A DNA stretch of 64,000 nt from NCBI RefSeq assembly GCF_036194065.1, contig NZ_CP108098.1:70079-134078 (forward strand). The letters are read 5' to 3'. A program made the translations under genes and the position numbers. Below, piece by piece: positions 1 to 64,000 of the stretch (its first letter is position 1; every line of letters begins with the position of its first letter). The notes beneath the pieces were generated by a model. The model saw only the letters and a list, made by a program, of their open reading frames with translations, was not told the DNA's origin and did no database searches. Source of the stretch: Streptomyces sp. NBC_00239. GTDB taxonomy: Bacteria > Actinomycetota > Actinomycetes > Streptomycetales > Streptomycetaceae.

Positions 1-522
1 GTCGGCGTGCTGATAGACCGTGCTGAGAGCTTCCGCCCCGGCGACCAGGACGTGGTGGCCGGGGCGGACCAGCGCGGCAGCCAACCCGAGAGCGTGGGCG
101 CCGCCGGCGCACGCGAGCTGGGTCATCGGGATGCGCCGCACGGTGGGGGGCAGTCCGAGGGCATGGACGAGGTGCACGTCCAGCCCCGGAATGGCCAGGC
201 CCGTGGCATGGAAGGTGATCAGCGTTCCGATGTCACTGGGCCGGATGCCAGCTTGGTCCAGCGCCTGCCGAGCGGCCCGTTCACCGAGATTGCAGACCTC
301 GGCGAAGGTGCGCTCATTGCGCTCCTGGAACCCCTCTGTACGGGACACCTCCTCAAGGGGTCGGACAAACCTGCGTCTCGCGACCCCCACCGTCTTTGCG
401 ATTCGCATGATGGAAGCCATCTGCGGATGTCCGGGATGCATCCTTTTAATGTCATCTGTTATCTGGTCGGTAGTGACGTCATAGGCGGCGTCAGCGATTC
501 CCGGACGGTTGACGAATGCCAC
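1..522 (-). CDS. Type III polyketide synthase, 3' part cut by window edge
   Basis: A chalcone-synthase-like condensing enzyme that would extend an acyl-CoA starter with malonyl-CoA without a carrier protein. 174 residues are visible and the C-terminal half lies outside the window. Cys138 sits in TQLACAGGAHALGL, the nucleophile region of the family, and is preceded by IPGLDVHLVH and RRIPM, as in bacterial type III synthases; the position matches the usual active-site cysteine of RppA-like enzymes. The GTG start at 520-522 follows a GAGGGGGAG ribosome site and gives the expected N-terminus. The catalytic His and Asn lie beyond the edge, so the product cannot be judged. The same-strand MBL-fold gene behind it suggests one pathway. 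Confidence 0.85.
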   Translation of the reverse strand, partial: MAFVNRPGIADAAYDVTTDQITDDIKRMHPGHPQMASIMRIAKTVGVARRRFVRPLEEVSRTEGFQERNERTFAEVCNLGERAARQALDQAGIRPSDIGTLITFHATGLAIPGLDVHLVHALGLPPTVRRIPMTQLACAGGAHALGLAAALVRPGHHVLVAGAEALSTVYQHAD

Positions 523-622
523 CGCTCCCCCTCTATTCCTAAAGCATCGGCCGTGCCCGAATTCGGCACTGAGGGCGGAGAATACCGGGTCAATATGTCG
601 ACCTGTTGATGTGAGGGGCGGC

Positions 623-1633
623 TCAAGGGTGCAGGACCGCGCCCTGCCGGGGTGCAGGAACCGGAGCGTCTCGGTTGTGCTCGAAGGCCCATCGGGCGGC
701 CTGGTCGGCCAGGGCGATTAGGTCGGGGTCCGTCGGATCGTCGTTCAGGTGGCGGTACTCGACCGCCGTGAGAATGATGATCCGCTCAGGCAGGCCCAGG
801 TGTCCGTGGAAGCCGGAACTGAGGATTTCCGCGGCGGTGGCCTCGGCGCTACGGCCGGCCCGGTGCCCCGCATGAATCCGTCCTTCGAGCTCCTGGAGGT
901 AGTCGAGGTATGCCCGGACTTCTGACGGGCCGACGACAGGGCCGTGGCCTGGGAGGATGGTCTCGGGGTCAAGGCTGAGGATGGTCTCGCAGGCCTTCGA
1001 CACTCCAGCAAGAGGGCCTTGCCAATGCACAGGGTGGTCGTCCAGGAAGACGACGTCTCCGGTGCACACGGTGCGCTGCTCCGGGAAGTGGACAATCAGG
1101 TCACCTGCGGTGTGGGCAGGACCGACCTCTATCAGCTCGACCTCCGTCATCCCCACGTTGAACCGGTGCCGTCCGGTGAACGTCCGTGTCGGCGGGAGCA
1201 GCTCGTCGCCGTCGTACTCGAAGCGGCCGAAGTGCCGTCGCATGTACCAGCCCAGCGGCTGGTCGGCGGCGGTTTCCGTGGTCAGGTGGTGCATCTGCTC
1301 GGGGGTCGGCTCGTTGCAGAGGTGGTCCGCGCTGGACTGGGTGGTGATGATGTCCGCGCCGGGGAAGAAGCGGTTGCCGAAGGTGTGGTCCCCGTTGGAG
1401 TGGGTGTTCACGATAGTGCTCACCCTGGTCCCGTCCGCCAGGAGCGGGGCCGCGGCGGATATGAGGGCCCGCGTCATGGGCTCGTCGTACGGGGTGTCGA
1501 TCAGGGCCGCATCATGGCCTGAGCTGACCAGCAGGCAGTTGGCGAATCCCCAGGTTCCGCTGATCTGGGGTGTCCAGGCGTGGAGGCCGGCGGCAATGCG
1601 GGTGAGTTCCTTCGGGAGAGTCATGACCGCCAT
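623..1633 (-). CDS. MBL-fold metallo-hydrolase
   Basis: 336 residues, a metallo-beta-lactamase-fold hydrolase. The metal-binding signatures are in order: HSNGDH at 78-83, His174 in GPAHTAGD, Asp193 in GDVVFLDD, and His230 in LPGHGP. The first motif has Asn80 where HxHxDH enzymes carry the middle histidine, seen in some SoxH/quinoprotein-relay-like branches, so metal loading may differ. The substrate cannot be inferred. It lies on the same strand as the truncated type III polyketide synthase, about 100 nt upstream of that gene's GTG, and may tailor or hydrolyse its product; that link is inference. A strong hairpin separates its 5' end from the regulator gene before it. Confidence 0.85.
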   Translation of the reverse strand: MAVMTLPKELTRIAAGLHAWTPQISGTWGFANCLLVSSGHDAALIDTPYDEPMTRALISAAAPLLADGTRVSTIVNTHSNGDHTFGNRFFPGADIITTQSSADHLCNEPTPEQMHHLTTETAADQPLGWYMRRHFGRFEYDGDELLPPTRTFTGRHRFNVGMTEVELIEVGPAHTAGDLIVHFPEQRTVCTGDVVFLDDHPVHWQGPLAGVSKACETILSLDPETILPGHGPVVGPSEVRAYLDYLQELEGRIHAGHRAGRSAEATAAEILSSGFHGHLGLPERIIILTAVEYRHLNDDPTDPDLIALADQAARWAFEHNRDAPVPAPRQGAVLHP

Positions 1634-1648
1634 TGTCGAGCACAGCGC

Positions 1649-1684
1649 GGGCGCGCTCTGCGGTGGTTGTCACAGAGCGCGCCC
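1649..1684 (-). terminator. Hairpin between regulator and MBL gene
   Basis: Perfect 12-bp stem (GGGCGCGCTCTG with CAGAGCGCGCCC) and a 12-nt loop, after the MmyB-like gene and before the MBL-fold gene when read on the minus strand. A second, weaker GTTCGAGC/GCTCGAAC hairpin lies at 1697-1717. Likely a terminator for the regulator transcript. Confidence 0.6.
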
Positions 1685-1741
1685 GAAAGATGTCAGGTTC
1701 GAGCGCCGGGCTCGAACTGGCTCGAACCAGGCGGCATGCAG

Positions 1742-2533
1742 CTACGCGAGGTCGAAGAGCACGACCATGTGACGTGCGCCGGGAGAGCTGAGGGGCGCGG
1801 CCGCGATCATCGTCGCGAAGCCCATGCCGCGCTTGGCGTGGTGCAGCGGGCGCCGGTCCCCGTCAGGGTGGATGTAGGCCTTCTCGCCCTGCTCGTAGAG
1901 GCGCAGCGCCCGTTGGTCCTTGAGGATCCGTTCGTAGATCCTGTTCAGGACGGGGTCCTCGGGGTGGGCTGCGAAGGCGGCCCGGAACTGGGGAATCACC
2001 CTCGGACCCCATTCGGTGTCCCAGTCCACCAGGCAGAAGTCGCGGGCCTCGTCGGAGAGGATCATCCACTCCATGGTGTTGCAGGGCGGCTCACCGCTGG
2101 GAAACATCTCGGCGAAGGCCTGGTTGTAGAGGCGCAGGTCGTACCGGCGGTCATTGACGTAGGCCATCTCGCTCTGGCTGTTCAGCGCGCGCTGCCAAGA
2201 GTGCGGGATGGTGAGGCCGGCATCAGGGTTCAGCGGCAGTGCCGGCTCGGTGCCGAACAGTTCCAGGTGGACGTAGATGTACTCGCTGTCCTTGAACCGC
2301 AGCACCCGGGCGAGCTCCAGCAGGTACTCGGGCGAGGGGACCAGTCGACGCGACTCGACCTTGCCGAAGGTTCCCACGCCCTTCTGCATGATGTAGTCCA
2401 CATCGGTCTGGGTCAGACCCTTGACCTTGGGCCCCCGGCGCTTGCCTGGCGGCCGGGGCGGAAGACCCACCTCATCCGGCTCGATGGCCCTCCGCCGAGC
2501 ACGCAGTATCTGCTGGAACACGTCCCGCTGCAC
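1742..2533 (-). CDS. MmyB-like transcriptional regulator
   Basis: 263 residues. The N-terminal ~90 residues form a basic XRE-type helix-turn-helix region (LTQTDVDYIMQKGVGTFGKV). The rest resembles the MmyB-like ligand-binding domain, a PAS-like fold, with landmarks RALNSQSEMAYVNDRRYDL and NTMEWMILSDEARDF, the latter being the family's usual 'N-x-x-R-x-x-F' type stretch. Members are thought to sense small hydrophobic ligands and often neighbour short-chain dehydrogenase genes. Here a FabG-type reductase is divergently placed 527 nt away, which fits that arrangement. It probably controls the shared intergenic promoter region; no operator was proven. Confidence 0.82.
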   Translation of the reverse strand: MQRDVFQQILRARRRAIEPDEVGLPPRPPGKRRGPKVKGLTQTDVDYIMQKGVGTFGKVESRRLVPSPEYLLELARVLRFKDSEYIYVHLELFGTEPALPLNPDAGLTIPHSWQRALNSQSEMAYVNDRRYDLRLYNQAFAEMFPSGEPPCNTMEWMILSDEARDFCLVDWDTEWGPRVIPQFRAAFAAHPEDPVLNRIYERILKDQRALRLYEQGEKAYIHPDGDRRPLHHAKRGMGFATMIAAAPLSSPGARHMVVLFDLA

Positions 2534-3059
2534 CTTCCCCTCCTGATAGCAGCAGTTGAACAGTAAATATCAGGACCTGAATTACCGGTATTTAAGCTCC
2601 CGTTGTGCCGTCTCGACTCATCGGTCAGGATGATCGTCGTCAGCGCAAAGCCGGTGATCCACATGGCGGCTGCAAACTGGTACGGGGGAAGACATGCGGA
2701 AGAACGAAGTGACGCGCGCGACGCGTCTCCGAGTAGGCGAACACCACGGTTCCACTCGAACCTGTGCGTCCACGCCTCCCGCCCTCCACCTTCACCGCAC
2801 CGGTGTACGGCTCGCCGCCAGCATGGCCTGATTGACCCTTCGGAGCACTCAGCGGTCAACTGCCCGCTGAACAGGCCCGATAGCGGCTGGACAGGTAACC
2901 CTACAACCGGTTCACGCCAAATCGCATATGCATTCGGCTCGCGATGCTGAGCGATCGTCACGCAGCGAGCCACCACCTTGGCATAGACCAATCAGAAGCC
3001 GAGGCGGTGACGAGAGGAATCGCCGGGGGGACTGGCGGCTGCATAACGGGGAGAGGTAC
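2534..3059. other. Divergent regulatory region, no gene seen
   Basis: 526 nt between the divergent MmyB-like regulator and the FabG-type reductase. No convincing reading frame. It holds a short perfect palindrome TACCGGTA at 2583-2590, close to the regulator start, a possible but weak operator candidate. Confidence 0.4.
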
Positions 3060-3770
3060 ATGGCAGGGGAACAGGGCCGCTCAGTCCTGGTGACAGGCGG
3101 CAACCGAGGAATCGGGCTGGAAGTGGCACGCCGCTTCGTTCGTGAGGGCGACCGGGTGGCGGCGACCTACCGCACCAGCGCCCCCGAAGAGAACTTCCTC
3201 GCCGTGCAGTGCGATGTGACCAGCAGCGCGGACGTCGACCAGGCCTTCAAGGAAGTCGAAGCCGCACACGGCAACGTCGAAGTGCTCATCGTGAACGCTG
3301 GCATCAACGACGACCAGCTGCTGCTCCGCATGTCGGAGGAGAGCTTCACGTCCGTCCTCGACACCAACCTCACCGGCGCCTTCCGCGTCGTCAAGCGGTC
3401 CCTCAAGGGGATGCTGCGGGCCAAGCACGGCCGCATCATCCTGATCTCCAGCGCGGTCGCCCTCCGCGGCGAGGCTGGACAGGCCAACTACGCGGCCTCC
3501 AAGGCCGGCCTCATCGGCCTCGCCCGTTCGCTCGCCCGCGAGTACGGCTCGCGCGGCATCACCGTCAACGTCGTGGCCCCCGGGCTGACCGCGACGGACA
3601 TGAGCCAAGCCCTTACCGAGGAACAGCGCGACGAACTCGTTCGGCAGATCCCTGTCGGCCGGCTCGGCAATCCGGCGGAGATCGCATCCGCCGTGCACTT
3701 CCTGGCAGGCCAGTCCTACATCACCGGCGCGGTCATCCCCGTCGACGGCGGCGCCGGAATGGGTCACTGA
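3060..3770 (+). CDS. fabG: 3-oxoacyl-ACP reductase, FabG type
   Basis: 236-residue short-chain dehydrogenase that would reduce beta-ketoacyl thioesters with NADPH. The cofactor motif TGGNRGIG is at 12-19, NAG follows at 80-82, and the Ser132/Tyr145/Lys149 triad lies in SSAVALRGEAGQANYAASK. The C-terminus (TGAVIPVDGGAGMGH) is the standard FabG ending. The ATG at 3060 follows GGGGAGAGGT; a longer upstream reading frame lacks support. Length fits the actinobacterial FabG norm. It is divergent from the MmyB-like regulator and near a type III polyketide synthase, so a pathway-specific rather than primary fatty-acid role is plausible. Confidence 0.9.
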   Translation: MAGEQGRSVLVTGGNRGIGLEVARRFVREGDRVAATYRTSAPEENFLAVQCDVTSSADVDQAFKEVEAAHGNVEVLIVNAGINDDQLLLRMSEESFTSVLDTNLTGAFRVVKRSLKGMLRAKHGRIILISSAVALRGEAGQANYAASKAGLIGLARSLAREYGSRGITVNVVAPGLTATDMSQALTEEQRDELVRQIPVGRLGNPAEIASAVHFLAGQSYITGAVIPVDGGAGMGH

Positions 3771-3903
3771 CCAGGTACAAGATCCGCTGCGAGGACCGCT
3801 GCAACCGGCCTTCCGGCGACGTTCATCCCCGGCCGCACCATGAGCCTTGGACCGCTGCAACCGGCCCTCGGTGAAGACTGCGGCCAGCAGAGCACAAAAA
3901 AGT

Positions 3904-3937
3904 GGTGACCGCCCCTATTCGCGTAGGAGCGGCCACC
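3904..3937 (+). terminator. Imperfect terminator hairpin after fabG
   Basis: Stem of 12 positions with two mismatches (GGTGACCGCCCC with GGAGCGGCCACC) around a 10-nt loop, 130 nt after the reductase stop and preceded by an A-rich stretch. Nothing else is visible in the 357 nt up to the next gene at 4128. Confidence 0.45.
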
Positions 3938-4127
3938 GCTGACTCGCCCGAGTCAACGCACCACCAGCGATGGAACCCAACCCAACTCACTGGGGTGCTC
4001 TAGCAGGCGTGTGCAACCACGCCGTGCACAAGAATAGTCATGCCCAGTTTTCGAGGGATCACTTCCCCGGAAATCGGCAGACTGTTCCGAGCGTTAGGGC
4101 TCCCCACGTCACAGAGGGGAGCCCTCC

Positions 4128-4478
4128 GTGCTTTCTCTGCAACGTCCCGGCCTGTCCGCCGTCCTCGGCGTGGCCGCCACTGCACTCGCGCTGACCGCTG
4201 TCACCGCGCCCCCCGCCTCTGCCGCGGGATCCGCCAGCTGCACCTACAACATCAGCGACCACAACGCTGAGGTCGACGGCAGCGGCGTGAACTACAGGAC
4301 CGGGCCCTCGACGGCCTACGCCAGCAAGGGCTTCCTCTACACCGGCGACGACCTGCGGATCTACTGCGGCAAGGGCTCCTGGTACTACACCAAGCTCACC
4401 GCCCGCTCGAAGAGCGGGCTGGCCGCGGGCACGTACGGATGGATCCGCAGCGACATGCTGCTCAGTCTCGCAGGCTGA
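4128..4478 (+). CDS. Secreted SH3-like protein 1
   Basis: 116 residues with a Sec signal peptide: basic N-terminus, hydrophobic core LSAVLGVAATALALTAV and cleavage after PASA-A near residue 33. The mature part is a single bacterial SH3-like domain (GSGVNYRTGPSTAYASKGFL, YCGKGSWYYTKL, YGWIRSDML) with two cysteines that could form a disulphide. Such domains usually bind peptidoglycan or proteins outside the cell. It is the first of three tandem paralogues in the same orientation; all lack a recognisable enzymatic domain. GTG start at 4128 with GAGGGGAG just upstream. Confidence 0.75.
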   Translation: MLSLQRPGLSAVLGVAATALALTAVTAPPASAAGSASCTYNISDHNAEVDGSGVNYRTGPSTAYASKGFLYTGDDLRIYCGKGSWYYTKLTARSKSGLAAGTYGWIRSDMLLSLAG

Positions 4479-4824
4479 CGGGGCCCTATCGGCCTCGTCT
4501 CTCGGGAGAACGGTCCCTTGTCCGGCTCCGCGCTGCAATCTCGCATCCGTCGAACACGACATCGGTGCCGTCCATCGCGGTGCACCACCGACTGTCACAG
4601 ACAGCCCTGACCCTGCCTTGAGCAAGACAGGACGCAGGGGCCAGGTCGACGGCACCGGCTTGTCCAAACGCTGCGCAACCACCACGACGGACGCCGGCAG
4701 TGCGCGAGACCTCCCACCTGCCTCACCCCAGAACCGCACCCGGCGGAAGCACGGCAGAGCTCTGCCCTCGTGCGACCGCGCCCGATGCCCCGTCCAGGGG
4801 CACCTCTAGCGAAAGGCGATTCCC
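4479..4824. other. Intergenic stretch, nothing seen
   Basis: 346 nt between the first and second SH3-like genes. No supported gene, strong hairpin or repeat was noticed, apart from the ribosome site AGCGAAAGG before the next ATG. Confidence 0.4.
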
Positions 4825-5178
4825 ATGAAACTCCTGCTCCGTAGGACTGCCACCGCAGCGACCGTAGGCACGCTGCTGCTCGGTGGAGTCCTCGTCACCG
4901 CCACGAGTGCATCCGCCGCCGGCTCCTCGACGTGCAACATCGACGACGCCAAGCCCGGAAGCGTTTGGGAGACCAGCACGAGCAACGTGAACCTCCGAAG
5001 CGGCCCGGGAACCGGCTACAGCTCCAAGGGCCAACTCAGGAGCGGCACCAACTTCACCTACCACTGCTCCTACCTGACCAGCGACGGCAAGAACCTCTGG
5101 TACTACGGCACCGTTCGCGAGGGTTACCACAAGGGTGTCAGCGGATGGGTCTCCTGGCGGTACGCGCACCTGGCGTAA
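4825..5178 (+). CDS. Secreted SH3-like protein 2
   Basis: 117 residues. Signal peptide with hydrophobic core TVGTLLLGGVLVTATSASA, cleaved near residue 32, then one SH3-like domain. The family core is very clear: NVNLRSGPGTGYSSKGQL, then a Cys-containing strand (TYHCSY) and the closing GVSGWVSWRYAHL. Two cysteines (STC near the mature N-terminus and YHCSY) match those of both neighbours. Probable extracellular or wall-associated binding protein; no catalytic residues are visible. Confidence 0.75.
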   Translation: MKLLLRRTATAATVGTLLLGGVLVTATSASAAGSSTCNIDDAKPGSVWETSTSNVNLRSGPGTGYSSKGQLRSGTNFTYHCSYLTSDGKNLWYYGTVREGYHKGVSGWVSWRYAHLA

Positions 5179-5272
5179 GCGGTGCCGCACCAACCTCCAT
5201 TTCCGCCCCGGATTTGAAGCCGCGGCGCCCGACGCCACACCCGGGCGCCGCAGATCCTAGGAAGAAGAGTCC

Positions 5273-5617
5273 ATGCGACCTCTGATCCGTAAGACTGCCA
5301 CTTCCGTCGCCTCCCTCGCTCTCGTGCTCGGTGGGGGTATAGCCATGGCGTCCCCGGCCGCGGCCGCCGTCGGCTCCAGCGCTTGCACCCAGAACATGGC
5401 CGACTACAACGGCTGGGCATCGACGACCATCAACCTCCGCTCCGGTCCCGGGACCGGCTACACCAGCCTGGGCCTTCTCCGCACGGACACGAGCCTGAGG
5501 GTCTACTGCTGGAAGGGCGACTCCTGGGCCTACACGAAGGTCATGAGCGGAGCGAACGCGGGGCGCACCGGCTGGGTGCACACGGCATACATCAACGTCC
5601 AGATGAACCTCTCGTGA
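5273..5617 (+). CDS. Secreted SH3-like protein 3
   Basis: 114 residues, third tandem paralogue. Signal peptide ends near SPAAAA; the mature protein has TINLRSGPGTGYTSLGLLR, VYCWKGDSWAYTKV and RTGWVHTAYI, the three blocks shared with genes 1 and 2. The paired cysteines are conserved (SSACTQN and VYCWK). The short gaps and matched architecture indicate local gene duplication. The ATG at 5273 follows AGGAAGAG. A strong terminator lies 150 nt downstream, before the first MFS gene. Confidence 0.75.
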   Translation: MRPLIRKTATSVASLALVLGGGIAMASPAAAAVGSSACTQNMADYNGWASTTINLRSGPGTGYTSLGLLRTDTSLRVYCWKGDSWAYTKVMSGANAGRTGWVHTAYINVQMNLS

Positions 5618-5770
5618 CCTTCCCATCCGCAGTCGTTTCTGCCCAGTGAAGCCTCTCGGTCACGGACTTCCCCCTGTGGCCGGGACCGGCCGAGACAGCA
5701 GCAGCTCACCCCCCTGAGCGTGCTCCCCAGGGCCCCACTTCTTCCTCGTGTGTGTGCCCCTCGGCCATCG

Positions 5771-5805
5771 GGGGTGCCGTCGTCCCCCGACGGCACCCCT
5801 TCTTT
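5771..5805 (+). terminator. Strong intrinsic terminator
   Basis: Perfect 12-bp stem GGGGTGCCGTCG / CGACGGCACCCC with a 5-nt TCCCC loop, followed by TTCTTTC. It closes the SH3-like gene group and isolates it from the MFS/ATP-grasp/TrpA operon. Confidence 0.8.
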
Positions 5806-5892
5806 CGTTCTCCGCCTGATGACGCCCGGCGCCCGGGATCTATCAGCCGCCGCCGCACCACCGAAGACCTTCACCTCTTCCTGGAGCGCCTT

Positions 5893-7155
5893 GTGTCCAT
5901 TACCGCCGTCCGCGACGAAGCCGCGATTCTTACGCCCGCTCCCCCGCTGCGCCGCGTGCCCACCGCGATCTGGGCGCTGCTCTGCGGCACCTTCCTGGTC
6001 CGGGCCGCCGGTTTCACCTACCCGTTTCTCTCCTATCGCCTGGAGCAGCTGGACCTCTCCACCAGCGTGGTCAGCCGCATCCTGGCGGCCTTCGGCGTCG
6101 GGTGGTTCGTCGGTCAGCTGGTGTGCGGCCAGCTGGCCGACCGCGTCGGCCGCCGAACCACGCTCATCGGTGCGATGAGCATCGCAGCCCTGGTCTTGCC
6201 GCTCCTTGCTCACCTCGGCTCCACGTCTGCGGTGTTCGTCTCCGCCGTCATCGCCGGGGCCGTCTATGACGCGCCCCGTCCGATCGTGTCTGCCAGCATC
6301 ACCGAACTCATCGAGAGCGAAGAGGATCGGGCCAGAGTCAACGGCTGGCGGCACTTCGCGGTGAACGTTTCGGCAGCCATCACCGGGTTCGCCGGCGGCA
6401 TGCTCGCCGGATCCATCGGAGTCGCCCCGCTGATCTGGGCCAACGCCGTGGCCTGCGCGGGCTTCGCTCTGATCGCCTGGCGGTACCTCGACGCCGACCG
6501 CCCGGCTCCCCGCATAGCCACCGCCCGGGCCGAGTACCGCGCAGCTCTCGGGGATGTCCGGCTGTGGCTGCTCACTCTCGCCAGCCTCGCCGCCTTGGTG
6601 TGCGCGGCGGGGATGTTTTGTGCGCTGCCCCTGCTCATGACAGATGACGGCCTGTCGGCCACGGCCTACGGATGGACCCAGCTCGCCAACGTCGCGGCGG
6701 TGGTAACCCTGTCCCCCATCCTTACGCCGTGGCTCAGCCGTCGTGCCGCCACCGCCCCGATGCTCGTTCCGTTCGCCGCCAGTTCGCTGATCCTCGGAGC
6801 GGGCATGACCGTCGCCGGACTTTCCTCGACCACGCTCGGGTACAGCCTCGCGGCCGCACTTCTCGTACCGGGGGAGATCATCATCTTCATCGCCGCCGGC
6901 AACATCCTCGACCACCTGGCTCCGGCCGACGCCCGAGGTCTCTACGCCGGAATCTGGGGCTCGACGCTGGCCATCGCGGTCATTCTCGCCCCTCTCGTGA
7001 CCGGCTGGGCCCTCGACCAGGGTGGCGACGTCCTGGCGGCGGCGGCCGCGCTCACCTCCGGGCTTCTCGGCGCCGTGCTGATCCTTCCCCTGGCCGCCCT
7101 GATGCATCGCCAGCCCCCCGCGCTCCGCGAGCCGGTGACGCAGCCCGCTGGCTGA
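5893..7155 (+). CDS. MFS transporter 1 of the TrpA operon
   Basis: 420 residues from the GTG at 5893, chosen because GGAG lies 6 nt upstream and the upstream extension (from 5752) runs through the terminator and is not protein-like. About twelve membrane segments. The MFS loop-2/3 signature is present as GQLVCGQLADRVGRRTTLIG. Probably an exporter or resistance pump of the 12-helix DHA type. It is the first gene of a coupled run continuing to TrpA and a zinc-ribbon protein, so it likely moves the pathway's product or substrate; two MFS genes in one operon is notable. Confidence 0.85.
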   Translation: MSITAVRDEAAILTPAPPLRRVPTAIWALLCGTFLVRAAGFTYPFLSYRLEQLDLSTSVVSRILAAFGVGWFVGQLVCGQLADRVGRRTTLIGAMSIAALVLPLLAHLGSTSAVFVSAVIAGAVYDAPRPIVSASITELIESEEDRARVNGWRHFAVNVSAAITGFAGGMLAGSIGVAPLIWANAVACAGFALIAWRYLDADRPAPRIATARAEYRAALGDVRLWLLTLASLAALVCAAGMFCALPLLMTDDGLSATAYGWTQLANVAAVVTLSPILTPWLSRRAATAPMLVPFAASSLILGAGMTVAGLSSTTLGYSLAAALLVPGEIIIFIAAGNILDHLAPADARGLYAGIWGSTLAIAVILAPLVTGWALDQGGDVLAAAAALTSGLLGAVLILPLAALMHRQPPALREPVTQPAG

Positions 7156-7200
7156 CCCGGCTTCCTCCACTTTCCCCTCTCGTACTGGAGCTTCCTCATC

Positions 7201-8481
7201 ATGGCTCTCGCCTCCACCTCCCTCGTGCTCTCCGACCGCTCCACGCGAGTCGGAGTTGTGGCTGTCGTCGCGCCGTACGGCGAAGGTGGCCGCCACGCTC
7301 AGGAATACACCCGGCACGGGTGGGGGACCATCGCGGTCACCCTTCCTTCGCACAGCCTGCCCGCGGAGCACCGTGGCGGAGCCGACCTCTCGGGCTACCA
7401 GGGCGTGATCGAGCACCTCGGTGGACTGCGCCGAACAGCCAGGCAGCTCCGCGAGCGTGGAGTGAGCGCCGTCGTCGCCAGCAGCGGGATCGGTGTGCCG
7501 TTGGCCGACCGGCTCACACAGGCTCTCGGCCTTGCCGGGAACGATCCGGGGACATCGTCGCTTCGGACCGACCGGGGCGCACAGGCGGCTGCCCTGGTGG
7601 ACGCCGGGCTGGCCGCTCCGCGCAGCTTCCGCACGGCCAGCCTTTCCGACGCCCTGCGGTGGGCTGAGTTCTGCCGCATGCCCGCCTACGTCGTAGCCGC
7701 CGCCGACAGCTCGGTGACGGCGCCACCGGCCATATGCCGCAGCGCCACCGAGATCAGCAGCGCCTGGCGCTGGCTGCGCCGCGCGGCGCACCACCACACC
7801 GGCGCCCCCGACCTGGTGATCCAAGAGCACCTGCCGGGCCAGCAGTACATCGTCCACACGGTCAGTGGTCCGGGAACCCAGCATGTGGTCACGGGCGTGT
7901 GGGCTGAAGAGCGCACCTCCGACCATGTCCATGCACGGTCCGACCTGATGACCTCGCACAGCCTGCTGGTCCGGTCCATGTCCTTGTACGCCAGCCGCGC
8001 CTTGGACGTGCTCGGTGTGGAGATCGGTCCTTCCCGGTGCCGGATGGTCTTCAGCGCCGGCCGCGGGCCCACGCTGCTATCCGCCCGGGCGTTCGCGCAG
8101 CCTTCCTCGGCTGCGGAGCTCTCCGGACCCAACATCGGCATGGACCACGTCCGAGCGGCAGTGCAAGCAAGCACCGGGGGGCTTGATCGGCTGCCGGTCG
8201 CCAAACAGCCTGACGGCCGCTTCGTCTCCCGTGTCTCCCTGATCGCCCCGCACGACGGAATCCTCGACGCGCACCTGCTCCGCACTGTCACAACCCTGCC
8301 CACCGTCTACCGCACCATCGGCCCGCTGGTCGCTGGCGCCGCCGTACGCAAGACGGTCGACCGTTCGTCCTCCCCCGGCGAGCTCGTCCTGTCCGCCTCA
8401 TCGCGACACGCGATCGAGGAGGACTACCGCGTGATCCGCGCGATCGAGACCCTCGGCCTGTACGACGGGGCCGCCCTGTGA
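7201..8481 (+). CDS. ATP-grasp-like ligase, possibly degenerate
   Basis: 426 residues resembling the carboxylate-amine ligase (LAL) branch of the ATP-grasp superfamily. An N-terminal Rossmann-like part (VGVVAVVAPYGEGGRHAQEY) precedes an ATP-grasp core with VIQEHLPGQQYIVHTV and a late VLGVEIGPSRCRMVF strand. The metal-binding acidic/Asn motif normally following (of E-x-NPR type) is replaced by LLSARAFAQPSS, so catalysis is doubtful or uses other residues. These enzymes join carboxylates to amines through acyl phosphates. It overlaps the next MFS gene by 4 nt (GTGA), so translation is coupled. Assignment is by fold-level motifs only. Confidence 0.6.
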   Translation: MALASTSLVLSDRSTRVGVVAVVAPYGEGGRHAQEYTRHGWGTIAVTLPSHSLPAEHRGGADLSGYQGVIEHLGGLRRTARQLRERGVSAVVASSGIGVPLADRLTQALGLAGNDPGTSSLRTDRGAQAAALVDAGLAAPRSFRTASLSDALRWAEFCRMPAYVVAAADSSVTAPPAICRSATEISSAWRWLRRAAHHHTGAPDLVIQEHLPGQQYIVHTVSGPGTQHVVTGVWAEERTSDHVHARSDLMTSHSLLVRSMSLYASRALDVLGVEIGPSRCRMVFSAGRGPTLLSARAFAQPSSAAELSGPNIGMDHVRAAVQASTGGLDRLPVAKQPDGRFVSRVSLIAPHDGILDAHLLRTVTTLPTVYRTIGPLVAGAAVRKTVDRSSSPGELVLSASSRHAIEEDYRVIRAIETLGLYDGAAL

Positions 8482-9719
8482 GCCTCATGACCTCGACATC
8501 CCCCGGGCCGACCACGCCGATCGAAGCGGCCCCGCCTGTCGTAGTCGGGTGGCCGTCCGTTCTGCGGCTGCCGCACTGCACCCGGCTCCTCGGCGGCACC
8601 CTGCTGGGCCGGATCCCCCTCGGCATGGCTCCGGTCGTCCTCCTTCTCGCCGTACGGGAGCAGGGCGGCAGTTACACGCTGGGCGCCGCGCTGGCTGGTG
8701 CCTTCGGACTCGCTGTCGCAGCCGGTCAGCCCCTGCTGGGTCGCCTGGCCGACCGGATCGGCCAGACCATCCCCCTCGTGGCGGGTGCGCTGCTTTCCGC
8801 CATTGCCTTCACCGTGATCGCGGTCACCGGCACGGGCAACCTGCCCGCGGTGCTGACCGCCGCGGTGGTCGCCGGTGTCTCGGCCCCGCCCCTTGAGGCT
8901 TCCCTGCGCGCACTGTGGACCCACGTCGTACCCTCACCGTCCTACCTGCGAGCCGCCTACTCACTGGACTCCGGCAGCCAGGAACTCGTCTACGTCGCGG
9001 GCCCGCTGCTCGCTACCGCAGTAACCGCCGTGGCGGGCTCCACTGCGGCGCTCCTGGCCACCGGCCTCCTCGGCCTGATGGGAGCGGCGGCCGTCGCAAC
9101 CTCGGTCCCTTCACGGACCTGGCGACCGACGGCGAGAAGCGGGAGCGGTGTCCTTGGCGCCCTGGGCTCGGCCGGCCTGCGGCTCCTGCTCCTGGCCCTG
9201 ATCGCGGTGGGTGCGTCGCTCGGCGCTCTCAACGTCGCGGCCCTGGCGGCCGCCGAGCGCTCCGGCGCCACCTGGCTCTCGGGGGCGCTGCCCGCCGCAC
9301 TCTCGATCGGAGCTCTGATCGGAAGCGCCCTCTACGCATCCCGCCCCTGGCAGGCGAGCCCCGGCACGCAACTGGTCACCACCGGTGCTGGCTTCACTGC
9401 CTCCTGGCTGCCGCTGTGCCTCGACATGGGGCCGTACACCAGCCTCGCCCTTGCCGTGATCCCGGGCATGTTCTTCGGTCCGCTGCTGACCTCCGCCTAC
9501 CAGTGCCTCGACCTCTTGGCCCGCCCCGGGATGGTGACCGAAAGCTTCGGCTGGCTTGTCTCCGCCTTCGGCATCGGGACAGCCCTGGGTACCGCCGCAG
9601 CGGGCCCCGGGAACGGTTCCTGGGCCGTCCCCGCCCTCGCGGCCGCCGTGGCACTTCCCTTGCTTCAGGTCGTCCGTCGCCAGCTCGACCAGTCTCGCCC
9701 CTCAAGGACGACGTCATGA
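8478..9719 (+). CDS. MFS transporter 2 of the TrpA operon
   Basis: 413 residues with about twelve hydrophobic segments and a GQPLLGRLADRIGQTIPLVAG loop typical of the major facilitator superfamily. GTG start overlapping the ATP-grasp stop by 4 nt; its own stop overlaps the trpA ATG by 4 nt, so all three are translationally linked. Sequence differs clearly from the first MFS protein, so it is not a simple duplicate. Export of a small polar or aromatic product is the likeliest role. Confidence 0.85.
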   Translation: MSLMTSTSPGPTTPIEAAPPVVVGWPSVLRLPHCTRLLGGTLLGRIPLGMAPVVLLLAVREQGGSYTLGAALAGAFGLAVAAGQPLLGRLADRIGQTIPLVAGALLSAIAFTVIAVTGTGNLPAVLTAAVVAGVSAPPLEASLRALWTHVVPSPSYLRAAYSLDSGSQELVYVAGPLLATAVTAVAGSTAALLATGLLGLMGAAAVATSVPSRTWRPTARSGSGVLGALGSAGLRLLLLALIAVGASLGALNVAALAAAERSGATWLSGALPAALSIGALIGSALYASRPWQASPGTQLVTTGAGFTASWLPLCLDMGPYTSLALAVIPGMFFGPLLTSAYQCLDLLARPGMVTESFGWLVSAFGIGTALGTAAAGPGNGSWAVPALAAAVALPLLQVVRRQLDQSRPSRTTS

Positions 9720-10561
9720 GCACCGCCGTCAGCCCGCCGCTCACCAAATCGGCGTCCCGCCTGGACCACGTCTTTGCCACCACACGGGCTCAGGGGCGCG
9801 CAGCACTCGCGGCCTACCTGCCCGTCGGCTTCCCAACGTTCTCGCAGAGCATGGACGCCCTGCATGCCGTCGCCGCGCACGCTGACGTTCTCGAACTCGG
9901 AGTGCCGTTCAGCGATCCAATGATGGACGGGCCGATCATCCAGCAGGCCACGGCGCAGTCGCTTGCCGGTGGCTTTCGGATGCAGCACCTCTTCGAGGCA
10001 GCACGTCAGCTGTCGGCCACCTCGGCCGCCGCCCTGCTGGTGATGACGTACTGGCAACCCGTGGCGCGATACGGTCCGCATCGCTTCGCCGATGAACTCG
10101 CCCGCTCGGGCGCCGCCGGAGTGATCTTGCCGGACCTGCCCGTGGAAGAAGCAGGAGAGTGGCTGGCCGCCGCCAAGGCGCGCGGCCTGCACACCGTCTT
10201 CGTCGTGGCACCCAACTCTTCCGACGCCAGGCTCACTCGTGTCTGCGCGGCCGGCAGCGGCATGATCTACGCCCCGGCCGTCGCGGGCGTCACCGGCGCC
10301 CAAGGGCCGCTGGCCTCAGGGCTACCGGCCTTCGTCCAGCGACTGCGCGCTGTGACCGCTGTGCCGGTAGGCGTCGGCATTGGCGTATCGACCCCAGATC
10401 AGGCGGCGATCGTCAGCACCTTCGCGGACGCCGTGATCGTGGGTTCGGCGCTGATTCGGCGGCTCCAGACCGCTCCCGGCCCGGCCGGGGTGAGGGCGGC
10501 GGCCTCCTTGGCCCGAGACCTCGCCGACGGTGTGCGGCGCCCGTTGAGCAGCGCAGCCTGA
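9716..10561 (+). CDS. trpA: Tryptophan synthase alpha-chain homologue, stand-alone
   Basis: 281 residues, a TIM-barrel indole-3-glycerol-phosphate lyase. The catalytic pair is intact: Glu60 and Asp71 in LELGVPFSDPMMDGP correspond to Glu49 and Asp60 of enterobacterial TrpA. Loop 6 (VAGVTGAQ) and the phosphate-binding GIGVSTPDQ and VIVGSALI segments are present. It should cleave indole-3-glycerol phosphate to indole plus glyceraldehyde-3-phosphate. No trpB, trpC or other trp gene is in the window, and the neighbours are transporters and an ATP-grasp-like protein. This context suggests a specialised copy, like plant BX1/IGL, rather than housekeeping tryptophan synthesis. ATG overlaps the upstream stop (ATGA). 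Confidence 0.9.
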   Translation: MSTAVSPPLTKSASRLDHVFATTRAQGRAALAAYLPVGFPTFSQSMDALHAVAAHADVLELGVPFSDPMMDGPIIQQATAQSLAGGFRMQHLFEAARQLSATSAAALLVMTYWQPVARYGPHRFADELARSGAAGVILPDLPVEEAGEWLAAAKARGLHTVFVVAPNSSDARLTRVCAAGSGMIYAPAVAGVTGAQGPLASGLPAFVQRLRAVTAVPVGVGIGVSTPDQAAIVSTFADAVIVGSALIRRLQTAPGPAGVRAAASLARDLADGVRRPLSSAA

Positions 10562-10641
10562 CCTGCTGCCCCATCCCCGTCTTCCCCTCGCCTCGACCTC
10601 GCCGTGCGGCCGGGGCTCCCATCACCACATGAGGACGAGCA

Positions 10642-11058
10642 ATGACCCTTCACTCCGTGCGGTCCCGAACTGTAGCCGCGCCCCCGGCCGACTCGTCGGG
10701 ATCCGACGACCAGCGTCCGGTCCTCCCCCGTGTCTCGTCAGCCGTCACCGACGTACCGGTCATGGACCGCGCCCTGGCGGTCTTCCTGCGCAAGCGAATC
10801 GCAGAAGCGGATGCCTACGGCTGCGCAGCCGAGCAGAAGGCGCTCGCCGGCGTCGGGGAAGTCCTGGCCGAGTTCGAGGCCAAGCATCCGCGGCATGCAC
10901 AGATGGCCCACGACGACTTCTTCACCGCGCAGATCGACACGCTGCGCTGGGTCCTGCGCTGCGTCGCCACCGGCGCGTTCTCAGCGCACCCCGAGTTCCA
11001 GCCCGTCTTCAACCCGTCCATACCCGTACTCAGCCAATCCACGGAGTTCTCCTCATGA
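10642..11058 (+). CDS. Hypothetical small helical protein
   Basis: 138 residues. The first ~45 are low-complexity and probably disordered; the rest is predicted helical (DRALAVFLRKRIAEADAYG, FFTAQIDTLRWVLRCV), resembling small Streptomyces proteins such as the DUF6221 group, though this was not checked. No catalytic motif. The start follows GAGGACGAGC. Its stop overlaps the next ATG (ATGA), so it belongs to the operon. Confidence 0.6.
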   Translation: MTLHSVRSRTVAAPPADSSGSDDQRPVLPRVSSAVTDVPVMDRALAVFLRKRIAEADAYGCAAEQKALAGVGEVLAEFEAKHPRHAQMAHDDFFTAQIDTLRWVLRCVATGAFSAHPEFQPVFNPSIPVLSQSTEFSS

Positions 11059-11582
11059 CCGCCCCCCAGCACCCCAACCAGCCTCTTCCCCCCTACGGAG
11101 CCGTGCACGTGCCGCCCGCTCCGATACAGGGGCAGCGCCCTCACATCGGATACGTCCAGGGCGGGGTCATCCCGCAGTTCCCCTACGCTCAGCCCGGCTG
11201 CCGAGTCTGCGGCGCGGCGCCAGCCGAACGCATGGCGATCCGTGCGCATCAGGGCGTGCTGGTGTTCATGCGCTTCCACAAGCTCGACGGCCCGTTCTGC
11301 CACACCTGCGGGCGGGCCATGGTCCGCGACATGACGACCAGGACCCTTGTTCAGGGGTGGTGGAGCCCGTTCTCCCTGGTGGCGTTCACTCCGTTCACTC
11401 TCGTGTGGAACTGGATCGCCTACCGGAAGTTCACCAAGCTCCCGTCGTCCGCGGCCGCGCCCGGACGACGGGCGCTCTCCGAGGGGACCGCCCTGCACCA
11501 GCGGCCGCTGGCGTACGTCGCCGTCATCCCCCTGGTGTGGGCCATCTGGGTCATCCACGGGCTGATCACCCACGCGGGCTGA
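11055..11582 (+). CDS. Zinc-ribbon membrane protein
   Basis: 175 residues from the ATG overlapping the previous stop. A Pro-rich N-terminus is followed by two CxxC pairs (CRVCG near 47 and CHTCG near 82) that could bind one zinc, then two hydrophobic segments (FSLVAFTPFTLVWNWIAY and LAYVAVIPLVWAIWVIHGLI). Likely a small membrane protein with a cytosolic zinc ribbon. Last gene of the TrpA operon, closed by the hairpin at 11600. Function unknown. Confidence 0.65.
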   Translation: MTAPQHPNQPLPPYGAVHVPPAPIQGQRPHIGYVQGGVIPQFPYAQPGCRVCGAAPAERMAIRAHQGVLVFMRFHKLDGPFCHTCGRAMVRDMTTRTLVQGWWSPFSLVAFTPFTLVWNWIAYRKFTKLPSSAAAPGRRALSEGTALHQRPLAYVAVIPLVWAIWVIHGLITHAG

Positions 11583-11592
11583 ACGGCTCTTC

Positions 11593-12867
11593 CTATCCGG
11601 GGGTCGGCCTCCCACCGGAGCCGACCCCTTCGGCATGTCGTCGCGGCCGGCCCACGCCGGGCAGGGACAGATCCGGCATCGGCTCGGCAACCTCCCATTC
11701 GATCAGGTGAGCCCCCCGGCGCTGGTAATACGCCTGTTTGACGCTCTTGCGCTGCTCGTAGGATTCGCGGCCGCGGATGCCGTACACCTCGACGTAGGCG
11801 TGGGGAGCGACATCGGTCAGCACGAAGTCGGGGAAGACGGCGTCCGTTCCGTCGTAGCGGACCGGCTTGACGAAGGCTCGCCCGCTGGCAGCGAGAGCGT
11901 TGCCCATCGCGACCTCGTGGCTGGAGTCCGCCGGAATGTAGAGCCGGTTCACCAACATGGCGGCCATGTCGACGATGTTCAGGTGTCCCTTGGGGCTGAG
12001 CTCGACGAGGAAGAGGCCTACCCGACGGGCATCCTGCGCGTCGGCGGCCTCGGCGAACGCCGACCGGTAGGAACGGACCACCCGCTGGTGCAGGGCGGTA
12101 GACGCGTAGAGCGGGGCGCGCTGATGGGCGAGCGCAAACCGCACGCCGTACTGAGTCGGTGTGACGGTCTTGATCTCCCCGAGCATCAGGCCGCGATGCT
12201 CCTTGAGTCCGTGCCGCCCCAGCCGGGCCTTGAACGCCTCGAACGCCGCAGTGGTGCGCTCGGCGGTGTCCGGGTGGAACGGCGGCACGATGTGCAGGGC
12301 CGTGCTCGCCGGATCCTGGTTGATGGAACACCCCTCGATCTGCTCACACAGCCGTGCGTGACAGATCCACCAGTTGCGGCGCCGCCAGCGCGGGTGCCAC
12401 GCGGTGAGCTGGGATTCCTCCCAGAGCCAGTGCAGCAGGCCCAGCAGCCCCACGGTGCGCCGGGCCCGGCCTCCCTCCTGGTGCTCGCCAGAGGTCTTGG
12501 CGACTGGAGGCTCCGCGAGGCTCCGCGCGAGGACCGTGTCGAGTCGGATAGAAACGCCGTTGTCGCCCTCCCGGATGGCCTCGGCACTGTACGCCTCCCG
12601 GCCGCTGAGGCCGGGGGCCAGCTTGTGGAATGGGCATGCCGCCTCGTGCCGCTCTCCATCTCCCGGCCAGCCGGCCAGGTGATAGCGGCCGGCGCGGCTG
12701 CACCGGATGACGAGACGAAGGGTGGGGTTCTGGCACAAGCACTCGGCGTGGCCGACCTCGGCCTTGGCCCGGCTGAACAGGGCGGCGTAGTCGCTCGCGT
12801 GCTCACGCAACCGCGCCAGGGGTAAGGTTCGTCCGCCCATCCGTACGCGGCCCTCTGCCTCGGCCAT
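11593..12867 (-). CDS. DUF1173-family protein
   Basis: 424 residues. The N-terminal block CLCQNPTLRLVIRCSRAGRY, followed by YHLAGWPGDGERHEAACPFH, matches the DUF1173 family, common on conjugative plasmids and integrative elements but without an assigned biochemical role. Conserved Cys/His residues in this block suggest metal binding. The C-terminal half (PVRYDGTDAVFPDFVLTDV) has the look of a nuclease-like fold with acidic residues, which is only an impression. ATG follows CGGAGGGGG. It supports the plasmid or integrative-element nature of the region. Confidence 0.7.
   Translation of the reverse strand: MAEAEGRVRMGGRTLPLARLREHASDYAALFSRAKAEVGHAECLCQNPTLRLVIRCSRAGRYHLAGWPGDGERHEAACPFHKLAPGLSGREAYSAEAIREGDNGVSIRLDTVLARSLAEPPVAKTSGEHQEGGRARRTVGLLGLLHWLWEESQLTAWHPRWRRRNWWICHARLCEQIEGCSINQDPASTALHIVPPFHPDTAERTTAAFEAFKARLGRHGLKEHRGLMLGEIKTVTPTQYGVRFALAHQRAPLYASTALHQRVVRSYRSAFAEAADAQDARRVGLFLVELSPKGHLNIVDMAAMLVNRLYIPADSSHEVAMGNALAASGRAFVKPVRYDGTDAVFPDFVLTDVAPHAYVEVYGIRGRESYEQRKSVKQAYYQRRGAHLIEWEVAEPMPDLSLPGVGRPRRHAEGVGSGGRPTPG
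11600..11630 (+). terminator. Terminator of the TrpA operon
   Basis: Perfect 9-bp stem GGGGTCGGC / GCCGACCCC around an 11-nt loop, followed by TT. It lies inside the 3' end of the convergent DUF1173 gene. Confidence 0.65.
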
Positions 12868-13013
12868 CGCCGCCCCCTCCGACTTCCACGTGATCCACTT
12901 CTGATGACCGTACTGGAGAAGGCAGTCCCCCGTTTCTCGGCCCTAACCGCCGGTTGTCGGTTCGTCGGCGAGGATGGATAAGAACGATCATCCAACCTGG
13001 GGAGGAAACGCGT

Positions 13014-13358
13014 ATGGCCGACACCTGGATCCTGGGCACCACCCTGCACGAAAACCGCAGCGGGCAGCTCGTCCGAGCCGACGACGTCAGCCACCTGCTG
13101 GCCACCGGGGACAGCGTCACCGCTTCGAGGATCGGCTCCGACGACGCTGTGACCTTGGCCCACAAGGACGCCGTTGGACTTGAAGCCCCGGCACCGAGTC
13201 TGCCGGAGGACTTCCACCTCGCCCTGTTGGTCACGCTCGGCAAGGCCCGCAAGCAGGCCCGCGACAGTGAAGAGGACCTGGTGGTCGTCCCCGGCATCGA
13301 CGACAACAAGGAGTGGGACTGGACTATCGTGCCGATCTCGGAACTCTGGACGGGCTAA
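13014..13358 (+). CDS. Hypothetical protein
   Basis: 114 residues from the ATG at 13014, preceded by GGGGAGGAAA; the longer frame from 12954 has no support. Acidic, no membrane segment, no cysteine. The N-terminus (ADTWILGTTLHENRSGQLVR) looks like a short beta-rich domain. Divergent from the DUF1173 gene. Not recognised. Confidence 0.65.
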   Translation: MADTWILGTTLHENRSGQLVRADDVSHLLATGDSVTASRIGSDDAVTLAHKDAVGLEAPAPSLPEDFHLALLVTLGKARKQARDSEEDLVVVPGIDDNKEWDWTIVPISELWTG

Positions 13359-13467
13359 TCCCCGCCACGTCAGGCCGTGCGAGGGCGCTTCGCCAGATGA
13401 GGGATGCGGCGCTGGCCACCGAAGAGACCTCGGCGAGGCCACCTGCGGTGGGATACGCCTGGCGGTT

Positions 13468-13971
13468 TCAGGCCCCTGAAGGCGCGGCGGGTGGAGCGCC
13501 GTGGCGTTCCTCCTCCGCCTGGCGTACAAGGGCAGCCATCATGCGCAGGTCGGCGGCGGACGTCTGCTTGATGATCGAGGTGGGGGAGCAACCCGGCACT
13601 ATGCCCTCGGCCCGCATCTCGCTGAGCACGACGAGTGCCTCGATTTTGTCCAGTGCGTGGGCGCAGGCGGCGTCGTCCAGAGCATGGGCTGCCGCTATCC
13701 CCGCCAGGTGCTCGGTGAGTTCCCGCTGCTGAAGGGCGTCGAGACTGATGGTGTCGCCGGATCGTAGTATGGAGAACCACGCCGGCTCCGGGGTGCTGTG
13801 CTCGTCGAGGTCTAGCCCGGCCGCAAGCAGCGCAGCCCGCAGCCTGGCGACGCGGACGAGCAGCTCGGCGTTGACGACCGTCTCCTGAGCCGCTGCTTGC
13901 TCCGGCGCAGTGGAGCGGGAAGTGGTGGCAGGCACCGATGTGGTGCGACGTCGGCGGAGCAGATGGAACAT
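13468..13971 (-). CDS. Hypothetical protein
   Basis: 167 residues. The first ~30 are basic and Ser/Thr-rich; the rest is mainly helical (NAELLVRVARLRAALLAAGL, DDAACAHALDKIEALVVLSE). CGGGGG precedes the ATG. No recognised domain. Convergent with the gene ending at 13358. Confidence 0.55.
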   Translation of the reverse strand: MFHLLRRRRTTSVPATTSRSTAPEQAAAQETVVNAELLVRVARLRAALLAAGLDLDEHSTPEPAWFSILRSGDTISLDALQQRELTEHLAGIAAAHALDDAACAHALDKIEALVVLSEMRAEGIVPGCSPTSIIKQTSAADLRMMAALVRQAEEERHGAPPAAPSGA

Positions 13972-14371
13972 CCCCCGATCATGCCGAGTGCTTGCCTCTG
14001 GTTCCTAACCTCGGAAGCCATTACCGGCTGTGACAAGCCCCACGTAAAGCGTCGGTCCCGTGGAGCGTGACCGCTGTCTACAAGGCCGACGGCCGTCTGG
14101 GCTCCATCCCGTCCGTTCAGATCGCCACGGACCCGCACCGTGCGAACGAGGCCGACCCCCAGCCCCACATTCGCCTGAGCAGCCCGATGTCAGGGCGGAG
14201 GCCGTACCGTCCACCAACGGGGCGGCCTTGCCCATTCTCCGAGCCTGCTCCCTCCGGCTGGGAGCGGATTCGTCGGCGGTTCATCCGGTCATTGTGGTTC
14301 TGGCACCATCCAGAGCGGGGCCCGCCTTCCCCGCGCACCGGAAGCCGTCGTTCCGCACACGGAGATCCCAG
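13972..14371. other. 400 nt without a supported gene
   Basis: Overlapping open frames here look like GC-bias shadows (Arg/Pro/Ser-rich, no ribosome site). No strong hairpin or repeat was seen. Confidence 0.4.
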
Positions 14372-14793
14372 TTGTCCAGTGATCCTCTGTCGGAGGAGGC
14401 CGCTCCGGCGCCGTTGGAGTTTCGCAACCGTCCCTGTGCGGGACGGTGTCACCCCTGGGTCGTCGGTACGAATCTCGCCGACTTCAGTGATGCGGACTTC
14501 GCCAAACTCGGCCGCGCCAACGGCACGCGAGAATGCAGGCGGGCCCGGAAGCCCCGAGCATGGCATGCCACTTGGACCAGCCCGGTACGGCTCATCCACT
14601 GCGGCTGCGCGCCGGATGGCTCGCCATCGTCGGGCACCACCACCGGCTCATCCTGTCGATCCTCGCCGGACGTATCCCAGAGGCGGTACTCGAACCGGGC
14701 GACGGCTGGCCGGAGTTGCACGCCGACCTGGACGCCATGATCGCTGAGCGCGCCCTGCCGACTCTTGCCCGGCCGAGCAGCGCCGGGCCGTAG
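14372..14793 (+). pseudogene. Probable frameshifted small gene
   Basis: Two protein-like halves lie in adjacent frames. The first starts at a TTG at 14372 behind GGAG and reads plausibly through FRNRPCAGRCHPWVVG and ADFAKLGRANGTRECRRA, then becomes Ser/Thr/Arg-rich. The second runs from about 14533 to 14793 and contains HPLRLRAGWLAIVGHHHRLI and PGDGWPELHADLDAMIAER. Joining them by a one-base shift near 14535-14560 gives a continuous ~140-residue protein with paired cysteines. It may be a real frameshift, a sequencing error, or a genuine 86-residue gene starting at 14533. Not recognised. Confidence 0.4.
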
Positions 14794-14803
14794 GCTCGAC
14801 GCC

Positions 14804-15439
14804 GTGGCAGACATCAGGAACACCCAGGGCTTCAAGGCCCTCCTCTCGCAGACCGAGGCCGAACTACTCACCCGCGGCCTGGACGTCGTACCCATCGGGG
14901 TGCGCAACGTGCTCGCCCACGCGGTGACCACGGTCGCTGAGCGCATGGGTATCCAGCCCCGCTCTGCCATGCGCTACATCGACCCCTCAGTCATCGCTGA
15001 CCAGATCGCCAAAGCCGGTGCCGAGTCCACCGACGGCGCCGAAGAGGCCCACGGCATCCGGCCCTTCCGCCTGGAAAACCGCGTGGTGCCCACCGACCGG
15101 GTAGTCACCGGCCGCCCCCTGATGGCCCTGGCCCAGGCCGCCAAGTACGCCACCGCCAACGGCGACTCACGTACCGCGCAGCACGCCATCGACCTCATCT
15201 GCGAGATCGGTTCCGCCATCGCAGACTCGGACAGCGAGCTCGCGCCCATCCAGGCCGCCGTGCTGGACGAGACCGCGCAGATCCTGGACCGCGTCGCGCA
15301 GAGGATCGAAAGGGACGGGTGGAGCGTCTGCCCCTGCGGCGAAGACCACGGCCAGGCCCGCGCCGACAGCGCGGTCCCCGCCGTCATGCGCGCCGACGCC
15401 GACCTCGTACGCACCGTACGGGCCAGCATCGACCGCTGA
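14804..15439 (+). CDS. Hypothetical protein
   Basis: 211 residues from the GTG at 14804, just after the preceding frame ends at 14793. The N-terminal half has a helix-rich segment (VAERMGIQPRSAMRYIDPSV) suggestive of a DNA-associated helix-turn-helix; the C-terminal part has one CPCGEDH cluster. No family recognised with confidence. Confidence 0.55.
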   Translation: MADIRNTQGFKALLSQTEAELLTRGLDVVPIGVRNVLAHAVTTVAERMGIQPRSAMRYIDPSVIADQIAKAGAESTDGAEEAHGIRPFRLENRVVPTDRVVTGRPLMALAQAAKYATANGDSRTAQHAIDLICEIGSAIADSDSELAPIQAAVLDETAQILDRVAQRIERDGWSVCPCGEDHGQARADSAVPAVMRADADLVRTVRASIDR

Positions 15440-15489
15440 CGATCTACGCGCCAGCGGTGGCGTGCACCTACGGTCTGCCCGAGGTTGGA

Positions 15490-15771
15490 TTAGAACTCCC
15501 CAGGAACGCGCAGGGTCACCCGCCAACGACCCGGGGCAGCTTCCTCGGCCGCGGTCGCTGTCGCACCGCGAAGGTCATCCTCGTAGTCGTTGTCAATATA
15601 GGAAAGCAAGCGCAGCTCCGCCTGCCCGGCGGAGTCGGCGGTGAGGACGAAGTCGGCGACCGCGACCGGTCGGCCCTCGGCGGGCCGCTCGATCCCTCGG
15701 TCCGCGAGCTTCTCGGCGTCCCACCGATCTTCGGGGACGGTGGTCAGGCTGGTCGGATACGTGGTGGGCAT
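15490..15771 (-). CDS. Hypothetical acidic protein
   Basis: 93 residues, strongly acidic, with no membrane segment. The middle is beta-like (VAVADFVLTADSAGQAELRL). The ATG is well placed behind GAGGAGC. Not recognised. Confidence 0.55.
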   Translation of the reverse strand: MPTTYPTSLTTVPEDRWDAEKLADRGIERPAEGRPVAVADFVLTADSAGQAELRLLSYIDNDYEDDLRGATATAAEEAAPGRWRVTLRVPGEF

Positions 15772-15950
15772 GGTGCTCCTCGACGTGCGCTGCGGTCAGG
15801 CCGCTAGGCCCAGGGTTATCTCGGGTGCCTCTGAGGAGGCAGGCATGTGAGGCAAGTGCCCTGTTCGAAAGCGTGCCTCACTGGTATCAGAGGGTTGTGA
15901 GGCACGTTGGTCACGTCAGGCAGCGCCCCCATCGTCATGATCACTGTGGA

Positions 15951-16427
15951 TCAGCGCAGTTCTTCTTCCTCAGCCTCCCGCAGGACCGCCTTGGCCCGCT
16001 CCTCAAGGTGCTCCGGTGACGCCCCGCCGAATGCCGCTGCGAGAAAGCCGGCCCGGATGGAAGAGTCGCCGGGGCAGGGGCCGAAATAGCGGCCCATCAG
16101 ATCGGCCGCCGCCGCCTCGGCAGTCAGGTGGACCACCACCTCCCTACGCGGCCACATATCGAGATCGGCCCCCCACACCAGGGCAGGCCACCAGCCTGAA
16201 GGGGCGTCAGGGCTCTTCTGAATCGTCAGCCTGAGCCCGGGGGCGGCATGGACGTGCCAGACCATCGGGCAGTCGGGACGGGAGTGCTCAGACCGCTGGA
16301 ACCTGTATTGCCCGTCGCCAAGGCTGATGAGGGGCGCGCGGTAGCGCCGCATAGGCAGCCCCACTGACCGCGCCATAGCGTGCGCGCGCAACCTGAGCAG
16401 CGGCGATACCCACCTGAACCTGAACAT
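15951..16427 (-). CDS. Hypothetical protein
   Basis: 158 residues if started at the ATG at 16425-16427; GAGGGG lies a little far upstream and an in-frame GTG precedes it, so the start is uncertain. The C-terminus is Glu-rich and helical (HLEERAKAVLREAEEEELR). The centre (SGWWPALVWGADLDMWPRR) is Trp-rich. Not recognised. Confidence 0.45.
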   Translation of the reverse strand: MFRFRWVSPLLRLRAHAMARSVGLPMRRYRAPLISLGDGQYRFQRSEHSRPDCPMVWHVHAAPGLRLTIQKSPDAPSGWWPALVWGADLDMWPRREVVVHLTAEAAAADLMGRYFGPCPGDSSIRAGFLAAAFGGASPEHLEERAKAVLREAEEEELR

Positions 16428-16725
16428 CACAACGTTGCATCCCCTCAAGATCAGTGGGTTGGGTGACGACACCCAAGCCGTGAACACATGCTGCCGCAAG
16501 GAGGGTCGACCAAACGCCGACTTCGCCCATCGGGCGGCCCACTACTTGCCTTACGTGCATGCCAGTTGCAGACGCGCGCCGACCTGCACAGAAGTCCCCG
16601 GAACCCTAGATAACGATGGCTGGATCGGGTTTCCTGCCGCCGTGGTTGACCGGCCCGGCATAGCCCCGACGTTCTGCGGTTCAGCGGCCTTGCGGACTGG
16701 GGGTAGCGCAGCCTCGTTGGGCTGA

Positions 16726-18006
16726 TCAGGCGGCCAGGCCGAGGAAGCGGGTCGGGTTCTCCTTCCAGGGGAGCTTTTTGCGGCGGTAGGCGTCGAAGGC
16801 GGTGCTGCGCAGGGAGTGCCGTGAGTGCAGGGCGACCGTCTCGGGCGGGCTGCCGGCGGCCAGGGCCTGCTGGATCCAGCCGCGGCGGAAGCTGTGGCCG
16901 GTGATGCGGCGGACGGCGGCGCGGGCCGCGCGGCGGGCGGTGCGCCAGGTCTTGAGAACGGCGTTGGCCTCTTCGGCGGTGGGCGCGGCGTCGGCGGCCG
17001 CGAGCGCTTCCTGCCTCGCCTGGGTTGCGGCGGCGCGCTCCTCGGGGGGCGGAGTGGGGGTCAGCTCGGCGGCGCGGGCGGTGGCCTTGATGATGTCGTT
17101 GACGGTGTCGGCGGTGATGCCGCCGCGGCGGCGGTCGTCCTTGGACGGCCGTCCGGCGGCCTTGGCGCCGATGTTGCCGTGCCGGTCGATACGGCGCAGC
17201 AGCGGGCCGGGGGTGAGCTGGCCGTCGTCGGCGAGGACGTCGAGCCATTCACGCAGGGCGTGGATGGGGCACAGTTCCTGGTCGGCGGGGGCGAGGATGC
17301 GCACTTCCTGGCCGCGCGCGGCCTGGTCGGCCTTGGAGCGACGGATCTTGATGATCAGGGCCTGGTGGGGGCGCTTGCGGCCGTCCTCGTCCTCGATCTG
17401 CACGGTGCGGATCTTGGCGTCGTGCAGGTTGAGGCGGGCGGGCTCGGAGGCGCGGGCGGCCATCCACCAGGCGATGAGCAGGACGGCGGCGTCCCGCTTC
17501 CCGCGCGCCGTGGTGCGGTCCAGGGTGCGCACCATCAGGCGCAGTTCGTCCAGGTCGACGGCGTCGGCCTGGAGCGGGCCGGGCTCCACCAGCGGGTCGT
17601 CGGCCTCCTCGCCGGCGCGGTGGCGGATGACGAGCTGGCAGGCCTTGACCTCCTTGTCCGACAGCGGCTCGCCCTGGATGGCGCGCATCGCCCGCAGGGT
17701 GCTGAAGTGGGCCTCGATCGAGTTCGCGGGGTGGCCGCGGTCGCCGAGGTCGGAGAGGTAGGACAGCACCGCGTTGGGCTCGTCCTCGGCCCAGTCGTAG
17801 GTGGCGCACCACAGGGCGTACGAGCGCCAGCGGCTGGCCCGGGCGTTGCGGCTGCTGCGTGGGACGGCGTCGCTGAGCTTGCGGGCGGCCGAGGCGGAGA
17901 TCCGCTCGCCGGCCGGGGAGACGATGTCCGGCTCGGCGCGGCGGCGGCGCCGTACGGCCGGAGTGCGGCCGGGGCCGACGGTGGGGACGAGCTCGGTCGA
18001 CGTCAT
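16726..18006 (-). CDS. Tyrosine recombinase / phage-type integrase
   Basis: 426 residues. The N-terminal SAM-like core-binding part (SRWRSYALWCATYDWAEDEP) precedes a catalytic domain with all key residues visible: Arg185 in ARASEPARL, His371-x-x-Arg374 in GHSFRRGW, His397 in HSRHSLRS and the nucleophile Tyr407 in FDAYRR. It should carry out conservative site-specific recombination, such as dimer resolution, integration or excision. It differs from short AICE integrases by an insertion of ~60 Ala/Arg-rich residues around 310-365. It overlaps the upstream small gene by 4 nt. A perfect 11-bp inverted repeat ~90 nt beyond that gene's start is a possible target or operator. Confidence 0.88.
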   Translation of the reverse strand: MTSTELVPTVGPGRTPAVRRRRRAEPDIVSPAGERISASAARKLSDAVPRSSRNARASRWRSYALWCATYDWAEDEPNAVLSYLSDLGDRGHPANSIEAHFSTLRAMRAIQGEPLSDKEVKACQLVIRHRAGEEADDPLVEPGPLQADAVDLDELRLMVRTLDRTTARGKRDAAVLLIAWWMAARASEPARLNLHDAKIRTVQIEDEDGRKRPHQALIIKIRRSKADQAARGQEVRILAPADQELCPIHALREWLDVLADDGQLTPGPLLRRIDRHGNIGAKAAGRPSKDDRRRGGITADTVNDIIKATARAAELTPTPPPEERAAATQARQEALAAADAAPTAEEANAVLKTWRTARRAARAAVRRITGHSFRRGWIQQALAAGSPPETVALHSRHSLRSTAFDAYRRKKLPWKENPTRFLGLAA

Positions 18007-18434
18007 GACGCGGGCTGCTCCTCGTGCGCGCGGGCGGTGATCTCGGCGGAGGTGTCCAGGCAGGGTTCACTGCCTGGGAGCGGTGCCTGGCCGGCGGCTT
18101 GGCAGCGCTGCACGGTCACGGCGTGGGCCCGCAGGGCGGCGGCGGCCGGGTCGGCGGCGAGACGCAGCGCGCGGTCACAGGCCAGGCAGGCGGTACCGCA
18201 CAGGGAGCGCTCGAAGTCGTGCGGGCTCACGGGCAGGGTGCCGCACGCCATGCGCCACCGACCGGGGCGCTCCTGGCGGGCGGTGTGGTCGAGGCGGCCG
18301 CCGTGGACGCGGACGAGCCTGGTCTCCGTCTCCACCCTGGCCAGCACTTCGGCCATCTCGTCGCGGATGACGACCGCGGGCCGACCGGGCCCGGTCGGGT
18401 GCGCCGGTAGGGGCTGCCACATGTCCACCGTCAT
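18003..18434 (-). CDS. Small Cys-containing protein coupled to the integrase
   Basis: 143 residues; its stop overlaps the integrase ATG (ATGA), so the two are co-translated. It contains CGTACLACDRALRL, which could form a small zinc site, and otherwise helical Ala-rich sequence. It could be an accessory or directionality-type factor because of its position, but sequence alone does not show that. Confidence 0.55.
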   Translation of the reverse strand: MTVDMWQPLPAHPTGPGRPAVVIRDEMAEVLARVETETRLVRVHGGRLDHTARQERPGRWRMACGTLPVSPHDFERSLCGTACLACDRALRLAADPAAAALRAHAVTVQRCQAAGQAPLPGSEPCLDTSAEITARAHEEQPAS

Positions 18435-18523
18435 CTGCTCCCCCGCTCCTCTCCGGCCTTCTCACAGAATTCGTTGCGTGAGCCGGATACCTGCGGACGC
18501 CGCTTGTCGTGTCCCGGTCGGTT

Positions 18524-18560
18524 TCTGATTCCGGCTAAGCAGAGAGTATCCGGAATCAGA
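18524..18560. repeat. Perfect 11-bp inverted repeat near the integrase
   Basis: TCTGATTCCGG and CCGGAATCAGA are separated by 15 nt. They lie in the 487-nt divergent region between the integrase pair and the RraB-like gene. A second, shorter repeat (TCAACTC/GAGTTGA) is at 18772-18796. Possible operator, or arm-type or core site for the recombinase. No gene was seen in this stretch. Confidence 0.55.
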
Positions 18561-18921
18561 ACTAGAGAGCCCCCTCGACACGACACCGTCCACATTTCAA
18601 CCGATCACCACGCGGCGGGGGCCGGTGAATCTGCATCACGGCGGCAGAAGCGCGTTTGAGCGCCTTGACCCACCAGCGATACAAGAGGGCTTGGAATACA
18701 CATCGCGCCTCTGTGCGCCATGCAGCGAATAACCCCTGTTCAAAGTGGGTTACAACTCACGCGATTAGACTTCAACTCTTATCGTGTTTGAGTTGAGTTG
18801 TATTTGCCGGAGCAGTCCTCTACCGTGCGGGAGAACTCAGTGGCCAGCAGGCGGTGCCGGTGCACGGACCGCCGTACGCACCGGGAAATCTGCGACCCGG
18901 GGCCGAAAGACGGAGGCGACG

Positions 18922-19242
18922 ATGAGCCGCACGATCCCCTATACGCACTGGGCGTACTTCCCGGACCGCGCTGGCGCCGAGACATGCGCCGCAGAGCTGG
19001 CGGACTACGTGACCCGTATCAGCGAGCCGGATCCAGACCTGACGCCGCAGTGGCTGCTCTTGGCCGCGCGGGACGTTGAGATCGCCGGCCTTCAGCAGCG
19101 GCACCGAGAGGTGGAGGCGATCGTGATCCGTCACGGCGGCGACTACGACGGTGGAGAGGCGACGTACGAGTCCGGGCGGCCCGTGACGGACCCGATGATC
19201 GTTCAGCGTGACCAGGGCTGGGGAAACGGAACCACTCGATGA
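18922..19242 (+). CDS. RraB-like ribonuclease E inhibitor family protein
   Basis: 106 residues from the ATG at 18922, behind CGGAGG; an upstream extension to 18784 is rejected. The sequence follows the RraB fold: YTHWAYFPDRAGAETCAAEL, then WLLLAARDVEI and the hallmark VIRHGGDYDGGEATY. Enterobacterial RraB binds RNase E and alters mRNA decay; in actinobacteria the role is untested and the fold may serve another partner. It overlaps the next coding sequence by 4 nt (ATGA), so it is made together with the long coiled-coil protein. Confidence 0.7.
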   Translation: MSRTIPYTHWAYFPDRAGAETCAAELADYVTRISEPDPDLTPQWLLLAARDVEIAGLQQRHREVEAIVIRHGGDYDGGEATYESGRPVTDPMIVQRDQGWGNGTTR

Positions 19243-21547
19243 CCACCACGACCACCCGCCCCGGCCTGGCTGCCACCGACGACCCGTGGATGGCCCGGAA
19301 GATGATGGAGGCCGGATTCGGCGGCGCCGACTGCGACTTCCCGGACTGCACCAACGGCCGCGCGCCGCGCACAAAGGGCAAGCCGGGCCGCCGCCCAAGT
19401 TCTGCGTCCAGCACAACAACCCGCGCGACCGGCAGCTCGCCTACCGAGCCCGCAAGGCCCTGGAGAAGGAGCGCGCGGCCGCACCGGAGCCCGTGCCGGT
19501 CCAGCAGGCCGTAGCTCAGGGGGCCCGCGAGCAGCAGGTCCTCACGACGCTGCTGCCCAGGGTGCTGACCGCGCTGGAAGCCGTGCACCAGGGGCAGCAG
19601 GCCGGCGCCGACACCGCCGCGGTCGCCGCCCACATCGCCGAGGTCAACAGCGCCGCAGATGAGCGGGTCCGCCAGGCAGAGGAACAGCGCGAGGAAGCCG
19701 CACGGGACGCCGGGCAGGCCCGCGAGGAGGCAGCCCGCAGCGAGCAGGCTGCGGCCGACGCACACGCGGAGCAGCAGGCGGCGCAGATGGAGGCGGCCAC
19801 CGCGCTGCGCGAGGCCGCCGACGCCGACGCACGTGCCACGGCGGCCGGCGTCGCGCTCGACGCGCTGTCCGACACGCACCGGCAGCTGCGCGACGCTCAC
19901 CACGAACTCAGCGGAAAGCACGAGGAGCTGTCGAAGCGGCACCAGGAGCTCGAACGCACCCTCGCCGCCCTCGCGAGCGAGCACGGCACCCTTCGCACCG
20001 AGCACGGCCGACTTCAGGGAGAGGCCCAGGCGCTGCACGTGCGCGTGAAGGAGCTGTCAGGGGAGAAGGCCCGCATCGAGGAGTCACAGCGCAGCACGGC
20101 CGCCGATCTTGCCCGCGTACAGAGCGAGAACACCGGCCTGGCCGCCCGACTCGGCGAACTCGGAACACACCGCGAGGAACTCAGGGAGACGATCGGCCGA
20201 CTGAACTCCCGGCTCGACGAGGACCGCGTCCGGCATCGTCGGGAGATGGCCGCCCTCCGCGCGCAGCTCGATGCGGCCCGGCGGGCGGAGGTCGAACCGA
20301 CCTCGGCCGCCGGACACGGTGCCGGTCCGGCTCCGGCCGCCGGTCCGGAGTCGGGCGACGGCGACGGCGACGAGGACACGGAGAGCCTTGGGAACCGGGA
20401 GGTTCCGGTGGCCATCGTCGACCTGGGGATGCACGGCGGGGCGGGGTGGACGCTGGTGCGCTACGAGGACGATCACAGCGGCTGGCGGGTGCTGCGCGAC
20501 GGCGAGATCGCGGGCAGCATCCAGCCCGAGCACTCCCTGCACGGCACCTCGCTCCTGGGTTGGTCCGCCCGGACCAGCCACGCCATGCCGCTACGGCCAA
20601 CCCACGGCCAGAGGCACTTCGCCAACCGTGAGCAGGCCGCGGGCGCGGTCGTCCGAGACGGCCTGCGCCGGCCGTCCGGCACGGCGACGGCGGTGGCCGC
20701 CTCCTTCACTGCTCTTGGCGAGCCGGAACAGAATGCTCTGGTCGCCGCGGTGGTCCCCCTGGCCACCGCCACTCCGGAACGCGGCGGCAGGCTGGTCCGG
20801 CTTCCCCAGGCTGTCCGCGATGCCGCCCTGCGGACCGCGCTGCGCGTGCCCGGCGAACGGGACCTCCAGCAGCTGACCGCCCTCGACGCCGCGGAGCTCG
20901 GCCGCAGTAAGGACTCTCGGCAGCTGCTTCGCGCGCTTCAGGGCCTCGCCCCGGCTGATGCAGGGGAGAGCGGCCCGGTGGACCTGGGTACGTTCGGCGG
21001 CCGCACGTGGCGGCTGGAGCCCGACCTCGCCTATCGGGGCGGCTATCGCGTCCTTGCCGACGGCACCGAAGTCGGTGCTATCGCCCCGGTCCGACGCCGC
21101 AAGAGCGACATCGTCCGGTGGACGGCCGAACACCGGCGGCGGCCACTCGGTCGGGGCCCCTCCCACAGCGGCCGGAACACCGCTGCCCACGCCGTGATCG
21201 CGGCGGAGGGCGCGTGGGTGCCGCTGCCTGACCTGGACGACGAGACCTACCTGCGTATCCCGGCCGGGCTGCGCTCCAACCTTTTCGGCGCGGCCAGCCG
21301 CATCGACCTGCGGCGCGGCCGGCTCGCCCAGATTCAGCCCGGCGCCTACCGGCAGGAGCTCCACGCCGCACTCATCCAGGCAGGGCGTTCGGCCACCGGC
21401 CGGATCCGTGGCCAGCACCTGGCCGTCCTGCTCGACGCCGCCCGCGAGGACCTCGGTGCTGCTGGCAGCGCACCCGCCCAGCGGCTGTATGAGGCGCTCC
21501 AGCAGATCCGCGTCACCCTCCTGTCTGGCGAGGGATCCTTCACCTGA
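19239..21547 (+). CDS. Long coiled-coil protein with apparent frameshift near its N-terminus
   Basis: The natural start is the ATG at 19239, coupled to the RraB-like stop. That frame reads DCDFPDCTNGRAPRTKGKPG and then fails; the continuing frame picks up KFCVQHNNPRDRQLAYRARK. Joining them needs one extra base in the C-run at 19394-19396 and restores a Cys/Cys/Cys/His zinc-like motif. Then come ~300 residues of Ala/Glu/Arg-rich coiled coil (19.5-20.3 kb), and a C-terminal region with two related repeats: GWRVLRDGEIAGSI and GYRVLADGTEVGAI, each followed by a W-x-A-rich segment. About 770 residues in all. A structural or DNA-organising role like KfrA is possible but unproven. Confidence 0.6.
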
Positions 21548-21591
21548 GAGCTGGCGTAGGGGGCCGTGCCCCAGCCTCGGGAGGTCTCCGA

Positions 21592-21802
21592 TGAGCCTGA
21601 GCACGGTACTTGTCGTCTGAGCACGACATCTGTCGTACGAAGCCTTGACCTGGGTAAACGCCCTGTTCGGAGCGCCGCATGCCGCTCCTTCGGGAAGATT
21701 GACGACAAGTACGGTGCGAATCTGCCGACAGATGTCGTGCAACTTCGCGGGACGATCGCAGGTCGGACGGCCGGCGTACGACAAGTACCGTGCTCAGTCT
21801 CA
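21592..21802. mobile_element. Miniature transposable element, copy 1
   Basis: 211 bp beginning TGAGCCTGAGC and ending GCTCAGTCTCA. The two ends form 25-bp terminal inverted repeats with one mismatch. The element is flanked by the 5-bp duplication TCCGA (21587-21591 and 21803-21807). Sites of the form GCAC-N6-TGTCGT occur at the left end in tandem with a 20-bp period (21597-21616, 21617-21636) and, inverted, at the right end (about 21702-21717, 21725-21740, 21778-21797). There is no internal transposase gene. It lies just after the coiled-coil gene. Confidence 0.85.
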
Positions 21803-21932
21803 TCCGACCACCTTCAGCGGAGACATCAGACATCGCATCTGCTCTCGTGGGCGTGGGCGAATTTCCTACTAGGAAAAGATGCGTGAACAGCCGGTAGTCT
21901 GCTGCCCGTGACCACATGGGTGTCCCGACCCG

Positions 21933-22143
21933 TGAGCCTGAGCACGGTACTTGTCGTCTGAGCACGACATCTGTCGTACGAAGCCTTGACCTGGGTAAAC
22001 GCCCTGTTCGGAGCGCCGCATGCCGCTCCTTCGGGAAGATTGACGACAAGTACGGTGCGAATCTGCCGACAGATGTCGTGCAACTTCGCGGGACGATCGC
22101 AGGTCGGACGGCCAGCGTACGACAAGTACCGTGCTCAGTCTCA
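21933..22143. mobile_element. Miniature transposable element, copy 2
   Basis: 211 bp in the same orientation as copy 1 and differing from it at one base (GGCCAGC instead of GGCCGGC near the right end). Flanked by its own 5-bp duplication ACCCG (21928-21932 and 22144-22148), so it is a separate insertion and not a tandem duplication. It sits directly upstream of the gene at 22179; a GTG in its right terminal repeat (22131) opens that gene's frame. The 125 nt between the copies hold a TTTCCTA-C-TAGGAAA palindrome at 21863-21877. Confidence 0.87.
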
Positions 22144-22178
22144 ACCCGCTAGCAGGAAAGCGCAGGTCAGCGACGACG

Positions 22179-23000
22179 ATGCGACGCCTCCGCAAGACGC
22201 CGCCACCGACAGCCCGAGAAGCGCGCCCCGCGCGGCAGGCTCCCGAGGAGCCGCCGCGCGCATTGGCCGCCCGGCTGTATGAGCTGCACCGCGAGGCCAG
22301 CAGCGACGAGGGGTATCTGGAGCTCTGGCCCGGCGACCGCGAGCTGTTTGGCGTGCTCGGCTTCGCCCAGGAGCACGCCCACCGGCTCAAGGGTGAGGCG
22401 TATCGTGCGGCCGCGGTGTTGCGTATGCAGCTGGCCGAGTGGCTGCGCCTTGCCGCAGATCCATTCCAGCTCTCCGCGATCGACGATGCCCGCGCCAGCG
22501 GCACCTCGTGGAGGGAGCTGGCTCTCAAGCTCCGGTACCTCGATCGGCTCGGGGAGCCGAACGCCGGCAGCGCGATGAACCTTCGCAAGCGGCTGTACGT
22601 CGCCGTCAACGGCCAGCCCGGCGACCGGCGCCAGCCGCAGGTCGCCGACCTGATCGACCGGCGGGCCATGGAAGCGCGGCTGGCGGAAGCACGATTCATC
22701 AAGTCAGGGGAGACGCGCTATGCCGAGCTGGACGCGGCCGCGCGAACTCTGCTGAAGCACTACGCGGCAGGAGAGATCCGTTCCGACCCTGACGACGATG
22801 GGTTCTGGCTGGAGCAGCTCGCTGAGGTGGTCGACGACCGCCGAGATGCTTCAGAGCGCGCCAACCTGGTGGTGTACGTGCGGGGAGTGATCCGTGAGAC
22901 GTCCGCGTACGCCAGGAGGAGCGAGCAGCCGCCGGCAACCACAGACCAGGCGCGGCAGGCCCTGGAGGCTGCCACCGCACTCGTTGATCCGTCCGGCTGA
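22179..23000 (+). CDS. Hypothetical protein with helix-turn-helix-like segment
   Basis: 273 residues from the ATG at 22179. The frame also opens at a GTG at 22131 inside the miniature element, so insertion may have changed its 5' end; neither start has a strong ribosome site. The centre, AIDDARASGTSWRELALKLR followed by a repeated Arg/Leu helix, resembles helix-turn-helix segments in Streptomyces plasmid proteins. Otherwise helical and charged. A replication or maintenance role is possible from its place before the toxin-antitoxin-like and parA genes, but no family was recognised. Confidence 0.6.
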   Translation: MRRLRKTPPPTAREARPARQAPEEPPRALAARLYELHREASSDEGYLELWPGDRELFGVLGFAQEHAHRLKGEAYRAAAVLRMQLAEWLRLAADPFQLSAIDDARASGTSWRELALKLRYLDRLGEPNAGSAMNLRKRLYVAVNGQPGDRRQPQVADLIDRRAMEARLAEARFIKSGETRYAELDAAARTLLKHYAAGEIRSDPDDDGFWLEQLAEVVDDRRDASERANLVVYVRGVIRETSAYARRSEQPPATTDQARQALEAATALVDPSG

Positions 23001-23024
23001 AGCTCCCCACAACCGCTGACGAAG

Positions 23025-23049
23025 GCCCGGATCAAGAGTCGATCCGGGC
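23025..23049. terminator. Bidirectional terminator
   Basis: Perfect 9-bp stem GCCCGGATC / GATCCGGGC with a 7-nt loop, between the convergent genes ending at 23000 and 23069. Confidence 0.65.
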
Positions 23050-23068
23050 ATCCCACAATTCGTCGAAC

Positions 23069-23233
23069 TCAGCCGTAGGTCACCAGGAGGATGAAGGCCA
23101 CCATGAAGACGGCCATGACCAGCAGCCCGGCGAGGCATGATTGCGCCCCGGCATCGGCTCGCTGGCGTTCGTGCTCCTGGAGCCCGCGCCTCACACCGCG
23201 CGCTACGGCGCGCTCAATCTCCCTTTCGTCCAC
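23069..23233 (-). CDS. Small single-span membrane protein
   Basis: 54 residues, GTG start at 23231-23233 behind GGAGGGGGA. A charged N-terminal half (DEREIERAVARGVRRGLQEH) precedes one membrane segment (CLAGLLVMAVFMVAFILLVTYG). No family recognised. Divergent from the antitoxin-like gene and ended by the shared terminator. Confidence 0.6.
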   Translation of the reverse strand: MDEREIERAVARGVRRGLQEHERQRADAGAQSCLAGLLVMAVFMVAFILLVTYG

Positions 23234-23309
23234 TCTTCCCCCTCCGTGACGACAGGCCGACTTCCCTCAACAGCTGACAGGCGAGTATTACTCCCGTAAT
23301 ACTGGGGCC

Positions 23310-23579
23310 ATGAGTGAAGACAACCCGAAGGTATCGCGCACCTCGATCTCCCTGCCGACGGAGCTCCTGGAAGCGCTCAACCGTCGCCAGCAGGCCAAGG
23401 ACATCCCGAGCCTCTCGGGCCACATCACGGCCCTTCTCCAACGTGAGATTGAGGCCGCTGAGGTGGATGCCACCCTTCAGCGCCTGTTCCCTGGGAGCTC
23501 TCCCGATCCCGAACACTTCGCCTGGGCTGAGCGAGCTCTCGGCGGCGGCGCCAGCACGGACCAGAGCAGCGCAGCGTGA
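23310..23579 (+). CDS. Ribbon-helix-helix antitoxin-like protein
   Basis: 89 residues. The N-terminus VSRTSISLPTELLEALNRRQ and following SLSGHITALLQREIEA are the beta-strand plus two helices of a CopG/VapB-type ribbon-helix-helix DNA-binding domain. The C-terminal tail is acidic and flexible, as expected of a toxin-binding segment. Its stop overlaps the downstream PIN-like gene start by 4 nt (GTGA), the usual antitoxin-first arrangement. It would repress its own promoter. Confidence 0.72.
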   Translation: MSEDNPKVSRTSISLPTELLEALNRRQQAKDIPSLSGHITALLQREIEAAEVDATLQRLFPGSSPDPEHFAWAERALGGGASTDQSSAA

Positions 23580-23971
23580 TCGGCGGCCGGATCCTCGACA
23601 CGAGCGCGTTGACCGCAGCCGCCCGCGGCAGCCTCTACATGCAAGCGCTGCTGTCTGTCGCCCACCAGCGGGTCATCCCGCTGCTGGTGCCTACGACTGC
23701 GCTCAGCGACGCCTACGCCGACCTCAAGCCGGACGCTCAGCAGGCATTGCACGCCATCGCGCAGTTCCCCATGCTGACGCTCGCTCCACTCTCCGAAGAG
23801 GACGCCCGCGGAGCGGGAGCCCTCCGTGCCGCTCACCCCCAGGTGAACTCCGACACAACCGCGGGCCACGTAGCCTTCCTCGCGGCTGCCCGCGAGTGGC
23901 CGGTGATCTCTGCGGACGGTGGCCGGCTCCGCGCTCTCTACCCCGACATAGAGGTGGAAGCTCTCCCGTAA
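23576..23971 (+). CDS. PIN-domain toxin-like protein, VapC family
   Basis: 131 residues starting at a GTG overlapping the antitoxin-like stop. The PIN-domain start GGRILDTSALTAAARG supplies the first acidic residue, and the late VISADGGRLRALYPD gives the conserved acidic region. A middle acid is less obvious (EEDARGAGALRA). VapC toxins are Mg-dependent RNases acting on tRNA or rRNA. With the preceding gene it would form a post-segregational killing pair beside parA, a common plasmid-maintenance arrangement. Confidence 0.65.
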   Translation: MIGGRILDTSALTAAARGSLYMQALLSVAHQRVIPLLVPTTALSDAYADLKPDAQQALHAIAQFPMLTLAPLSEEDARGAGALRAAHPQVNSDTTAGHVAFLAAAREWPVISADGGRLRALYPDIEVEALP

Positions 23972-24007
23972 GACGTACCAGGGCGACATGCGTCCATCCC
24001 GTTTCTC

Positions 24008-24034
24008 CGTTCTCCTCACAGTGTGAGGAGAACG
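24008..24034. repeat. Palindrome upstream of parA, candidate parS/operator
   Basis: Perfect 13-bp arms around one central base: CGTTCTCCTCACA-G-TGTGAGGAGAACG. A close copy lies just after the partner gene of parA at 25939-25963. Flanking parA and its partner with matching palindromes suggests ParB-type binding sites or operators; either could also act as a terminator hairpin. Confidence 0.6.
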
Positions 24035-24158
24035 CCCTCAAGTCGTCAGGTCGCCATACCGACGCGGCCGCGTCAGCACCGACTCGACGGTTCCATCCGC
24101 CAGCACTGGCAGAATACGAGCCGTCTGGGCCACCCCCAGAGCAAGTTAGGGAGCATCC

Positions 24159-24974
24159 GTGAGCACGATCGTCAGACAACGGAATCTAGAAGCAGCGAAG
24201 GGGGGCGACTTCCCGATCGCGCACACGCCGGCGGAGGGCTTTGAGCTTCCCAACGGTGAAACCAAGGTATTCGTCGTCGGGATGCTCAAGGGCGGGGTCG
24301 GCAAGACCCGCCTCTCGATGCTCATGGCCTTCTTCCTGGCGATGCTGGGGTTCCGCGTTGTCTTCATCGACGCCGACTCCACCAGCCAGTCCGCCCACCT
24401 CTGGAAGACGCGCGTGGAGGGGCAGGGCCAGAAGCTGCCCTTCGACATGATCCCCTACCCCCTCGACGACCTGGACCGCAAGATCGACGAGTACCGGAGT
24501 CGCGGAGACGTTGACTACGTCATCTGCGATATCGGGGGAGGCAATACGAACGCCTTCATGGCGGCAGTCCGTCGGGCTAGGAAGCTCATCATCCCCATCG
24601 GGGCGGACCAGTCTGAAGTCGACCGCCTCAACCCGACGCGCATGGCCGCACAGGGCGCGTCGACCATGAGCACCGTCGGCGGCTGCGAGATCTACGTGGC
24701 ATTCAACAAGATCGACCGGCGCCGGAAGAAGAAGTCGAACCAGTTCCGTAGTGTGCTGGAAGGCGAGGCTCAGGAGGGTGGCGCCTACCCGCTGTGCTTC
24801 ACCGAGATTCCGCAGCTGGCCGCCTACGCTGATGCCTACGGGCACCTGATCGACGACTTCGACTTTCAGGGGGAGTTCGAGATGCTGGACTACCTCCTGC
24901 ACGAGACCGGGATCTGGGAGTTCAAGCGCCTAGTCGAAGAGTTCGAAGACGATGAAGAGAGGGTCGAGGTCTGA
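24159..24974 (+). CDS. parA: ParA-family partition ATPase
   Basis: 271 residues from a GTG. The deviant Walker A KGGVGKT is at 44-50, with the signature lysine Lys44. Walker A-prime VVFIDADSTSQSAH follows, then Walker B-like VICDIGGGN. The N-terminus (about 36 residues before the P-loop) is too short for a helix-turn-helix, as in type Ib-like ParA, although the total length is moderate. It would drive plasmid segregation by ATP-dependent nucleoid binding. The next gene overlaps its stop by one base (TGATG). Confidence 0.85.
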   Translation: MSTIVRQRNLEAAKGGDFPIAHTPAEGFELPNGETKVFVVGMLKGGVGKTRLSMLMAFFLAMLGFRVVFIDADSTSQSAHLWKTRVEGQGQKLPFDMIPYPLDDLDRKIDEYRSRGDVDYVICDIGGGNTNAFMAAVRRARKLIIPIGADQSEVDRLNPTRMAAQGASTMSTVGGCEIYVAFNKIDRRRKKKSNQFRSVLEGEAQEGGAYPLCFTEIPQLAAYADAYGHLIDDFDFQGEFEMLDYLLHETGIWEFKRLVEEFEDDEERVEV

Positions 24975-25936
24975 TGTCCAAGCAGGCCCCAGCCGCCGAG
25001 TCAGGGCAGCGACGACGGCGGCGTGTTCAGCCTCAGGTGGCTGCTCCCCTCCCCGGCGGTGTACCGGAGTTGACTCCGGAGAACATCCACAACACAGCAG
25101 GAACTGGCGTACCCGTACCCGATGACTCCGCGGCAATGTCCCCGTCGGAGGTCGGCACGCAGACGCCTGTTGACGCACCGCAGGCTGATGACACTGCAAC
25201 AGCGAGCACTGCCGGAGCGGCTCTTCCTGCGCAGGCCTCACCGAAGGGCACCGCTGGCAGCCAGCCTGCGGCGCTTGAAGGGACGGTCGTTCCGAATGAC
25301 CCGGCGGAACAGTTGGACTTCTACGAGGCCCAGGTCTTCGCGGCTCGTCGAGACCTGATCGCCGATGTCCATCGGTACGAGGACCGGCTTCAGAAGCCCC
25401 TCCACGGCATCAAGTCCAACAAGCTCTGGCAAACCAAGGTGGCTGGCGACGGCAAGCCGTTCAGGTCCTGGTCGCAGTATGTCGAGGAGCGATTGCCGGA
25501 CATCTCGCTGGCAACGGCTGACCGGATCATCGTGCACGTGCCGATCGAGCGGGCGCTGGGCACCAGGACATCGGTACGTCAGGACGAAGTCCTCTGGCCC
25601 ATCTTCCGTGATCGCGGGGCGTCTGCGGTTCTTGAGACCTGGAACAAGGCGATGGAGCTTGGTCGCCCCACCCCTGAGAATCTGCGGATCGCCCGTGACC
25701 AGCTCGGGTTCGGGAAGGACGAGAAGCTGGAACTGGCGACGCCAGCACGGGCCGAGCTCGGGTCACCGGTGCAGAGGGCAGAGAAGCAACTGACGCAGCT
25801 GAAGAAGCTCCCCCTCGGTTCCATCCGCTCCTCGGCACCCGACGAAGCCAAGCGCTTGGCCGGCGAACTGCGTTCTCTGGCCGACCAGCTCGAATCCGAC
25901 GTCGAGACGCCGTCTGAGAATGGCAGCACCGTGTAG
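24974..25936 (+). CDS. ParA partner protein, probable centromere-binding role
   Basis: 320 residues. The first ~110 are Pro/Ala/Thr-rich and probably disordered, beginning with the basic GQRRRRRVQPQ. The folded part (YEAQVFAARRDLIADVHRYE, LPDISLATADRIIVHVPIER) is helical and includes a possible helix-turn-helix. It lacks the canonical ParB motif (GxRR/GERR CTPase box), so it is a non-canonical partner inferred mainly from coupling to parA. The palindrome at 25939, three bases past its stop, matches the one before parA and may be its binding site. Confidence 0.6.
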   Translation: MSKQAPAAESGQRRRRRVQPQVAAPLPGGVPELTPENIHNTAGTGVPVPDDSAAMSPSEVGTQTPVDAPQADDTATASTAGAALPAQASPKGTAGSQPAALEGTVVPNDPAEQLDFYEAQVFAARRDLIADVHRYEDRLQKPLHGIKSNKLWQTKVAGDGKPFRSWSQYVEERLPDISLATADRIIVHVPIERALGTRTSVRQDEVLWPIFRDRGASAVLETWNKAMELGRPTPENLRIARDQLGFGKDEKLELATPARAELGSPVQRAEKQLTQLKKLPLGSIRSSAPDEAKRLAGELRSLADQLESDVETPSENGSTV

Positions 25937-25938
25937 CC

Positions 25939-25963
25939 GTTCTCCTCACACTGTGAGGAGACA
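25939..25963. repeat. Second palindrome of the parA locus
   Basis: TTCTCCTCACA-C-TGTGAGGAGAC with perfect 10-bp inner arms. It shares CCGTTCTCCTCACA and TGTGAGGAGA with the palindrome at 24008, starting three bases after the partner gene stop. Confidence 0.6.
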
Positions 25964-26181
25964 TCAGCCCCTGGTTTCCGCAGGATGGAGCCAGGGGCCT
26001 CGTCTTGCCCCTGGTACGGACCCGTTATCTCGTCCCGCGTATCTCGTGTGTCACTTCAGCGCCTCTTCGTCGTAGGTTGGCTCTTGTCGTTCGAAAGATC
26101 AGCGGACGGGGGCGCCACGCTTTACGCCCCCCAGCTCCGGGGCTGGAACGACGACTCGGCACAGTCTGGAGGAGGCGTCAG

Positions 26182-27519
26182 GTGGGGAATCTGGACGGGG
26201 TAGCAGCGCCCGTCGCGGCAGTGAGCCTTGTTCTTTTGATCATCGTGTCCGCTCTCGCTCTGCGCGGGGCCCGAACAAAGCGAACTGCGCCCTCCGGACC
26301 CGCTGAACGAGCCGAGCGTTCCAAAGCACGCCGCGACGCTTGGCGGCGCGGTCTGAGCATCACGGCCTTGGGCGCCGGTTGCGTGATGCTCTTCGCCATC
26401 GCCGGCACTGCGGGCTGGCTCAGCTTCGCCGCCCAGCGCGGGTACGCGTTCTCCCGCAATGGCCAGAACTGGGACGCGGCCACCGGCTTCGCGTTGCTGC
26501 TCGACGCGGGAACCCTCGGCCTGAGCCTCTTCCGATTCTTCGAAGCCCTGACTTTGCGGTCGAGCGCCCTGACACGCCTGCTCCTCGTGGCGTTCGTGGG
26601 CGCTTCGGCTCAGATGAACTACCTGCACGCGCCGGCCAGCGAGAGCGGCGTTGTGGACTTCGGAAGCCGATTCGTCGCCGTCATCCCTCCCTTGGTGTAC
26701 GCGGTGCTCCTTGAGATGCTCCTGTTCAAGGTCGAGCAGGTCATCATGGGAAAGAGACCGAAGCGACGCAAGGACCGCGAGCGCGGCTACAGCTTGCTCC
26801 TCTGGATCCCGTTCGTCGGATACCCCCGCGAGATGTGGAAGGCGTGGCGTCAGGACCTGCACCGGACACTGGAAAACGTACGAGCCCCTGGATCGCTGAA
26901 GCCCCCTATAACTCAGCAGGTCTCCTCCCCGGCGCGAAGCGAAACCGAGCGGGCCGCTCCTCATCATGCGCAGCCGGAACTTCCCACACCGCGACGAGAG
27001 GTCTCGCCGCTTCCGGAGCCCGGTGAGCTCGTACATGCAGAGCCACCCACGTTGACCCCCAGCACGACTTCGAACCCTGCCATTTCGCATACTTCTGGCG
27101 GGACAGCGGCTTCCGAGCGGCTGACTCGACCTCTCCAGACGACTCCGACGTCGGATCAGGTAGCTCCTAAGAGGCCGTCACTCAAGCACCAGCTCTTCGA
27201 AGGCCTGGTGCAAGAGATGCGCAGCGGCGTATGGGACGCGGTCTCGGAGGACCCGATAGCGAGGACTGCTGCTTGGGTCCGAGTCAATGAGCGGCTTGGT
27301 CAGGAACGCGGCGAAGAGACGTTGCTCGCCTACAACTCTGCCCGCAACGCATTCCGCGACCTGACAGCAGACCTGCAAGCGGCGGCGGTAGCGATTCGTT
27401 CGGAACTACGCGACGCTGCTGTACACCAGCGTCCGATCGAGGGCCCGGCTGCTGATGCAACGGCGCTACGTGAGCGGAGCGAGGCCGGGAAGGAACAAAC
27501 AGTGGGCCTGCCTGTTTGA
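26182..27519 (+). CDS. DUF2637-like multi-span membrane protein
   Basis: 445 residues from the GTG at 26182, behind GGAGGAGG; the frame extends upstream to 26005 without support. It has about five hydrophobic segments: AAVSLVLLIIVSALAL, GCVMLFAIAGTAGWLSFAA, GFALLLDAGTLGLSLF, LLLVAFVGASAQMN and VAVIPPLVYAVLLEML. This layout resembles DUF2637/SpdB-type proteins of Streptomyces plasmids, which are linked to intramycelial plasmid spread. The cytoplasmic C-terminal ~230 residues are Pro/Ser/Thr-rich and end in a helical domain. Confidence 0.6.
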   Translation: MGNLDGVAAPVAAVSLVLLIIVSALALRGARTKRTAPSGPAERAERSKARRDAWRRGLSITALGAGCVMLFAIAGTAGWLSFAAQRGYAFSRNGQNWDAATGFALLLDAGTLGLSLFRFFEALTLRSSALTRLLLVAFVGASAQMNYLHAPASESGVVDFGSRFVAVIPPLVYAVLLEMLLFKVEQVIMGKRPKRRKDRERGYSLLLWIPFVGYPREMWKAWRQDLHRTLENVRAPGSLKPPITQQVSSPARSETERAAPHHAQPELPTPRREVSPLPEPGELVHAEPPTLTPSTTSNPAISHTSGGTAASERLTRPLQTTPTSDQVAPKRPSLKHQLFEGLVQEMRSGVWDAVSEDPIARTAAWVRVNERLGQERGEETLLAYNSARNAFRDLTADLQAAAVAIRSELRDAAVHQRPIEGPAADATALRERSEAGKEQTVGLPV

Positions 27520-27751
27520 CCAGGCACATCAGCGGCCAGTTCATAGCCGACCGTGAACACCATGCTGCGCGAGCTGAGCTCCGATGACCAGCCACCTGCC
27601 AGTCTTCCGGGCTCTGACCCGGAAGGTTGACCTCCGGCGCCCCGCCCGCCAAGGTCCCGCTGTACGGCGGCTTCGCCCGAGCGGCGGTCACGGAGACCCA
27701 AGCCCAGCTGGCGCCGAATGACTCTGCGTCCACGGAGATCTGAGCAGGCGA

Positions 27752-28639
27752 TCAGAGAATTCCGTTCCAAGACCACGGCTTCGGACCGGATCGACCGCGC
27801 AGGCAGTCGATCCGGTGCTGGGCCTCACCGATCCATGCCTCGTTGCTGGCCGCGTGCTGGGCCGCGTACGTCGTCATCCGCAGCTCTCGGGCGCCTGCGA
27901 GGACGGGATAGCCCTCCCACTCCGTTACGTCGTACCCGTACATCGCACAGAACTGGGCGTACTCGTGCTCGCTGACCGCGCCTGTGGTCCTCGCGCGCAC
28001 CGCGGTGGAGACGAGATCCCACTCCGGAGGCCCTACGGAGAAGCGCTCCAGGTCCATCATCAGGACGCCGTCGACCGTGCGGACGATGTTGCCCGGCCAG
28101 GCGTCACCGTGCACAGCCCGGTCGGGGAGACCGGCCGGCCGTTCGGCCCAGGCTGCTGCGAGATCGCGGTGCAGGCCGTGCAGCCACTGCCTGTCATCGT
28201 CGCGGATCGTGGTGGCCGCTTCCAGCCGTTCCCTGATCCGGACGAAGGGATCGAGATACCCCAGTTCGATGTCCGGCGTCGGCAGGGAGTGGAGCTGCGC
28301 GAGGAGTTGGGCGACCTCCTGCGCGGAGCCGTGCTCCTGCGGAGGAAGCTCCACCCAGAAGGTCACCGGCCGGCCAGCCGCCTCGACCGGCTGCTCCACG
28401 TCGACCAGGCGGACAGCCGGGACGTTCTCCTGGGCGAGCCAACGTGCGACGCGCACCTCACGGGCCGCCGCAGCACTCTGTCCTTCCCGGGCGACCCGTA
28501 CGATCACCCGCTGATGGGGCAGCCGCCATATCTGGTTCTCGGCCAGGCGCAGAGGTTCCGCTCCGTCGGAGTCGAATCCGGCCGCGGAACATGCCTGCTC
28601 CAAGACGTGACGCTCAGGTGCGTCTGCCGAAGAAGTCAT
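27752..28639 (-). CDS. Aminoglycoside-phosphotransferase-like kinase
   Basis: 295 residues from the ATG overlapping the XRE regulator's stop. The APH/choline-kinase fold is clear: N-lobe QIWRLPHQRVIVRVAR with the likely ATP-binding lysine position occupied by Arg/Val, catalytic AVHGDAWPGNIVR (HGDxxxxN), then VLMMDLERFSVGPPEWDL supplying the metal-binding Asp of the D-x-E/D region. Substrate unknown; such genes are frequent near XRE regulators in Streptomyces. Co-translated with the regulator upstream, so a sensor or resistance role is possible. Confidence 0.78.
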   Translation of the reverse strand: MTSSADAPERHVLEQACSAAGFDSDGAEPLRLAENQIWRLPHQRVIVRVAREGQSAAAAREVRVARWLAQENVPAVRLVDVEQPVEAAGRPVTFWVELPPQEHGSAQEVAQLLAQLHSLPTPDIELGYLDPFVRIRERLEAATTIRDDDRQWLHGLHRDLAAAWAERPAGLPDRAVHGDAWPGNIVRTVDGVLMMDLERFSVGPPEWDLVSTAVRARTTGAVSEHEYAQFCAMYGYDVTEWEGYPVLAGARELRMTTYAAQHAASNEAWIGEAQHRIDCLRGRSGPKPWSWNGIL

Positions 28640-30039
28640 GCGGAAACAGTAGCGGCGATCCGATCCCGCAGCGCCGAAGCCTCCTGAATCGTCCGGTGCT
28701 TCGAAGCGAAGCGGCCGAGCTGCCGCAGGTCGTCGGCAGCTCGCCGGGAGGTGAGTCGGCCAACCTCGTCCAGGGCGTCGTGGCCGAGCGCCGCCGCCTG
28801 GCGAGGGTCGCCCTTGGCCATGAGCAGGGAAGCCAGCTTGGTCCGCGAGATCGCGCGGGACCGCTTGTAGGCGTCCGTGTGTCCCTTCACCGCTGTGTCG
28901 AATCGCCGGGCCGCCCGGCCCGGGTCCTGCCCGGCCAGGATCGCGAGGTCGAACAGGGCGTGAGCCGTGTCCCCGTTGTGCTGCGCCTCGTCGTAGTAGG
29001 CCATCCACGGCGAGTCTTCGGCGGGCCGGGCCCGGGTGAACGCTTCATCCGCGGCGCCGACGGCCGCCATCGTGTCGCGGACGTTGCCCATCTTCCCGAA
29101 GGCTCTGGCCCTCGCCGTGTGAAGCATCGCCTGCTCGGTCGGCGTCAGACGGTCGGAACGTACGAGCCCCTTCTCGGCGTAGGTGAGGCCGTCATCGGGC
29201 GCTCCGATCCATACGGCTTGCCGCGCGAGGAACGAGTACGTCTTGGCCCGCAGATGCCAGTCTCCGGCCTCCTCGGCGCAGTCCGCTGCAAATCGGAACG
29301 TCTGGGTGGCTTCATCGTGGTGGTAGGCGTCGAAGGCAGAGGCGCCGACCACGATGCCGAGTCGCGATACGGCGGCGAACAGCTCGGTTCGTAGGTATTC
29401 GGGGAACTGGGCTTGCAGCAGGCCGGCCGACCACTGCATCGCGCGGGCGGCCACATCACGCACGACGCCACCGCCGCCCAGCTCATTGTCCATGCCGCTG
29501 ATGGCGGTGGCCACGGCCAGGACCTGGTCGATGTGGGTCGGGTTGACATTTGTCGGGAGAGACAGCTCGGCGGGCGCGAAGACGTCGGTGAAGTTTAGAG
29601 GGGCTATGGCGGCGAGGCCGCCGATTTGGAGGAACGAGCGTCGAATCACGGGCTCATGGCTCCCAGGGCGAAGAGTTGGTTCGTCTCTGCCCAGGATGCG
29701 GCCTGTCGGCGCATGACCGTGCCCCTCCGCCCTGCGCGTGGAAGCCTTATCGGCATCAGCCCGGCTTTTATCGGCATCACGGTTACCGAAGGCCATCGGC
29801 CACGCCCGGTCAAGGAGCCCTCCCGTGCGAAGGACATCATCGAGCCGCTGAACCACGTCGCGACGACAGCTCGGGTACTTGCCCTTCTCAATCGACAAGA
29901 TCATGTCGTCGCTGACCTGCACTAACCGCCCCAGCTCCTTGGCTGACAGCCCTTGCTCCAGGCGCAGTCTGCGCAGCTCGTTCCCGAACCACTCCTGCGG
30001 GGATGCCCCCGGATCGAGCTGCTTCATTGGCTGCGGCAT
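28636..30039 (-). CDS. XRE-family regulator with TPR-like C-terminus
   Basis: 467 residues. The helix-turn-helix is at about 15-70 (LRLEQGLSAKELGRLVQVSD, ILSIEKGKYPS). A linker follows, and then a long helical array of TPR-like repeats (FRFAADCAEEAGDWHLRAKT, TPTEQAMLHTARARAFGKMG). This architecture is common in Streptomyces pathway and differentiation regulators; the TPR part may sense a peptide or small signal. It is coupled by ATGA overlap to the phosphotransferase-like gene and divergent from the ATP-binding anti-sigma-like gene at 30203. Confidence 0.85.
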   Translation of the reverse strand: MPQPMKQLDPGASPQEWFGNELRRLRLEQGLSAKELGRLVQVSDDMILSIEKGKYPSCRRDVVQRLDDVLRTGGLLDRAWPMAFGNRDADKSRADADKASTRRAEGHGHAPTGRILGRDEPTLRPGSHEPVIRRSFLQIGGLAAIAPLNFTDVFAPAELSLPTNVNPTHIDQVLAVATAISGMDNELGGGGVVRDVAARAMQWSAGLLQAQFPEYLRTELFAAVSRLGIVVGASAFDAYHHDEATQTFRFAADCAEEAGDWHLRAKTYSFLARQAVWIGAPDDGLTYAEKGLVRSDRLTPTEQAMLHTARARAFGKMGNVRDTMAAVGAADEAFTRARPAEDSPWMAYYDEAQHNGDTAHALFDLAILAGQDPGRAARRFDTAVKGHTDAYKRSRAISRTKLASLLMAKGDPRQAAALGHDALDEVGRLTSRRAADDLRQLGRFASKHRTIQEASALRDRIAATVSA

Positions 30040-30202
30040 GTTCTGCCCCCGAAGTCGTTGATGCCGAACTCTTCACCTCTCGGCATCAGGCTCTGCACGT
30101 TCTCGGTGCGCTCTGCCTAAATGGTTGCTGATCGGTTCTAGTCCAGTACACACCGCAACCCACCCCTGCTGAAGGGGTTCTGGCAGAACGGAGGAAGCAG
30201 CG

Positions 30203-30676
30203 ATGGAACTACTCCTAGACACCCGCGAGCGGGCCGCTTCTGTTCGAACCACGTCCAGGAGCGTGGACGGTCAACTCGACATGAGTTTCAATGTCCGGGC
30301 TGAGGACCTGGGAACGGTGCGGGACATCGTCGCAGCGCACCTTTGCTGGTGGCACGTCGAGGAGAGCACCGCGTTCCGCATGCTGACCGTGGTCAACGAA
30401 CTTCTCACCAACGTCTTGCAGCACACCCCAGCGGATGCCGACGGGTGCCGGATGGCCAGTCTGCTCCTCCAGAAGGTGGCGGACGGCGTCACCGCCATCG
30501 TCCGCGACCAGGATCCCTGCCCCCCTGTGTACTCGTCACCGGACCCCCTGGCCGAGGAGGGGCGCGGGCTGATGCTGCTGCGGGCCCTGGCCGACGACAC
30601 GTCCGTCTCCGTGACCCCAGCTGGCAAGGACGTGTGGGTCTTCATAGAGACCCCGGAAGCGACCGAGCACTTCTAG
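30203..30676 (+). CDS. Anti-sigma-factor-like ATP-binding protein (HATPase)
   Basis: 157 residues, a GHKL/HATPase_c protein of the RsbW/SpoIIAB-like kind that abounds in Streptomyces. The N-box is VVNELLTNVLQHTP, the G1-like box RDQDPCPP, and the G2-like box EEGRGLMLLRALADD. Such proteins bind sigma factors or partners such as DUF397 and XRE regulators and phosphorylate anti-anti-sigma proteins. No partner sigma factor is in the window. It is divergent from an XRE regulator, as is frequent. GGAGG precedes the ATG. Confidence 0.82.
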   Translation: MELLLDTRERAASVRTTSRSVDGQLDMSFNVRAEDLGTVRDIVAAHLCWWHVEESTAFRMLTVVNELLTNVLQHTPADADGCRMASLLLQKVADGVTAIVRDQDPCPPVYSSPDPLAEEGRGLMLLRALADDTSVSVTPAGKDVWVFIETPEATEHF

Positions 30677-30714
30677 CCCCCCCACGGCCGGCTTGGCCCT
30701 CTCCAGGAGTTCCG

Positions 30715-31167
30715 ATGTCCCTCACCGTTCTGGTTCCGGAGAACGACGTGCTTCCTCCGCCAGCCGACGAGCCCAGCACACCGCAGTGGACCCCTCCACT
30801 CGATGCAGAGGGCTTGAGGTTCGTCCTGGAACGGATCGAGAAGTGGAAGCCGCTCGATGTGGAGGCGGTCTTTGACGACCTCGATACGGCGATCGGCAAC
30901 CAGCCGCCGCCCGTCGCGACGACCGGCGCCCTGGTCGACCGCCTGCGCGGCCACTTGAAGCAGCTCAGCGATATCGCTGTCGCGGACGAGCGGTACCCGC
31001 CCACCGCGGAGATGGTCCAGCTCGTTGCACGCGGGGTCCCCGTGCGGGACGAGCGCACGCCGGCCGACTACCGGCAGGCCGTCGGCCTCGCTCGTCGTCT
31101 GGCTTTCGTGACCTCCGACTTGGTCGAAGAGCTGATCGAAGCGCGGTACATCAAGGGGGCGGAGTGA
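30715..31167 (+). CDS. Small helical protein, DUF6415-like
   Basis: 150 residues from the ATG at 30715 behind CAGGAG. The C-terminal half (LVDRLRGHLKQLSDIAV, YRQAVGLARRLAFVTSDLVE, LIEARYIK) resembles DUF6415, a family often found near natural-product loci in Streptomyces; this was judged from memory. The N-terminus is Pro-rich. Its stop overlaps the next start (TGATG). Confidence 0.6.
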   Translation: MSLTVLVPENDVLPPPADEPSTPQWTPPLDAEGLRFVLERIEKWKPLDVEAVFDDLDTAIGNQPPPVATTGALVDRLRGHLKQLSDIAVADERYPPTAEMVQLVARGVPVRDERTPADYRQAVGLARRLAFVTSDLVEELIEARYIKGAE

Positions 31168-31640
31168 TGCACGACCCCAGTTCCGCCCGGCACCCGGCCG
31201 TGACCGCCACGGCGATAGCCCTCCCGCAAGACGCGTACGACTTCGAGTTCTACGAGCGGCGGATCTCCGATTCCTGGCTCCTGGAGAAGAGCGTCGCTGT
31301 GCGCACCATGCGGATGCCGTTCCTCGCGGTTCCCGTCGGGGGCACGAGGCGCGGCGGGGACTACCCGGTGTCGTGTCTGTGCTTCGGGCTCGCGGTCCAT
31401 GACCTTCTTCTTGAGCAGCCAGGCTTCCCTGACCTGCGCGTCCGGTGGTCGCCCTACCCGGAGACCTGCTTCGTTGTCGAGTGGGGAGAGAGATCACCGA
31501 CGCTCTGGGGCGACCGAGACGCCACCACCCTGGGGCGCTTCTACGGCTACAGCGAAGCAGCCATCGCCGCCTTCATAGCGCGGCACCACAAGACTCCCTC
31601 TTCGGCCGTGCCCGAACCGTGTTCCCCCACGGCACCGTAG
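31167..31640 (+). CDS. DUF6302-like protein
   Basis: 157 residues. Landmarks YDFEFYERRISDSWLLEKSV, LAVPVGGTRRGGDYPVS, RWSPYPETCFVVEWG and FYGYSEAAIAAFIARHH match my recollection of the DUF6302 family, known mainly from Streptomyces. No enzymatic motif. A GTG three bases earlier (31164) is an alternative start. Coupled to the DUF6415-like gene. Confidence 0.65.
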   Translation: MHDPSSARHPAVTATAIALPQDAYDFEFYERRISDSWLLEKSVAVRTMRMPFLAVPVGGTRRGGDYPVSCLCFGLAVHDLLLEQPGFPDLRVRWSPYPETCFVVEWGERSPTLWGDRDATTLGRFYGYSEAAIAAFIARHHKTPSSAVPEPCSPTAP

Positions 31641-31684
31641 CTCGCCGAAGAGGGCCCAACTTCCCGCCCGAGAGGACGAGCACC

Positions 31685-31906
31685 ATGTGTGCGCACAACC
31701 CGCCGTGCCCCACGGCTGAGGCTCCCGACAGGGAGGCCGCGCGGCCCCTCGCGCATCGGCCCGAGCAGGGCTGGAGCCTGCTGTGTAACGGCGTCCTGTT
31801 CTTCGAGGACACAGGCGAACTGCTGCCCGACGGCCGGATCATCGCCCCGCATCGACCGCTCACCACGGCGGCGCGCGGAGGCTGCAAGGCCACGGTCCTC
31901 ACCTAG
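31685..31906 (+). CDS. DUF5999-like protein
   Basis: 73 residues behind GAGAGGACGAG. The sequence CAHNPPCPTAEAPDREAAR followed by HRPEQGWSLLCNGVLFFEDT matches the very conserved DUF5999 small protein of Streptomyces, with its fixed cysteines. Role unknown; usually found with similar small regulatory-type proteins. Confidence 0.8.
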   Translation: MCAHNPPCPTAEAPDREAARPLAHRPEQGWSLLCNGVLFFEDTGELLPDGRIIAPHRPLTTAARGGCKATVLT

Positions 31907-31960
31907 CAGTCCGGCTTCGCATCACACCCGCCCTCGACCTGCCCTGACCTGGAGACCTGC

Positions 31961-32596
31961 GTGAATCCCGTCCAAGCCCCGGCCGTCGCTCTCCGGGAAG
32001 GCCGGTTCCCCGACCACCCGACGATCGTCGTCACCGCCAGCGGGCTTCAGTACGACGGCGGCCACCGCGACGATCAGGCCGACCCGGACTTTCAGGTGCT
32101 GTGGGAACACTGGGGCGGTACCGGCGACGGTATACCGCTGTACGGCGAGTTCGACCCGGAGATCCAGCGGCAGGCCGCCGACCGGCTGCTGTGCGCCTAC
32201 TGCCTCAAGAGGCCCGAGCGCTTGCCCGGCGAGGGCATGCTGTGGCTCCTGCGGGCGGAGGCCGGCGAACGCTCCTGGCCGGCCGACATAGAGACGACGA
32301 CCCCACCGATCTGCGATCTGCACGCACGGCTCGCTCTCCAGCGGTGCGCGACCCTGCGCCGCGGCTACCTCGCGGTCCGCGTCAGCGAGGTCGAGCGTGT
32401 CGGGGTCCTCGGCACCGTCTTCACGGGAGGAGGTCCGAACGGTCCTGACGAACTCGTCCGCTTCACCGAAACTGACCGCCTGCCCTACGTCCTTGCCCGG
32501 TATCTCGTCCTTGGACTTCGCGGAGCCGAACCGGACCCCACCTTGCATCCGGCTCTGGCTCCGCCTTCCGACCTCCTGCTCATGGAGACGCCGTGA
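31961..32596 (+). CDS. Hypothetical protein with CxxC pair
   Basis: 211 residues, GTG start. It contains LLCAYCLKRPERLPGEGMLW and later CDLHARLALQRC, giving CxxC...CxxH-like spacing that may bind zinc, in a layout seen in Streptomyces HNH-nuclease-like or zinc-binding plasmid proteins. No clear catalytic motif. Its stop overlaps the next GTG (4 nt). Confidence 0.55.
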   Translation: MNPVQAPAVALREGRFPDHPTIVVTASGLQYDGGHRDDQADPDFQVLWEHWGGTGDGIPLYGEFDPEIQRQAADRLLCAYCLKRPERLPGEGMLWLLRAEAGERSWPADIETTTPPICDLHARLALQRCATLRRGYLAVRVSEVERVGVLGTVFTGGGPNGPDELVRFTETDRLPYVLARYLVLGLRGAEPDPTLHPALAPPSDLLLMETP

Positions 32597-33021
32597 CGCC
32601 GCTCCCGCCGCCCGACCCTGGGTTCATCTCGGGAATCGCGATCGACACCCGCTTCACCGCGAGTGGGACACCGGTCGTCACCCTGTACCCCCCGCATGCC
32701 CACGCGCTGAACGCCGGCGTGGGGAGCGCCATGCTGGCCATCGCTTCCCGTCTCGGCCTGCGCTACGGCCGACACCTTCCGAGGACCGGCGAGTACATCT
32801 ACGACCTGTACGAGGGCTGGTTCCTGGACTACGGCCACCCCCGGGACGTCTTGCACTTCACGCCCGATTTCCTGTGGCCGCACGTGGTTCGGGGGGCCGG
32901 CGGGGCCGTGGTGGCCGTCAGCCTGGAGCACGAACCGCGGCCCGTCGAAGACGAACGCATCCTGACGGGTCGGCTTGCCCTGAGGCGGAGGGCCCCGCGG
33001 ACCTGGCGGCCGGCGCGGTGA
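32593..33021 (+). CDS. Hypothetical protein
   Basis: 142 residues, GTG start overlapping the preceding stop. Beta-rich with aromatic clusters (YIYDLYEGWFLDYGHPRDVL). No family recognised. Last gene of the 30.7-33.0 kb run, before the strong hairpin at 33161. Confidence 0.5.
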   Translation: MTPLPPPDPGFISGIAIDTRFTASGTPVVTLYPPHAHALNAGVGSAMLAIASRLGLRYGRHLPRTGEYIYDLYEGWFLDYGHPRDVLHFTPDFLWPHVVRGAGGAVVAVSLEHEPRPVEDERILTGRLALRRRAPRTWRPAR

Positions 33022-33160
33022 AGCATCTCCACTTCCGTAGAAGGGTTCCGGCCGATCTCCAGGGCTATCGCGCCCCGCCGCCAATACCCCGGCCGCGGGG
33101 GCGGCGGCCTGGCTAGCGTCACCGCACACCGTCCTGCGCGGCACGAAGTTCTCTCAGTAC

Positions 33161-33204
33161 GGCGCCCGTCCGGCACACCCCGCCAGGTGTGCCGGACGGG
33201 CGCC
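33161..33204 (+). terminator. Very strong hairpin ahead of the lanthipeptide cluster
   Basis: Perfect 19-bp stem starting GGCGCCCGTCCGGCACACC with a 6-nt CCGCCA loop. It lies 140 nt after the preceding gene and 35 nt before the methyltransferase ATG. Most likely the terminator separating the clusters; being so near the start it could also affect methyltransferase expression. Confidence 0.7.
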
Positions 33205-33239
33205 TCGCAGCTCGACTACGACAAGGAACAGGTACCCGG

Positions 33240-34442
33240 ATGACCCAGCTTGAGACCGCTGACCACGGGGCGCTGCGCGCCGACATGGTCCGCGCCCTGT
33301 ACAAGGAGGACGCGATCGTCTCCGAGGCTGTCGCGGCAGCCTTTACCGCCGTGCCCCGGCACAGGTTCGCGCCCGAGGCGACCCTGGAGGCGGCCTACAA
33401 CCTTCACGGCATCCTGCCGGTGAAGAAGGACGAGCACGGGCTCAACATGAGCGTGATCTCCGCGGCGCACCTGCAAGGGGTGATGCTGGAGCAGGCTGGC
33501 ATCAAGCCCGGCATGAGGGTGCTGGAGATCGGCTCGGGCGGCTACAACGCCGCGCTCATTCAGGAACTCGTCGGGCCCGGCGGCGAGGTCATCAGCCTCG
33601 ACATCGACCGCGACGTCATCGACCGTGCCCGGCAGAACCTGGACGACACCGGATACGGCCAGGTCAAGACGATCGTGGCCGACGCCGAGACCGTGGTGGC
33701 CGACCTCGGTCAGTTCGACCGCATCATCGCGACCGTCGCGACGTGGGACATCCCCCCGTCGTGGATCGCCGCCCTCGCTGAGGACGGGCGGCTCGTCACG
33801 CCGCTGACGGTGTGCGGCACGACCCGGTCGGTGGCGTTCGAGCGTGACGGCGAGGACCTGGTCAGCCTCTCGTACAAGCTGTGCCACTTCGTCCCGATGC
33901 AGGGTGAGGGCGCCGCACCGGACCGCAAGGTCATGCTGCGCGACGGCGTGGCCCTCCAGACCGACAACGATCAGGTCCCGCTGGACGCGAAGGCGTTGGG
34001 CCGGGCCCTGGCCGGTGAGCGACTGGAGAAGTGGTCGGGGGCGGCCTACGACCTGCCCGACGAGCTGGAGTGGTTCATGACGCTGAACCTCAAGAGCCCG
34101 GCCCGTCTGCACGCTGGCCAGGACGTGATCGACGCCGGTCTCGTGGAGCCCTCCGCGAAGCTGGGCGTGGCCGCCCTGGTCAGCGAGGACAGCTTCGCCT
34201 ACCGCACCCGCCGCGCCAACCCGGACACCGGCACGGCCGGGTTCGAGAGCGGCGTCGTCGCCCACGGCCCGCAGGCCGAAGAGCTCGCGGAGCAGTACGC
34301 GGTGCTGCTGCGCGAGTGGGCGGCGGACTACCAGCGGCGCGGGGCGGCGATCATCCGGTACGTGCCGGGTGCCGCCCCCGCCCAGCTGCCCCAGGGCTCG
34401 GCGCGCAAGCGCCACGGCTACGTGACCGTGGCCTGGGTCTAG
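33240..34442 (+). CDS. FxLD-system methyltransferase, protein-isoaspartate-methyltransferase-like
   Basis: 400 residues from the ATG at 33240; the longer frame from 33189 overlaps the hairpin. The N-terminal ~200 residues match the L-isoaspartyl O-methyltransferase fold: HGLNMSVISAAHLQ (substrate/SAM region), VLEIGSGGYNAAL at 94-106 (SAM motif I) and VISLDIDRDVIDRARQNL. The extra C-terminal ~190 residues are as in the methyltransferase of FxLD lanthipeptide systems. It probably methylates an Asp side chain of the precursor or modified core; related lanthipeptide enzymes turn Asp into isoAsp through aspartimide. It lies 64 nt upstream of the precursor gene. Confidence 0.87.
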   Translation: MTQLETADHGALRADMVRALYKEDAIVSEAVAAAFTAVPRHRFAPEATLEAAYNLHGILPVKKDEHGLNMSVISAAHLQGVMLEQAGIKPGMRVLEIGSGGYNAALIQELVGPGGEVISLDIDRDVIDRARQNLDDTGYGQVKTIVADAETVVADLGQFDRIIATVATWDIPPSWIAALAEDGRLVTPLTVCGTTRSVAFERDGEDLVSLSYKLCHFVPMQGEGAAPDRKVMLRDGVALQTDNDQVPLDAKALGRALAGERLEKWSGAAYDLPDELEWFMTLNLKSPARLHAGQDVIDAGLVEPSAKLGVAALVSEDSFAYRTRRANPDTGTAGFESGVVAHGPQAEELAEQYAVLLREWAADYQRRGAAIIRYVPGAAPAQLPQGSARKRHGYVTVAWV

Positions 34443-34506
34443 GACTCCGGGGCCAATCGGCTCCGGGACATCGCACCACCAACCCAACACTCCAAGGAGG
34501 GGACCG

Positions 34507-34686
34507 ATGACGGTTCAAATGAAGCAGAAGGCCGCGCCGGAGGCGCCGGCCACGGAGCCGGACGACGCCAGCTTCGACCTCGACATCTCGATCGTGGAAG
34601 GCGGCGTCGCCGCGGACCTGCTGATCCAGCTCACGGGCGACGGCTGCGGGTCCACCTGCCAGTCCGCGTGCGTCAGCTGCCCGTAA
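34507..34686 (+). CDS. FxLD-family lanthipeptide precursor
   Basis: 59 residues, missed by length cut-offs. An excellent ribosome site AAGGAGGGG lies 5 nt before the ATG. The leader carries the eponymous motif Phe23-Asp-Leu-Asp26 within FDLDISIVE. The C-terminal part LTGDGCGSTCQSACVSCP has four cysteines (47, 51, 55, 58) and Ser/Thr at 43, 49, 50, 53 and 57, enough for up to four (methyl)lanthionine rings. The cleavage site is not evident; a Gly-Gly at 32-33 is a candidate. Asp45-Gly46 is a likely target for isoaspartate chemistry. Confidence 0.93.
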   Translation: MTVQMKQKAAPEAPATEPDDASFDLDISIVEGGVAADLLIQLTGDGCGSTCQSACVSCP

Positions 34687-34706
34687 CGGCAGATCCCGCG
34701 TTCACC

Positions 34707-34747
34707 GCGGTGCCCGGTCGCGCCTTCGTGGCGCGGCCGGGCACCGC
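34707..34747 (+). promoter_or_regulatory. Attenuator hairpin between precursor and LanB genes
   Basis: 18-bp stem (GCGGTGCCCGGTCGCGCC with GGCGCGGCCGGGCACCGC, one G-U pair) and a TTCGT loop, starting 20 nt after the precursor stop and ending 18 nt before the LanB GTG. No long U-tract, so partial termination or mRNA stabilisation is likely, giving more precursor than enzyme. Confidence 0.7.
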
Positions 34748-34765
34748 TCGGCCACTGGAGGGCAT

Positions 34766-37669
34766 GTGTATCGCGCTGTCGACGCGGCGGCGGTCCGGGC
34801 GTCCGCGTGGAACGACCCTGGCCACCGGATGATCTGGCCGGACCTCACCGGCCCGGATACCGGATCAGAGGGGTGGCGGGCCTGGCTGCATCAGGTCTGG
34901 ACGACGGACGGCTTCTCGGCAGCCGTCACAGCGGCGAGCCCCGATCTGGCGGACCGCGTACGGCAAATCAGGGAGGGCAGGCCCCTTCCTGCCGAGGACG
35001 TACGCCGCACAGTGCTTGCCGTCATGCGCTACCTCCTGCGCGCGAGCGGGCGCGCCACTCCCTTCGGGCTGTTCGCCGGCGTCAACACCGCCCGCTACGG
35101 CCCGATACCCGGCCTGGTCGTGGGCAGCGGGCACCGCGCCGTCGCCAAGCCGGAATCGGTGGCCGTCAACGCGCTGGTCGCGCGCTTCGAGGCCGATCCG
35201 CAGCTCCGTCCCCATCTCCTGCTGCTCACCTCCGCGCTCGCCGTCGAGTACGACGGGCAGGTGGTGATCGAGCACCGCCCACCTACCGGGTTGGACAGTG
35301 CACCGGACCACGTACGCATCCGCCTGACGGGCCCGGTCCGTGAAGCCCTGGCAGGCGCCCGGTCTCCGATCGGGTGGGACGCTCTCGCAGCACGGTTATC
35401 CGGCGCCTACCCGCGCGCCTCCACGGCTGCGGTGGACAAGCTCCTCGCGGGCCTGGTCGAGCAACGCGTCCTCCTCTCCAGCCTGCGCTCGCCGATGACG
35501 GCCGCCGATCCTTTCGCCGAGCTCTCCGCCCTCCCCACGGCGTACGTGCCGCCTCAGACCCCGGGGCTGGCCGAAACACCGCGGCCAGCATTCGACCTGC
35601 GCGTCGACTGGCACCTGACGATCCCTGAGGCGGTGGCCCGCGAGGCGGAGGCCGCAGCACGGGCCCTGTCCCGCCTGGCACCCCGGAATGCACTCCGTGG
35701 CTGGGCGGAGTGGCACGACCGGTTCCTGAACCGGTACGGGCCGCGCGCGGTCGTCCCCGTGTACGAGGCCATCGACGCGCTCGGCTATCCGCCCGGCTAT
35801 CGCGGAACCACCGACCCCGTGCCCGCACCTCTGCCGGACCGGACGAGCGCCCTGCTCAAGCTCGCCTACCGGGCCGCGGTGGAGCGCAGCCGCGAGGTCG
35901 TACTCGATGACGCGATGATCGAAGAGCTGGCCGTCGTGGACTCCCGGCGGCCGGTGCAGCCGAGCGCGGAGCTGACCGTGCGGATTCACGCAGAAAGCCT
36001 GGCGGCCCTGGCGCAGCGCGACTTCGTACTGCACGTCACCGGGGTGTCGCGGTCGGCCGGCTCGACCACCGGGAAGTTCCTCAGCGTGCTGGCCGACGCA
36101 GACCGCCGCCGCATGAGCGAGGTCTATGCCACCCTGCCGGGCCTGCACCGTGGGGTGCTCGTCGCACAGATCAGCTCTCCTCCGTTGTCCGTCCAAGGAC
36201 AGGACGTCGCGCGTACCCCGCAGGTGACCCAGGTGGTGATCCCCGTGGGCGACTTCGCCGGCCCGGACACCGATGTGCTGCCCGTCTCGGATCTGGCGGT
36301 CACCGCCGATGCCGACAGGCTGCACCTGGTCTCCCTCTCCCGGCGCTGCCCCGTGCACTCTGTGCTGCTCAACGCGGTCGACCTGACCCGGCACACCCAC
36401 CCCCTGGCCCGGTTCCTTGCCGAGGCCCCCGTCGCACTTGCCGTCCCCTGCACTGGCTTCCAGTGGGGCACCACGGTGTCCGCGCTGCCGTTCCTCCCCG
36501 CGCTCCGCTACGGGCGCACCGTCCTCTCCCCTGCCCGCTGGCTCCTCACCGCCGCCGACCTCCCCGACGCCACGGCTCCGTCGAAGGCATGGGACAAGGC
36601 GCTGGAGGACTGGCGCAGGCAGGTCAACGTGCCGCGGCACGTCTACCTGAGCGAGGCAGACCAGACCCTTCCGCTGGACCTGGAGGAGCCCGCCCACCGA
36701 GCCTTGCTCCGTGCTCACCTGAACCGTCACCGCGCGGTGACGCTGCGCGCGGCACCCCGGCCTCAGGATCTGGGCTGGGCCGGGGGTCGTGCGCACGAGG
36801 TCGTCGTACCGCTCTCCGCGGACCAGCGCCTCCCGGCCATCACGACCGCGGGCACACACGTGGTGGACCGGGGGCACGGGCTGCTCCCCGGGTGCGACGA
36901 CCGCCTGTACCTCCAGCTTCACGGACACCGCGACCGGCAGGACCCGATCCTGATCCGGCACCTGCCCGATCTCCTACACCGGCTCGACAGCCCCAGGTGG
37001 TGGTTCATCCGCTACGCGGACCCGGCCGAGCACCTGCGGCTGCGCCTGGCCTGTGCGCCCGGCACCGTCGGGAAAGCCATGGAGATGGCCGGCGCCTGGG
37101 CTCGGCAGCTCAGGGACCGTGGCCTCATCACGCACCTCACCGTCGCCACCCACCTGCCGGAGACTGCCCGCTTCGGTGGCCCGACGGCGATCGAGGCGGC
37201 CGAGGGCTGCTTCGCCGCCGACTCCGCTGCGGCAGTCGCCCAGCTCGCCATGCAGACGGCGGCCGGGCCGGACCCGCGCGCGCTGACCGCGGCGAGCATG
37301 GTGGACATCGCCGTCGGCCTTCTGGGGAGCACCGACGCAGCGATGCAGTGGCTCGTCGAACGCACCCGTACGCAGCCGGCCGCACCACCCCGACCCGTCT
37401 ACCGGCAGGCCATCGAGCTGGCCACCGGCGATCTGGAAGACCTCGACGCGCACGTCAGCACCGCCTGGACCCAAAGGCGGGCGGCGCTCGCCGACTACCG
37501 GCGCGCCCTCGCGGGCACGGCTCTGCGACCTGAGGAAGTGCTGGCCGACCTGCTGCACCTGCACCACGTGCGGGTGCACGGCCTGGGCCTGGACGAGGAG
37601 CGCGTTCACCTTCACCTGGCGAGAGCCGCCGCCCTGAGCTGGACCGCCCGACCGCGGAGGACTTCATGA
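34766..37669 (+). CDS. Class I lanthipeptide dehydratase (LanB)
   Basis: 967 residues, a full-length LanB. The N-terminal part (~700 residues: RASGRATPFGLFAGVNTARY near 90-110, LSVLADADRRRMSEVYATLP in the middle) transfers glutamate from glutamyl-tRNA to Ser/Thr. The C-terminal SpaB_C elimination domain starts near 710 (DDRLYLQLHGHRDRQDPILI, PRWWFIRYADPAEHLRLRL). It would dehydrate the precursor's Ser/Thr. GTG start at 34766 behind CTGGAGGG; an ATG two bases earlier is out of frame. Codon 211 is TTA, rare in Streptomyces and dependent on the bldA tRNA. Its stop overlaps the LanC gene by 4 nt. Confidence 0.93.
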   Translation: MYRAVDAAAVRASAWNDPGHRMIWPDLTGPDTGSEGWRAWLHQVWTTDGFSAAVTAASPDLADRVRQIREGRPLPAEDVRRTVLAVMRYLLRASGRATPFGLFAGVNTARYGPIPGLVVGSGHRAVAKPESVAVNALVARFEADPQLRPHLLLLTSALAVEYDGQVVIEHRPPTGLDSAPDHVRIRLTGPVREALAGARSPIGWDALAARLSGAYPRASTAAVDKLLAGLVEQRVLLSSLRSPMTAADPFAELSALPTAYVPPQTPGLAETPRPAFDLRVDWHLTIPEAVAREAEAAARALSRLAPRNALRGWAEWHDRFLNRYGPRAVVPVYEAIDALGYPPGYRGTTDPVPAPLPDRTSALLKLAYRAAVERSREVVLDDAMIEELAVVDSRRPVQPSAELTVRIHAESLAALAQRDFVLHVTGVSRSAGSTTGKFLSVLADADRRRMSEVYATLPGLHRGVLVAQISSPPLSVQGQDVARTPQVTQVVIPVGDFAGPDTDVLPVSDLAVTADADRLHLVSLSRRCPVHSVLLNAVDLTRHTHPLARFLAEAPVALAVPCTGFQWGTTVSALPFLPALRYGRTVLSPARWLLTAADLPDATAPSKAWDKALEDWRRQVNVPRHVYLSEADQTLPLDLEEPAHRALLRAHLNRHRAVTLRAAPRPQDLGWAGGRAHEVVVPLSADQRLPAITTAGTHVVDRGHGLLPGCDDRLYLQLHGHRDRQDPILIRHLPDLLHRLDSPRWWFIRYADPAEHLRLRLACAPGTVGKAMEMAGAWARQLRDRGLITHLTVATHLPETARFGGPTAIEAAEGCFAADSAAAVAQLAMQTAAGPDPRALTAASMVDIAVGLLGSTDAAMQWLVERTRTQPAAPPRPVYRQAIELATGDLEDLDAHVSTAWTQRRAALADYRRALAGTALRPEEVLADLLHLHHVRVHGLGLDEERVHLHLARAAALSWTARPRRTS

Positions 37670-38910
37670 CCGTGACCGTCACCGCGCCCGCCGTGCTGAC
37701 GGCCGCCTGCACGCTGGCCCAGTCCCTCACCGACCCGGCCGCCGCGTGGCCCAAGGGCCGTCCGGATGGCTGGCGGGCCTGGCCACAGTCCCTCGCCGGA
37801 GGCGCCGCGGGCATCGCCCTGCTCCACATCGAGCGGGCCCGCACCGGGCACGGCGACTGGGACACGGCACACCGCTGGCTGGCCGAATCCGTCCGCGGCG
37901 ACATCAGCGCCGCCTTCAACGCCAACCTGTACTTCGGCGCCCCGGCCCTGGCCTTCCTCGTACACCGGGCGGACAGTGCGACCGGCCGGTACCGGCGGAT
38001 GCTGCAACGCCTGGACACGGCGACCGAGTCCCTGACCCGCGCCCGCCTGGCTCAGGCACACCAGCGCCTCGCCACCGGGGAACAACCGCCCATGGAGGAG
38101 TTCGACGTGATCCGCGGCCTGGCCGGGCTCGGTGCGCACCACCTCAGCCGGCACGGTGACGCCGAGATCACCGCCGCGGTCCTGGCGTACCTGGTCCGGC
38201 TGACTGAGCCGCTGCCCGACCCGGCCGGGCTCCCGCCGTGGTGGATGAACGTGGGGACCACCGGCGAGCTCCACCCCGACTACCCCCGTGGGCACGGGAA
38301 CTTCGGGCTGGCCCACGGCGTCGGAGCGGTCCTGGCCGTCATGTCCCAGGCCCTGCTACGCGGCCTGGACGTGCCCGGTCTGACCGGCGCCGTCGAGCGG
38401 GTGTGCGCGTGGATGGACCAGTGGCGCCAGGGGGACGAGTCCTGCCCCTGGTGGCCCGGCCTGATCGACCACGAGCAAGTAGCGAACGGCACCGTCGAGC
38501 CTGACCTCCGTCCGCGGGCTTCGTGGTGCTACGGCGTCAGCGGGACCGCCCGAGCCCAGCAGCTCGCCGGTCTCGCCCTGCGCGATCCGGGCCGCGTCCG
38601 CACCGCCGAGCGGGCGGTCCTCGCCACCCTCCGCGACCCGTACCAACTCGGCCGCCTCCCCGAGATCGGCCTGTGCCACGGCATGGCCGGGCTGCTTCAA
38701 GCCGCGTGGCGCATGGCCGCCGAGACCGGCAACACGCGGATCGCCGCTGAACTGCCCCACCTCGCCAACCGACTGATCACCGCGGCGAAGCGGCCCAGCC
38801 AGGAGCCCGAACTCCTCGACGGCGCCGCTGGCGCGGCCCTCGCCCTGCACACCCTCGGCACGAACCACGCCCCCGCACCGCACTGGGACACCTTCCTCGC
38901 CCTGGCCTGA
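37666..38910 (+). CDS. Lanthionine cyclase (LanC)
   Basis: 414 residues. Zinc ligands are Cys288 in SWCYGVSG and Cys337-His338 in GLCHGMAG; the catalytic His217 is in HGNFGLAHGVGA. It adds cysteine thiols to dehydrated residues to close lanthionine rings. The repeated GxxG alpha-toroid pattern is visible (SLAGGAAGIALL, VIRGLAGLGAHHL, LLDGAAGAALAL). ATG overlaps the LanB stop, so both are made in concert. Confidence 0.93.
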   Translation: MTVTVTAPAVLTAACTLAQSLTDPAAAWPKGRPDGWRAWPQSLAGGAAGIALLHIERARTGHGDWDTAHRWLAESVRGDISAAFNANLYFGAPALAFLVHRADSATGRYRRMLQRLDTATESLTRARLAQAHQRLATGEQPPMEEFDVIRGLAGLGAHHLSRHGDAEITAAVLAYLVRLTEPLPDPAGLPPWWMNVGTTGELHPDYPRGHGNFGLAHGVGAVLAVMSQALLRGLDVPGLTGAVERVCAWMDQWRQGDESCPWWPGLIDHEQVANGTVEPDLRPRASWCYGVSGTARAQQLAGLALRDPGRVRTAERAVLATLRDPYQLGRLPEIGLCHGMAGLLQAAWRMAAETGNTRIAAELPHLANRLITAAKRPSQEPELLDGAAGAALALHTLGTNHAPAPHWDTFLALA

Positions 38911-38932
38911 CCACCTACCGGGAGCCCTCGCC

Positions 38933-39751
38933 ATGCCCGCGCCCACCTGGCATCAGGCCAACGTCGCATTCGCCGACTGGAGCCTCGCCGAAACCTCCGC
39001 CCTGACGCACCTCGCCCCGCTCCTGCGCGCGGCAGAGGAGAACGGCGACCTCACCACCTGGTTCCACATCCGCAAGCGCCCGTGCTGGCGCATCCGCTAT
39101 CAGACGGCCGAGGGCCGCCACGACCCCATCGCGCCGGCCCTGGAGGCTCTGGCGGCTGAGGGGCATATCAACGGATGGATGGCGGTCATCTACGAGCCCG
39201 AGGTCCACGCCTTCGGCGGGCCCGAGGGCATGGACGTAGCCCACCGTCTCTTTCACCGGGACAGCCGCGACCTGGTCAACTACCTCCTGAAGGAGGACGA
39301 CCGCAGGCGGGAGATGTCCCTGCTGCTGTGCAGCCTGCTCATGCGGTCGGCCGGACTGGACTGGTACGAGCAGGGCGACGTCTGGGCCCGGGTCAGCGAG
39401 CACCGCGGCCAGCCGGAGACCGGCGGAAGTAGCCGTCACCGGGCCGCGGTGCTCCGGCTGATCTCCGTGGACGCCCAGGACATGCTGCGCGCGGGCGGCC
39501 AGCTCGCGCGCTTCTCCGACTGGGCCGCGGCCTACACCGCCGCCGGATCGGAGTTGACCAGCCTTTCGGCGGCGGGCGGCCTTCGCCGCGGTCTGCGCGA
39601 CGTCGTTGCCCATCACGTTCTGTTCGCCTGGAACCGTGCTGGCCTCGCCCAGGACGACCAAGCCGCCCTGGCCGCCGCCGCGAAGACGGTCATCTTCGGA
39701 CCCGACCCCACCACCGAGCGGAGCCCCCAGGACCGTGCCCACTCTGTCTGA
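38933..39751 (+). CDS. Stand-alone SpaB_C / thiopeptide-type bacteriocin biosynthesis protein
   Basis: 272 residues. The sequence from WHQANVAFADWSLAETSALT through WFHIRKRPCWRIRYQT to the mid-domain VYEPEVHAFGG-like block (here YEPEVHAFGGPEGMDVAHRL) is the SpaB_C/TIGR03891-type domain, related to the elimination domain of LanB. FxLD clusters usually contain this second copy besides full-length LanB, and its partner-specific task is unsettled. It overlaps the downstream gene by 17 nt. Confidence 0.88.
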   Translation: MPAPTWHQANVAFADWSLAETSALTHLAPLLRAAEENGDLTTWFHIRKRPCWRIRYQTAEGRHDPIAPALEALAAEGHINGWMAVIYEPEVHAFGGPEGMDVAHRLFHRDSRDLVNYLLKEDDRRREMSLLLCSLLMRSAGLDWYEQGDVWARVSEHRGQPETGGSSRHRAAVLRLISVDAQDMLRAGGQLARFSDWAAAYTAAGSELTSLSAAGGLRRGLRDVVAHHVLFAWNRAGLAQDDQAALAAAAKTVIFGPDPTTERSPQDRAHSV

Positions 39752-40865
39752 GGCTGTCGCCCGATTCCCCCTCGTCCCCCGTCCACGGCCTACCTGCCGC
39801 CCCCTTCCCCAACGCACCCGCAACCTGACCGCCCTGGCGCAGTCAGCGGCGGACACCAAGAACCCGGTCACCGCTTCGAGCGTCTACAACCAGGCCGCCC
39901 TACTCGCCTCCGACGCGGGCCTCCCCCAGCTCGCAGCCGAGCTGTGTCACAAGCACGCCCACGCCTACCTGCACGCGGCCCCGCTCAGCGCCGAGACCGC
40001 GATCCGGGCCCTGGAACCGGTCGTCAACCTGGCCCGCCTCCAGCTCCGTGCCCAGCACGGCGACGTCGGCCTCGGCCTTCTCCTGGGCCTATTCGAGGCC
40101 GTCACCAGCAGCACCGCCCTCCGTTTCGCCGACGTAGTCGTCCCCGCCGACCTCGTCCGTACCGCTGCCGCCCGGCAGGAGGTCCGAGCGTGGCTCTGGC
40201 GAATTCTGCTCGCCGACGGCTCCCGAGCCCTCACCGCAGCCGGCCTGTGGAACGACGCCCTCGCACACGTCCGAGAACACCAGGGCATCGGCGCGCGGAT
40301 GCTCGACGGCCGGCAGATCGCCGTCGTGGCATCGCTCACCAACGGCGAGACCGCCACCGCCGCCGAACTCATCGCCAGAACGGAACCCGGTGATCCCTGG
40401 GAGGCCGCCGTCACAGCCTGCCTCCACGCTTTGTGCCACCGCGCCACCGTGGGGCTGGACCAGTCGGAGAAGAACGAGCTGGCGAACACCGTCCTCGCCA
40501 TCCCCAGCCAGCCGGGCACGGTGCTCTTCGGCGTTCGACTCGCTCTCGCGGCCCTGAACGCCGTCGACACCGGCCCGGCCGCCGATCGCATCGTGCATGC
40601 CCTGCACCGGCGCATCACCCTCGCTTCCGACGGTGTAGCGGCCCGGGAGGCACATGGCGATCCGCAATTCAGGGCCCTGGCCACCAAGAAGGAGTTGGAG
40701 AGCTGCCAAGATCTTGTCGAAGCATGCGGCTTGGGCTCCGGCGAACTCCCCGCCCCCCTTCGCCGAGGCCTCGTCGGCGCGGTTGAGATCAGCGACCAAG
40801 TCATCCGCAGGAGTCTTCGCGAGGGCGCCATGGCCCGGGCTGACACCCCACGACTGGGTAGCTAG
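39735..40865 (+). CDS. Helical helper protein of the FxLD cluster
   Basis: 376 residues from the GTG at 39735; the frame is open to 39606 inside the preceding gene. It is all-helical, TPR-like in rhythm (VYNQAALLASDAGLPQLAAE, ALEPVVNLARLQLRAQHGDV). Similar proteins are often last in FxLD and related thiopeptide-type clusters, but no function is established. Convergent with the gene ending at 40881; only 15 nt separate the stops. Confidence 0.6.
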   Translation: MPTLSEAVARFPLVPRPRPTCRPLPQRTRNLTALAQSAADTKNPVTASSVYNQAALLASDAGLPQLAAELCHKHAHAYLHAAPLSAETAIRALEPVVNLARLQLRAQHGDVGLGLLLGLFEAVTSSTALRFADVVVPADLVRTAAARQEVRAWLWRILLADGSRALTAAGLWNDALAHVREHQGIGARMLDGRQIAVVASLTNGETATAAELIARTEPGDPWEAAVTACLHALCHRATVGLDQSEKNELANTVLAIPSQPGTVLFGVRLALAALNAVDTGPAADRIVHALHRRITLASDGVAAREAHGDPQFRALATKKELESCQDLVEACGLGSGELPAPLRRGLVGAVEISDQVIRRSLREGAMARADTPRLGS

Positions 40866-40880
40866 CGCGGTAAGAGATCC

Positions 40881-41570
40881 TCAGGTACTGACGGATGTGG
40901 GCTGCTGTGTGCTGGCCTGTGCTGTGGCGGCCGGCCGGCTCGTACTCTCCATCCTCTGGTGCACCACCCGCACAGTGTCGCTCCCTTCACCATCGACGGC
41001 GACGGCCATCGCCAGCACGGTGGGGGCCAGCGGTTCGGCCTCTGAGGGATCGGTGATGGCGAGCCAGGTAGCTACTGCCCTTCGTGCTGAGTCGCGTGTG
41101 CGCTGGTCACCGTTCCCGAAGAGCGCCGAGAGCAACCCGACAGTGTGCAGGTACCAGCGGGTCGCGTCCGCATGCCGACCCGTCAGGTGCGCCAACCAAC
41201 CGCTCATTTCACGGACGTTGATGGTGCGTGCGTCTCGCTCCCCGTACTCGGCCGTCATCGCCTGATTGAGCCGTTCAGCCTCGACAATGGCGCGCTGGAG
41301 CGTCTCAGGTTCCTTCGCTGTGAAGGCTGAGGTCACGAACAGGATGCCGTCCCGGTACGCCTCCGGTATCTCCGGCGCCGGGTTCGTAGCAGCCCGTTCT
41401 GTGGTGGTGGCGCTGCGCGGGGTTCGGGGCTCTGGCGCGGCCTTGGGCGCCGGTCCTGCCTTCGTCGGTCGGGGTGGACTGACCGGCTGGGTATCAGTGA
41501 CGGTGTCGGGACGATCCCAGAAGGCGGAGCTGACTTTGCCCCACGGGCGGTACAGCGGGTCGTTCTCCAT
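40881..41570 (-). CDS. Hypothetical protein of the conjugation region
   Basis: 229 residues from the ATG at 41570, behind GAGGAG; a second ATG five codons earlier lacks a site. The N-terminal ~65 residues are Pro/Ala-rich, the rest helical (EPETLQRAIVEAERLNQAMT, VREMSGWLAHLTGRHADATR). Downstream of and on the same strand as the VirB1-like gene, so likely in its operon. Not recognised. Confidence 0.55.
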   Translation of the reverse strand: MENDPLYRPWGKVSSAFWDRPDTVTDTQPVSPPRPTKAGPAPKAAPEPRTPRSATTTERAATNPAPEIPEAYRDGILFVTSAFTAKEPETLQRAIVEAERLNQAMTAEYGERDARTINVREMSGWLAHLTGRHADATRWYLHTVGLLSALFGNGDQRTRDSARRAVATWLAITDPSEAEPLAPTVLAMAVAVDGEGSDTVRVVHQRMESTSRPAATAQASTQQPTSVST

Positions 41571-41614
41571 GGTGGTACTCCTCATGCTCAGTTCGGGTGC
41601 CCTTCGGGGCGAGG

Positions 41615-42712
41615 TCAGACGTTCACGCCCCTTGTACGGAGGTAGGCGATCGGACTGACGTCGGTGCCGTAGCCGGGGCCGGTGCGGATCTCGAAGTGCA
41701 GGTGTGGTCCGAAGGTGTTCCCGGTCTCGCCGGACACGCCGATCTGCTGCCCGCCCTCGACCTTCTGACCGGCCTGGACCGGAGGTGTGCCTGCCATGTG
41801 GGCGTACTGGCTGTACTTGCCGTCGTCGTGCTTGATGACGACCTCGTAGCCGTACGCGCCGGCCCAGCCCGCGGAGTGCACGACTCCCGGCCCGGCTGCC
41901 TTGATCACAGTTCCCGTCGGCACGGGGAAGTCAACGCCGGTGTGGTAGCCGCTCGACCAGGCGGAACCTTTCTGCCCGTAGGGAGTCCCGGCTGCGCCAC
42001 TGACGGGCAGCGTCCAGCCCTCGGAGGAGAGCTTCCCCCCACCGGAGTCCGGCATGGTGAGGTTGGCGGCGTTCTTCATGATGTCCCGGACGTAGTTGTA
42101 CGTCTGCCCTTCGGCGAAGCGCGCGGGCGGGACGCCCTTGAAGTAGTCGACCCAGCCCCACCCCGCGTTGTAGCCGGACAGAGCCAGCTCGATGGGGCTG
42201 CCGTTGTAGTGCCCGTACTTCTTTGCCTTCTTGACGAGGTCACACATCATGCGGCCTTGGGACGGGATCGCGTCCTCGGGGTCGCGTACGTCCTTCACCC
42301 CGTCGCCGTTGCCATCAATGCCTTGGGATGCCCAGGTGTCATCAATGAACTGGGAGATACCTTTCGCCAAGGGGATCTTTTTGATGATGTTGCCGTTCGC
42401 GTCCCTTACGTACTCGTAGGACGTGGCACTCGGATCGAAGTTGCTCTCCGCCTGGATCTGGGCCGCGAGGATGCCCGGAGACAGGCCCTGATCGCAGTCG
42501 GCAGCGGCCTTCTCTATGAGTGCGGCGTACTTGGCCGGCACAAAGCCCTTCCCTACCCTCAGCTTGCCGCCAGCCACGATCCCACCTCCGCCCCCGCCTC
42601 CGCCGGCTCCGTCGTCGTCGCCGGAGGCGGCGAACACGATGCCGACGCCGAAGACGAGCGGGACGCCGAACCCGACGCCCGCGGCGAGGGCTATGCCCTT
42701 CTTGAGACTCAT
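41615..42712 (-). CDS. VirB1-like peptidoglycan hydrolase: lytic transglycosylase plus M23 peptidase
   Basis: 365 residues. A membrane anchor or signal (GIALAAGVGFGVPLVFGVGIVFA) is followed by a Gly linker. A lytic-transglycosylase domain spans about 55-215 (Glu89 in QIQAESNFDP; LSGYNAGWG at 179). A LytM/M23 zinc endopeptidase domain spans about 240-350 (His257-x3-Asp261 in YHTGVDF; His337-Leu-His339 in GPHLHFEI). It would open the cell wall for the transfer channel, like VirB1 or Gram-positive VirB1/TcpG-type fusions. Start ATG at 42712 with GGGGAG upstream; a GTG at 42721 is possible. Confidence 0.9.
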   Translation of the reverse strand: MSLKKGIALAAGVGFGVPLVFGVGIVFAASGDDDGAGGGGGGGGIVAGGKLRVGKGFVPAKYAALIEKAAADCDQGLSPGILAAQIQAESNFDPSATSYEYVRDANGNIIKKIPLAKGISQFIDDTWASQGIDGNGDGVKDVRDPEDAIPSQGRMMCDLVKKAKKYGHYNGSPIELALSGYNAGWGWVDYFKGVPPARFAEGQTYNYVRDIMKNAANLTMPDSGGGKLSSEGWTLPVSGAAGTPYGQKGSAWSSGYHTGVDFPVPTGTVIKAAGPGVVHSAGWAGAYGYEVVIKHDDGKYSQYAHMAGTPPVQAGQKVEGGQQIGVSGETGNTFGPHLHFEIRTGPGYGTDVSPIAYLRTRGVNV

Positions 42713-43035
42713 CAGACTCACTCCCCCGTTCTGGTGTCGCCGACCTCTCCCCAGGTGGCGTTGCGCGTCGTTCCTCTCAGGCGAAGGTCGCTTCGACCGG
42801 TTGCGCCGCCAAAGAGGATCACAGCGGCCCGGCAACCAACAGCGTCCGTCGCAACTTCTGCCGATATCAAGTTAATTGGGGCGAAGTTTCACCAATCGGA
42901 CTGCCATGATGGGAACTTACCTGGTATCACGCCCCATGAGCCTCAATAGAACCATGGAGGCAAGATTAGACTCACGTGTAAGCCAACGGACTTGAGCGTT
43001 AGCGTCCGTAAATTCAATTGCGTTACGGGGGATGA
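42713..43035. other. Divergent promoter region of the conjugation operons
   Basis: 323 nt between the VirB1-like gene and the ATPase-like gene that opens the main transfer operon. AT-richer than its surroundings, with ATCAAGTTAATTGGGG near 42865 and a 6-bp ACGGAC/GTCCGT inverted repeat at 42986-43009. Probably holds promoters in both directions; no gene seen. Confidence 0.5.
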
Positions 43036-43971
43036 ATGGCTAAGAGAGACCAGCCCGCCGTCCCGCCTCTGCCGGACGGCGCCCGCCTCGTGGTGCCGGT
43101 CATGGGGCCAGGGACTGGTGGCGGTGGCCGGTCCACCGTGGCAGGCCTGGTGGCCAGTGCCATGGCTTCGGCCGGACCAGCTGTGGTCCTGGACCTGGGG
43201 CCGCGGCTCGTCTCGCCGTGGCCGGCCTGGTGCGCCGAACACGGCCGCGGACTCGCTTCCATACCGCCGGACCGGCCCGTCCGACGCAGCGACGTGCTTG
43301 CCGCCGCCGCTCGCTTCGGCACTTCACCGGAGTCGGCTTGGCATGTCCTGACCGACCATCAAGACTGGGCCGCCCCGCCCCTCGACCTCCCGGGGGATCC
43401 AGCGGCGTGGTACCAGCTTGCGGCCATCGGCGGCTGGCGGACCGTCGTGGCAGACACTGCTCACCCGATCACCCACGACATCGTCTCCGCCCGGAGCGGG
43501 GGCACCAGCGGCATCACTGCCGCCTGGTCCTCGCTCCCGTTCGCGGTGCCGATCCTCTGCGCCGCTGCAACCGGCGCCGGAGTGCACGCAATGCAGCAGG
43601 CGGTCCACGCTCTGGAAGCTGAAGGCCTGCCTCTGAAGCGCCTGGTCATCGCCCTGGTCGATCAGTCCGATGACCGCCAGCCTCCCGTCGTCAAGGCAGC
43701 TTCGACGATGCTCGCTCCGCGCGTGGCCGCCGTGGTTCCCGTCCCGTACGACGCGGCCCTACGGGCCGCCGGCCTGCGAGAAATGACCCGGCTGCGACCG
43801 CGCACCACCCAGGCGGCGACCGCGCTGGCGCGCGCCGTCCTCCAGACCGCCCAGACAGCGTGGGGCACCCACCTGGGCATCGCAGAACAACCCGCCCCGT
43901 TCAACCGCTCGCCCGAGCAGACGCACCACCGAATAGCCCATCAGCCCACTCACACAGAGGTACCCGCATGA
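43036..43971 (+). CDS. MinD/ParA-like protein with altered P-loop
   Basis: 311 residues. The N-terminus VVPVMGPGTGGGGRSTVAGL occupies the place of a ParA/MinD P-loop, but both signature lysines are missing (GGGGRST instead of KGGxGKT). VVLDLG then gives a Walker A-prime-like strand and WRTVVADTAHP a Walker B-like strand. It may bind nucleotide weakly or be a pseudo-ATPase. Its place at the head of the transfer operon and ATGA overlap with the pilin-like gene suggest a part in assembly or positioning of the conjugation apparatus. It resembles proteins next to SCO6880-type genes in Streptomyces. Confidence 0.65.
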   Translation: MAKRDQPAVPPLPDGARLVVPVMGPGTGGGGRSTVAGLVASAMASAGPAVVLDLGPRLVSPWPAWCAEHGRGLASIPPDRPVRRSDVLAAAARFGTSPESAWHVLTDHQDWAAPPLDLPGDPAAWYQLAAIGGWRTVVADTAHPITHDIVSARSGGTSGITAAWSSLPFAVPILCAAATGAGVHAMQQAVHALEAEGLPLKRLVIALVDQSDDRQPPVVKAASTMLAPRVAAVVPVPYDAALRAAGLREMTRLRPRTTQAATALARAVLQTAQTAWGTHLGIAEQPAPFNRSPEQTHHRIAHQPTHTEVPA

Positions 43972-44282
43972 GCCAGATAGCCGAGCACGTACACCTCGCT
44001 GCCGATATCGTCCCCGCCTTCACCCCAGCCCTGCCCGACGCACTGAAGGGCATCACCGGCCAGGTCCTCGGCTGGGCCGCCGGCATCGGCGTCGCCCTCG
44101 CCGTCCTGGGCCAGGTCCTCGGGTGGTCCATGATCGGCATCGGCCACAGCACGGAACGCTCCAACCTCGCAACCCGCGGCAAGCAGTCCGTGATCTGGAG
44201 CCTCGTCGGCGGCATGGGCCTCGCCGTCGCCAGCAGCCTGGTCATGCTGTTCTACAACGCCGCCAAGGGCGGTGGGAACTGA
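43968..44282 (+). CDS. VirB2-like small membrane protein
   Basis: 104 residues from the ATG overlapping the previous stop. Two hydrophobic segments (VLGWAAGIGVALAVLGQVLG and VIWSLVGGMGLAVASSLVMLF) joined by a basic loop give the two-helix hairpin of VirB2/TrbC pilins and of Gram-positive equivalents. No cleavable signal is evident. Overlaps the next gene (TGATG). Confidence 0.6.
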   Translation: MSQIAEHVHLAADIVPAFTPALPDALKGITGQVLGWAAGIGVALAVLGQVLGWSMIGIGHSTERSNLATRGKQSVIWSLVGGMGLAVASSLVMLFYNAAKGGGN

Positions 44283-45052
44283 TGGATACCCATGACCGCA
44301 AGGCACGGCTCGCCCGTGTGCGCCTGGCGGGCATAGCCGTGCTGACTGTGGGCGTTCTCGCCGCTGGCGGGTACCTCGCGGTGAACACCCTGACGGGCGA
44401 CTCCACCAGCCCGGGCGGAGAGAGCACTGCTGGCCAGTCGCCAACGCCTTCCCCGACGTCGTCTGCGGGCGGCGATAACCGCATGACGCCCGGCAAGGCC
44501 AAGGCCGTGCAGCTGCTGAAGCCCAAGAAGAGCCAGGACGGCGCTCCCCTCGGCTTCCCGAAGAACGGCATGGGGGCCATCTCGGCCGCCGTCGCCTACT
44601 GGGAGGAGTACGCCTGGCTCGACGACGCAATGGCACGCCGGCAGCTTCAGGTACTGGTCTCACCGGACTCGCCCCAAACCATCGACAAGCAGGTCAGCGC
44701 GGTTCGCACGCTTCGTGAGGGCGTAGGGCTGCCTCCGTCCGGCCCGGCACCCGCCGGGGTCACCTTCTCGACCGTCGTCGAAGCCGTCCGGGGCAAGTCC
44801 CTGACGAAGGACGGCGGCGTGGTGCAGATCTGGCTGGAGTACGACCGGTACGCCACCAAGCCCGACGGCGGAGGGGACGACGATCCGTTCAAGGACCAGT
44901 CCACCGACATCATCATGAAGTGGCAGGACGGTGAGTGGAGGATCACCGAAGAGCCGCAGTACGTGAAGCTGCGCACCTTCCCGGTGTCCTACGACCCCAC
45001 GAGCGTGCCGGCCCGTCAGGACGGCTGGTTGCGGGTGGACCATGCGAACTAA
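44282..45052 (+). CDS. Membrane-anchored VirB8/TcpC-like protein
   Basis: 256 residues: short cytosolic basic start, one membrane segment (LAGIAVLTVGVLAAGGYLAV), a Ser/Thr/Pro spacer, then a ~190-residue extracytoplasmic domain containing VAYWEEYAWLDDAMARRQL and ending VSYDPTSVPARQDGWLRVD. One anchor plus an NTF2-like outside domain fits the VirB8/TcpC family of scaffold proteins, though sequence similarity is too low to be sure. Coupled on both sides in the transfer operon. Confidence 0.55.
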   Translation: MDTHDRKARLARVRLAGIAVLTVGVLAAGGYLAVNTLTGDSTSPGGESTAGQSPTPSPTSSAGGDNRMTPGKAKAVQLLKPKKSQDGAPLGFPKNGMGAISAAVAYWEEYAWLDDAMARRQLQVLVSPDSPQTIDKQVSAVRTLREGVGLPPSGPAPAGVTFSTVVEAVRGKSLTKDGGVVQIWLEYDRYATKPDGGGDDDPFKDQSTDIIMKWQDGEWRITEEPQYVKLRTFPVSYDPTSVPARQDGWLRVDHAN

Positions 45053-47153
45053 CCCTCTTGTCCGCGGTGTCTTCCTGCTCCTGGCGCTGCTGCTCACCTT
45101 CGGGATGAGCGGCGCGGGAGCGCCCGCTGCCTATGCCGATGACGTCGTTCCCCCCAACGCGAAGGTCGTCAACTGGGGACCGCCCAAGGACCCGCCGAAG
45201 GAGTGGGAGGAGGGCGGCCAGGCGTGGGGCCTCACCCCGGAGGGCAACTACTGCATCCTCGGCGAGTACGACAACTGCAACCTTCAGGGCGGCGAGAAGC
45301 CGGGCACCATAGGCATCTGTGAGGGTGCCGACGGCTCAGCGAGTGACGTCTGCTCCAAGGAGGAGAAGCAGGCGTTCGAGGAGAAGGCCCTCGCCAAGTG
45401 GCAGAAGAACGCCAAGAAGGACGGGTCCGGCGGCAACTACGAGAAGCAGCTGGAGTTCCTGACCAACTGCGTCAAGAAGGAGCACAAGCCCTTCAAGCTG
45501 TGCCTCGAACTGGGCAACCGGGACCACTCCGACATTTTCACGCCGCCTGCCAAGGATGTGCTGGACTGGGTCGGCGGCAAGATTTCCAAGATGGCGTCCG
45601 ACGCGCTCCAGGAGGCTGCTCGGTACATCGGTGAGTCCGTGGTGTGGCTTCTGGAAGCCTTCGCCAACGCCTTCAACTCGTGGTCGACGATCAATCTGGC
45701 TGACACCGGTATGAGCAAGATGCTGGGCATCTCGCTCTCCCTGTCGGCCGTGATCGCGGTATTCCTGCTGATCATCCAGTCGGGGAAGGTCGCCATCAGC
45801 CAAGACGGCGGCCCGTTTGTCACTGCTGCGTCGGGGCTCGTGAAGTGGGCGGCGATCCTCGCCGTCTACCTCACGGCGACGCAGGTGGCGCTGGACTGGT
45901 CCGACGAACTGTCCACCTGGATCATCAACTACAGCTTCGAGGGCGGCGGCAGCGGCGAGGCTGATGCCCAGAAGGCGATGTCCACGCAGCTCGGAAAGCT
46001 GTTCTCGGGACTGACGGTGGGCGGCGGCTCAGCCGCGGCCGCGGGCGGTGCGCTGGTTACCGGCTCCGGCTTCTTGGCGAACGCCGTCGGTGTGGTGATC
46101 GTGGTCGGCATCCTGTGCATCCTGGCCATCGCCGCCCTGTGGGTGGAGATGATGATGCGGCAGGCGGCCATCATGATCCTGGTGGTCTCCATGCCGATCG
46201 TCCTGGCCGGCCAGATGGCGGACTCCACTCGTGACTGGTGGCCCAAGGCGCGCAACGCCCTGATCGCCACCATCCTCACGAAGCCGGTCATCGTGATGTG
46301 CTTCGGCATCGGATTCGGAGCCATGACCGACGCGAGCGGCGTCAAGAACGTCCTGGTCGGCTTCATGATCTTCGTGGTGGCCGGGTTCTCCTGGCCCGTC
46401 CTCGCACGGTTCATGGTCTTCACCAGCAATGGCGATGGCAACTCCACAGCCAGCGGAATCATCAGCTCGGTCGGCAGCTCCATGTCCAGCATGTTCGGCG
46501 GCTACCAGCCCGCTCCGGGCGGAGCGGGAGTCGTAGGCGGCGGCGCGGGATACACGAAGGCGCTGGAAGAGGACAACGCGAACGTCGCAAGCAGCGGGTC
46601 CAACGGCACGAGCGGAGGTGGCTTCTTGAGCAAGGCCGGAGCTGGCTTGAAGCAAGTCGGCGGCGCCGTTGCCGGGCCGATCGGGCTCGGGCTTCAGCTT
46701 GCCGCCGCTGGCAAGGACACCCTCGAATCCACAGCTCAGAACACCGCGGCGAACGCGGGCCTTGGCCCGGCTGCAAGCGGTGGCCGCCATGCCGTGATCC
46801 CCCCGCGCAGTTCCGGCACGGCTCAGGAGAGCGAACCGGAGGCCCCCGCGCAGGGCGAGGAAGGCGGCGGCACCCCGGAGCCTGCTCCGTCCCCCGTGGG
46901 GGAGTCGGAACCGCCGACGGCCTCGGACAGCGGCCCGACAGCCGTCGGCGACCCGTCTCCGGCACCGACGGATGTCGGCGAATCGTCTGCGCCGACACCC
47001 ATCGGCGACCCGTCTCCGGCCCCGGCGCCCGCCGCCGATCCGTCTCCCACTGCGTCGGCGCCGGCGTCTGCTCCGGAGCCATCCACTGTCAATGCGAGCA
47101 CAGCCAACTGGAACGGGCCCCGTCCCACCGAGTCCGACAGCGAAGGGAGCTGA
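45042..47153 (+). CDS. VirB6/TrbL-like polytopic membrane protein
   Basis: 703 residues. Signal-like N-terminus (GVFLLLALLLTFGMSGAGAP), a ~160-residue outside domain with several cysteines, then at least five membrane helices (MLGISLSLSAVIAVFLLIIQ, GVVIVVGILCILAIAALW, MRQAAIMILVVSMPIVLAGQ, GFMIFVVAGFSWPVLARFM). The C-terminal ~230 residues are Gly/Ser/Pro-rich with repeated GDPSPAP and TxVGxSxAP units. This matches the VirB6/TrbL channel component of type IV secretion and TrbL-like proteins of Gram-positive transfer systems. It overlaps the previous gene by 11 nt. Confidence 0.75.
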   Translation: MRTNPLVRGVFLLLALLLTFGMSGAGAPAAYADDVVPPNAKVVNWGPPKDPPKEWEEGGQAWGLTPEGNYCILGEYDNCNLQGGEKPGTIGICEGADGSASDVCSKEEKQAFEEKALAKWQKNAKKDGSGGNYEKQLEFLTNCVKKEHKPFKLCLELGNRDHSDIFTPPAKDVLDWVGGKISKMASDALQEAARYIGESVVWLLEAFANAFNSWSTINLADTGMSKMLGISLSLSAVIAVFLLIIQSGKVAISQDGGPFVTAASGLVKWAAILAVYLTATQVALDWSDELSTWIINYSFEGGGSGEADAQKAMSTQLGKLFSGLTVGGGSAAAAGGALVTGSGFLANAVGVVIVVGILCILAIAALWVEMMMRQAAIMILVVSMPIVLAGQMADSTRDWWPKARNALIATILTKPVIVMCFGIGFGAMTDASGVKNVLVGFMIFVVAGFSWPVLARFMVFTSNGDGNSTASGIISSVGSSMSSMFGGYQPAPGGAGVVGGGAGYTKALEEDNANVASSGSNGTSGGGFLSKAGAGLKQVGGAVAGPIGLGLQLAAAGKDTLESTAQNTAANAGLGPAASGGRHAVIPPRSSGTAQESEPEAPAQGEEGGGTPEPAPSPVGESEPPTASDSGPTAVGDPSPAPTDVGESSAPTPIGDPSPAPAPAADPSPTASAPASAPEPSTVNASTANWNGPRPTESDSEGS

Positions 47154-47156
47154 CCG

Positions 47157-48689
47157 ATGTCCACCAACACCGAACGACCCGCCACCTATGGCGGCTGGCA
47201 GGCCGAGCGCATGGGCGTCATCGGCAACCTCTCGGGCGTCGGGTTCACGCTCGTGGCGGCCGCGGCCGTCATCTCGTTGGCGCCGATCTACCAGCGCAGC
47301 TGGTCGGCGCTCCTGATCGCTCTGCCTCTCTCCGCGCTCCTCCTGGGCCTCGCCTACGGGCGGGTGCTGGGACTGACGGCTGACGAGTGGCTCCTCCTCG
47401 CAGTAAGGCACCAGATCTCCGTGGCGACAAAGAAGAACCTGTTCCTCTCGGGGGCCTTCGCCCCCCGCAACCCCAAGACCGGCGATCAGCCGATGGATCT
47501 GCCGGGCCCCCTGGCCCGACTGCGGATCCTCGACGCCGCCGACGGCCAGGGCGGCCAGATCGGTGTCGTGCTCGACCCGACCGCGAACACCTACACAGCG
47601 GTCGCCCGTATCACGTTCCCCGGCCTCGCCCTGATCGACAACGAGCGTCAGAACGCGCGAGTGGCCGGGTGGGCCGCCTTCCTCCGCGCTCAGTGCAAAG
47701 AGGACTCGCCGATCGTCCGAATCGCGGTGCACCAGCGCTCGCTGCCCGACGACGGAGCAGCGCTGCGCGCGTTCACCGCACGGCACACGGCGGAAGGGGC
47801 ACCGAACGTTGCCAAGGAGTCCCTGGCGGAGCTCATGATGTCCGCGGGCCCCGTGGCGACGATCCGGGAGACCTACCTCGCGATATCGCTGTCGGCTGGC
47901 CGTGCCCGCCTGGCCATCAAGGGGGCCGGCGGTGGTCAGATCGGCGCCGCCGCGGTGCTGGTCCGCGAGCTCAACGCCATGCAGGGCTCCCTGAGCTCAG
48001 CAGGTCTCCAGGTCACCGAGTGGCTCACGCCCCGCAAGGTGGCACAGGTCATCCGTACCGCCTATGACCCGCACTCCCAGCTGGAATTCGCCGACCGTAA
48101 CGCGGCCGCTCGTGACGCGGACTGGCAGGGCACCCCACCGGGAGTCGACCCCGCCCTGGCAGGCCCGTCGGCAGCTGAGACGGGATGGAGCGTCTACCGG
48201 CACGACGGTGCGTACACCGTCTCCTACCAGGTGCGTAACTGGCCGCAGAGTGACGTTTTCGCGACCTTCATGCAGCCGTTGCTCCGGCCTCGGCAGAACG
48301 CCCGCCGGTCTCTCTCGCTGGTCTTCGAGCCGATCGGCCCGTCAGTGGCCCGCCGGGAACTGGCCAAGGAGAAGACCAAGCGCGACACCGCGCGCAAGGT
48401 CAGGGCGAAGACGGGCCGATCAGAGAGCGAGGACGAACGCCGCGAGGCTGTGACCGCGCGGGAGCAGGACCGCGCCAGGGCGGCGGGCCACGGAGTGGCC
48501 CGGTTCACCGGGCTGATCGCGGTGACGGTCACCGACTATGAGCAGCTGGAGACGGCGTGCGCTGAGCTTCAGGCAGACGCGTCGGCCGCCGGCATCGAGG
48601 TGCGCCGTATGTGGGGCGGGATGGACGCCGGGTTCGCTGCGGCTGCGCTTCCCCTGGCCGTTGGCCTTCCCGAACGGAGGATCTTCTGA
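47157..48689 (+). CDS. SCO6880-like type IV secretion protein
   Basis: 510 residues. Two membrane helices near the N-terminus (VGFTLVAAAAVISLAPIY and LLIALPLSALLLGLAYGRVL) are followed by a soluble domain (GQIGVVLDPTANTYTAVARI, GPVATIRETYLAISLSAGRA) resembling the N-terminal part of VirB4. This is the SCO6880 family: a VirB3-like membrane part plus VirB4 N-domain, encoded separately from the ATPase motor that follows. Its stop overlaps the VirB4-like ATG by one base (TGATG). Confidence 0.75.
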   Translation: MSTNTERPATYGGWQAERMGVIGNLSGVGFTLVAAAAVISLAPIYQRSWSALLIALPLSALLLGLAYGRVLGLTADEWLLLAVRHQISVATKKNLFLSGAFAPRNPKTGDQPMDLPGPLARLRILDAADGQGGQIGVVLDPTANTYTAVARITFPGLALIDNERQNARVAGWAAFLRAQCKEDSPIVRIAVHQRSLPDDGAALRAFTARHTAEGAPNVAKESLAELMMSAGPVATIRETYLAISLSAGRARLAIKGAGGGQIGAAAVLVRELNAMQGSLSSAGLQVTEWLTPRKVAQVIRTAYDPHSQLEFADRNAAARDADWQGTPPGVDPALAGPSAAETGWSVYRHDGAYTVSYQVRNWPQSDVFATFMQPLLRPRQNARRSLSLVFEPIGPSVARRELAKEKTKRDTARKVRAKTGRSESEDERREAVTAREQDRARAAGHGVARFTGLIAVTVTDYEQLETACAELQADASAAGIEVRRMWGGMDAGFAAAALPLAVGLPERRIF

Positions 48690-50239
48690 TGGCTCTGTCC
48701 TTCGTGCGGCGCCGCCGCAACGACACCGTGCTCGAAGCGGCTCCGCTGAGCGAGTTCCTCGACCTGGAACAGGCTCAGCCTTCGGCCGGGCCGCAGCTCA
48801 GCGCCCGCGACCTGCGGCGCTCCCGGCTGCTCGAAGACCCCGCGACCGTGATGCGGGTCGCCCCCAAGCTCGGGTGGAACCGGCCCTACGCCGGCAGGGC
48901 TGCCTCGCCTGTGAAGTCGGAAGCCTTCCGCGCCCACACCGGAGCGGCGGCGGGAATCTTCCCGTTCCTGCACGGGGCCAGCCTGCCTCCCATCGGGGTC
49001 TACATCGGCTGGGACACCATGACCATGCAGGCTTTCAGCGCCCATCCCTCGGGCTGGGTGAAGGAGGGCCTGACCACCAACCCCAACATCATGATCACCG
49101 GCGTGCCCGGCAGCGGAAAGTCCGCGCACATCAAGGCACTCGGCTTCCGGCTGATGGTCCTGGGCATGCGCTTGCTGATCGCTGGTGACGTCAAGGGCGA
49201 GTACGCCCAGCTGTGCCGGCACCTGGGCGTGGAGCCGGTACGGCTCGGTCCCGGCCTGTCGGGTCGGCTCAACCCCTTGGACGCCGGCCCGTTGGGCGCG
49301 GACCTCGACAAGATCTCGAACCCGGCGGAGCTGACGGCACGCCTGAAGGAAATCCACCGCCGACGGCTCACCCTGCTGAAGGCGTTGCTCGAACTTCAGC
49401 TGAAACGGTTCCTCATCCCCCAGGAAGAGGAGTGCCTGGACATCGCCGTGCGAGAGGTCACCGGAGAGCTGCACGGACAGAGCACCCTGGCGACCCCGAC
49501 CCTTCCGATGGTCTATGCGAAGTTGAAGGACCCTTCCGAGGCCATGGCCCGGGAACTTCGTGTGCGCGGCGACGACGTGCAGACCGCCCGGGAGCACATG
49601 GCTCCCATCAGGGCCGCCCTGGGCACGATGATTCACGGGCATCTGGGCGGCCTGTTCGACGAGCAGACCAGCGTTGAGCTGGACTGGGAAGCGCCGATCC
49701 AGTCGATCGACATCGCCTCCCTTCAGCACTACGGCGACGAAACGGTTGCCATGGTCCTGACATGTGTCTCGTCATGGGCCCAGGCCGCCATCGACCGTCC
49801 CGGGCGGCCGTGGATCGTGGTGCGCGATGAGATGTGGCGCCAGATCCAGAGCGGCGGTGCCGCGATGGTCAGGAAGATCGATGCGGATCTCCGCCTCAGC
49901 AGGGCGTCCGGCACCATCCAGCTCCTGGCCACCCACTCGCTCGCCGACTTCGAGGCCCTCGGCGCGGCGGGTGAGGAGGCATCCGCTATCGCCAAGGAAC
50001 TGATCGCCAAATGTGACACCAGGATTCAGCTGGCGCAGGACACCAAACCGCTGAACCTGACCAAGGAAGCCATCGGTCTCACGGAAGCCGAATGCGCCCT
50101 CATCGGCGGCTGGGGCGCCGGGCAGCGAGGCCGCGCCTTGTGGAAGGTCGGCCGCGCGGGCGGTAGTCACGCCGTTCAGCTGCTTCTGTCCAAGACAGAG
50201 AAGAGCCTGTTCGAAACCGACGAGCGAATGGTGATGTGA
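48689..50239 (+). CDS. VirB4-like conjugation ATPase
   Basis: 516 residues from the ATG at 48689. Walker A ITGVPGSGKSAHIK spans 137-150; LLIAGDVKGEYAQL follows, PWIVVRDEMWRQIQ gives Walker B with Asp-Glu, and IQLLATHSLADFEALG the typical QxxxDL-like motif region. This is the C-terminal motor half of VirB4; the N-terminal half is the separate SCO6880-like gene. It would energise pilus or channel assembly and substrate passage. It ends one base before the coupling-protein ATG. Confidence 0.88.
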   Translation: MALSFVRRRRNDTVLEAAPLSEFLDLEQAQPSAGPQLSARDLRRSRLLEDPATVMRVAPKLGWNRPYAGRAASPVKSEAFRAHTGAAAGIFPFLHGASLPPIGVYIGWDTMTMQAFSAHPSGWVKEGLTTNPNIMITGVPGSGKSAHIKALGFRLMVLGMRLLIAGDVKGEYAQLCRHLGVEPVRLGPGLSGRLNPLDAGPLGADLDKISNPAELTARLKEIHRRRLTLLKALLELQLKRFLIPQEEECLDIAVREVTGELHGQSTLATPTLPMVYAKLKDPSEAMARELRVRGDDVQTAREHMAPIRAALGTMIHGHLGGLFDEQTSVELDWEAPIQSIDIASLQHYGDETVAMVLTCVSSWAQAAIDRPGRPWIVVRDEMWRQIQSGGAAMVRKIDADLRLSRASGTIQLLATHSLADFEALGAAGEEASAIAKELIAKCDTRIQLAQDTKPLNLTKEAIGLTEAECALIGGWGAGQRGRALWKVGRAGGSHAVQLLLSKTEKSLFETDERMVM

Positions 50240-50240
50240 C

Positions 50241-51953
50241 ATGGCGCAGAAGGACGGGGGCCTCGACGACGGGACGATGCTGGCGGCTGCGGGCCTGGGG
50301 CTCGTCATCGCGCTCAGCTCCATCGTGCTCGTGGCCGCTCAGCTGGCCGGCGTCCTGTCTGGGAACGGATGGCCCGCGCCCACCCGAAGCCTGCCCGAGA
50401 CGGTCGTCTGGTCGATCGTCTCGGGCCCCGGCTCCGCCTATGAGCCTGCTCCACCCGGCTGGCTCTTCTGGACCTTCGTCGTGCTGCTGGCTGCTCTCCT
50501 CGTCACCGCCGTCGTCGCCCTCGTGATCCGCTTCGGCGGCCGCAAGGACACTGGTGGCGCCAAGTGGGGCGGCAAGAAGACCGAGAAGGTCATGGCCGCG
50601 GCGGAGAAGCCGGAGGAGCGTCCGGACCGTATGACCGCGGGGCGCGGGCAGTTGACGAACAGGATCCTCGCGGTCACTGAGCGCGCCGCCTCTGTGGTTG
50701 CCTTCGGCCCGCCCGGCAGCGCCAAAACCACCGGCCTCCTGTTGGGCAACGCCGCCGAATGGCGGGGTCCCGCCGTGATCACCACGACCAAGGCCGCTGA
50801 TCTCAAGGCCATCTACGCCAGCCGACAGGCCCTCGGGCCGGTGTACGTGATCGCGCCTGCCGGCCTTCCCGGTGTGCAGACGCATCACTGGTCGCCAGTG
50901 GACTACGCGACCGATCCGGAGTCGGCGGAGCGCATGGCCGAGTGGATGGCGGAGGCTGCACAGAAGGCGTACGACCCGCGGGCCGAGCCGTGGATCGCAC
51001 AGGCCCGCGCCATCCTGGCCGGGCTGCTGCTGGCTGCGAACCTCTCCGGCGGCGGCATCAACCGCTTCCGCGAGTGGCTCGCCCTGGGCCGTGACGCGGT
51101 CGACCACGTTCGGGCAATCCTCGAACCGACGTACCCGGAAGTCGCTCTCGACTACGCCCAGCCGTGGCTCCAGCTCCACAAGGACGGCGCTGGCTCGGTG
51201 CAGTTCACCTTGAACGTCATCGCGGCCGTCTACCGGTCTCAGCAGATCCGGGACGTCTCCGCCTCCACGGACTTCACGGCCGAGCAGGTCCTGGACGACA
51301 ACGGGACGATCATCCTGGTCGCCTCGCCCACCAACGCGGAGCGCTTCGCCCCCCTGTTCACGTCGATCATCGCGTCCGTCATCCACGCCGGTGAGAACCG
51401 GTTCGAGCAGACCGGTGAGCCCCTCAACAACGCCCTGGGGCTGTTCGTCGACGAGGCGGGCAACGTGTTGCGGTACCCCAAGCTGCCGACGATCCTCACC
51501 ACCGGCCGGGGCATGGGGATCGCCCTGCTGACGATCTGGCACGACCTTGCTCAGCTGGCTTCGAGGGTGGGATCCGAGGGCGCCAAGACGGTGGTGTCGG
51601 CCTCCCATCTTCGGATGCTGCTGCCGGGACTCGCCGACGATGACACGATCCGCTACTTCAACTACTTGCTCGGCAAGGAACACGCGGAGCGCACCTCCCG
51701 CTCCTCCGGCGGCTCCGGTCGTGCCTCGACATCAACGAGCGTCGTGGAGACCGACCTGGTGCCCGTGCACGAACTGCGTGAGATCCCGAAGCTCACGGCC
51801 ATCGCCGTGTACTTCAACGAGCGGCCGCTGCGCGTCAACCTGCGCCTGACCTATCGCGATGCCGACCTGAAGGCATGGCTGGCGCGCCCCGCCGGTTCGG
51901 TCTCTCTGTCGAAGGACGACATCACCACTGCCTTGGAGGCCCCCGTTGGCTGA
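50241..51953 (+). CDS. VirD4/TraG-like coupling protein
   Basis: 570 residues. Two N-terminal membrane helices (about 14-38 and 74-97), Walker A FGPPGSAKTTGLL at 155-167, VITTTKAADL, Walker B-like LGLFVDEAGNVLRYP and ILTTGRGMGIALLTIWHDL. These are the hallmarks of the type IV coupling ATPase that docks the relaxase-DNA complex to the channel. Ala instead of Gly in GPPGSAKTT is a mild variant known in this family. It is the last motor gene of the operon. Confidence 0.9.
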   Translation: MAQKDGGLDDGTMLAAAGLGLVIALSSIVLVAAQLAGVLSGNGWPAPTRSLPETVVWSIVSGPGSAYEPAPPGWLFWTFVVLLAALLVTAVVALVIRFGGRKDTGGAKWGGKKTEKVMAAAEKPEERPDRMTAGRGQLTNRILAVTERAASVVAFGPPGSAKTTGLLLGNAAEWRGPAVITTTKAADLKAIYASRQALGPVYVIAPAGLPGVQTHHWSPVDYATDPESAERMAEWMAEAAQKAYDPRAEPWIAQARAILAGLLLAANLSGGGINRFREWLALGRDAVDHVRAILEPTYPEVALDYAQPWLQLHKDGAGSVQFTLNVIAAVYRSQQIRDVSASTDFTAEQVLDDNGTIILVASPTNAERFAPLFTSIIASVIHAGENRFEQTGEPLNNALGLFVDEAGNVLRYPKLPTILTTGRGMGIALLTIWHDLAQLASRVGSEGAKTVVSASHLRMLLPGLADDDTIRYFNYLLGKEHAERTSRSSGGSGRASTSTSVVETDLVPVHELREIPKLTAIAVYFNERPLRVNLRLTYRDADLKAWLARPAGSVSLSKDDITTALEAPVG

Positions 51954-52527
51954 GGACACCGACACCATTCAGCCGGCTTCGGACGAGGACGCCGCACAAG
52001 AGACGTCCGAGGATCTGCCCGAAGAGCAGCCGGACGCTCCTCAGCGCTGGGTGTGGGCCGACATGGACCCCGCCGACCGCGAGCAGCGCTTGGAGGAGCT
52101 GGTGACGTGGGTCGACTGGCTCGTGGAGACCTTCGATCTGCGCAGTCAGGTAGCCCGCTGCTGGTACCGGCACCCCCGGCTCATCGAGCACTTCAGCGCC
52201 CTCTTCATCGGCTGGGTCCGCACCTACGCGGGTGATCCGACCAAGCTGAGCACCCGCGCTGAGCTCGACTGGATCAAGGAGCTGTACGCCCTGCTCCCCC
52301 GCTTGAACAGCGCGAGCTGCCAGACCAAGCACATCGACCCGCCGCCTCAGTCCTACTCGATGGCGGAGGCCTTCGACCAGTGGCTCGGCGAGGCGGACCG
52401 CCCGTTCCTCGACTCGCCTCGTTCCCATCCGGCCAAGGAGCAGGTCGGCCGGATGGCGAAGGCGAAGCGCGTGGAGGACGCAGCGAAGGCGAAGGCGAAG
52501 GAAGCCGGCACCGGCAAGAGCGCCTGA
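51946..52527 (+). CDS. DUF4913-like protein
   Basis: 193 residues from a TTG at 51946, supported by TTGGAGG upstream and overlapping the coupling-protein stop by 8 nt. The core EELVTWVDWLVETFDLRSQV, CWYRHPRLIEHFSALFIGWV matches DUF4913, common in actinobacterial transfer regions. The C-terminus is a Lys/Ala-rich helix. Possibly a relaxosome or coupling accessory protein; role unproven. Confidence 0.75.
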   Translation: MAEDTDTIQPASDEDAAQETSEDLPEEQPDAPQRWVWADMDPADREQRLEELVTWVDWLVETFDLRSQVARCWYRHPRLIEHFSALFIGWVRTYAGDPTKLSTRAELDWIKELYALLPRLNSASCQTKHIDPPPQSYSMAEAFDQWLGEADRPFLDSPRSHPAKEQVGRMAKAKRVEDAAKAKAKEAGTGKSA

Positions 52528-52540
52528 CGCGACCGGCGCA

Positions 52541-52587
52541 AAGACAGAGGGCGGGGCCGGATCACTCCGGGCCCCGCCCTCTGTCTT
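52541..52587. terminator. Bidirectional terminator between transfer operon and relaxase
   Basis: Perfect 18-bp stem AAGACAGAGGGCGGGGCC with an 11-nt loop and its exact complement ending TGTCTT, between convergent genes ending at 52527 and 52598. A-tract and T-tract arms make it work both ways. Confidence 0.88.
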
Positions 52588-52597
52588 GTGCCGGGTC

Positions 52598-55500
52598 CTA
52601 TCGCTTGGGCCCGCTACGGTTCTGCTGATCCTCCGGACCGGGCTGCTGTGCCGACTGCTGCGCCTGCTGCTGAAGGGCTGCCGCCTGCTGTGCCTGGATC
52701 CGGCGGGCCTCGTCTGCCACCCGCTGTTCGTACGGCTGGCCATCGCGGTGGTTGAGCTCCTTGCGCACCGCCGCGGCCGCCTTGTCCAGCTGTGTCACCT
52801 CACCGCGCGCCGCAGAAGCCTGGGCCACAGCCGCGTCGGCCCGGCGCTGACGCACCGCCCGGGTGCGCTCCAGCACCTCTTCGCGGGAGCCGCCGCTGCG
52901 CTGCCAGGACGCCAGGACCTCATCGTGCTCAGCGGGGTTCCCGGCCTTCTGGGCATTCGCTTCCTGCTGCTGGCGGGCGGCGACAAGCTGCTCGCGCGTG
53001 GTCTCAGCCTCGGCGCGAAGGTTCAACAGCCGCTCCTCCAACTGCGTGCGGTCATCCCCGCGGACGGCGGGACGTCCGAACCGGCCGGTCTCCGCCAGCT
53101 GCTGCTCGACCGCTGCGGCCGCGCGCTGCTGCCGGTCCTGGCGAGTATCCAGCTCGCTGACCCGGGTCGCCGCCGCTCGCAGATCCTGGATCGCCTGCAC
53201 GCGGGCCGCGCGTTCATCCACGTTCCGCTCCACGGCGCCCCCGGGCTCCAAAGCGGCGACCAGCTCTGCGGCCTTGGCCTGCTGAGCCGCAGCGTGCTCC
53301 TGAGCCGACGCGGCGGCCTCCACGTAATACGCCAGCGTCTCGGACAGGTCCGCATCGGGCAGGTCAGCGTAGGGACGTGTCTCGCTCGCGGGCTCGACCT
53401 CACCGGCTTGCTTGCCCGCGTTGCGAGTCTCCGGCTCCTCAACACGAACAGCCGGTTCCTCCACTGCCGCCGTTTCCGTGCGGTCCTGTTCGTCGACGAT
53501 GTCGCGGCTTCCCGGCAGGACACGGTCGACGTCCTCGCCGCGCTCCTCCCGCTGGGCAGCCGGCTCGACGCTCTCAGCGTCGCGGCCCCGGTCCAGGTCT
53601 ACAACCCGCTCCGGCTCAGGTTCGGGGCTCTCGATCTCCCGCGCGACTTCCTCGGTGATCGACGGGGTCTCGACGAAGACCTCGACGTCCTGCTCGGCAG
53701 TGAGCGTCGTCATCACGTTCTCCTCGGCAGCCACGTCCTGTTCGACCTCGACCTCCTCTCGGGCTTGGGTGCTCTCCGCTCGCTGGTCGACGGCCAGGGC
53801 CAGCGGCTCGGTCTCGTCCCGACGAGTCGGTGCCTGCTGGAAGGCGCCGGCAGCAGCCAGCTCCTCACCACGGCGCGCCGCGGCCTGGGTGGCACGCGAG
53901 CGGCGCCCCACCTCAGCGACCTGGCCGCGCAGTGCTTCCCATGCGGCAGCGTCCTCATCGCGCGCGGGGCGCGGGCCGATGCCCGGCTGGGTGTCCGGCA
54001 CGCGGCGCTGCTCACGCCAGGCGTCGGCGAGAGCAGCTGCCCTCTCCCACTCCGCGCGCAGTTCGGAGCCTCCCTCGGGCACCGGCCCGAGAGCCTGGGC
54101 CCAGCGCGGCGGCTCGTCCGCGAGGATCTGGCCCGTCATGATCAGCCGCTGCTCGATCACCTCACGCCGGGCGCGCAGATGCTCGATCCATGCGGCCGGG
54201 GTGTGCTGGTCGCGCTCGGCCGCCCGGGCGGCGAGCCACTCGGGCACCGCGGCGGTGAAGTCGGGAACGGGCACGGAGGCATCGGGAAGCATCACTCGCA
54301 GCCGCTGTTCGGCCTTGACGCGCTGGTCGACAACCTCGGCCCGCTGGAGCCGCTGCTTGGCCTCCTCCAGCTCCAGCAGGTTCGCCCGCATCTCGGTGGC
54401 CACGCTGGCGCCGTCCATGCCCGCGGTGTGGGCCGCGGCCGGCCCGGGCTCGCGCTGCCACTCCTCGCGGGCGCGGTCCACCCAGGGCATGTCGGCGCGC
54501 AGACGCTGCTCACGGCGCAGCGCCATCAGCCGCTCGACGGCGGCTCGCTCGTCGATGCGGGCCTGCTCGGCTACTGTCCCCAGCTCGACGGTCAGCCTGT
54601 GCTCATGTCCGGCAGTGCGCAGCCACTCCACAGCGCCCGGGTCGCCTTCACGGGCCCGGACGGTCGCCCTGAGCACCTCGGCCTTCAGTTCGCGCTGTTC
54701 CTGCTGGGCGTGCGCGATCTGCGCGGCGGCCGTGCGGCCATCTCGCCGGGCCTCGGCGATGGACTGGGAGAGTTCGCTGGTGGTGAGGTCGCCGTAGGCA
54801 CGGCCGGGCCAGGCCGGCACAGGCAGGCCGTCCACGACGAGAGTGCGCGGCTGGCTGGCCACGCGAGCGTCGGCCTGGCGCAGGGAGTCCAGTGCCTGGC
54901 GGCGGCGCTCGCCGGCCCGCTCGGCGAGCCGGTCGAGCTGCGTATCGGTCAGGTCGGCGAGCGGACGGCTCGAAGCGCTCGCGGACAGCTCGGCCATCTT
55001 GTGCCGGGCCTCTGCGACCTGGCGGTCAATGCGCCAGCCCAACACGTCTGCCCGGTCTTCCGCGTCGTGGAAGTCCCGCTCGAAGAAGGCGCTCTTGAGG
55101 ATGCGTTCCGGGGTGAAGCCCGCAGCTTCGGCACGTCGAAGGGCGCCCTCCACGCTCCGCCGCCAGCCCTCAGACGCGATGAGTGCCTCGGCGTCGTAGT
55201 GCAGGACGTTGCGGGCCATGGACTGGTACCGCAGCGACAGCGCACGGTCGTGCACGTCGGTGTACTCGGCGGACAGCTGCGGGATGCCCCAGGCCCGCTC
55301 CTGCTCGGCCTGAATGGACTCGGTAGCCGACAGCGACGCCTGGATGTTACGGGCGATCGAGTCCAGCACGTCGTGCATCGTCTGACCTTCTTCGACGATG
55401 ACGTACAACCTGTTCTCCTCGCGGCCACGCGTGAGCTGCACGTAGGCACCCTCACGGGTGGTCCGCCGGGTCACCAGGCCGCTGCCGGTGGCCACCGTGG

Positions 55501-58252
55501 CGCCCTGCCCGCGGTGGCCGGTGGAGGCGTAACCGAGCTCGACGAACCGCTCGACATAGTCCGCCGCCAACAGAGTGCGGCCACCGTGATCGGCGTGACG
55601 GACCACCAGGTCGCCCTCGTCGGTGATGCGTTCGACGACCCACTGGTCACCGTTCTTGACGAAGTCCTTGCCGCCTCGGACGACGTTGCGGCGGTCATTG
55701 TCGCGGGTGACGACGAGGTCGCCGCGGTGGGCCTGGAGGCCGTCGTGGAGGTCCGCGGTCTGGCTGCGGTCGAGCTGGCCAGCACCCATCCTGTAGGCCT
55801 GGGCGAGGGCGTTCAGCTCGCTCACGGTGACACGGTCGTCGGCCATCATCATGGCCGACTTGCCCGCATCGGAGTCCCGCTGCCAGTCCGCGAATATCTG
55901 CGCCTGCATCTGCTCACGGGTGCCCGCGACGATCCGCCCGTTGTCGATGTACCAGGCCCACGCCTTCTCAGGTTCTCCGTTGCGGAGCATGAGGGACGCG
56001 GCCGCTTCGCCAGCAGCGCGGAAGCGGTGAACAGTCTCCAGCTCGACAACCGGAACCGTGTTGGCCAGCAGACGCAGAGCGCCCCCGGATTCGACGGAAG
56101 CGAGCTGCGCGGGGTCACCGATCAGCCGGACGACAGCGCCGGCTTCCTGCGCCTCGGCGACGACCCCGGCGATGCGCTTACTGCCCGCCATCCCCGCTTC
56201 GTCGATGATGATCAGATCGCCTGGACCCAGCTCGAACTCGGGCCGAAGACGCTGCCCCTGGCGGTGCCGCTCGCGGGCACCGAGCCACTCGTGGAGGACA
56301 TACGCCGGTGCTTCGATACCGCTGGACAGTTCGCTCGCGGCACGCGCGGAGGGCCCCAGTCCGATGACGCGGCCACCGGCCGCACGGACCGCGTCCGCGG
56401 CCACCTTCATAGCGGTGGTCTTGCCCGCACCGGCCGGTCCGATACCGGCGATGACGAGCTTCTCACCGGTCGCAAAGGCCTGGGCCAGGGCGCGCTGGCC
56501 GGCGTCGAGCTGCCTGGTGGGATTCGCCTGCTGGTACGCCTCTTCCACCCGCTTGTAGGTGGGGACGGAGACAGCCGGAATGACGCTGGTACGGGCCGCC
56601 GCGACGATCCGGTCCTCCGCCGCGAGAACCGCTGTGCTGGTGAACAGCTCGGTTTCCCGCCGCCGGTAGATGCTCGAACCGTCGGCGCGGGTGAGCGGTT
56701 CAAAGCGCGGATTGAGGTCCGCAGGAGTGATGTTGATGGCCTCCACGTTCAGCACTCGCTCGGTGATCCGGTCGGCCAGATCACCGCCCATGACGGTGCC
56801 CTTGGTGGCGGTCATGACCCAGCGCCGTGCCTCGGCGAGGACTTGTCGCCGCCCCCAGACACTGCGGTAGTCGTCCACGGTGGTGAGGACTTCCCGGGCG
56901 GCCTTCTCGATGTCTATACGTGCCAGAGCAGCCGGGTGCGGCCGGTTTGTTGCGGCTGCGGCCCGGGCGTCTTCGAGCAGACCATCCACTCTCTGGACGC
57001 CAAACTTCTCGACAGCGCTGCGACGCCAGTCCACGCGCATATCAGCCAGAGGACGGGCCGCCTTCTTCTCGGGTCGAGTGTCGAGAGTCGCCTGCTGGGT
57101 GAGCGCAATCAGAGCCTTCTGGGACGGCTCGTAGCCGTGCTTCTGCCGGTACTGCTCGACCAGCTCGGCGGTCCTCTCCTTGATGGACATCGAGCGCCCG
57201 GAGTGCGCCTCGATCAGGTCGTAGCCGACCCCGGCAATTTCCATCACGGGTCGCTTTCCGGGCGTCACCTCACGGGGCTCGGCGCGCAGATCAAGGCGAG
57301 CGCAGACTTCCTCGACGACCCGCTGGTTGTACAGCTCGGAAGCCGGCACGTTCTGCGAGTACAGCAGGGCGCTGTCGAGGGCTCGCCACTTGCCGTCCAG
57401 GCCCATGACCTTGTTACTGACCACGACGTGGTCGTGCAGCATCGGCTCCGAATGCCTGTTGTCGAAGTGCCGGAACCGGGTCGCGATCAGGCCGCGGTGC
57501 ACGTCCTCCTGGGCGACGCCATTGACCCCGGTGCGCGTCATGGTGGCGTTCTGTTCGAGCCACTGCACCGTGTCGCTGATGGCCTGCAAGTGAGCCTGCT
57601 CGATGGTCTGCCGCAGCTGCTCATCCCCCAGTGCCCAGAGCACTGAGACGCTCTTGGGCGCGGAGAAGACGAGGTCGAAACCGGCTACTGCATTGCGCGG
57701 CTTCGATCCCTCCTGCTGCTTGACGAACTTGCCCAACTCCTCCTTGGACTCGGGGCTCCGCCCGTACTCCTCGCGGAAGAGAACGGCTCCGACCTTGCCT
57801 CGCATCGCTGCCCGCTCGGCTGCGGTGGCCGCACGGTTCTCTGTGCGTGCATGGCGCTCCAGCTCTTCCTTGAAGCGCTTCCCGAAGACCGTCTCCGCAT
57901 CGTTGAACTGCATGTATGCACGGCCCAGTCGGGCGGCCTTCACGGACTGCTTCGCGGTCGCACCGGCGGCGATGCGCTCGGCGATGATGCGGTCTGCATC
58001 GGGGTGCAGTCCTTCGCCGAACAGGGCCCGCATCTGCTCTTCGGAGACCGTCCCGGAGACGCCCAGCAACTCGATGCCGGAACCCATCCAAACCCCAGGC
58101 GGGTTACCCGTCGCGGTGTAGTAGTCGCCGAGTTCCTGGCCCTCCTCACGGGCCTGGTCGGCGCTCACTGTCTCGCGGATGTAGTAGGCATACCCGTCCC
58201 CGGCGCTGAGGCGGTGGACGGTCATCATGGCAGTGATCTTACCCTGGGTCAT
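52598..58252 (-). CDS. MobF-family relaxase/helicase (TraA/TrwC-like)
   Basis: 1,884 residues. The relaxase domain is N-terminal: tyrosine pairs 23-24 and 44-45 (YAYYIRE, DYYTATG), Asp193 in FDLVFSAPKSVS, and the metal-binding histidine cluster 262-275 (FRHFDNRHSEPMLHDHV). A RecD/TraI-type helicase follows, with GIGPAGAGKTTAMK near 605, LIIIDEAGMAGSKR, RLIGDPAQLASVESGGALRL and late YVQLTRGREENRLYVI. The C-terminal ~900 residues are helical, Ala/Gln/Arg-rich and probably coiled coil. It nicks oriT, becomes covalently bound and unwinds the transferred strand. The first ATG (58252) lacks a clear ribosome site; ATG codons at 58225-58228 are alternatives. Confidence 0.92.
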   Translation of the reverse strand: MTQGKITAMMTVHRLSAGDGYAYYIRETVSADQAREEGQELGDYYTATGNPPGVWMGSGIELLGVSGTVSEEQMRALFGEGLHPDADRIIAERIAAGATAKQSVKAARLGRAYMQFNDAETVFGKRFKEELERHARTENRAATAAERAAMRGKVGAVLFREEYGRSPESKEELGKFVKQQEGSKPRNAVAGFDLVFSAPKSVSVLWALGDEQLRQTIEQAHLQAISDTVQWLEQNATMTRTGVNGVAQEDVHRGLIATRFRHFDNRHSEPMLHDHVVVSNKVMGLDGKWRALDSALLYSQNVPASELYNQRVVEEVCARLDLRAEPREVTPGKRPVMEIAGVGYDLIEAHSGRSMSIKERTAELVEQYRQKHGYEPSQKALIALTQQATLDTRPEKKAARPLADMRVDWRRSAVEKFGVQRVDGLLEDARAAAATNRPHPAALARIDIEKAAREVLTTVDDYRSVWGRRQVLAEARRWVMTATKGTVMGGDLADRITERVLNVEAINITPADLNPRFEPLTRADGSSIYRRRETELFTSTAVLAAEDRIVAAARTSVIPAVSVPTYKRVEEAYQQANPTRQLDAGQRALAQAFATGEKLVIAGIGPAGAGKTTAMKVAADAVRAAGGRVIGLGPSARAASELSSGIEAPAYVLHEWLGARERHRQGQRLRPEFELGPGDLIIIDEAGMAGSKRIAGVVAEAQEAGAVVRLIGDPAQLASVESGGALRLLANTVPVVELETVHRFRAAGEAAASLMLRNGEPEKAWAWYIDNGRIVAGTREQMQAQIFADWQRDSDAGKSAMMMADDRVTVSELNALAQAYRMGAGQLDRSQTADLHDGLQAHRGDLVVTRDNDRRNVVRGGKDFVKNGDQWVVERITDEGDLVVRHADHGGRTLLAADYVERFVELGYASTGHRGQGATVATGSGLVTRRTTREGAYVQLTRGREENRLYVIVEEGQTMHDVLDSIARNIQASLSATESIQAEQERAWGIPQLSAEYTDVHDRALSLRYQSMARNVLHYDAEALIASEGWRRSVEGALRRAEAAGFTPERILKSAFFERDFHDAEDRADVLGWRIDRQVAEARHKMAELSASASSRPLADLTDTQLDRLAERAGERRRQALDSLRQADARVASQPRTLVVDGLPVPAWPGRAYGDLTTSELSQSIAEARRDGRTAAAQIAHAQQEQRELKAEVLRATVRAREGDPGAVEWLRTAGHEHRLTVELGTVAEQARIDERAAVERLMALRREQRLRADMPWVDRAREEWQREPGPAAAHTAGMDGASVATEMRANLLELEEAKQRLQRAEVVDQRVKAEQRLRVMLPDASVPVPDFTAAVPEWLAARAAERDQHTPAAWIEHLRARREVIEQRLIMTGQILADEPPRWAQALGPVPEGGSELRAEWERAAALADAWREQRRVPDTQPGIGPRPARDEDAAAWEALRGQVAEVGRRSRATQAAARRGEELAAAGAFQQAPTRRDETEPLALAVDQRAESTQAREEVEVEQDVAAEENVMTTLTAEQDVEVFVETPSITEEVAREIESPEPEPERVVDLDRGRDAESVEPAAQREERGEDVDRVLPGSRDIVDEQDRTETAAVEEPAVRVEEPETRNAGKQAGEVEPASETRPYADLPDADLSETLAYYVEAAASAQEHAAAQQAKAAELVAALEPGGAVERNVDERAARVQAIQDLRAAATRVSELDTRQDRQQRAAAAVEQQLAETGRFGRPAVRGDDRTQLEERLLNLRAEAETTREQLVAARQQQEANAQKAGNPAEHDEVLASWQRSGGSREEVLERTRAVRQRRADAAVAQASAARGEVTQLDKAAAAVRKELNHRDGQPYEQRVADEARRIQAQQAAALQQQAQQSAQQPGPEDQQNRSGPKR

Positions 58253-58266
58253 TCGGAATGTCTGAG

Positions 58267-58377
58267 GTGTGGAAGAGATGATCTTGTAGCGCGTTGCGCG
58301 TTCAGACAGATGTGGAGGAGCTTGCGACGATCACGATGGCTGGACGGCGACGTGATACGAGATCATCTCTTCCACAC
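58267..58377. other. Candidate origin of transfer (oriT)
   Basis: A perfect 18-bp inverted repeat (GTGTGGAAGAGATGATCT at 58267-58284 and its complement at 58360-58377) spans 75 nt just upstream of the relaxase gene. Inside is a short GCGC-GTT-GCGC repeat; beyond it a 9-bp GGCTTTCCA/TGGAAAGCC repeat lies at 58391-58433. Inverted repeats next to the relaxase gene are typical of MobF oriT regions. The nic site cannot be placed. The repeat could instead be an operator. Confidence 0.55.
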
Positions 58378-58625
58378 ACGCATGTGTGGCGGCTTTCCAT
58401 GGTCAGGCTCTCCGAGCATGGCTGTGGAAAGCCGTAGGGACATCCGGACCTGTGGATAGCCCTGAAACCGAGACCACTTGCGGCCTCGCTTGAACCTGCG
58501 GGTTCGCCGCTGCGGTTGGCGCTGGGGTCTTCGCACCGACGGGCGGACGTGCGAGGCACGGGCACCCGTCGGTGCGGTGCACCGTACCGTGCACTGCCCG
58601 GTGCACCGGCGGCCCCGCCGCCCGT

Positions 58626-58687
58626 GCACCGTGCCCGCCGGGCGGTCGATGCACCAGGGTGCATCGACCGCCCGGCGGGCACGGTGC
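58626..58687. repeat. Perfect 30-bp inverted repeat
   Basis: Arms of 30 bp (starting GCACCGTGCCCGCCGGGCGG) separated by only AG. Several further GTGCAC boxes lie at 58574-58630 and at 58709 and 58742. It lies about 100 nt upstream of the small gene at 58787, in a 534-nt stretch without other genes. Cruciform or transcript hairpin; possible terminator, operator or origin element. Confidence 0.75.
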
Positions 58688-58786
58688 CTCAAGGAAAATG
58701 GGGCTCGGTGCACGGGCGCTGACCGCCCGTGACGTCTCGCGGTGCACAATGGCACCCGACCAACGGATCACGGAGGTGTGCATCGA

Positions 58787-59317
58787 ATGGCAAAGCGCAA
58801 GAGTGCAGCGCAGATCGCCGCGCGGGAACAGGCCCGTGCACTGCAAGCACAGTTCGACGTGCTGGCAGAGCGACGCCTGGACATCGCCACGCGGGCCGTC
58901 GCGATGCGAAAGGACCTCGACGACTTCGACGACGAAACGCAAAAGCTCATCGAGCAGCTGATGGCGAAGCGGGACAAGAAGCGGTCAGAGATGCATGCCC
59001 AGCTGGGAGCACTCGCGGTCGAGATGACCGACACGAAGGTGAGCAAGTCTGAGGCGGCCGGCCGACTGGGGATGACCCTCACGGAGATGAACGCGGCGCG
59101 AAAGGCGTTCGACGACGCGGTGCGGGCTCGCGCTGAGGCGTCAAGCACTCCGGCCCCGCCGGCTCCGGCTCCTGCCGAACCTGTGCCGACTCCCGCCGCC
59201 CCCGCCCTGGACACCACTTCGGGGGACGGCCTCCCGGGCATCACACTGCCCCGGCAAGAACCTGGGACGTTCGGTGAGCCGGTGTCGACTGGCACCATCA
59301 CTCCGCCGGTCAGCTGA
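58787..59317 (+). CDS. Small helical protein, possible relaxosome accessory factor
   Basis: 176 residues from the ATG at 58787 behind CGGAGG. The first ~120 are highly charged and helical (KRKSAAQIAAREQARALQAQ; QKLIEQLMAKRDKKRSEMHA) with a possible helix-turn-helix (SKSEAAGRLGMTLTEMNAAR). The tail is Pro/Ala-rich and flexible. Position opposite the relaxase gene across the candidate oriT is where MobC/TraM-like accessory proteins often lie, but no family was recognised. A terminator follows directly. Confidence 0.6.
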   Translation: MAKRKSAAQIAAREQARALQAQFDVLAERRLDIATRAVAMRKDLDDFDDETQKLIEQLMAKRDKKRSEMHAQLGALAVEMTDTKVSKSEAAGRLGMTLTEMNAARKAFDDAVRARAEASSTPAPPAPAPAEPVPTPAAPALDTTSGDGLPGITLPRQEPGTFGEPVSTGTITPPVS

Positions 59318-59345
59318 CTGCCTCGGCGGTGGGCGGGAACGCAGA

Positions 59346-59382
59346 AAGGCCCGGCTCCCCCTCACTGGGGGAACCGGGCCTT
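59346..59382 (+). terminator. Terminator after the accessory-like gene
   Basis: 16-position stem with one mismatch (AAGGCCCGGCTCCCCC with GGGGGAACCGGGCCTT) and a TCACT loop, 29 nt after the stop. The 183 nt to the next gene hold nothing recognisable. Confidence 0.75.
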
Positions 59383-59565
59383 CGCTGTGCTGTCGGGCGG
59401 TCATGGGGGGGCGACGGGCAGAAGCGCACGGCCTGAGCCGTCGCGGGTGGTCGCTCGGTAGCTCCGGGCGAGTAGAGCCGGCCATCGCACCGGGGGCACG
59501 CGGTGACGGCCGGCCGTCGCGTTCACCGTCCGCCGGACCGGTGTACTAGCCGGGCGGACGGGTGG

Positions 59566-59865
59566 TCAGAACGGCGGTTCGTTCGTGTAGTCGACGCGCT
59601 TACGTGGCCCCCATGCGATCCGGGCGAGCAGTCGCGGCATCGGGCACACGGGGCAGTCACCGGCGGGCTCCTCGTCGTAGTCCCGCCACTCGGGGAGGTA
59701 GCCCCTGCCCTCGCACTTGGGACACGCAAGGTCGGCTACCCGGTGGAGCGAGATGTCCCGCAGGTGTCGGTCCACTTCGATGCACAGGTACTTCGTCGGC
59801 CACCACTGGAGGCGCAACGGTCGCCAGTACCACGTCTTCAGGCGCTGTCGGATCCTCGCGTGCAT
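59566..59865 (-). CDS. Small zinc-ribbon-like protein A
   Basis: 99 residues from the ATG at 59865 behind GAAGGGACGA. A basic aromatic N-terminus (RQRLKTWYWRPLRLQWW) precedes CPKCEGRGYLPEW and GDCPVCP, a DnaJ-like four-cysteine zinc site. It ends YTNEPPF. The gene at 60391 has the same layout and a similar ending (DEAPF), so the two are paralogues. Function unknown; possibly nucleic-acid or protein binding. Confidence 0.65.
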   Translation of the reverse strand: MHARIRQRLKTWYWRPLRLQWWPTKYLCIEVDRHLRDISLHRVADLACPKCEGRGYLPEWRDYDEEPAGDCPVCPMPRLLARIAWGPRKRVDYTNEPPF

Positions 59866-59947
59866 GGGTCGTCCCTTCGTCGTGTGTGCGTGTGCCCGGG
59901 GCGGGCTGCCGACCCGCCCCGGTGCGCGGTGTGTGCTCGGCTGGGGC

Positions 59948-60187
59948 CTACCAGCCGTACCACCATCCGCGTATCTGGTCGGGGGTCTGTCCCTGGTTCC
60001 CCATCCACGTTTCCGCGATCTGCTCGAAAGTGGCTTCCGGGTTCTCCAGCAACTGCCCAACGGTGTGGACCATGAGCTGCAAGGCGTCCTCGGCCGGGCC
60101 GCTCGGGTTGAGCGCCTCGGTAAGCAGAGCGGCCGCGCCTTCGGTTGCGGCCTCGACCTCTTGGGGGGTGTAGGGCGGCGTGGGAAT
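59948..60187 (-). CDS. Small acidic protein with probable ATT start
   Basis: About 79 residues, ending WMGNQGQTPDQIRGWWYGW. The reading frame PYTPQEVEAATEGAAALLTE and MVHTVGQLLENPEATFEQIA is convincingly protein-like, but no ATG, GTG or TTG lies near the 5' end. An ATT at 60187 sits 5 nt after GGAG, so a rare ATT start is the best reading; an internal ATG in ALQLMVHT (about 60073) would halve it. Located between the two zinc-ribbon-like genes on the same strand. Not recognised. Confidence 0.45.
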   Translation of the reverse strand: MPTPPYTPQEVEAATEGAAALLTEALNPSGPAEDALQLMVHTVGQLLENPEATFEQIAETWMGNQGQTPDQIRGWWYGW

Positions 60188-60390
60188 GGCGACTCCTCGA
60201 TGGTGGGGTGATGTGGGGCTTCCGGGCAGGCGCGGCGAGCGTCGCTGTGGTCCTGGCGGTCGTCGCCCGGCGGGTAGCAGCCTGACGGGCCTGCGGTAGG
60301 CGTGCGCTGCCGCCTGGCGTCCGTCGCACTCCGCCGTTTCCAGCCCGGTGGGCCGGTGGCCGGACGATGCGTCCGGCCACCGTGAGCGGG

Positions 60391-60777
60391 TTAGAACGGC
60401 GCCTCGTCGCGCCAGTCGCTCGGGGCGGGCTTCGGCTTCCGGGGCCACTCGCTCGGCCTGGCAACCAACGCGAGACGGAAGGCCATGGCAAGGGGTCCGC
60501 GCACAGTGACGTACCGCCGGTACTCCGGGCAGACAGGGCACGGCCCGGTGTAGTCGTAGTAGGGGTTGCTGGCGTAGTCGGTGCCCACCTGCTCGTACAG
60601 GGAACCACTGCCCTGGCAGCGGGGGCAGTCGGGGTTCGCCTCTCGCAGTACCGTGACGGCGGTGGGGTTGCTGTAGGGCGACAGCTCGACGACAACGTAC
60701 CCCCGGCGCCACATGAACCCTTCTCGCTCCAGCTTCCGGTACCGGCGGGTGAGCGCATTTCGGGCTCGCACGTACAT
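60391..60777 (-). CDS. Small zinc-ribbon-like protein B
   Basis: 128 residues from the ATG at 60777 behind GAGGAAGG. Basic N-terminus (RARNALTRRYRKLEREGF), then CPRCQGSGSL and GPCPVCPEYRRY forming a four-cysteine site, and a C-terminal DWRDEAPF tail like its paralogue at 59566. Larger than protein A by a Tyr/Asn-rich insert (TDYASNPYYDYTG) between the two cysteine pairs. Confidence 0.65.
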   Translation of the reverse strand: MYVRARNALTRRYRKLEREGFMWRRGYVVVELSPYSNPTAVTVLREANPDCPRCQGSGSLYEQVGTDYASNPYYDYTGPCPVCPEYRRYVTVRGPLAMAFRLALVARPSEWPRKPKPAPSDWRDEAPF

Positions 60778-60851
60778 GGGTGGATCCTTCCTCGCGGTGT
60801 GCGTGTGAGGTGGGCACGGGGGCGGCGGGGCCAACCGCCGCCCCCGGATGG

Positions 60852-61208
60852 TCAGAAGCGGTTGCCGGGTTCCCGGCGGGTGCACTGGCCCTCGAACACC
60901 ACGAGGTGCGTAAGGAGCTGCTGCGCGGCCGCGAGGAGCGGCGGGCCGTCCACGGCCACGAACTCGGGCACCCGCTCCTGGTTCTCCTTCGCGGCCTTGA
61001 GCTGGGCGCGCATGATGGCCGCCCACGGGGTGTCGGCGCACACGGTGTGGACCTCGGGAGTGCCGTTGTTGTACTCGGCGTACTTCTTCCCCCACACCAG
61101 CACCACGGTGTACTTCTGCGGGGCGGCGGGCTTCCGGCTCTTGCTGCGGGCGCGGGCCAGACGGTCGGCCTTCCAAGCGTCGAGCAGTACACGGAACATG
61201 CGGATCAT
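60852..61208 (-). CDS. Hypothetical small plasmid protein
   Basis: 118 residues from the ATG at 61208 behind TGGAGGACG. The centre KYTVVLVWGKKYAEYNNGTP followed by VHTVCADTPWAAIMRAQLKA is an alpha-beta fold. First gene of the minus-strand run below promoter P1. Not recognised. Confidence 0.6.
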   Translation of the reverse strand: MIRMFRVLLDAWKADRLARARSKSRKPAAPQKYTVVLVWGKKYAEYNNGTPEVHTVCADTPWAAIMRAQLKAAKENQERVPEFVAVDGPPLLAAAQQLLTHLVVFEGQCTRREPGNRF

Positions 61209-61275
61209 GTCGTCCTCCAGCAGAGTGCGTGTGGTGTGGGCCTTCCCGGGGAGCCACCCCGTTCCGACAAGAAGA

Positions 61276-61305
61276 ACTCTACCAGCTAGTCCCCCCCTTT
61301 GCCAA
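61276..61305 (-). promoter_or_regulatory. Promoter P1 of a repeated promoter/leader module
   Basis: On the minus strand: TTGGCA, 18 nt, TAGAGT, then the conserved leader CTTGTCGGAACGGGGTGGC that contains a CGGGG/CCCCG hairpin. The gene at 61208 follows. The same module recurs at 62672 and 63086. Confidence 0.65.
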
Positions 61306-61983
61306 CCTGAAAGGGCATCTGAGCTGGTCTTTTTGCGGCCTGTTGCGCGCGGTCGGCGTCGCTGCGGTCGCCGCCACTGCCTCTTACTGCTGCTTGTTCT
61401 TGGCTGCCGGGGCGTGCGGGTGTTGCACGTGGATGGGGAGTCTCTCTCTGCCCTGTGTGGGCCTGTGCCACAGAAAGTCAGCCACGGCGATGCCCGCACG
61501 CGGTTGACGGGAGCAATGTGGGCATCAGCCACTTCCCGGTATCAGCCACGCTACCTATTTACGGTCTCAGCCCCGTGCCGGCCCGCGCGCCCGCCACGGC
61601 GGCCGGCCAACCGGCGGCCCGCCCGGGCCCGTCGGAGGCGAAGCCGAACGCGGGCGACGCGGGTCCAGCGCCGCAGCGCTGGCGGCGTCCGGGGCCGGCC
61701 CCGGCGGCGTCCGGGGCCGCCCCCGGATCGCGCCCCCGGCGCGATGCACCACCCACCACCAGCACGATCCATCCGAACGGCGACCAGGGCCGCCTGGGGA
61801 GTGCGAGGGGGCGGCGCGGAGCGCCCCTCGCACCCCGCCCGCCAGGGCGGGGTGACCACCCTCCGGGCAGGCGCACGACCTTGGCCCGGGGCCGGGCGGT
61901 CGTCGGCATCCGCGAGCGCTCGGGGAGCGTGTGCGCCGGTGCTGCTGCGCGGCGGCGTGTTCGGCGCTCTGGGCGGTGCGCCC
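61306..61983. other. GC-rich spacer without a supported gene
   Basis: About 680 nt. Open frames on both strands are Arg/Pro/Ala/Gly-rich with no ribosome site, as expected of chance frames in extreme GC. It contains the covarying hairpin at 61727-61745. Otherwise nothing recognised. Confidence 0.4.
61725..61753. repeat. Covarying hairpin motif, copy 1
   Basis: GGATCGCGCC-CCC-GGCGCGATGCACCACC: 8-bp stem with 3-nt loop. The copy at 63618 has ATCGCACC-GAA-GGTGCGAT, a paired G-C to A-T change that keeps the stem, with the same CCGG before and GCACCACC after. Confidence 0.6.
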
Positions 61984-62013
61984 GGGGGCGGCACCCTTTC
62001 GGGTGCCGCCTCC
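61984..62013 (-). terminator. Terminator of the gene at 62024
   Basis: 10-bp perfect stem GGCGGCACCC / GGGTGCCGCC with a TTTC loop, extendable by further pairs, starting 10 nt past the stop of the minus-strand gene. Confidence 0.7.
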
Positions 62014-62023
62014 GGCCTGCTTC

Positions 62024-62602
62024 TCAGAAGAGGAACACCGGCTCGGCCACCGCCGGGAGCTGGCGCGGCTCCGGTGCGGGCTGCGGCTCCTCGTCGGTCG
62101 CCTCCGTCTCGGCGTCCATCTCGGCGAAGTCGTCGAACTCGTCCACCTTGTGGAGCTCACCCGTGAGCTCTTCGAGCTCGTTCGGGTTGTCGCCGAACTC
62201 GAACCGCACACCGGCCGCGATCGTCTTGGGGTTGATGAACCACAGGGTCTTGGCGGCGGCCTTGTTCAGGACCTCGGCGAACTTCTGGGCGAGCGGCTGG
62301 GCGTCGTCCCGGTCGCCGAAGGGGCGGTTGCGGAGCGGGTGCACGAGTCGCCCGTCCGTGCCGGTGGTCCACACGGCGTCGACGTTCCAGCCGCGCTCAC
62401 CGATCAGACGGGAGGCGAAGAACGTCAGCGTCTCGCCGCCGTGGCGGCGCTTGATGGTGAACGTGGCGGTCAGGCCCCGGCGGGCCTTGTCGCCGACGAT
62501 CTTGGTCTCCTTGTCGATCTCCGCGATGATCATTCCGGCGCTGGCCGCGCGGCCGAACGCGGGGAAGTTGTTGACCTTCGCGACGATCTGGTTGTCGAAC
62601 AT
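62024..62602 (-). CDS. Hypothetical plasmid protein
   Basis: 192 residues from the ATG at 62602 behind CGGAGGAACGAG; a longer frame (to 62653) runs into the leader. The N-terminal ~150 residues are an alpha-beta domain (GLTATFTIKRRHGGETLTFF, RGWNVDAVWTTGTDGRLVHP). The C-terminal ~40 are very acidic (DEFDDFAEMDAETEATDEEP), like the tails of single-strand binding or adaptor proteins. No family recognised. Own promoter P2 and terminator, so a single-gene unit. Confidence 0.65.
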   Translation of the reverse strand: MFDNQIVAKVNNFPAFGRAASAGMIIAEIDKETKIVGDKARRGLTATFTIKRRHGGETLTFFASRLIGERGWNVDAVWTTGTDGRLVHPLRNRPFGDRDDAQPLAQKFAEVLNKAAAKTLWFINPKTIAAGVRFEFGDNPNELEELTGELHKVDEFDDFAEMDAETEATDEEPQPAPEPRQLPAVAEPVFLF

Positions 62603-62671
62603 TTCTCGTTCCTCCGGTGGAGTAAGTGTGGTGTGGTCTTCCCGGGGAGCCACCCCGTTCCGACAAGAGAT

Positions 62672-62700
62672 ACTCTACCAGCTCCACCCCCCTTTGCCAA
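62672..62700 (-). promoter_or_regulatory. Promoter P2 of the repeated module
   Basis: Minus strand TTGGCA, 17 nt, TAGAGT, then CTTGTCGGAACGGGGTGGC and the CGGGG/CCCCG leader hairpin. Drives the gene at 62602. Sequence before the -35 box (CCCTTTCGG) is shared too. Confidence 0.7.
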
Positions 62701-62870
62701 TCCGAAAGGGGCTTCTGAGCTGGGCTTTTCGAGGATTTTCAAGATCTTTTCGGGCGGCCGGTCAACAGGCTCGGCCACCCGGCCACCGCTTGCCGCTGCT
62801 GCGCCTTTGGCGGGGCGCTGGGCGGCCGTCGGCCGGGGGTGCGACAGTCCGCACCCCCGGCCGGTCGCCG

Positions 62871-63017
62871 TTAGCTGGTGCGGCCCCGGCGGCCCTTCTC
62901 GGCCTTCATCTTCTTCTCGGCCAGACGTCGGCTACCCGCCGACGAACGGCGCTCGCGGCCGGTGGGGTTCTCCCCGACCTTGCGCGGGTCGGGCTGACTC
63001 TCGCTGCGAGACGTCAT
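62871..63017 (-). CDS. Very small basic protein
   Basis: 48 residues from the ATG at 63017 behind CAGGAGG. Lys/Arg-rich throughout (GRERRSSAGSRRLAEKKMKA, ending EKGRRGRTS), so probably nucleic-acid binding. Expressed from promoter P3. No family recognised. Confidence 0.55.
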   Translation of the reverse strand: MTSRSESQPDPRKVGENPTGRERRSSAGSRRLAEKKMKAEKGRRGRTS

Positions 63018-63085
63018 CTCGCGACCTCCTGGGTTGGTGTGCGTGTGGTGTCGGTGCGGGGTGCCACCCCGTTCCGACAAGAGGA

Positions 63086-63114
63086 ACTATACTGGCTTGA
63101 CCCCCCTGGACCAA
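63086..63114 (-). promoter_or_regulatory. Promoter P3 of the repeated module
   Basis: Minus strand TTGGTC, 17 nt, TATAGT, then CTTGTCGGAACGGGGTGGC and the CGGGG/CCCCG hairpin. The core boxes differ from P1 and P2 while the leader stays identical. Confidence 0.65.
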
Positions 63115-63925
63115 ACGCGAAAGGGCCCGTGAGCTGGGCAAACGGCCCACCGGGCGGCAGTCGGCAGGCGGCCGGTCAACCCTCCTACCGCTCGCCGCTG
63201 CTGCGCCTTTCAGGCCCTGCATCCGTACGGCGGGACGGCCGGGTGACGGCCGGTCACCTGAGCCGCCCAGGGTGGCCGTGCTTGTGGCCTTGGGCGTGAT
63301 CTCTCTCCGGGGCCCTCCACGCACCTGATGTTGGGGACCGGTGCCCGTGGCGGCCGGCACCGGGTCCGCGGCGGGTCGGGGCGGTCCTGGGCGGGCACGG
63401 CGGTGGGGTACGGGAACTCAGGTCCCGGGGGGCGGGGGTCCGGAGGAGCCCCCCGGGACGGCAGCGCGCGGCGAAGCCTCACCGGCCCGCACGGCCGCGC
63501 CTCGACTGCCCGCACCGCCGGCCCGCTCCACACCAGCCATCGGGCCACGCCAGCCCCGGCGGGCCGGCCGCACCGGCCCGCACGGGCGCGGCACACCGAC
63601 CGGGCGCGCCCACTGCCGGATCGCACCGAAGGTGCGATGCACCACCGGACCAGCCGCACCCCGGCGACGGGAGCAGCCACCGGCGCACCGCCGCCCCGGC
63701 CGGCGCCGGGCCTTGCCACAGAGCGGCGGTGCGCTGCGGGTCCGGCCTGGGCCGCGTAGCGGCCGATGCCTGCCGCCCGCCAGGGCGTCCTTTTCCGTGC
63801 ACGGAGTGGCGCGCGGCGCCGCCCCGCGGCTCCGCCGTCGTCGGCTTCGCTCCGTGCCCTGTGTGCACCGGCGCGCCTCCGGCATGGGCTCGGCCTGGCG
63901 GCGCGGGACAGCGCAACGGGCCCGC
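63115..63925. other. GC-rich spacer without a supported gene
   Basis: About 810 nt with only chance-like frames. It holds the second covarying hairpin and nothing else I can name. Confidence 0.4.
63618..63646. repeat. Covarying hairpin motif, copy 2
   Basis: GGATCGCACC-GAA-GGTGCGATGCACCACC, the counterpart of the motif at 61725. Stem conserved with one compensated pair; loop completely different. Confidence 0.6.
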
Positions 63926-63956
63926 ACGGGGGCGGCCGGTGCCTCGCCGCCCCCGT
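63926..63956 (-). terminator. Terminator hairpin near the right edge
   Basis: Perfect 11-bp stem ACGGGGGCGGC / GCCGCCCCCGT with a 9-nt loop, just past the stop of the truncated minus-strand frame. Confidence 0.55.
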
Positions 63957-63963
63957 CGGGTGT

Positions 63964-64000
63964 TCAGCGCCGCCGAATGCGGCTGATGGTGATGAGCGCC
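63964..64000 (-). CDS. C-terminal end of a truncated gene
   Basis: Eleven codons (ALITISRIRRR) and a TGA are visible on the minus strand before the window ends. A gene is suggested only by the following terminator hairpin and by the pattern of neighbouring units. Confidence 0.3.
   Translation of the reverse strand, partial: ALITISRIRRR

What the first reader, a model, noticed from the sequence alone, without database searches (positions are those of the whole stretch)
21587..22148. Two copies of a miniature transposon with perfect 5-bp target duplications and Mu/Tn7/Tn402-style multi-site ends
Seen: two 211-bp units, one base different, each with 25-bp terminal inverted repeats (24 of 25 match), TG at one end and CA at the other, and different flanking duplications (TCCGA; ACCCG). 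Each carries five sites GCAC-N6-TGTCGT: two tandem at the left end with a 20-bp period and three inverted at the right end. Known: 5-bp duplications, TG...CA termini and several asymmetrically placed transposase-binding repeats characterise Mu, Tn7 and Tn402/Tn5053-type elements, including Tn7-like CRISPR-associated transposons. Inference: these are non-autonomous derivatives mobilised in trans by such a transposase elsewhere in the genome. I know of no described Streptomyces miniature element of this type.
Basis: partly seen in the sequence, partly recalled or inferred. Interest (0 to 1): 0.85.

Follow-up and report, generated by a model that had tools for sequence, protein, structure and literature searches.

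The report
Miniature Tn7-like transposon in Streptomyces plasmid
Two 211-base pieces of DNA in a Streptomyces plasmid are inserted, gene-less miniatures related to a little-studied Tn7-like jumping-gene family, whose larger relatives, several of them also lacking their own transposition machinery, carry passenger genes and often insert at one fixed spot beside a conserved regulator gene.

Summary
Two 211-bp units (21592-21802, 21933-22143; one base apart) have 24/25 terminal inverted repeats, perfect 5-bp duplications and five transposase-site-like repeats (four exact GCAC-N6-TGTCGT, one ending TGTCGG). A sister plasmid (CP108397.1) has both sites empty: joined flanks match 323/325 without gaps, with one TCCGA and one ACCCG. 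Three further 211-bp relatives lie on two other replicons. In 5 of 5 close tnsB loci (one the query's own) the related right end sits beside tnsA-tnsB-tnsC; two uninterrupted loci add two tniQ genes. One 11.25-kb copy has both ends. Relatives of 0.8-3.1 kb carry only passenger genes; one retains a tnsA fragment. In 15 of 30 left-end loci the tip lies 27-31 bp beyond a palindrome upstream of one XRE-type gene: a fixed attachment site. So the units are MITE-like miniatures of an actinobacterial Tn7-like family. Not confirmed: a helper in this genome (no TnsB found), and an autonomous element with exactly window-type ends. Two copies 130 bp apart fit poorly with Tn7 target immunity.

The parts
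21592..21802 (+). Miniature element copy 1 (211 bp), left end to right end
   Evidence: absent from sister plasmid
21933..22143 (+). Miniature element copy 2 (211 bp), same orientation, one base different (unit position 182)
   Evidence: absent from sister plasmid
21587..21591 (.). Target duplication TCCGA, left of copy 1
   Evidence: single copy in CP108397.1
21803..21807 (.). Target duplication TCCGA, right of copy 1
21928..21932 (.). Target duplication ACCCG, left of copy 2
   Evidence: single copy in CP108397.1
22144..22148 (.). Target duplication ACCCG, right of copy 2
21592..21616 (+). Left terminal inverted repeat, copy 1 (25 bp)
   Evidence: 24/25 match to right TIR
21778..21802 (-). 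Right terminal inverted repeat, copy 1 (25 bp)
21933..21957 (+). Left terminal inverted repeat, copy 2
22119..22143 (-). Right terminal inverted repeat, copy 2
21601..21616 (+). Putative TnsB site L1, copy 1
   Evidence: same spacing in the L087 left end (positions 10 and 30)
21621..21636 (+). Putative TnsB site L2, copy 1
21702..21717 (-). Putative TnsB site R3, copy 1
21725..21740 (-). Putative TnsB site R2, copy 1 (ends TGTCGG, not TGTCGT)
21778..21793 (-). Putative TnsB site R1, copy 1
21942..21957 (+). Putative TnsB site L1, copy 2
21962..21977 (+). Putative TnsB site L2, copy 2
22043..22058 (-). Putative TnsB site R3, copy 2
22066..22081 (-). Putative TnsB site R2, copy 2
   Evidence: core at 22067-22081
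22119..22134 (-). Putative TnsB site R1, copy 2

Best explanation
The two units are miniature, gene-less (MITE-like) relatives of a Tn7-like transposon family of Streptomyces whose autonomous members encode TnsA, TnsB, TnsC and two TniQ proteins. TnsB supplied in trans would bind the five repeats, pair the two ends and, with TnsA, cut the element out; TnsC, loaded on target DNA by a TniQ, would direct joining with a 5-bp staggered cut. Shown: both insertions with 5-bp duplications and exact empty sites; related end architecture on tnsABC-tniQ-tniQ elements and on passenger-only derivatives; other 211-bp units on two further replicons; a preferred chromosomal site upstream of an XRE-type gene for the family. 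Inferred: that the units arose by internal deletion, that a TnsB of this family moved them, the cut-and-paste chemistry, and that the second TniQ or another route explains insertions away from the chromosomal site, such as these on a plasmid.
For: Empty sites for both units in CP108397.1: joined flanks align 323/325 ungapped; length difference 432 = 2 x 216. Right end beside tnsA-tnsB in 5 of 5 close TnsB loci, one of them (L087) the query's own place. L087, 11,253 bp, has both ends. tnsABC-tniQ1-tniQ2 each matched in one run in L084 and L086. TnsA: NF033179 125.9 bits, cut-off 110. TnsC: TniB PF05621 over cut-off. TniQ PF06527 over cut-off. TnsB profile matches solved TnsB (E 1.5e-18), with D318, D420, E456 conserved (D420 missing in one of 10 rows; the triad assignment is mine). 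Ends of L087 align to the window unit above all 500 shuffles and all 3000 genomic stretches (BLAST E 8.7e-9 for RE within five loci). Perfect 5-bp duplications in 8 of 13 two-ended elements. L035 keeps a tnsA piece of about 55 residues, in two frames.
Against: No TnsB relative in this genome. No autonomous element with the exact window-type right end was found. The only two-ended autonomous copy (L087) has no target duplication (1/5) and a disrupted tniQ pair. Curated models see the TnsB poorly: rve below cut-off, Mu-transpos_C not found in G239, which holds it, IS481 and IS3 models far below cut-off; Pfam's TnsA model is just below cut-off (25.8 of 26.5). Full-length 211-bp units were found on only three replicons, five copies. 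Two copies 130 bp apart are unexpected if the family has Tn7-type target immunity.
Confidence: 0.88

Rival explanations
1. Miniature derivative of a different transposon with multi-site ends and TG...CA tips (Tn402/Tn5053 with TniABQ and resolvase, an IS21-type element, or Mu), with convergent end similarity to the Tn7-like family.
For: Such families share TG...CA tips, several binding sites and duplications of about 5 bp (recalled; PMC8649781 section 6 names arrays for Tn7, Tn5090, Tn5053 and Tn552). No autonomous element with exact window-type ends was found.
Against: Ends alignable over LE45 and RE103 sit beside tnsA-tnsB in 5 of 5 loci; the L087 left end scores 25 against a maximum of 3.0 in 3000 random genomic stretches.
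Confidence: 0.07
2. Iteron or partition-site DNA of the plasmid (bound by a replication or Par protein) that happens to be duplicated.
For: The units lie about 2 kb from a parA-like gene (24159-24974); relatives L008, L009 and L032 also lie about 1.5-6 kb from parA-like genes (L032's by eye).
Against: The sister plasmid, with a ParA-family gene annotated in the same place, lacks both units; related ends occur on chromosomal-type contigs around passenger genes and around tnsABC; the duplications differ between copies.
Confidence: 0.02
3. The second copy arose by local duplication or gene conversion rather than by an independent insertion.
For: The copies differ by only one base, have the same orientation and are 130 bp apart.
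Against: Each copy has its own perfect duplication and its own empty site; the 125 bp between the sites is single-copy and present in the sister plasmid.
Confidence: 0.03

Closest known systems
Actinobacterial clade of Tn7-like transposons ('second clade' in Benler et al. 2021, PMC8649781; passages and section 6 seen)
   Same: tnsA-tnsB-tnsC-tniQ content, arrays of about 20-bp TnsB sites at both ends, passenger genes including defence systems.
   Different: That survey scans outward from tnsB, so by design it does not see elements without tnsB; the words non-autonomous and nonautonomous do not occur in its main text. Whether this particular family was in its data set was not checked. It says of that second clade that none had been experimentally characterised.
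Tn7 and TniQ/TnsD-targeted Tn7-like elements (Faure et al. 2023, PMC10293859; passages seen; the rest recalled)
   Same: Fixed distance and orientation relative to a conserved chromosomal site, plus insertions elsewhere.
   Different: The site here lies mostly 77-81 bp upstream of the start of an XRE-type regulator gene; two tandem TniQ genes; miniature and passenger-only forms.
TIMEs, Tn3-derived miniature elements (Szuplewska et al. 2014, PMC4133298; abstract and outline seen)
   Same: Gene-less 262-bp elements on plasmids with ends of a large transposon, 5- or 6-bp duplications, and composite derivatives carrying passengers.
   Different: Derived from Tn3-family, not Tn7-like, transposons; here the ends hold five separate sites.

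Membership tests
MITE / miniature non-autonomous transposon | Short, no coding capacity, terminal inverted repeats, target duplication, empty sites | tested here: met
   211 bp, 24/25 TIR, TCCGA and ACCCG duplications, exact empty sites; lack of coding capacity judged from the length
MITE / miniature non-autonomous transposon | Ends shared with an autonomous transposase-bearing element | tested here: met
   Ends alignable to L087 and four other tnsAB loci, but only about 78% (LE) and 72% (RE, BLAST)
MITE / miniature non-autonomous transposon | Moved in trans by that element's transposase | not testable with these tools
   Needs a transposition assay; no helper found in G000
Tn7-like transposons | Heteromeric TnsA + TnsB transposase on the relative that shares the ends | tested here: met
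   NF033179 TnsA over cut-off (Pfam TnsA model just below cut-off); TnsB profile to solved TnsB E 1.5e-18
Tn7-like transposons | TnsC-type AAA+ ATPase and TniQ-family target selector | tested here: met
   PF05621 TniB and PF06527 TniQ over cut-off; order tnsABC-tniQ1-tniQ2 in L084, L086
Tn7-like transposons | Multiple TnsB sites at both ends, 5-bp duplications | tested here: met
   Five sites per unit (binding itself untested); perfect 5-bp duplications in 8 of 13 two-ended elements
Tn7-like transposons | Specific chromosomal attachment site at fixed distance and orientation | tested here: met
   For the family: 15 of 30 left-end loci lie 27-31 bp beyond the palindrome upstream of one XRE-type gene; 0 of 16 right-end loci have their right end beside it. 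The window copies themselves are not at it
Tn7-like transposons | Target immunity | tested here: inconclusive
   Two copies 130 bp apart argue against it, but order and timing of insertion are unknown
Tn402/Tn5053 | TniA-TniB-TniQ without TnsA, with TniR resolvase and res | tested here: not met
   The end-sharing relatives encode TnsA; a resolvase was not specifically searched for
CRISPR-associated transposon (CAST) | Cas effector and CRISPR array on the element | not tested
   No Cas gene was recognised by eye among ORFs read in L087/L037 and L040; no dedicated search was made

The most novel reading that the evidence does not exclude
In Streptomyces this Tn7-like family lives largely as helper-dependent cassettes: transposase-less units consisting of just the two ends, with one or a few passenger genes (NUDIX hydrolase, TetR plus oxidoreductase or esterase, methyltransferase) or none at all, the last forming an old lineage of exactly 211-bp plasmid miniatures. 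They are moved in trans into one shared chromosomal site beside an XRE-type regulator and onto plasmids, and they do not obey target immunity among themselves.
Probability: 0.4. Interest if true: 0.75.

Novelty: new variant of a known kind. Interest (0 to 1): 0.6.

Why it matters
The large survey of Tn7-like transposons that I read in part starts from tnsB and so cannot see elements that lack it. A family whose ends also flank single passenger genes, or nothing, means the mobile gene pool of Tn7-like systems is larger than so counted. The 211-bp unit is also a naturally minimal donor: five sites in 211 bp, inserted twice in this plasmid. Together with uninterrupted tnsABC-tniQ1-tniQ2 operons in named strains and a fixed chromosomal site in Streptomyces, it gives a directly testable, possibly useful, site-specific integration system for antibiotic-producing bacteria.

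Tried and rejected
Iteron or partition-site reading: rejected by the empty sites. Helper in the same genome: TnsB protein search negative. PF09299 was also negative, but that search is blind to this family: it rang in 8 of 16 genomes yet not in G239, which carries the family's TnsB. PF08722 was negative and uninformative, since nothing rang in the control genomes either. Two TniQ-domain ORFs on C2 had no Tn7-like match or neighbour by tblastn. Plasmid TnsB relatives at 50-66% identity (12 loci fetched, of 2024 matching records) as parents: ends read by eye in the 10 loci printed are of other types (for example ...TGTCAC... or ...TTGGCC...), and BLAST of the unit against the 12 loci gave only one 21-bp hit (E 0.049). 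Phage and viral collections: no match. A clean duplication for L009, L008b and L087: not found (2/5, 3/5, 1/5). A first identity control was badly designed (its gapped shuffles reached 0.84-0.89) and was replaced by the score-based control; there L050's left end is weak (score 1.0, reached by 2 of 3000 background stretches) because its outer site carries a deletion. L032 was not in that control. L047 and L048 were looked at and judged chance matches; the short match in L051 was not followed up; all three were left out of the end counts. The nearest-gene part failed (it found no gene even where one is known) and was redone.

Full report
Observation. The two units are as described: 21592-21802 and 21933-22143, 211 bp, one difference (unit position 182), 24/25 terminal repeats, TG...CA tips, duplications TCCGA and ACCCG. 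The five sites per unit are real; four are exact GCAC-N6-TGTCGT and one ends TGTCGG. All 8 exact motif copies in the 64-kb window lie in the units.

Insertion proof. A search of the plasmid collection with window 20600-23000 gave 10 records, one of them near-identical: CP108397.1 (Streptomyces sp. NBC_01310, circular 125,561 bp; 98.7% over 83% of the query), whose match is 432 bp shorter, exactly 2 x (211 + 5). Flanks joined in a script align to it 323/325 without gaps, with one TCCGA and one ACCCG. Both units therefore most likely entered after these plasmids diverged (precise loss from the sister would be the unlikely alternative). They lie between two genes annotated as hypothetical on the sister; nothing is known about effects on them.

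Copies. In the own genome: two full units plus one lone left end on the large contig C1 (L010). In 392 genomes of the window's genus (Streptomyces, judging by the named records that match), 21 have a match to the window unit at E <= 0.001, own genome included, 27 places in all, mostly to one end only; two places (L047, L048) lie in ordinary-looking sequence and look like chance, and a short third (L051) was not followed up. In a sample of 394 family genomes only the own genome passed E <= 1e-9. In plasmids 2 of 72,556 records matched (records very near the window's genome may be left out there); phages and viral contigs none. An 80-bp left end of L087 matched 33 of 392 genus genomes. Besides the two window copies there are three more units of exactly 211 bp: two identical ones on a plasmid of Streptomyces sp. 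NBC_00445 (L008) and one on G370:C15 (L032:9209-9419, duplication AAGCC 5/5, worn left end). The three types are alike throughout: 154/212, 141/214 and 143/213 columns identical. So the miniature seems to be a lineage of its own, not a one-off deletion.

Autonomous relatives. A 912-aa ORF with a DDE-type protein inside the right end of L037 led to five close TnsB loci (one, L087, is the query's own place), all with the right end beside tnsA (5 of 5): Streptomyces sp. SBT349 (L084), sp. ISL-100 (L085), S. spiroverticillatus (L086), S. sporangiiformans (L087 = L037), S. huiliensis (L088). In L084 and L086 tnsA-tnsB-tnsC-tniQ1-tniQ2 each match in one run; L088 has two tniQ but frame breaks; L085 is cut by the contig end in tnsC; in L087 the two tniQ genes look fused out of frame. 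L087 is the only one with both ends found: 11,253 bp, but without a duplication. Family assignments: TnsA NF033179 over cut-off, Pfam TnsA just below; TniB and TniQ over cut-off; rve weak and below cut-off; Mu-transpos_C not detected in G239. The TnsB alignment matches solved TnsB chains, one of them named I-F3 Tn6677 TnsB; that the best, 7svw, is the V-K ShCAST enzyme is recalled. D318, D420 and E456 fit a DD(35)E triad; D318 and E456 are invariant in 10 rows, D420 is missing in L072 (assignment mine).

How alike are the ends? Against window copy 1, the first 45 bp of L087 are 35/45 identical, and both ends align above all 500 shuffles and all 3000 genomic stretches (right end by BLAST 72% over 106 columns, E 8.7e-9 within five loci). 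Closest of all is S. canus plasmid element L009 (43/45; 89/103), which carries a DUF6228 gene, another small gene and no Tns match. So the window units form a sub-type whose own autonomous parent was not found.

Passenger-only relatives. L041, L042 and L045 are 781-787-bp elements holding a NUDIX gene, 88-92% alike, at three different sites with duplications 4/5, 5/5 and 5/5. The same left end plus NUDIX region is on autonomous L087, there split over two frames. L035 (2,364 bp) carries TetR- and oxidoreductase-like genes (TetR below curated cut-offs, the other by eye) and still has about 55 residues of tnsA, in two frames, beside its right end: direct evidence of internal deletion. L046 (3,128 bp) carries TetR- and esterase-like genes (by eye; esterase models below cut-off). 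L050 (1,431 bp) carries NUDIX plus what reads by eye like a methyltransferase, duplication TCCAC 5/5. Of 13 two-ended elements, duplications are perfect in 8, 4/5 in 2, and 3/5, 2/5 and 1/5 in one each. L040 (left end only; contig ends inside) has two open TniQ genes and a Lamassu-type defence system. Of 16 of the genomes with an end, 10 have some TnsB relative, but only 2 at 85% or more and 4 at 50% or more.

Attachment site. Of 17 left ends with flanks, 10 lie 27-31 bp beyond GCTTGCAA (one mismatch allowed) of the palindrome TTGCAAGC-N4-GCTTGCAA and 77-81 bp upstream of an XRE-type regulator gene. Of the 30 left-end loci examined (30 of 35 places; overlapping set), 15 do so, one of them with a degraded tip and 102 bp to the matched gene start. 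A few of the other 15 have worn tips and could not be placed well. The loci were picked by their ends, not their flanks. In 16 right-end loci the right end is never beside this gene; where the gene is in the locus (4) it is 863-11,330 bp from the right tip, so the orientation is fixed in what I saw. The regulator is ClgR-like by profile but far below that family's cut-off (48.9 of 170). In the own genome this gene is present with no end beside it. The window units, and about half the family, are elsewhere.

Mechanism. Shown: insertion with 5-bp duplications, related ends, operon content, fixed chromosomal site. Inferred from Tn7 knowledge: TnsB binding to the repeats, TnsA-TnsB excision, TnsC/TniQ target choice, action in trans. 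With no TnsB relative found in G000, the units are probably stranded here for now.

Anomaly. Tn7 strongly inhibits a second insertion nearby (PMC11406308, passages seen). Here two copies sit 130 bp apart; in L008 two identical 211-bp copies sit inverted about 1 kb apart. Either immunity is absent or weak in this family, or the pairs arose by another route.

Literature. Searches (open-licence PMC full text only; lists capped) listed no paper whose title or shown abstract start describes miniature or passenger-only Tn7-like elements, or this site. Benler et al. 2021 (PMC8649781: passages, section 6) describe an Actinobacteria-dominated clade, none experimentally characterised. The prokaryotic MITE review PMC10969869 names Tn7 only for attTn7 and a reference (passages). 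Szuplewska et al. 2014 (PMC4133298, abstract and outline) is the nearest analogue, in Tn3. Subscription papers were not searchable, so novelty is provisional.

Noticed in passing
L040:3133-7155 (G085:C147): Passenger genes between TniQ2 and the left end match Lamassu LmuA (E 6e-27), LmuC (1e-8) and LmuB (7e-93).
   Followed up: partly
L008:8790-10211 (NZ_CP107915.1): Two identical 211-bp relatives of the window unit, inverted around one 270-aa ORF; that ORF region matches 7 of the 12 plasmid records listed besides its own, so this may be a composite passenger unit.
   Followed up: partly
window 21587-22148, L008, L009, L032: Plasmid-type copies lie about 1.5-6 kb from parA-like genes (L032's by eye); it may be chance or a target preference.
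   Followed up: no
L009:8775-8803 and L045 just left of 9332: Sequence resembling, by eye, ends of another Tn7-like type (...TTGGCC...) lies directly beside these elements.
   Followed up: no
G000:C2:64998-65231 and C2:15049-15309 (L141, L142): Two ORFs with weak TniQ-domain matches, without TnsA/B/C neighbours by tblastn.
   Followed up: partly
G000:C1:8405722-8405773 (L010): Lone left end in the own genome beside TetR- and oxidoreductase-like genes that resemble the passenger genes of L035 (90-97% identity); no right end found.
   Followed up: partly
window 27752-29008: Aminoglycoside-phosphotransferase-like ORF (PF01636, E 2e-24); a gene so named is annotated at about the same place on the sister plasmid.
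   Followed up: no
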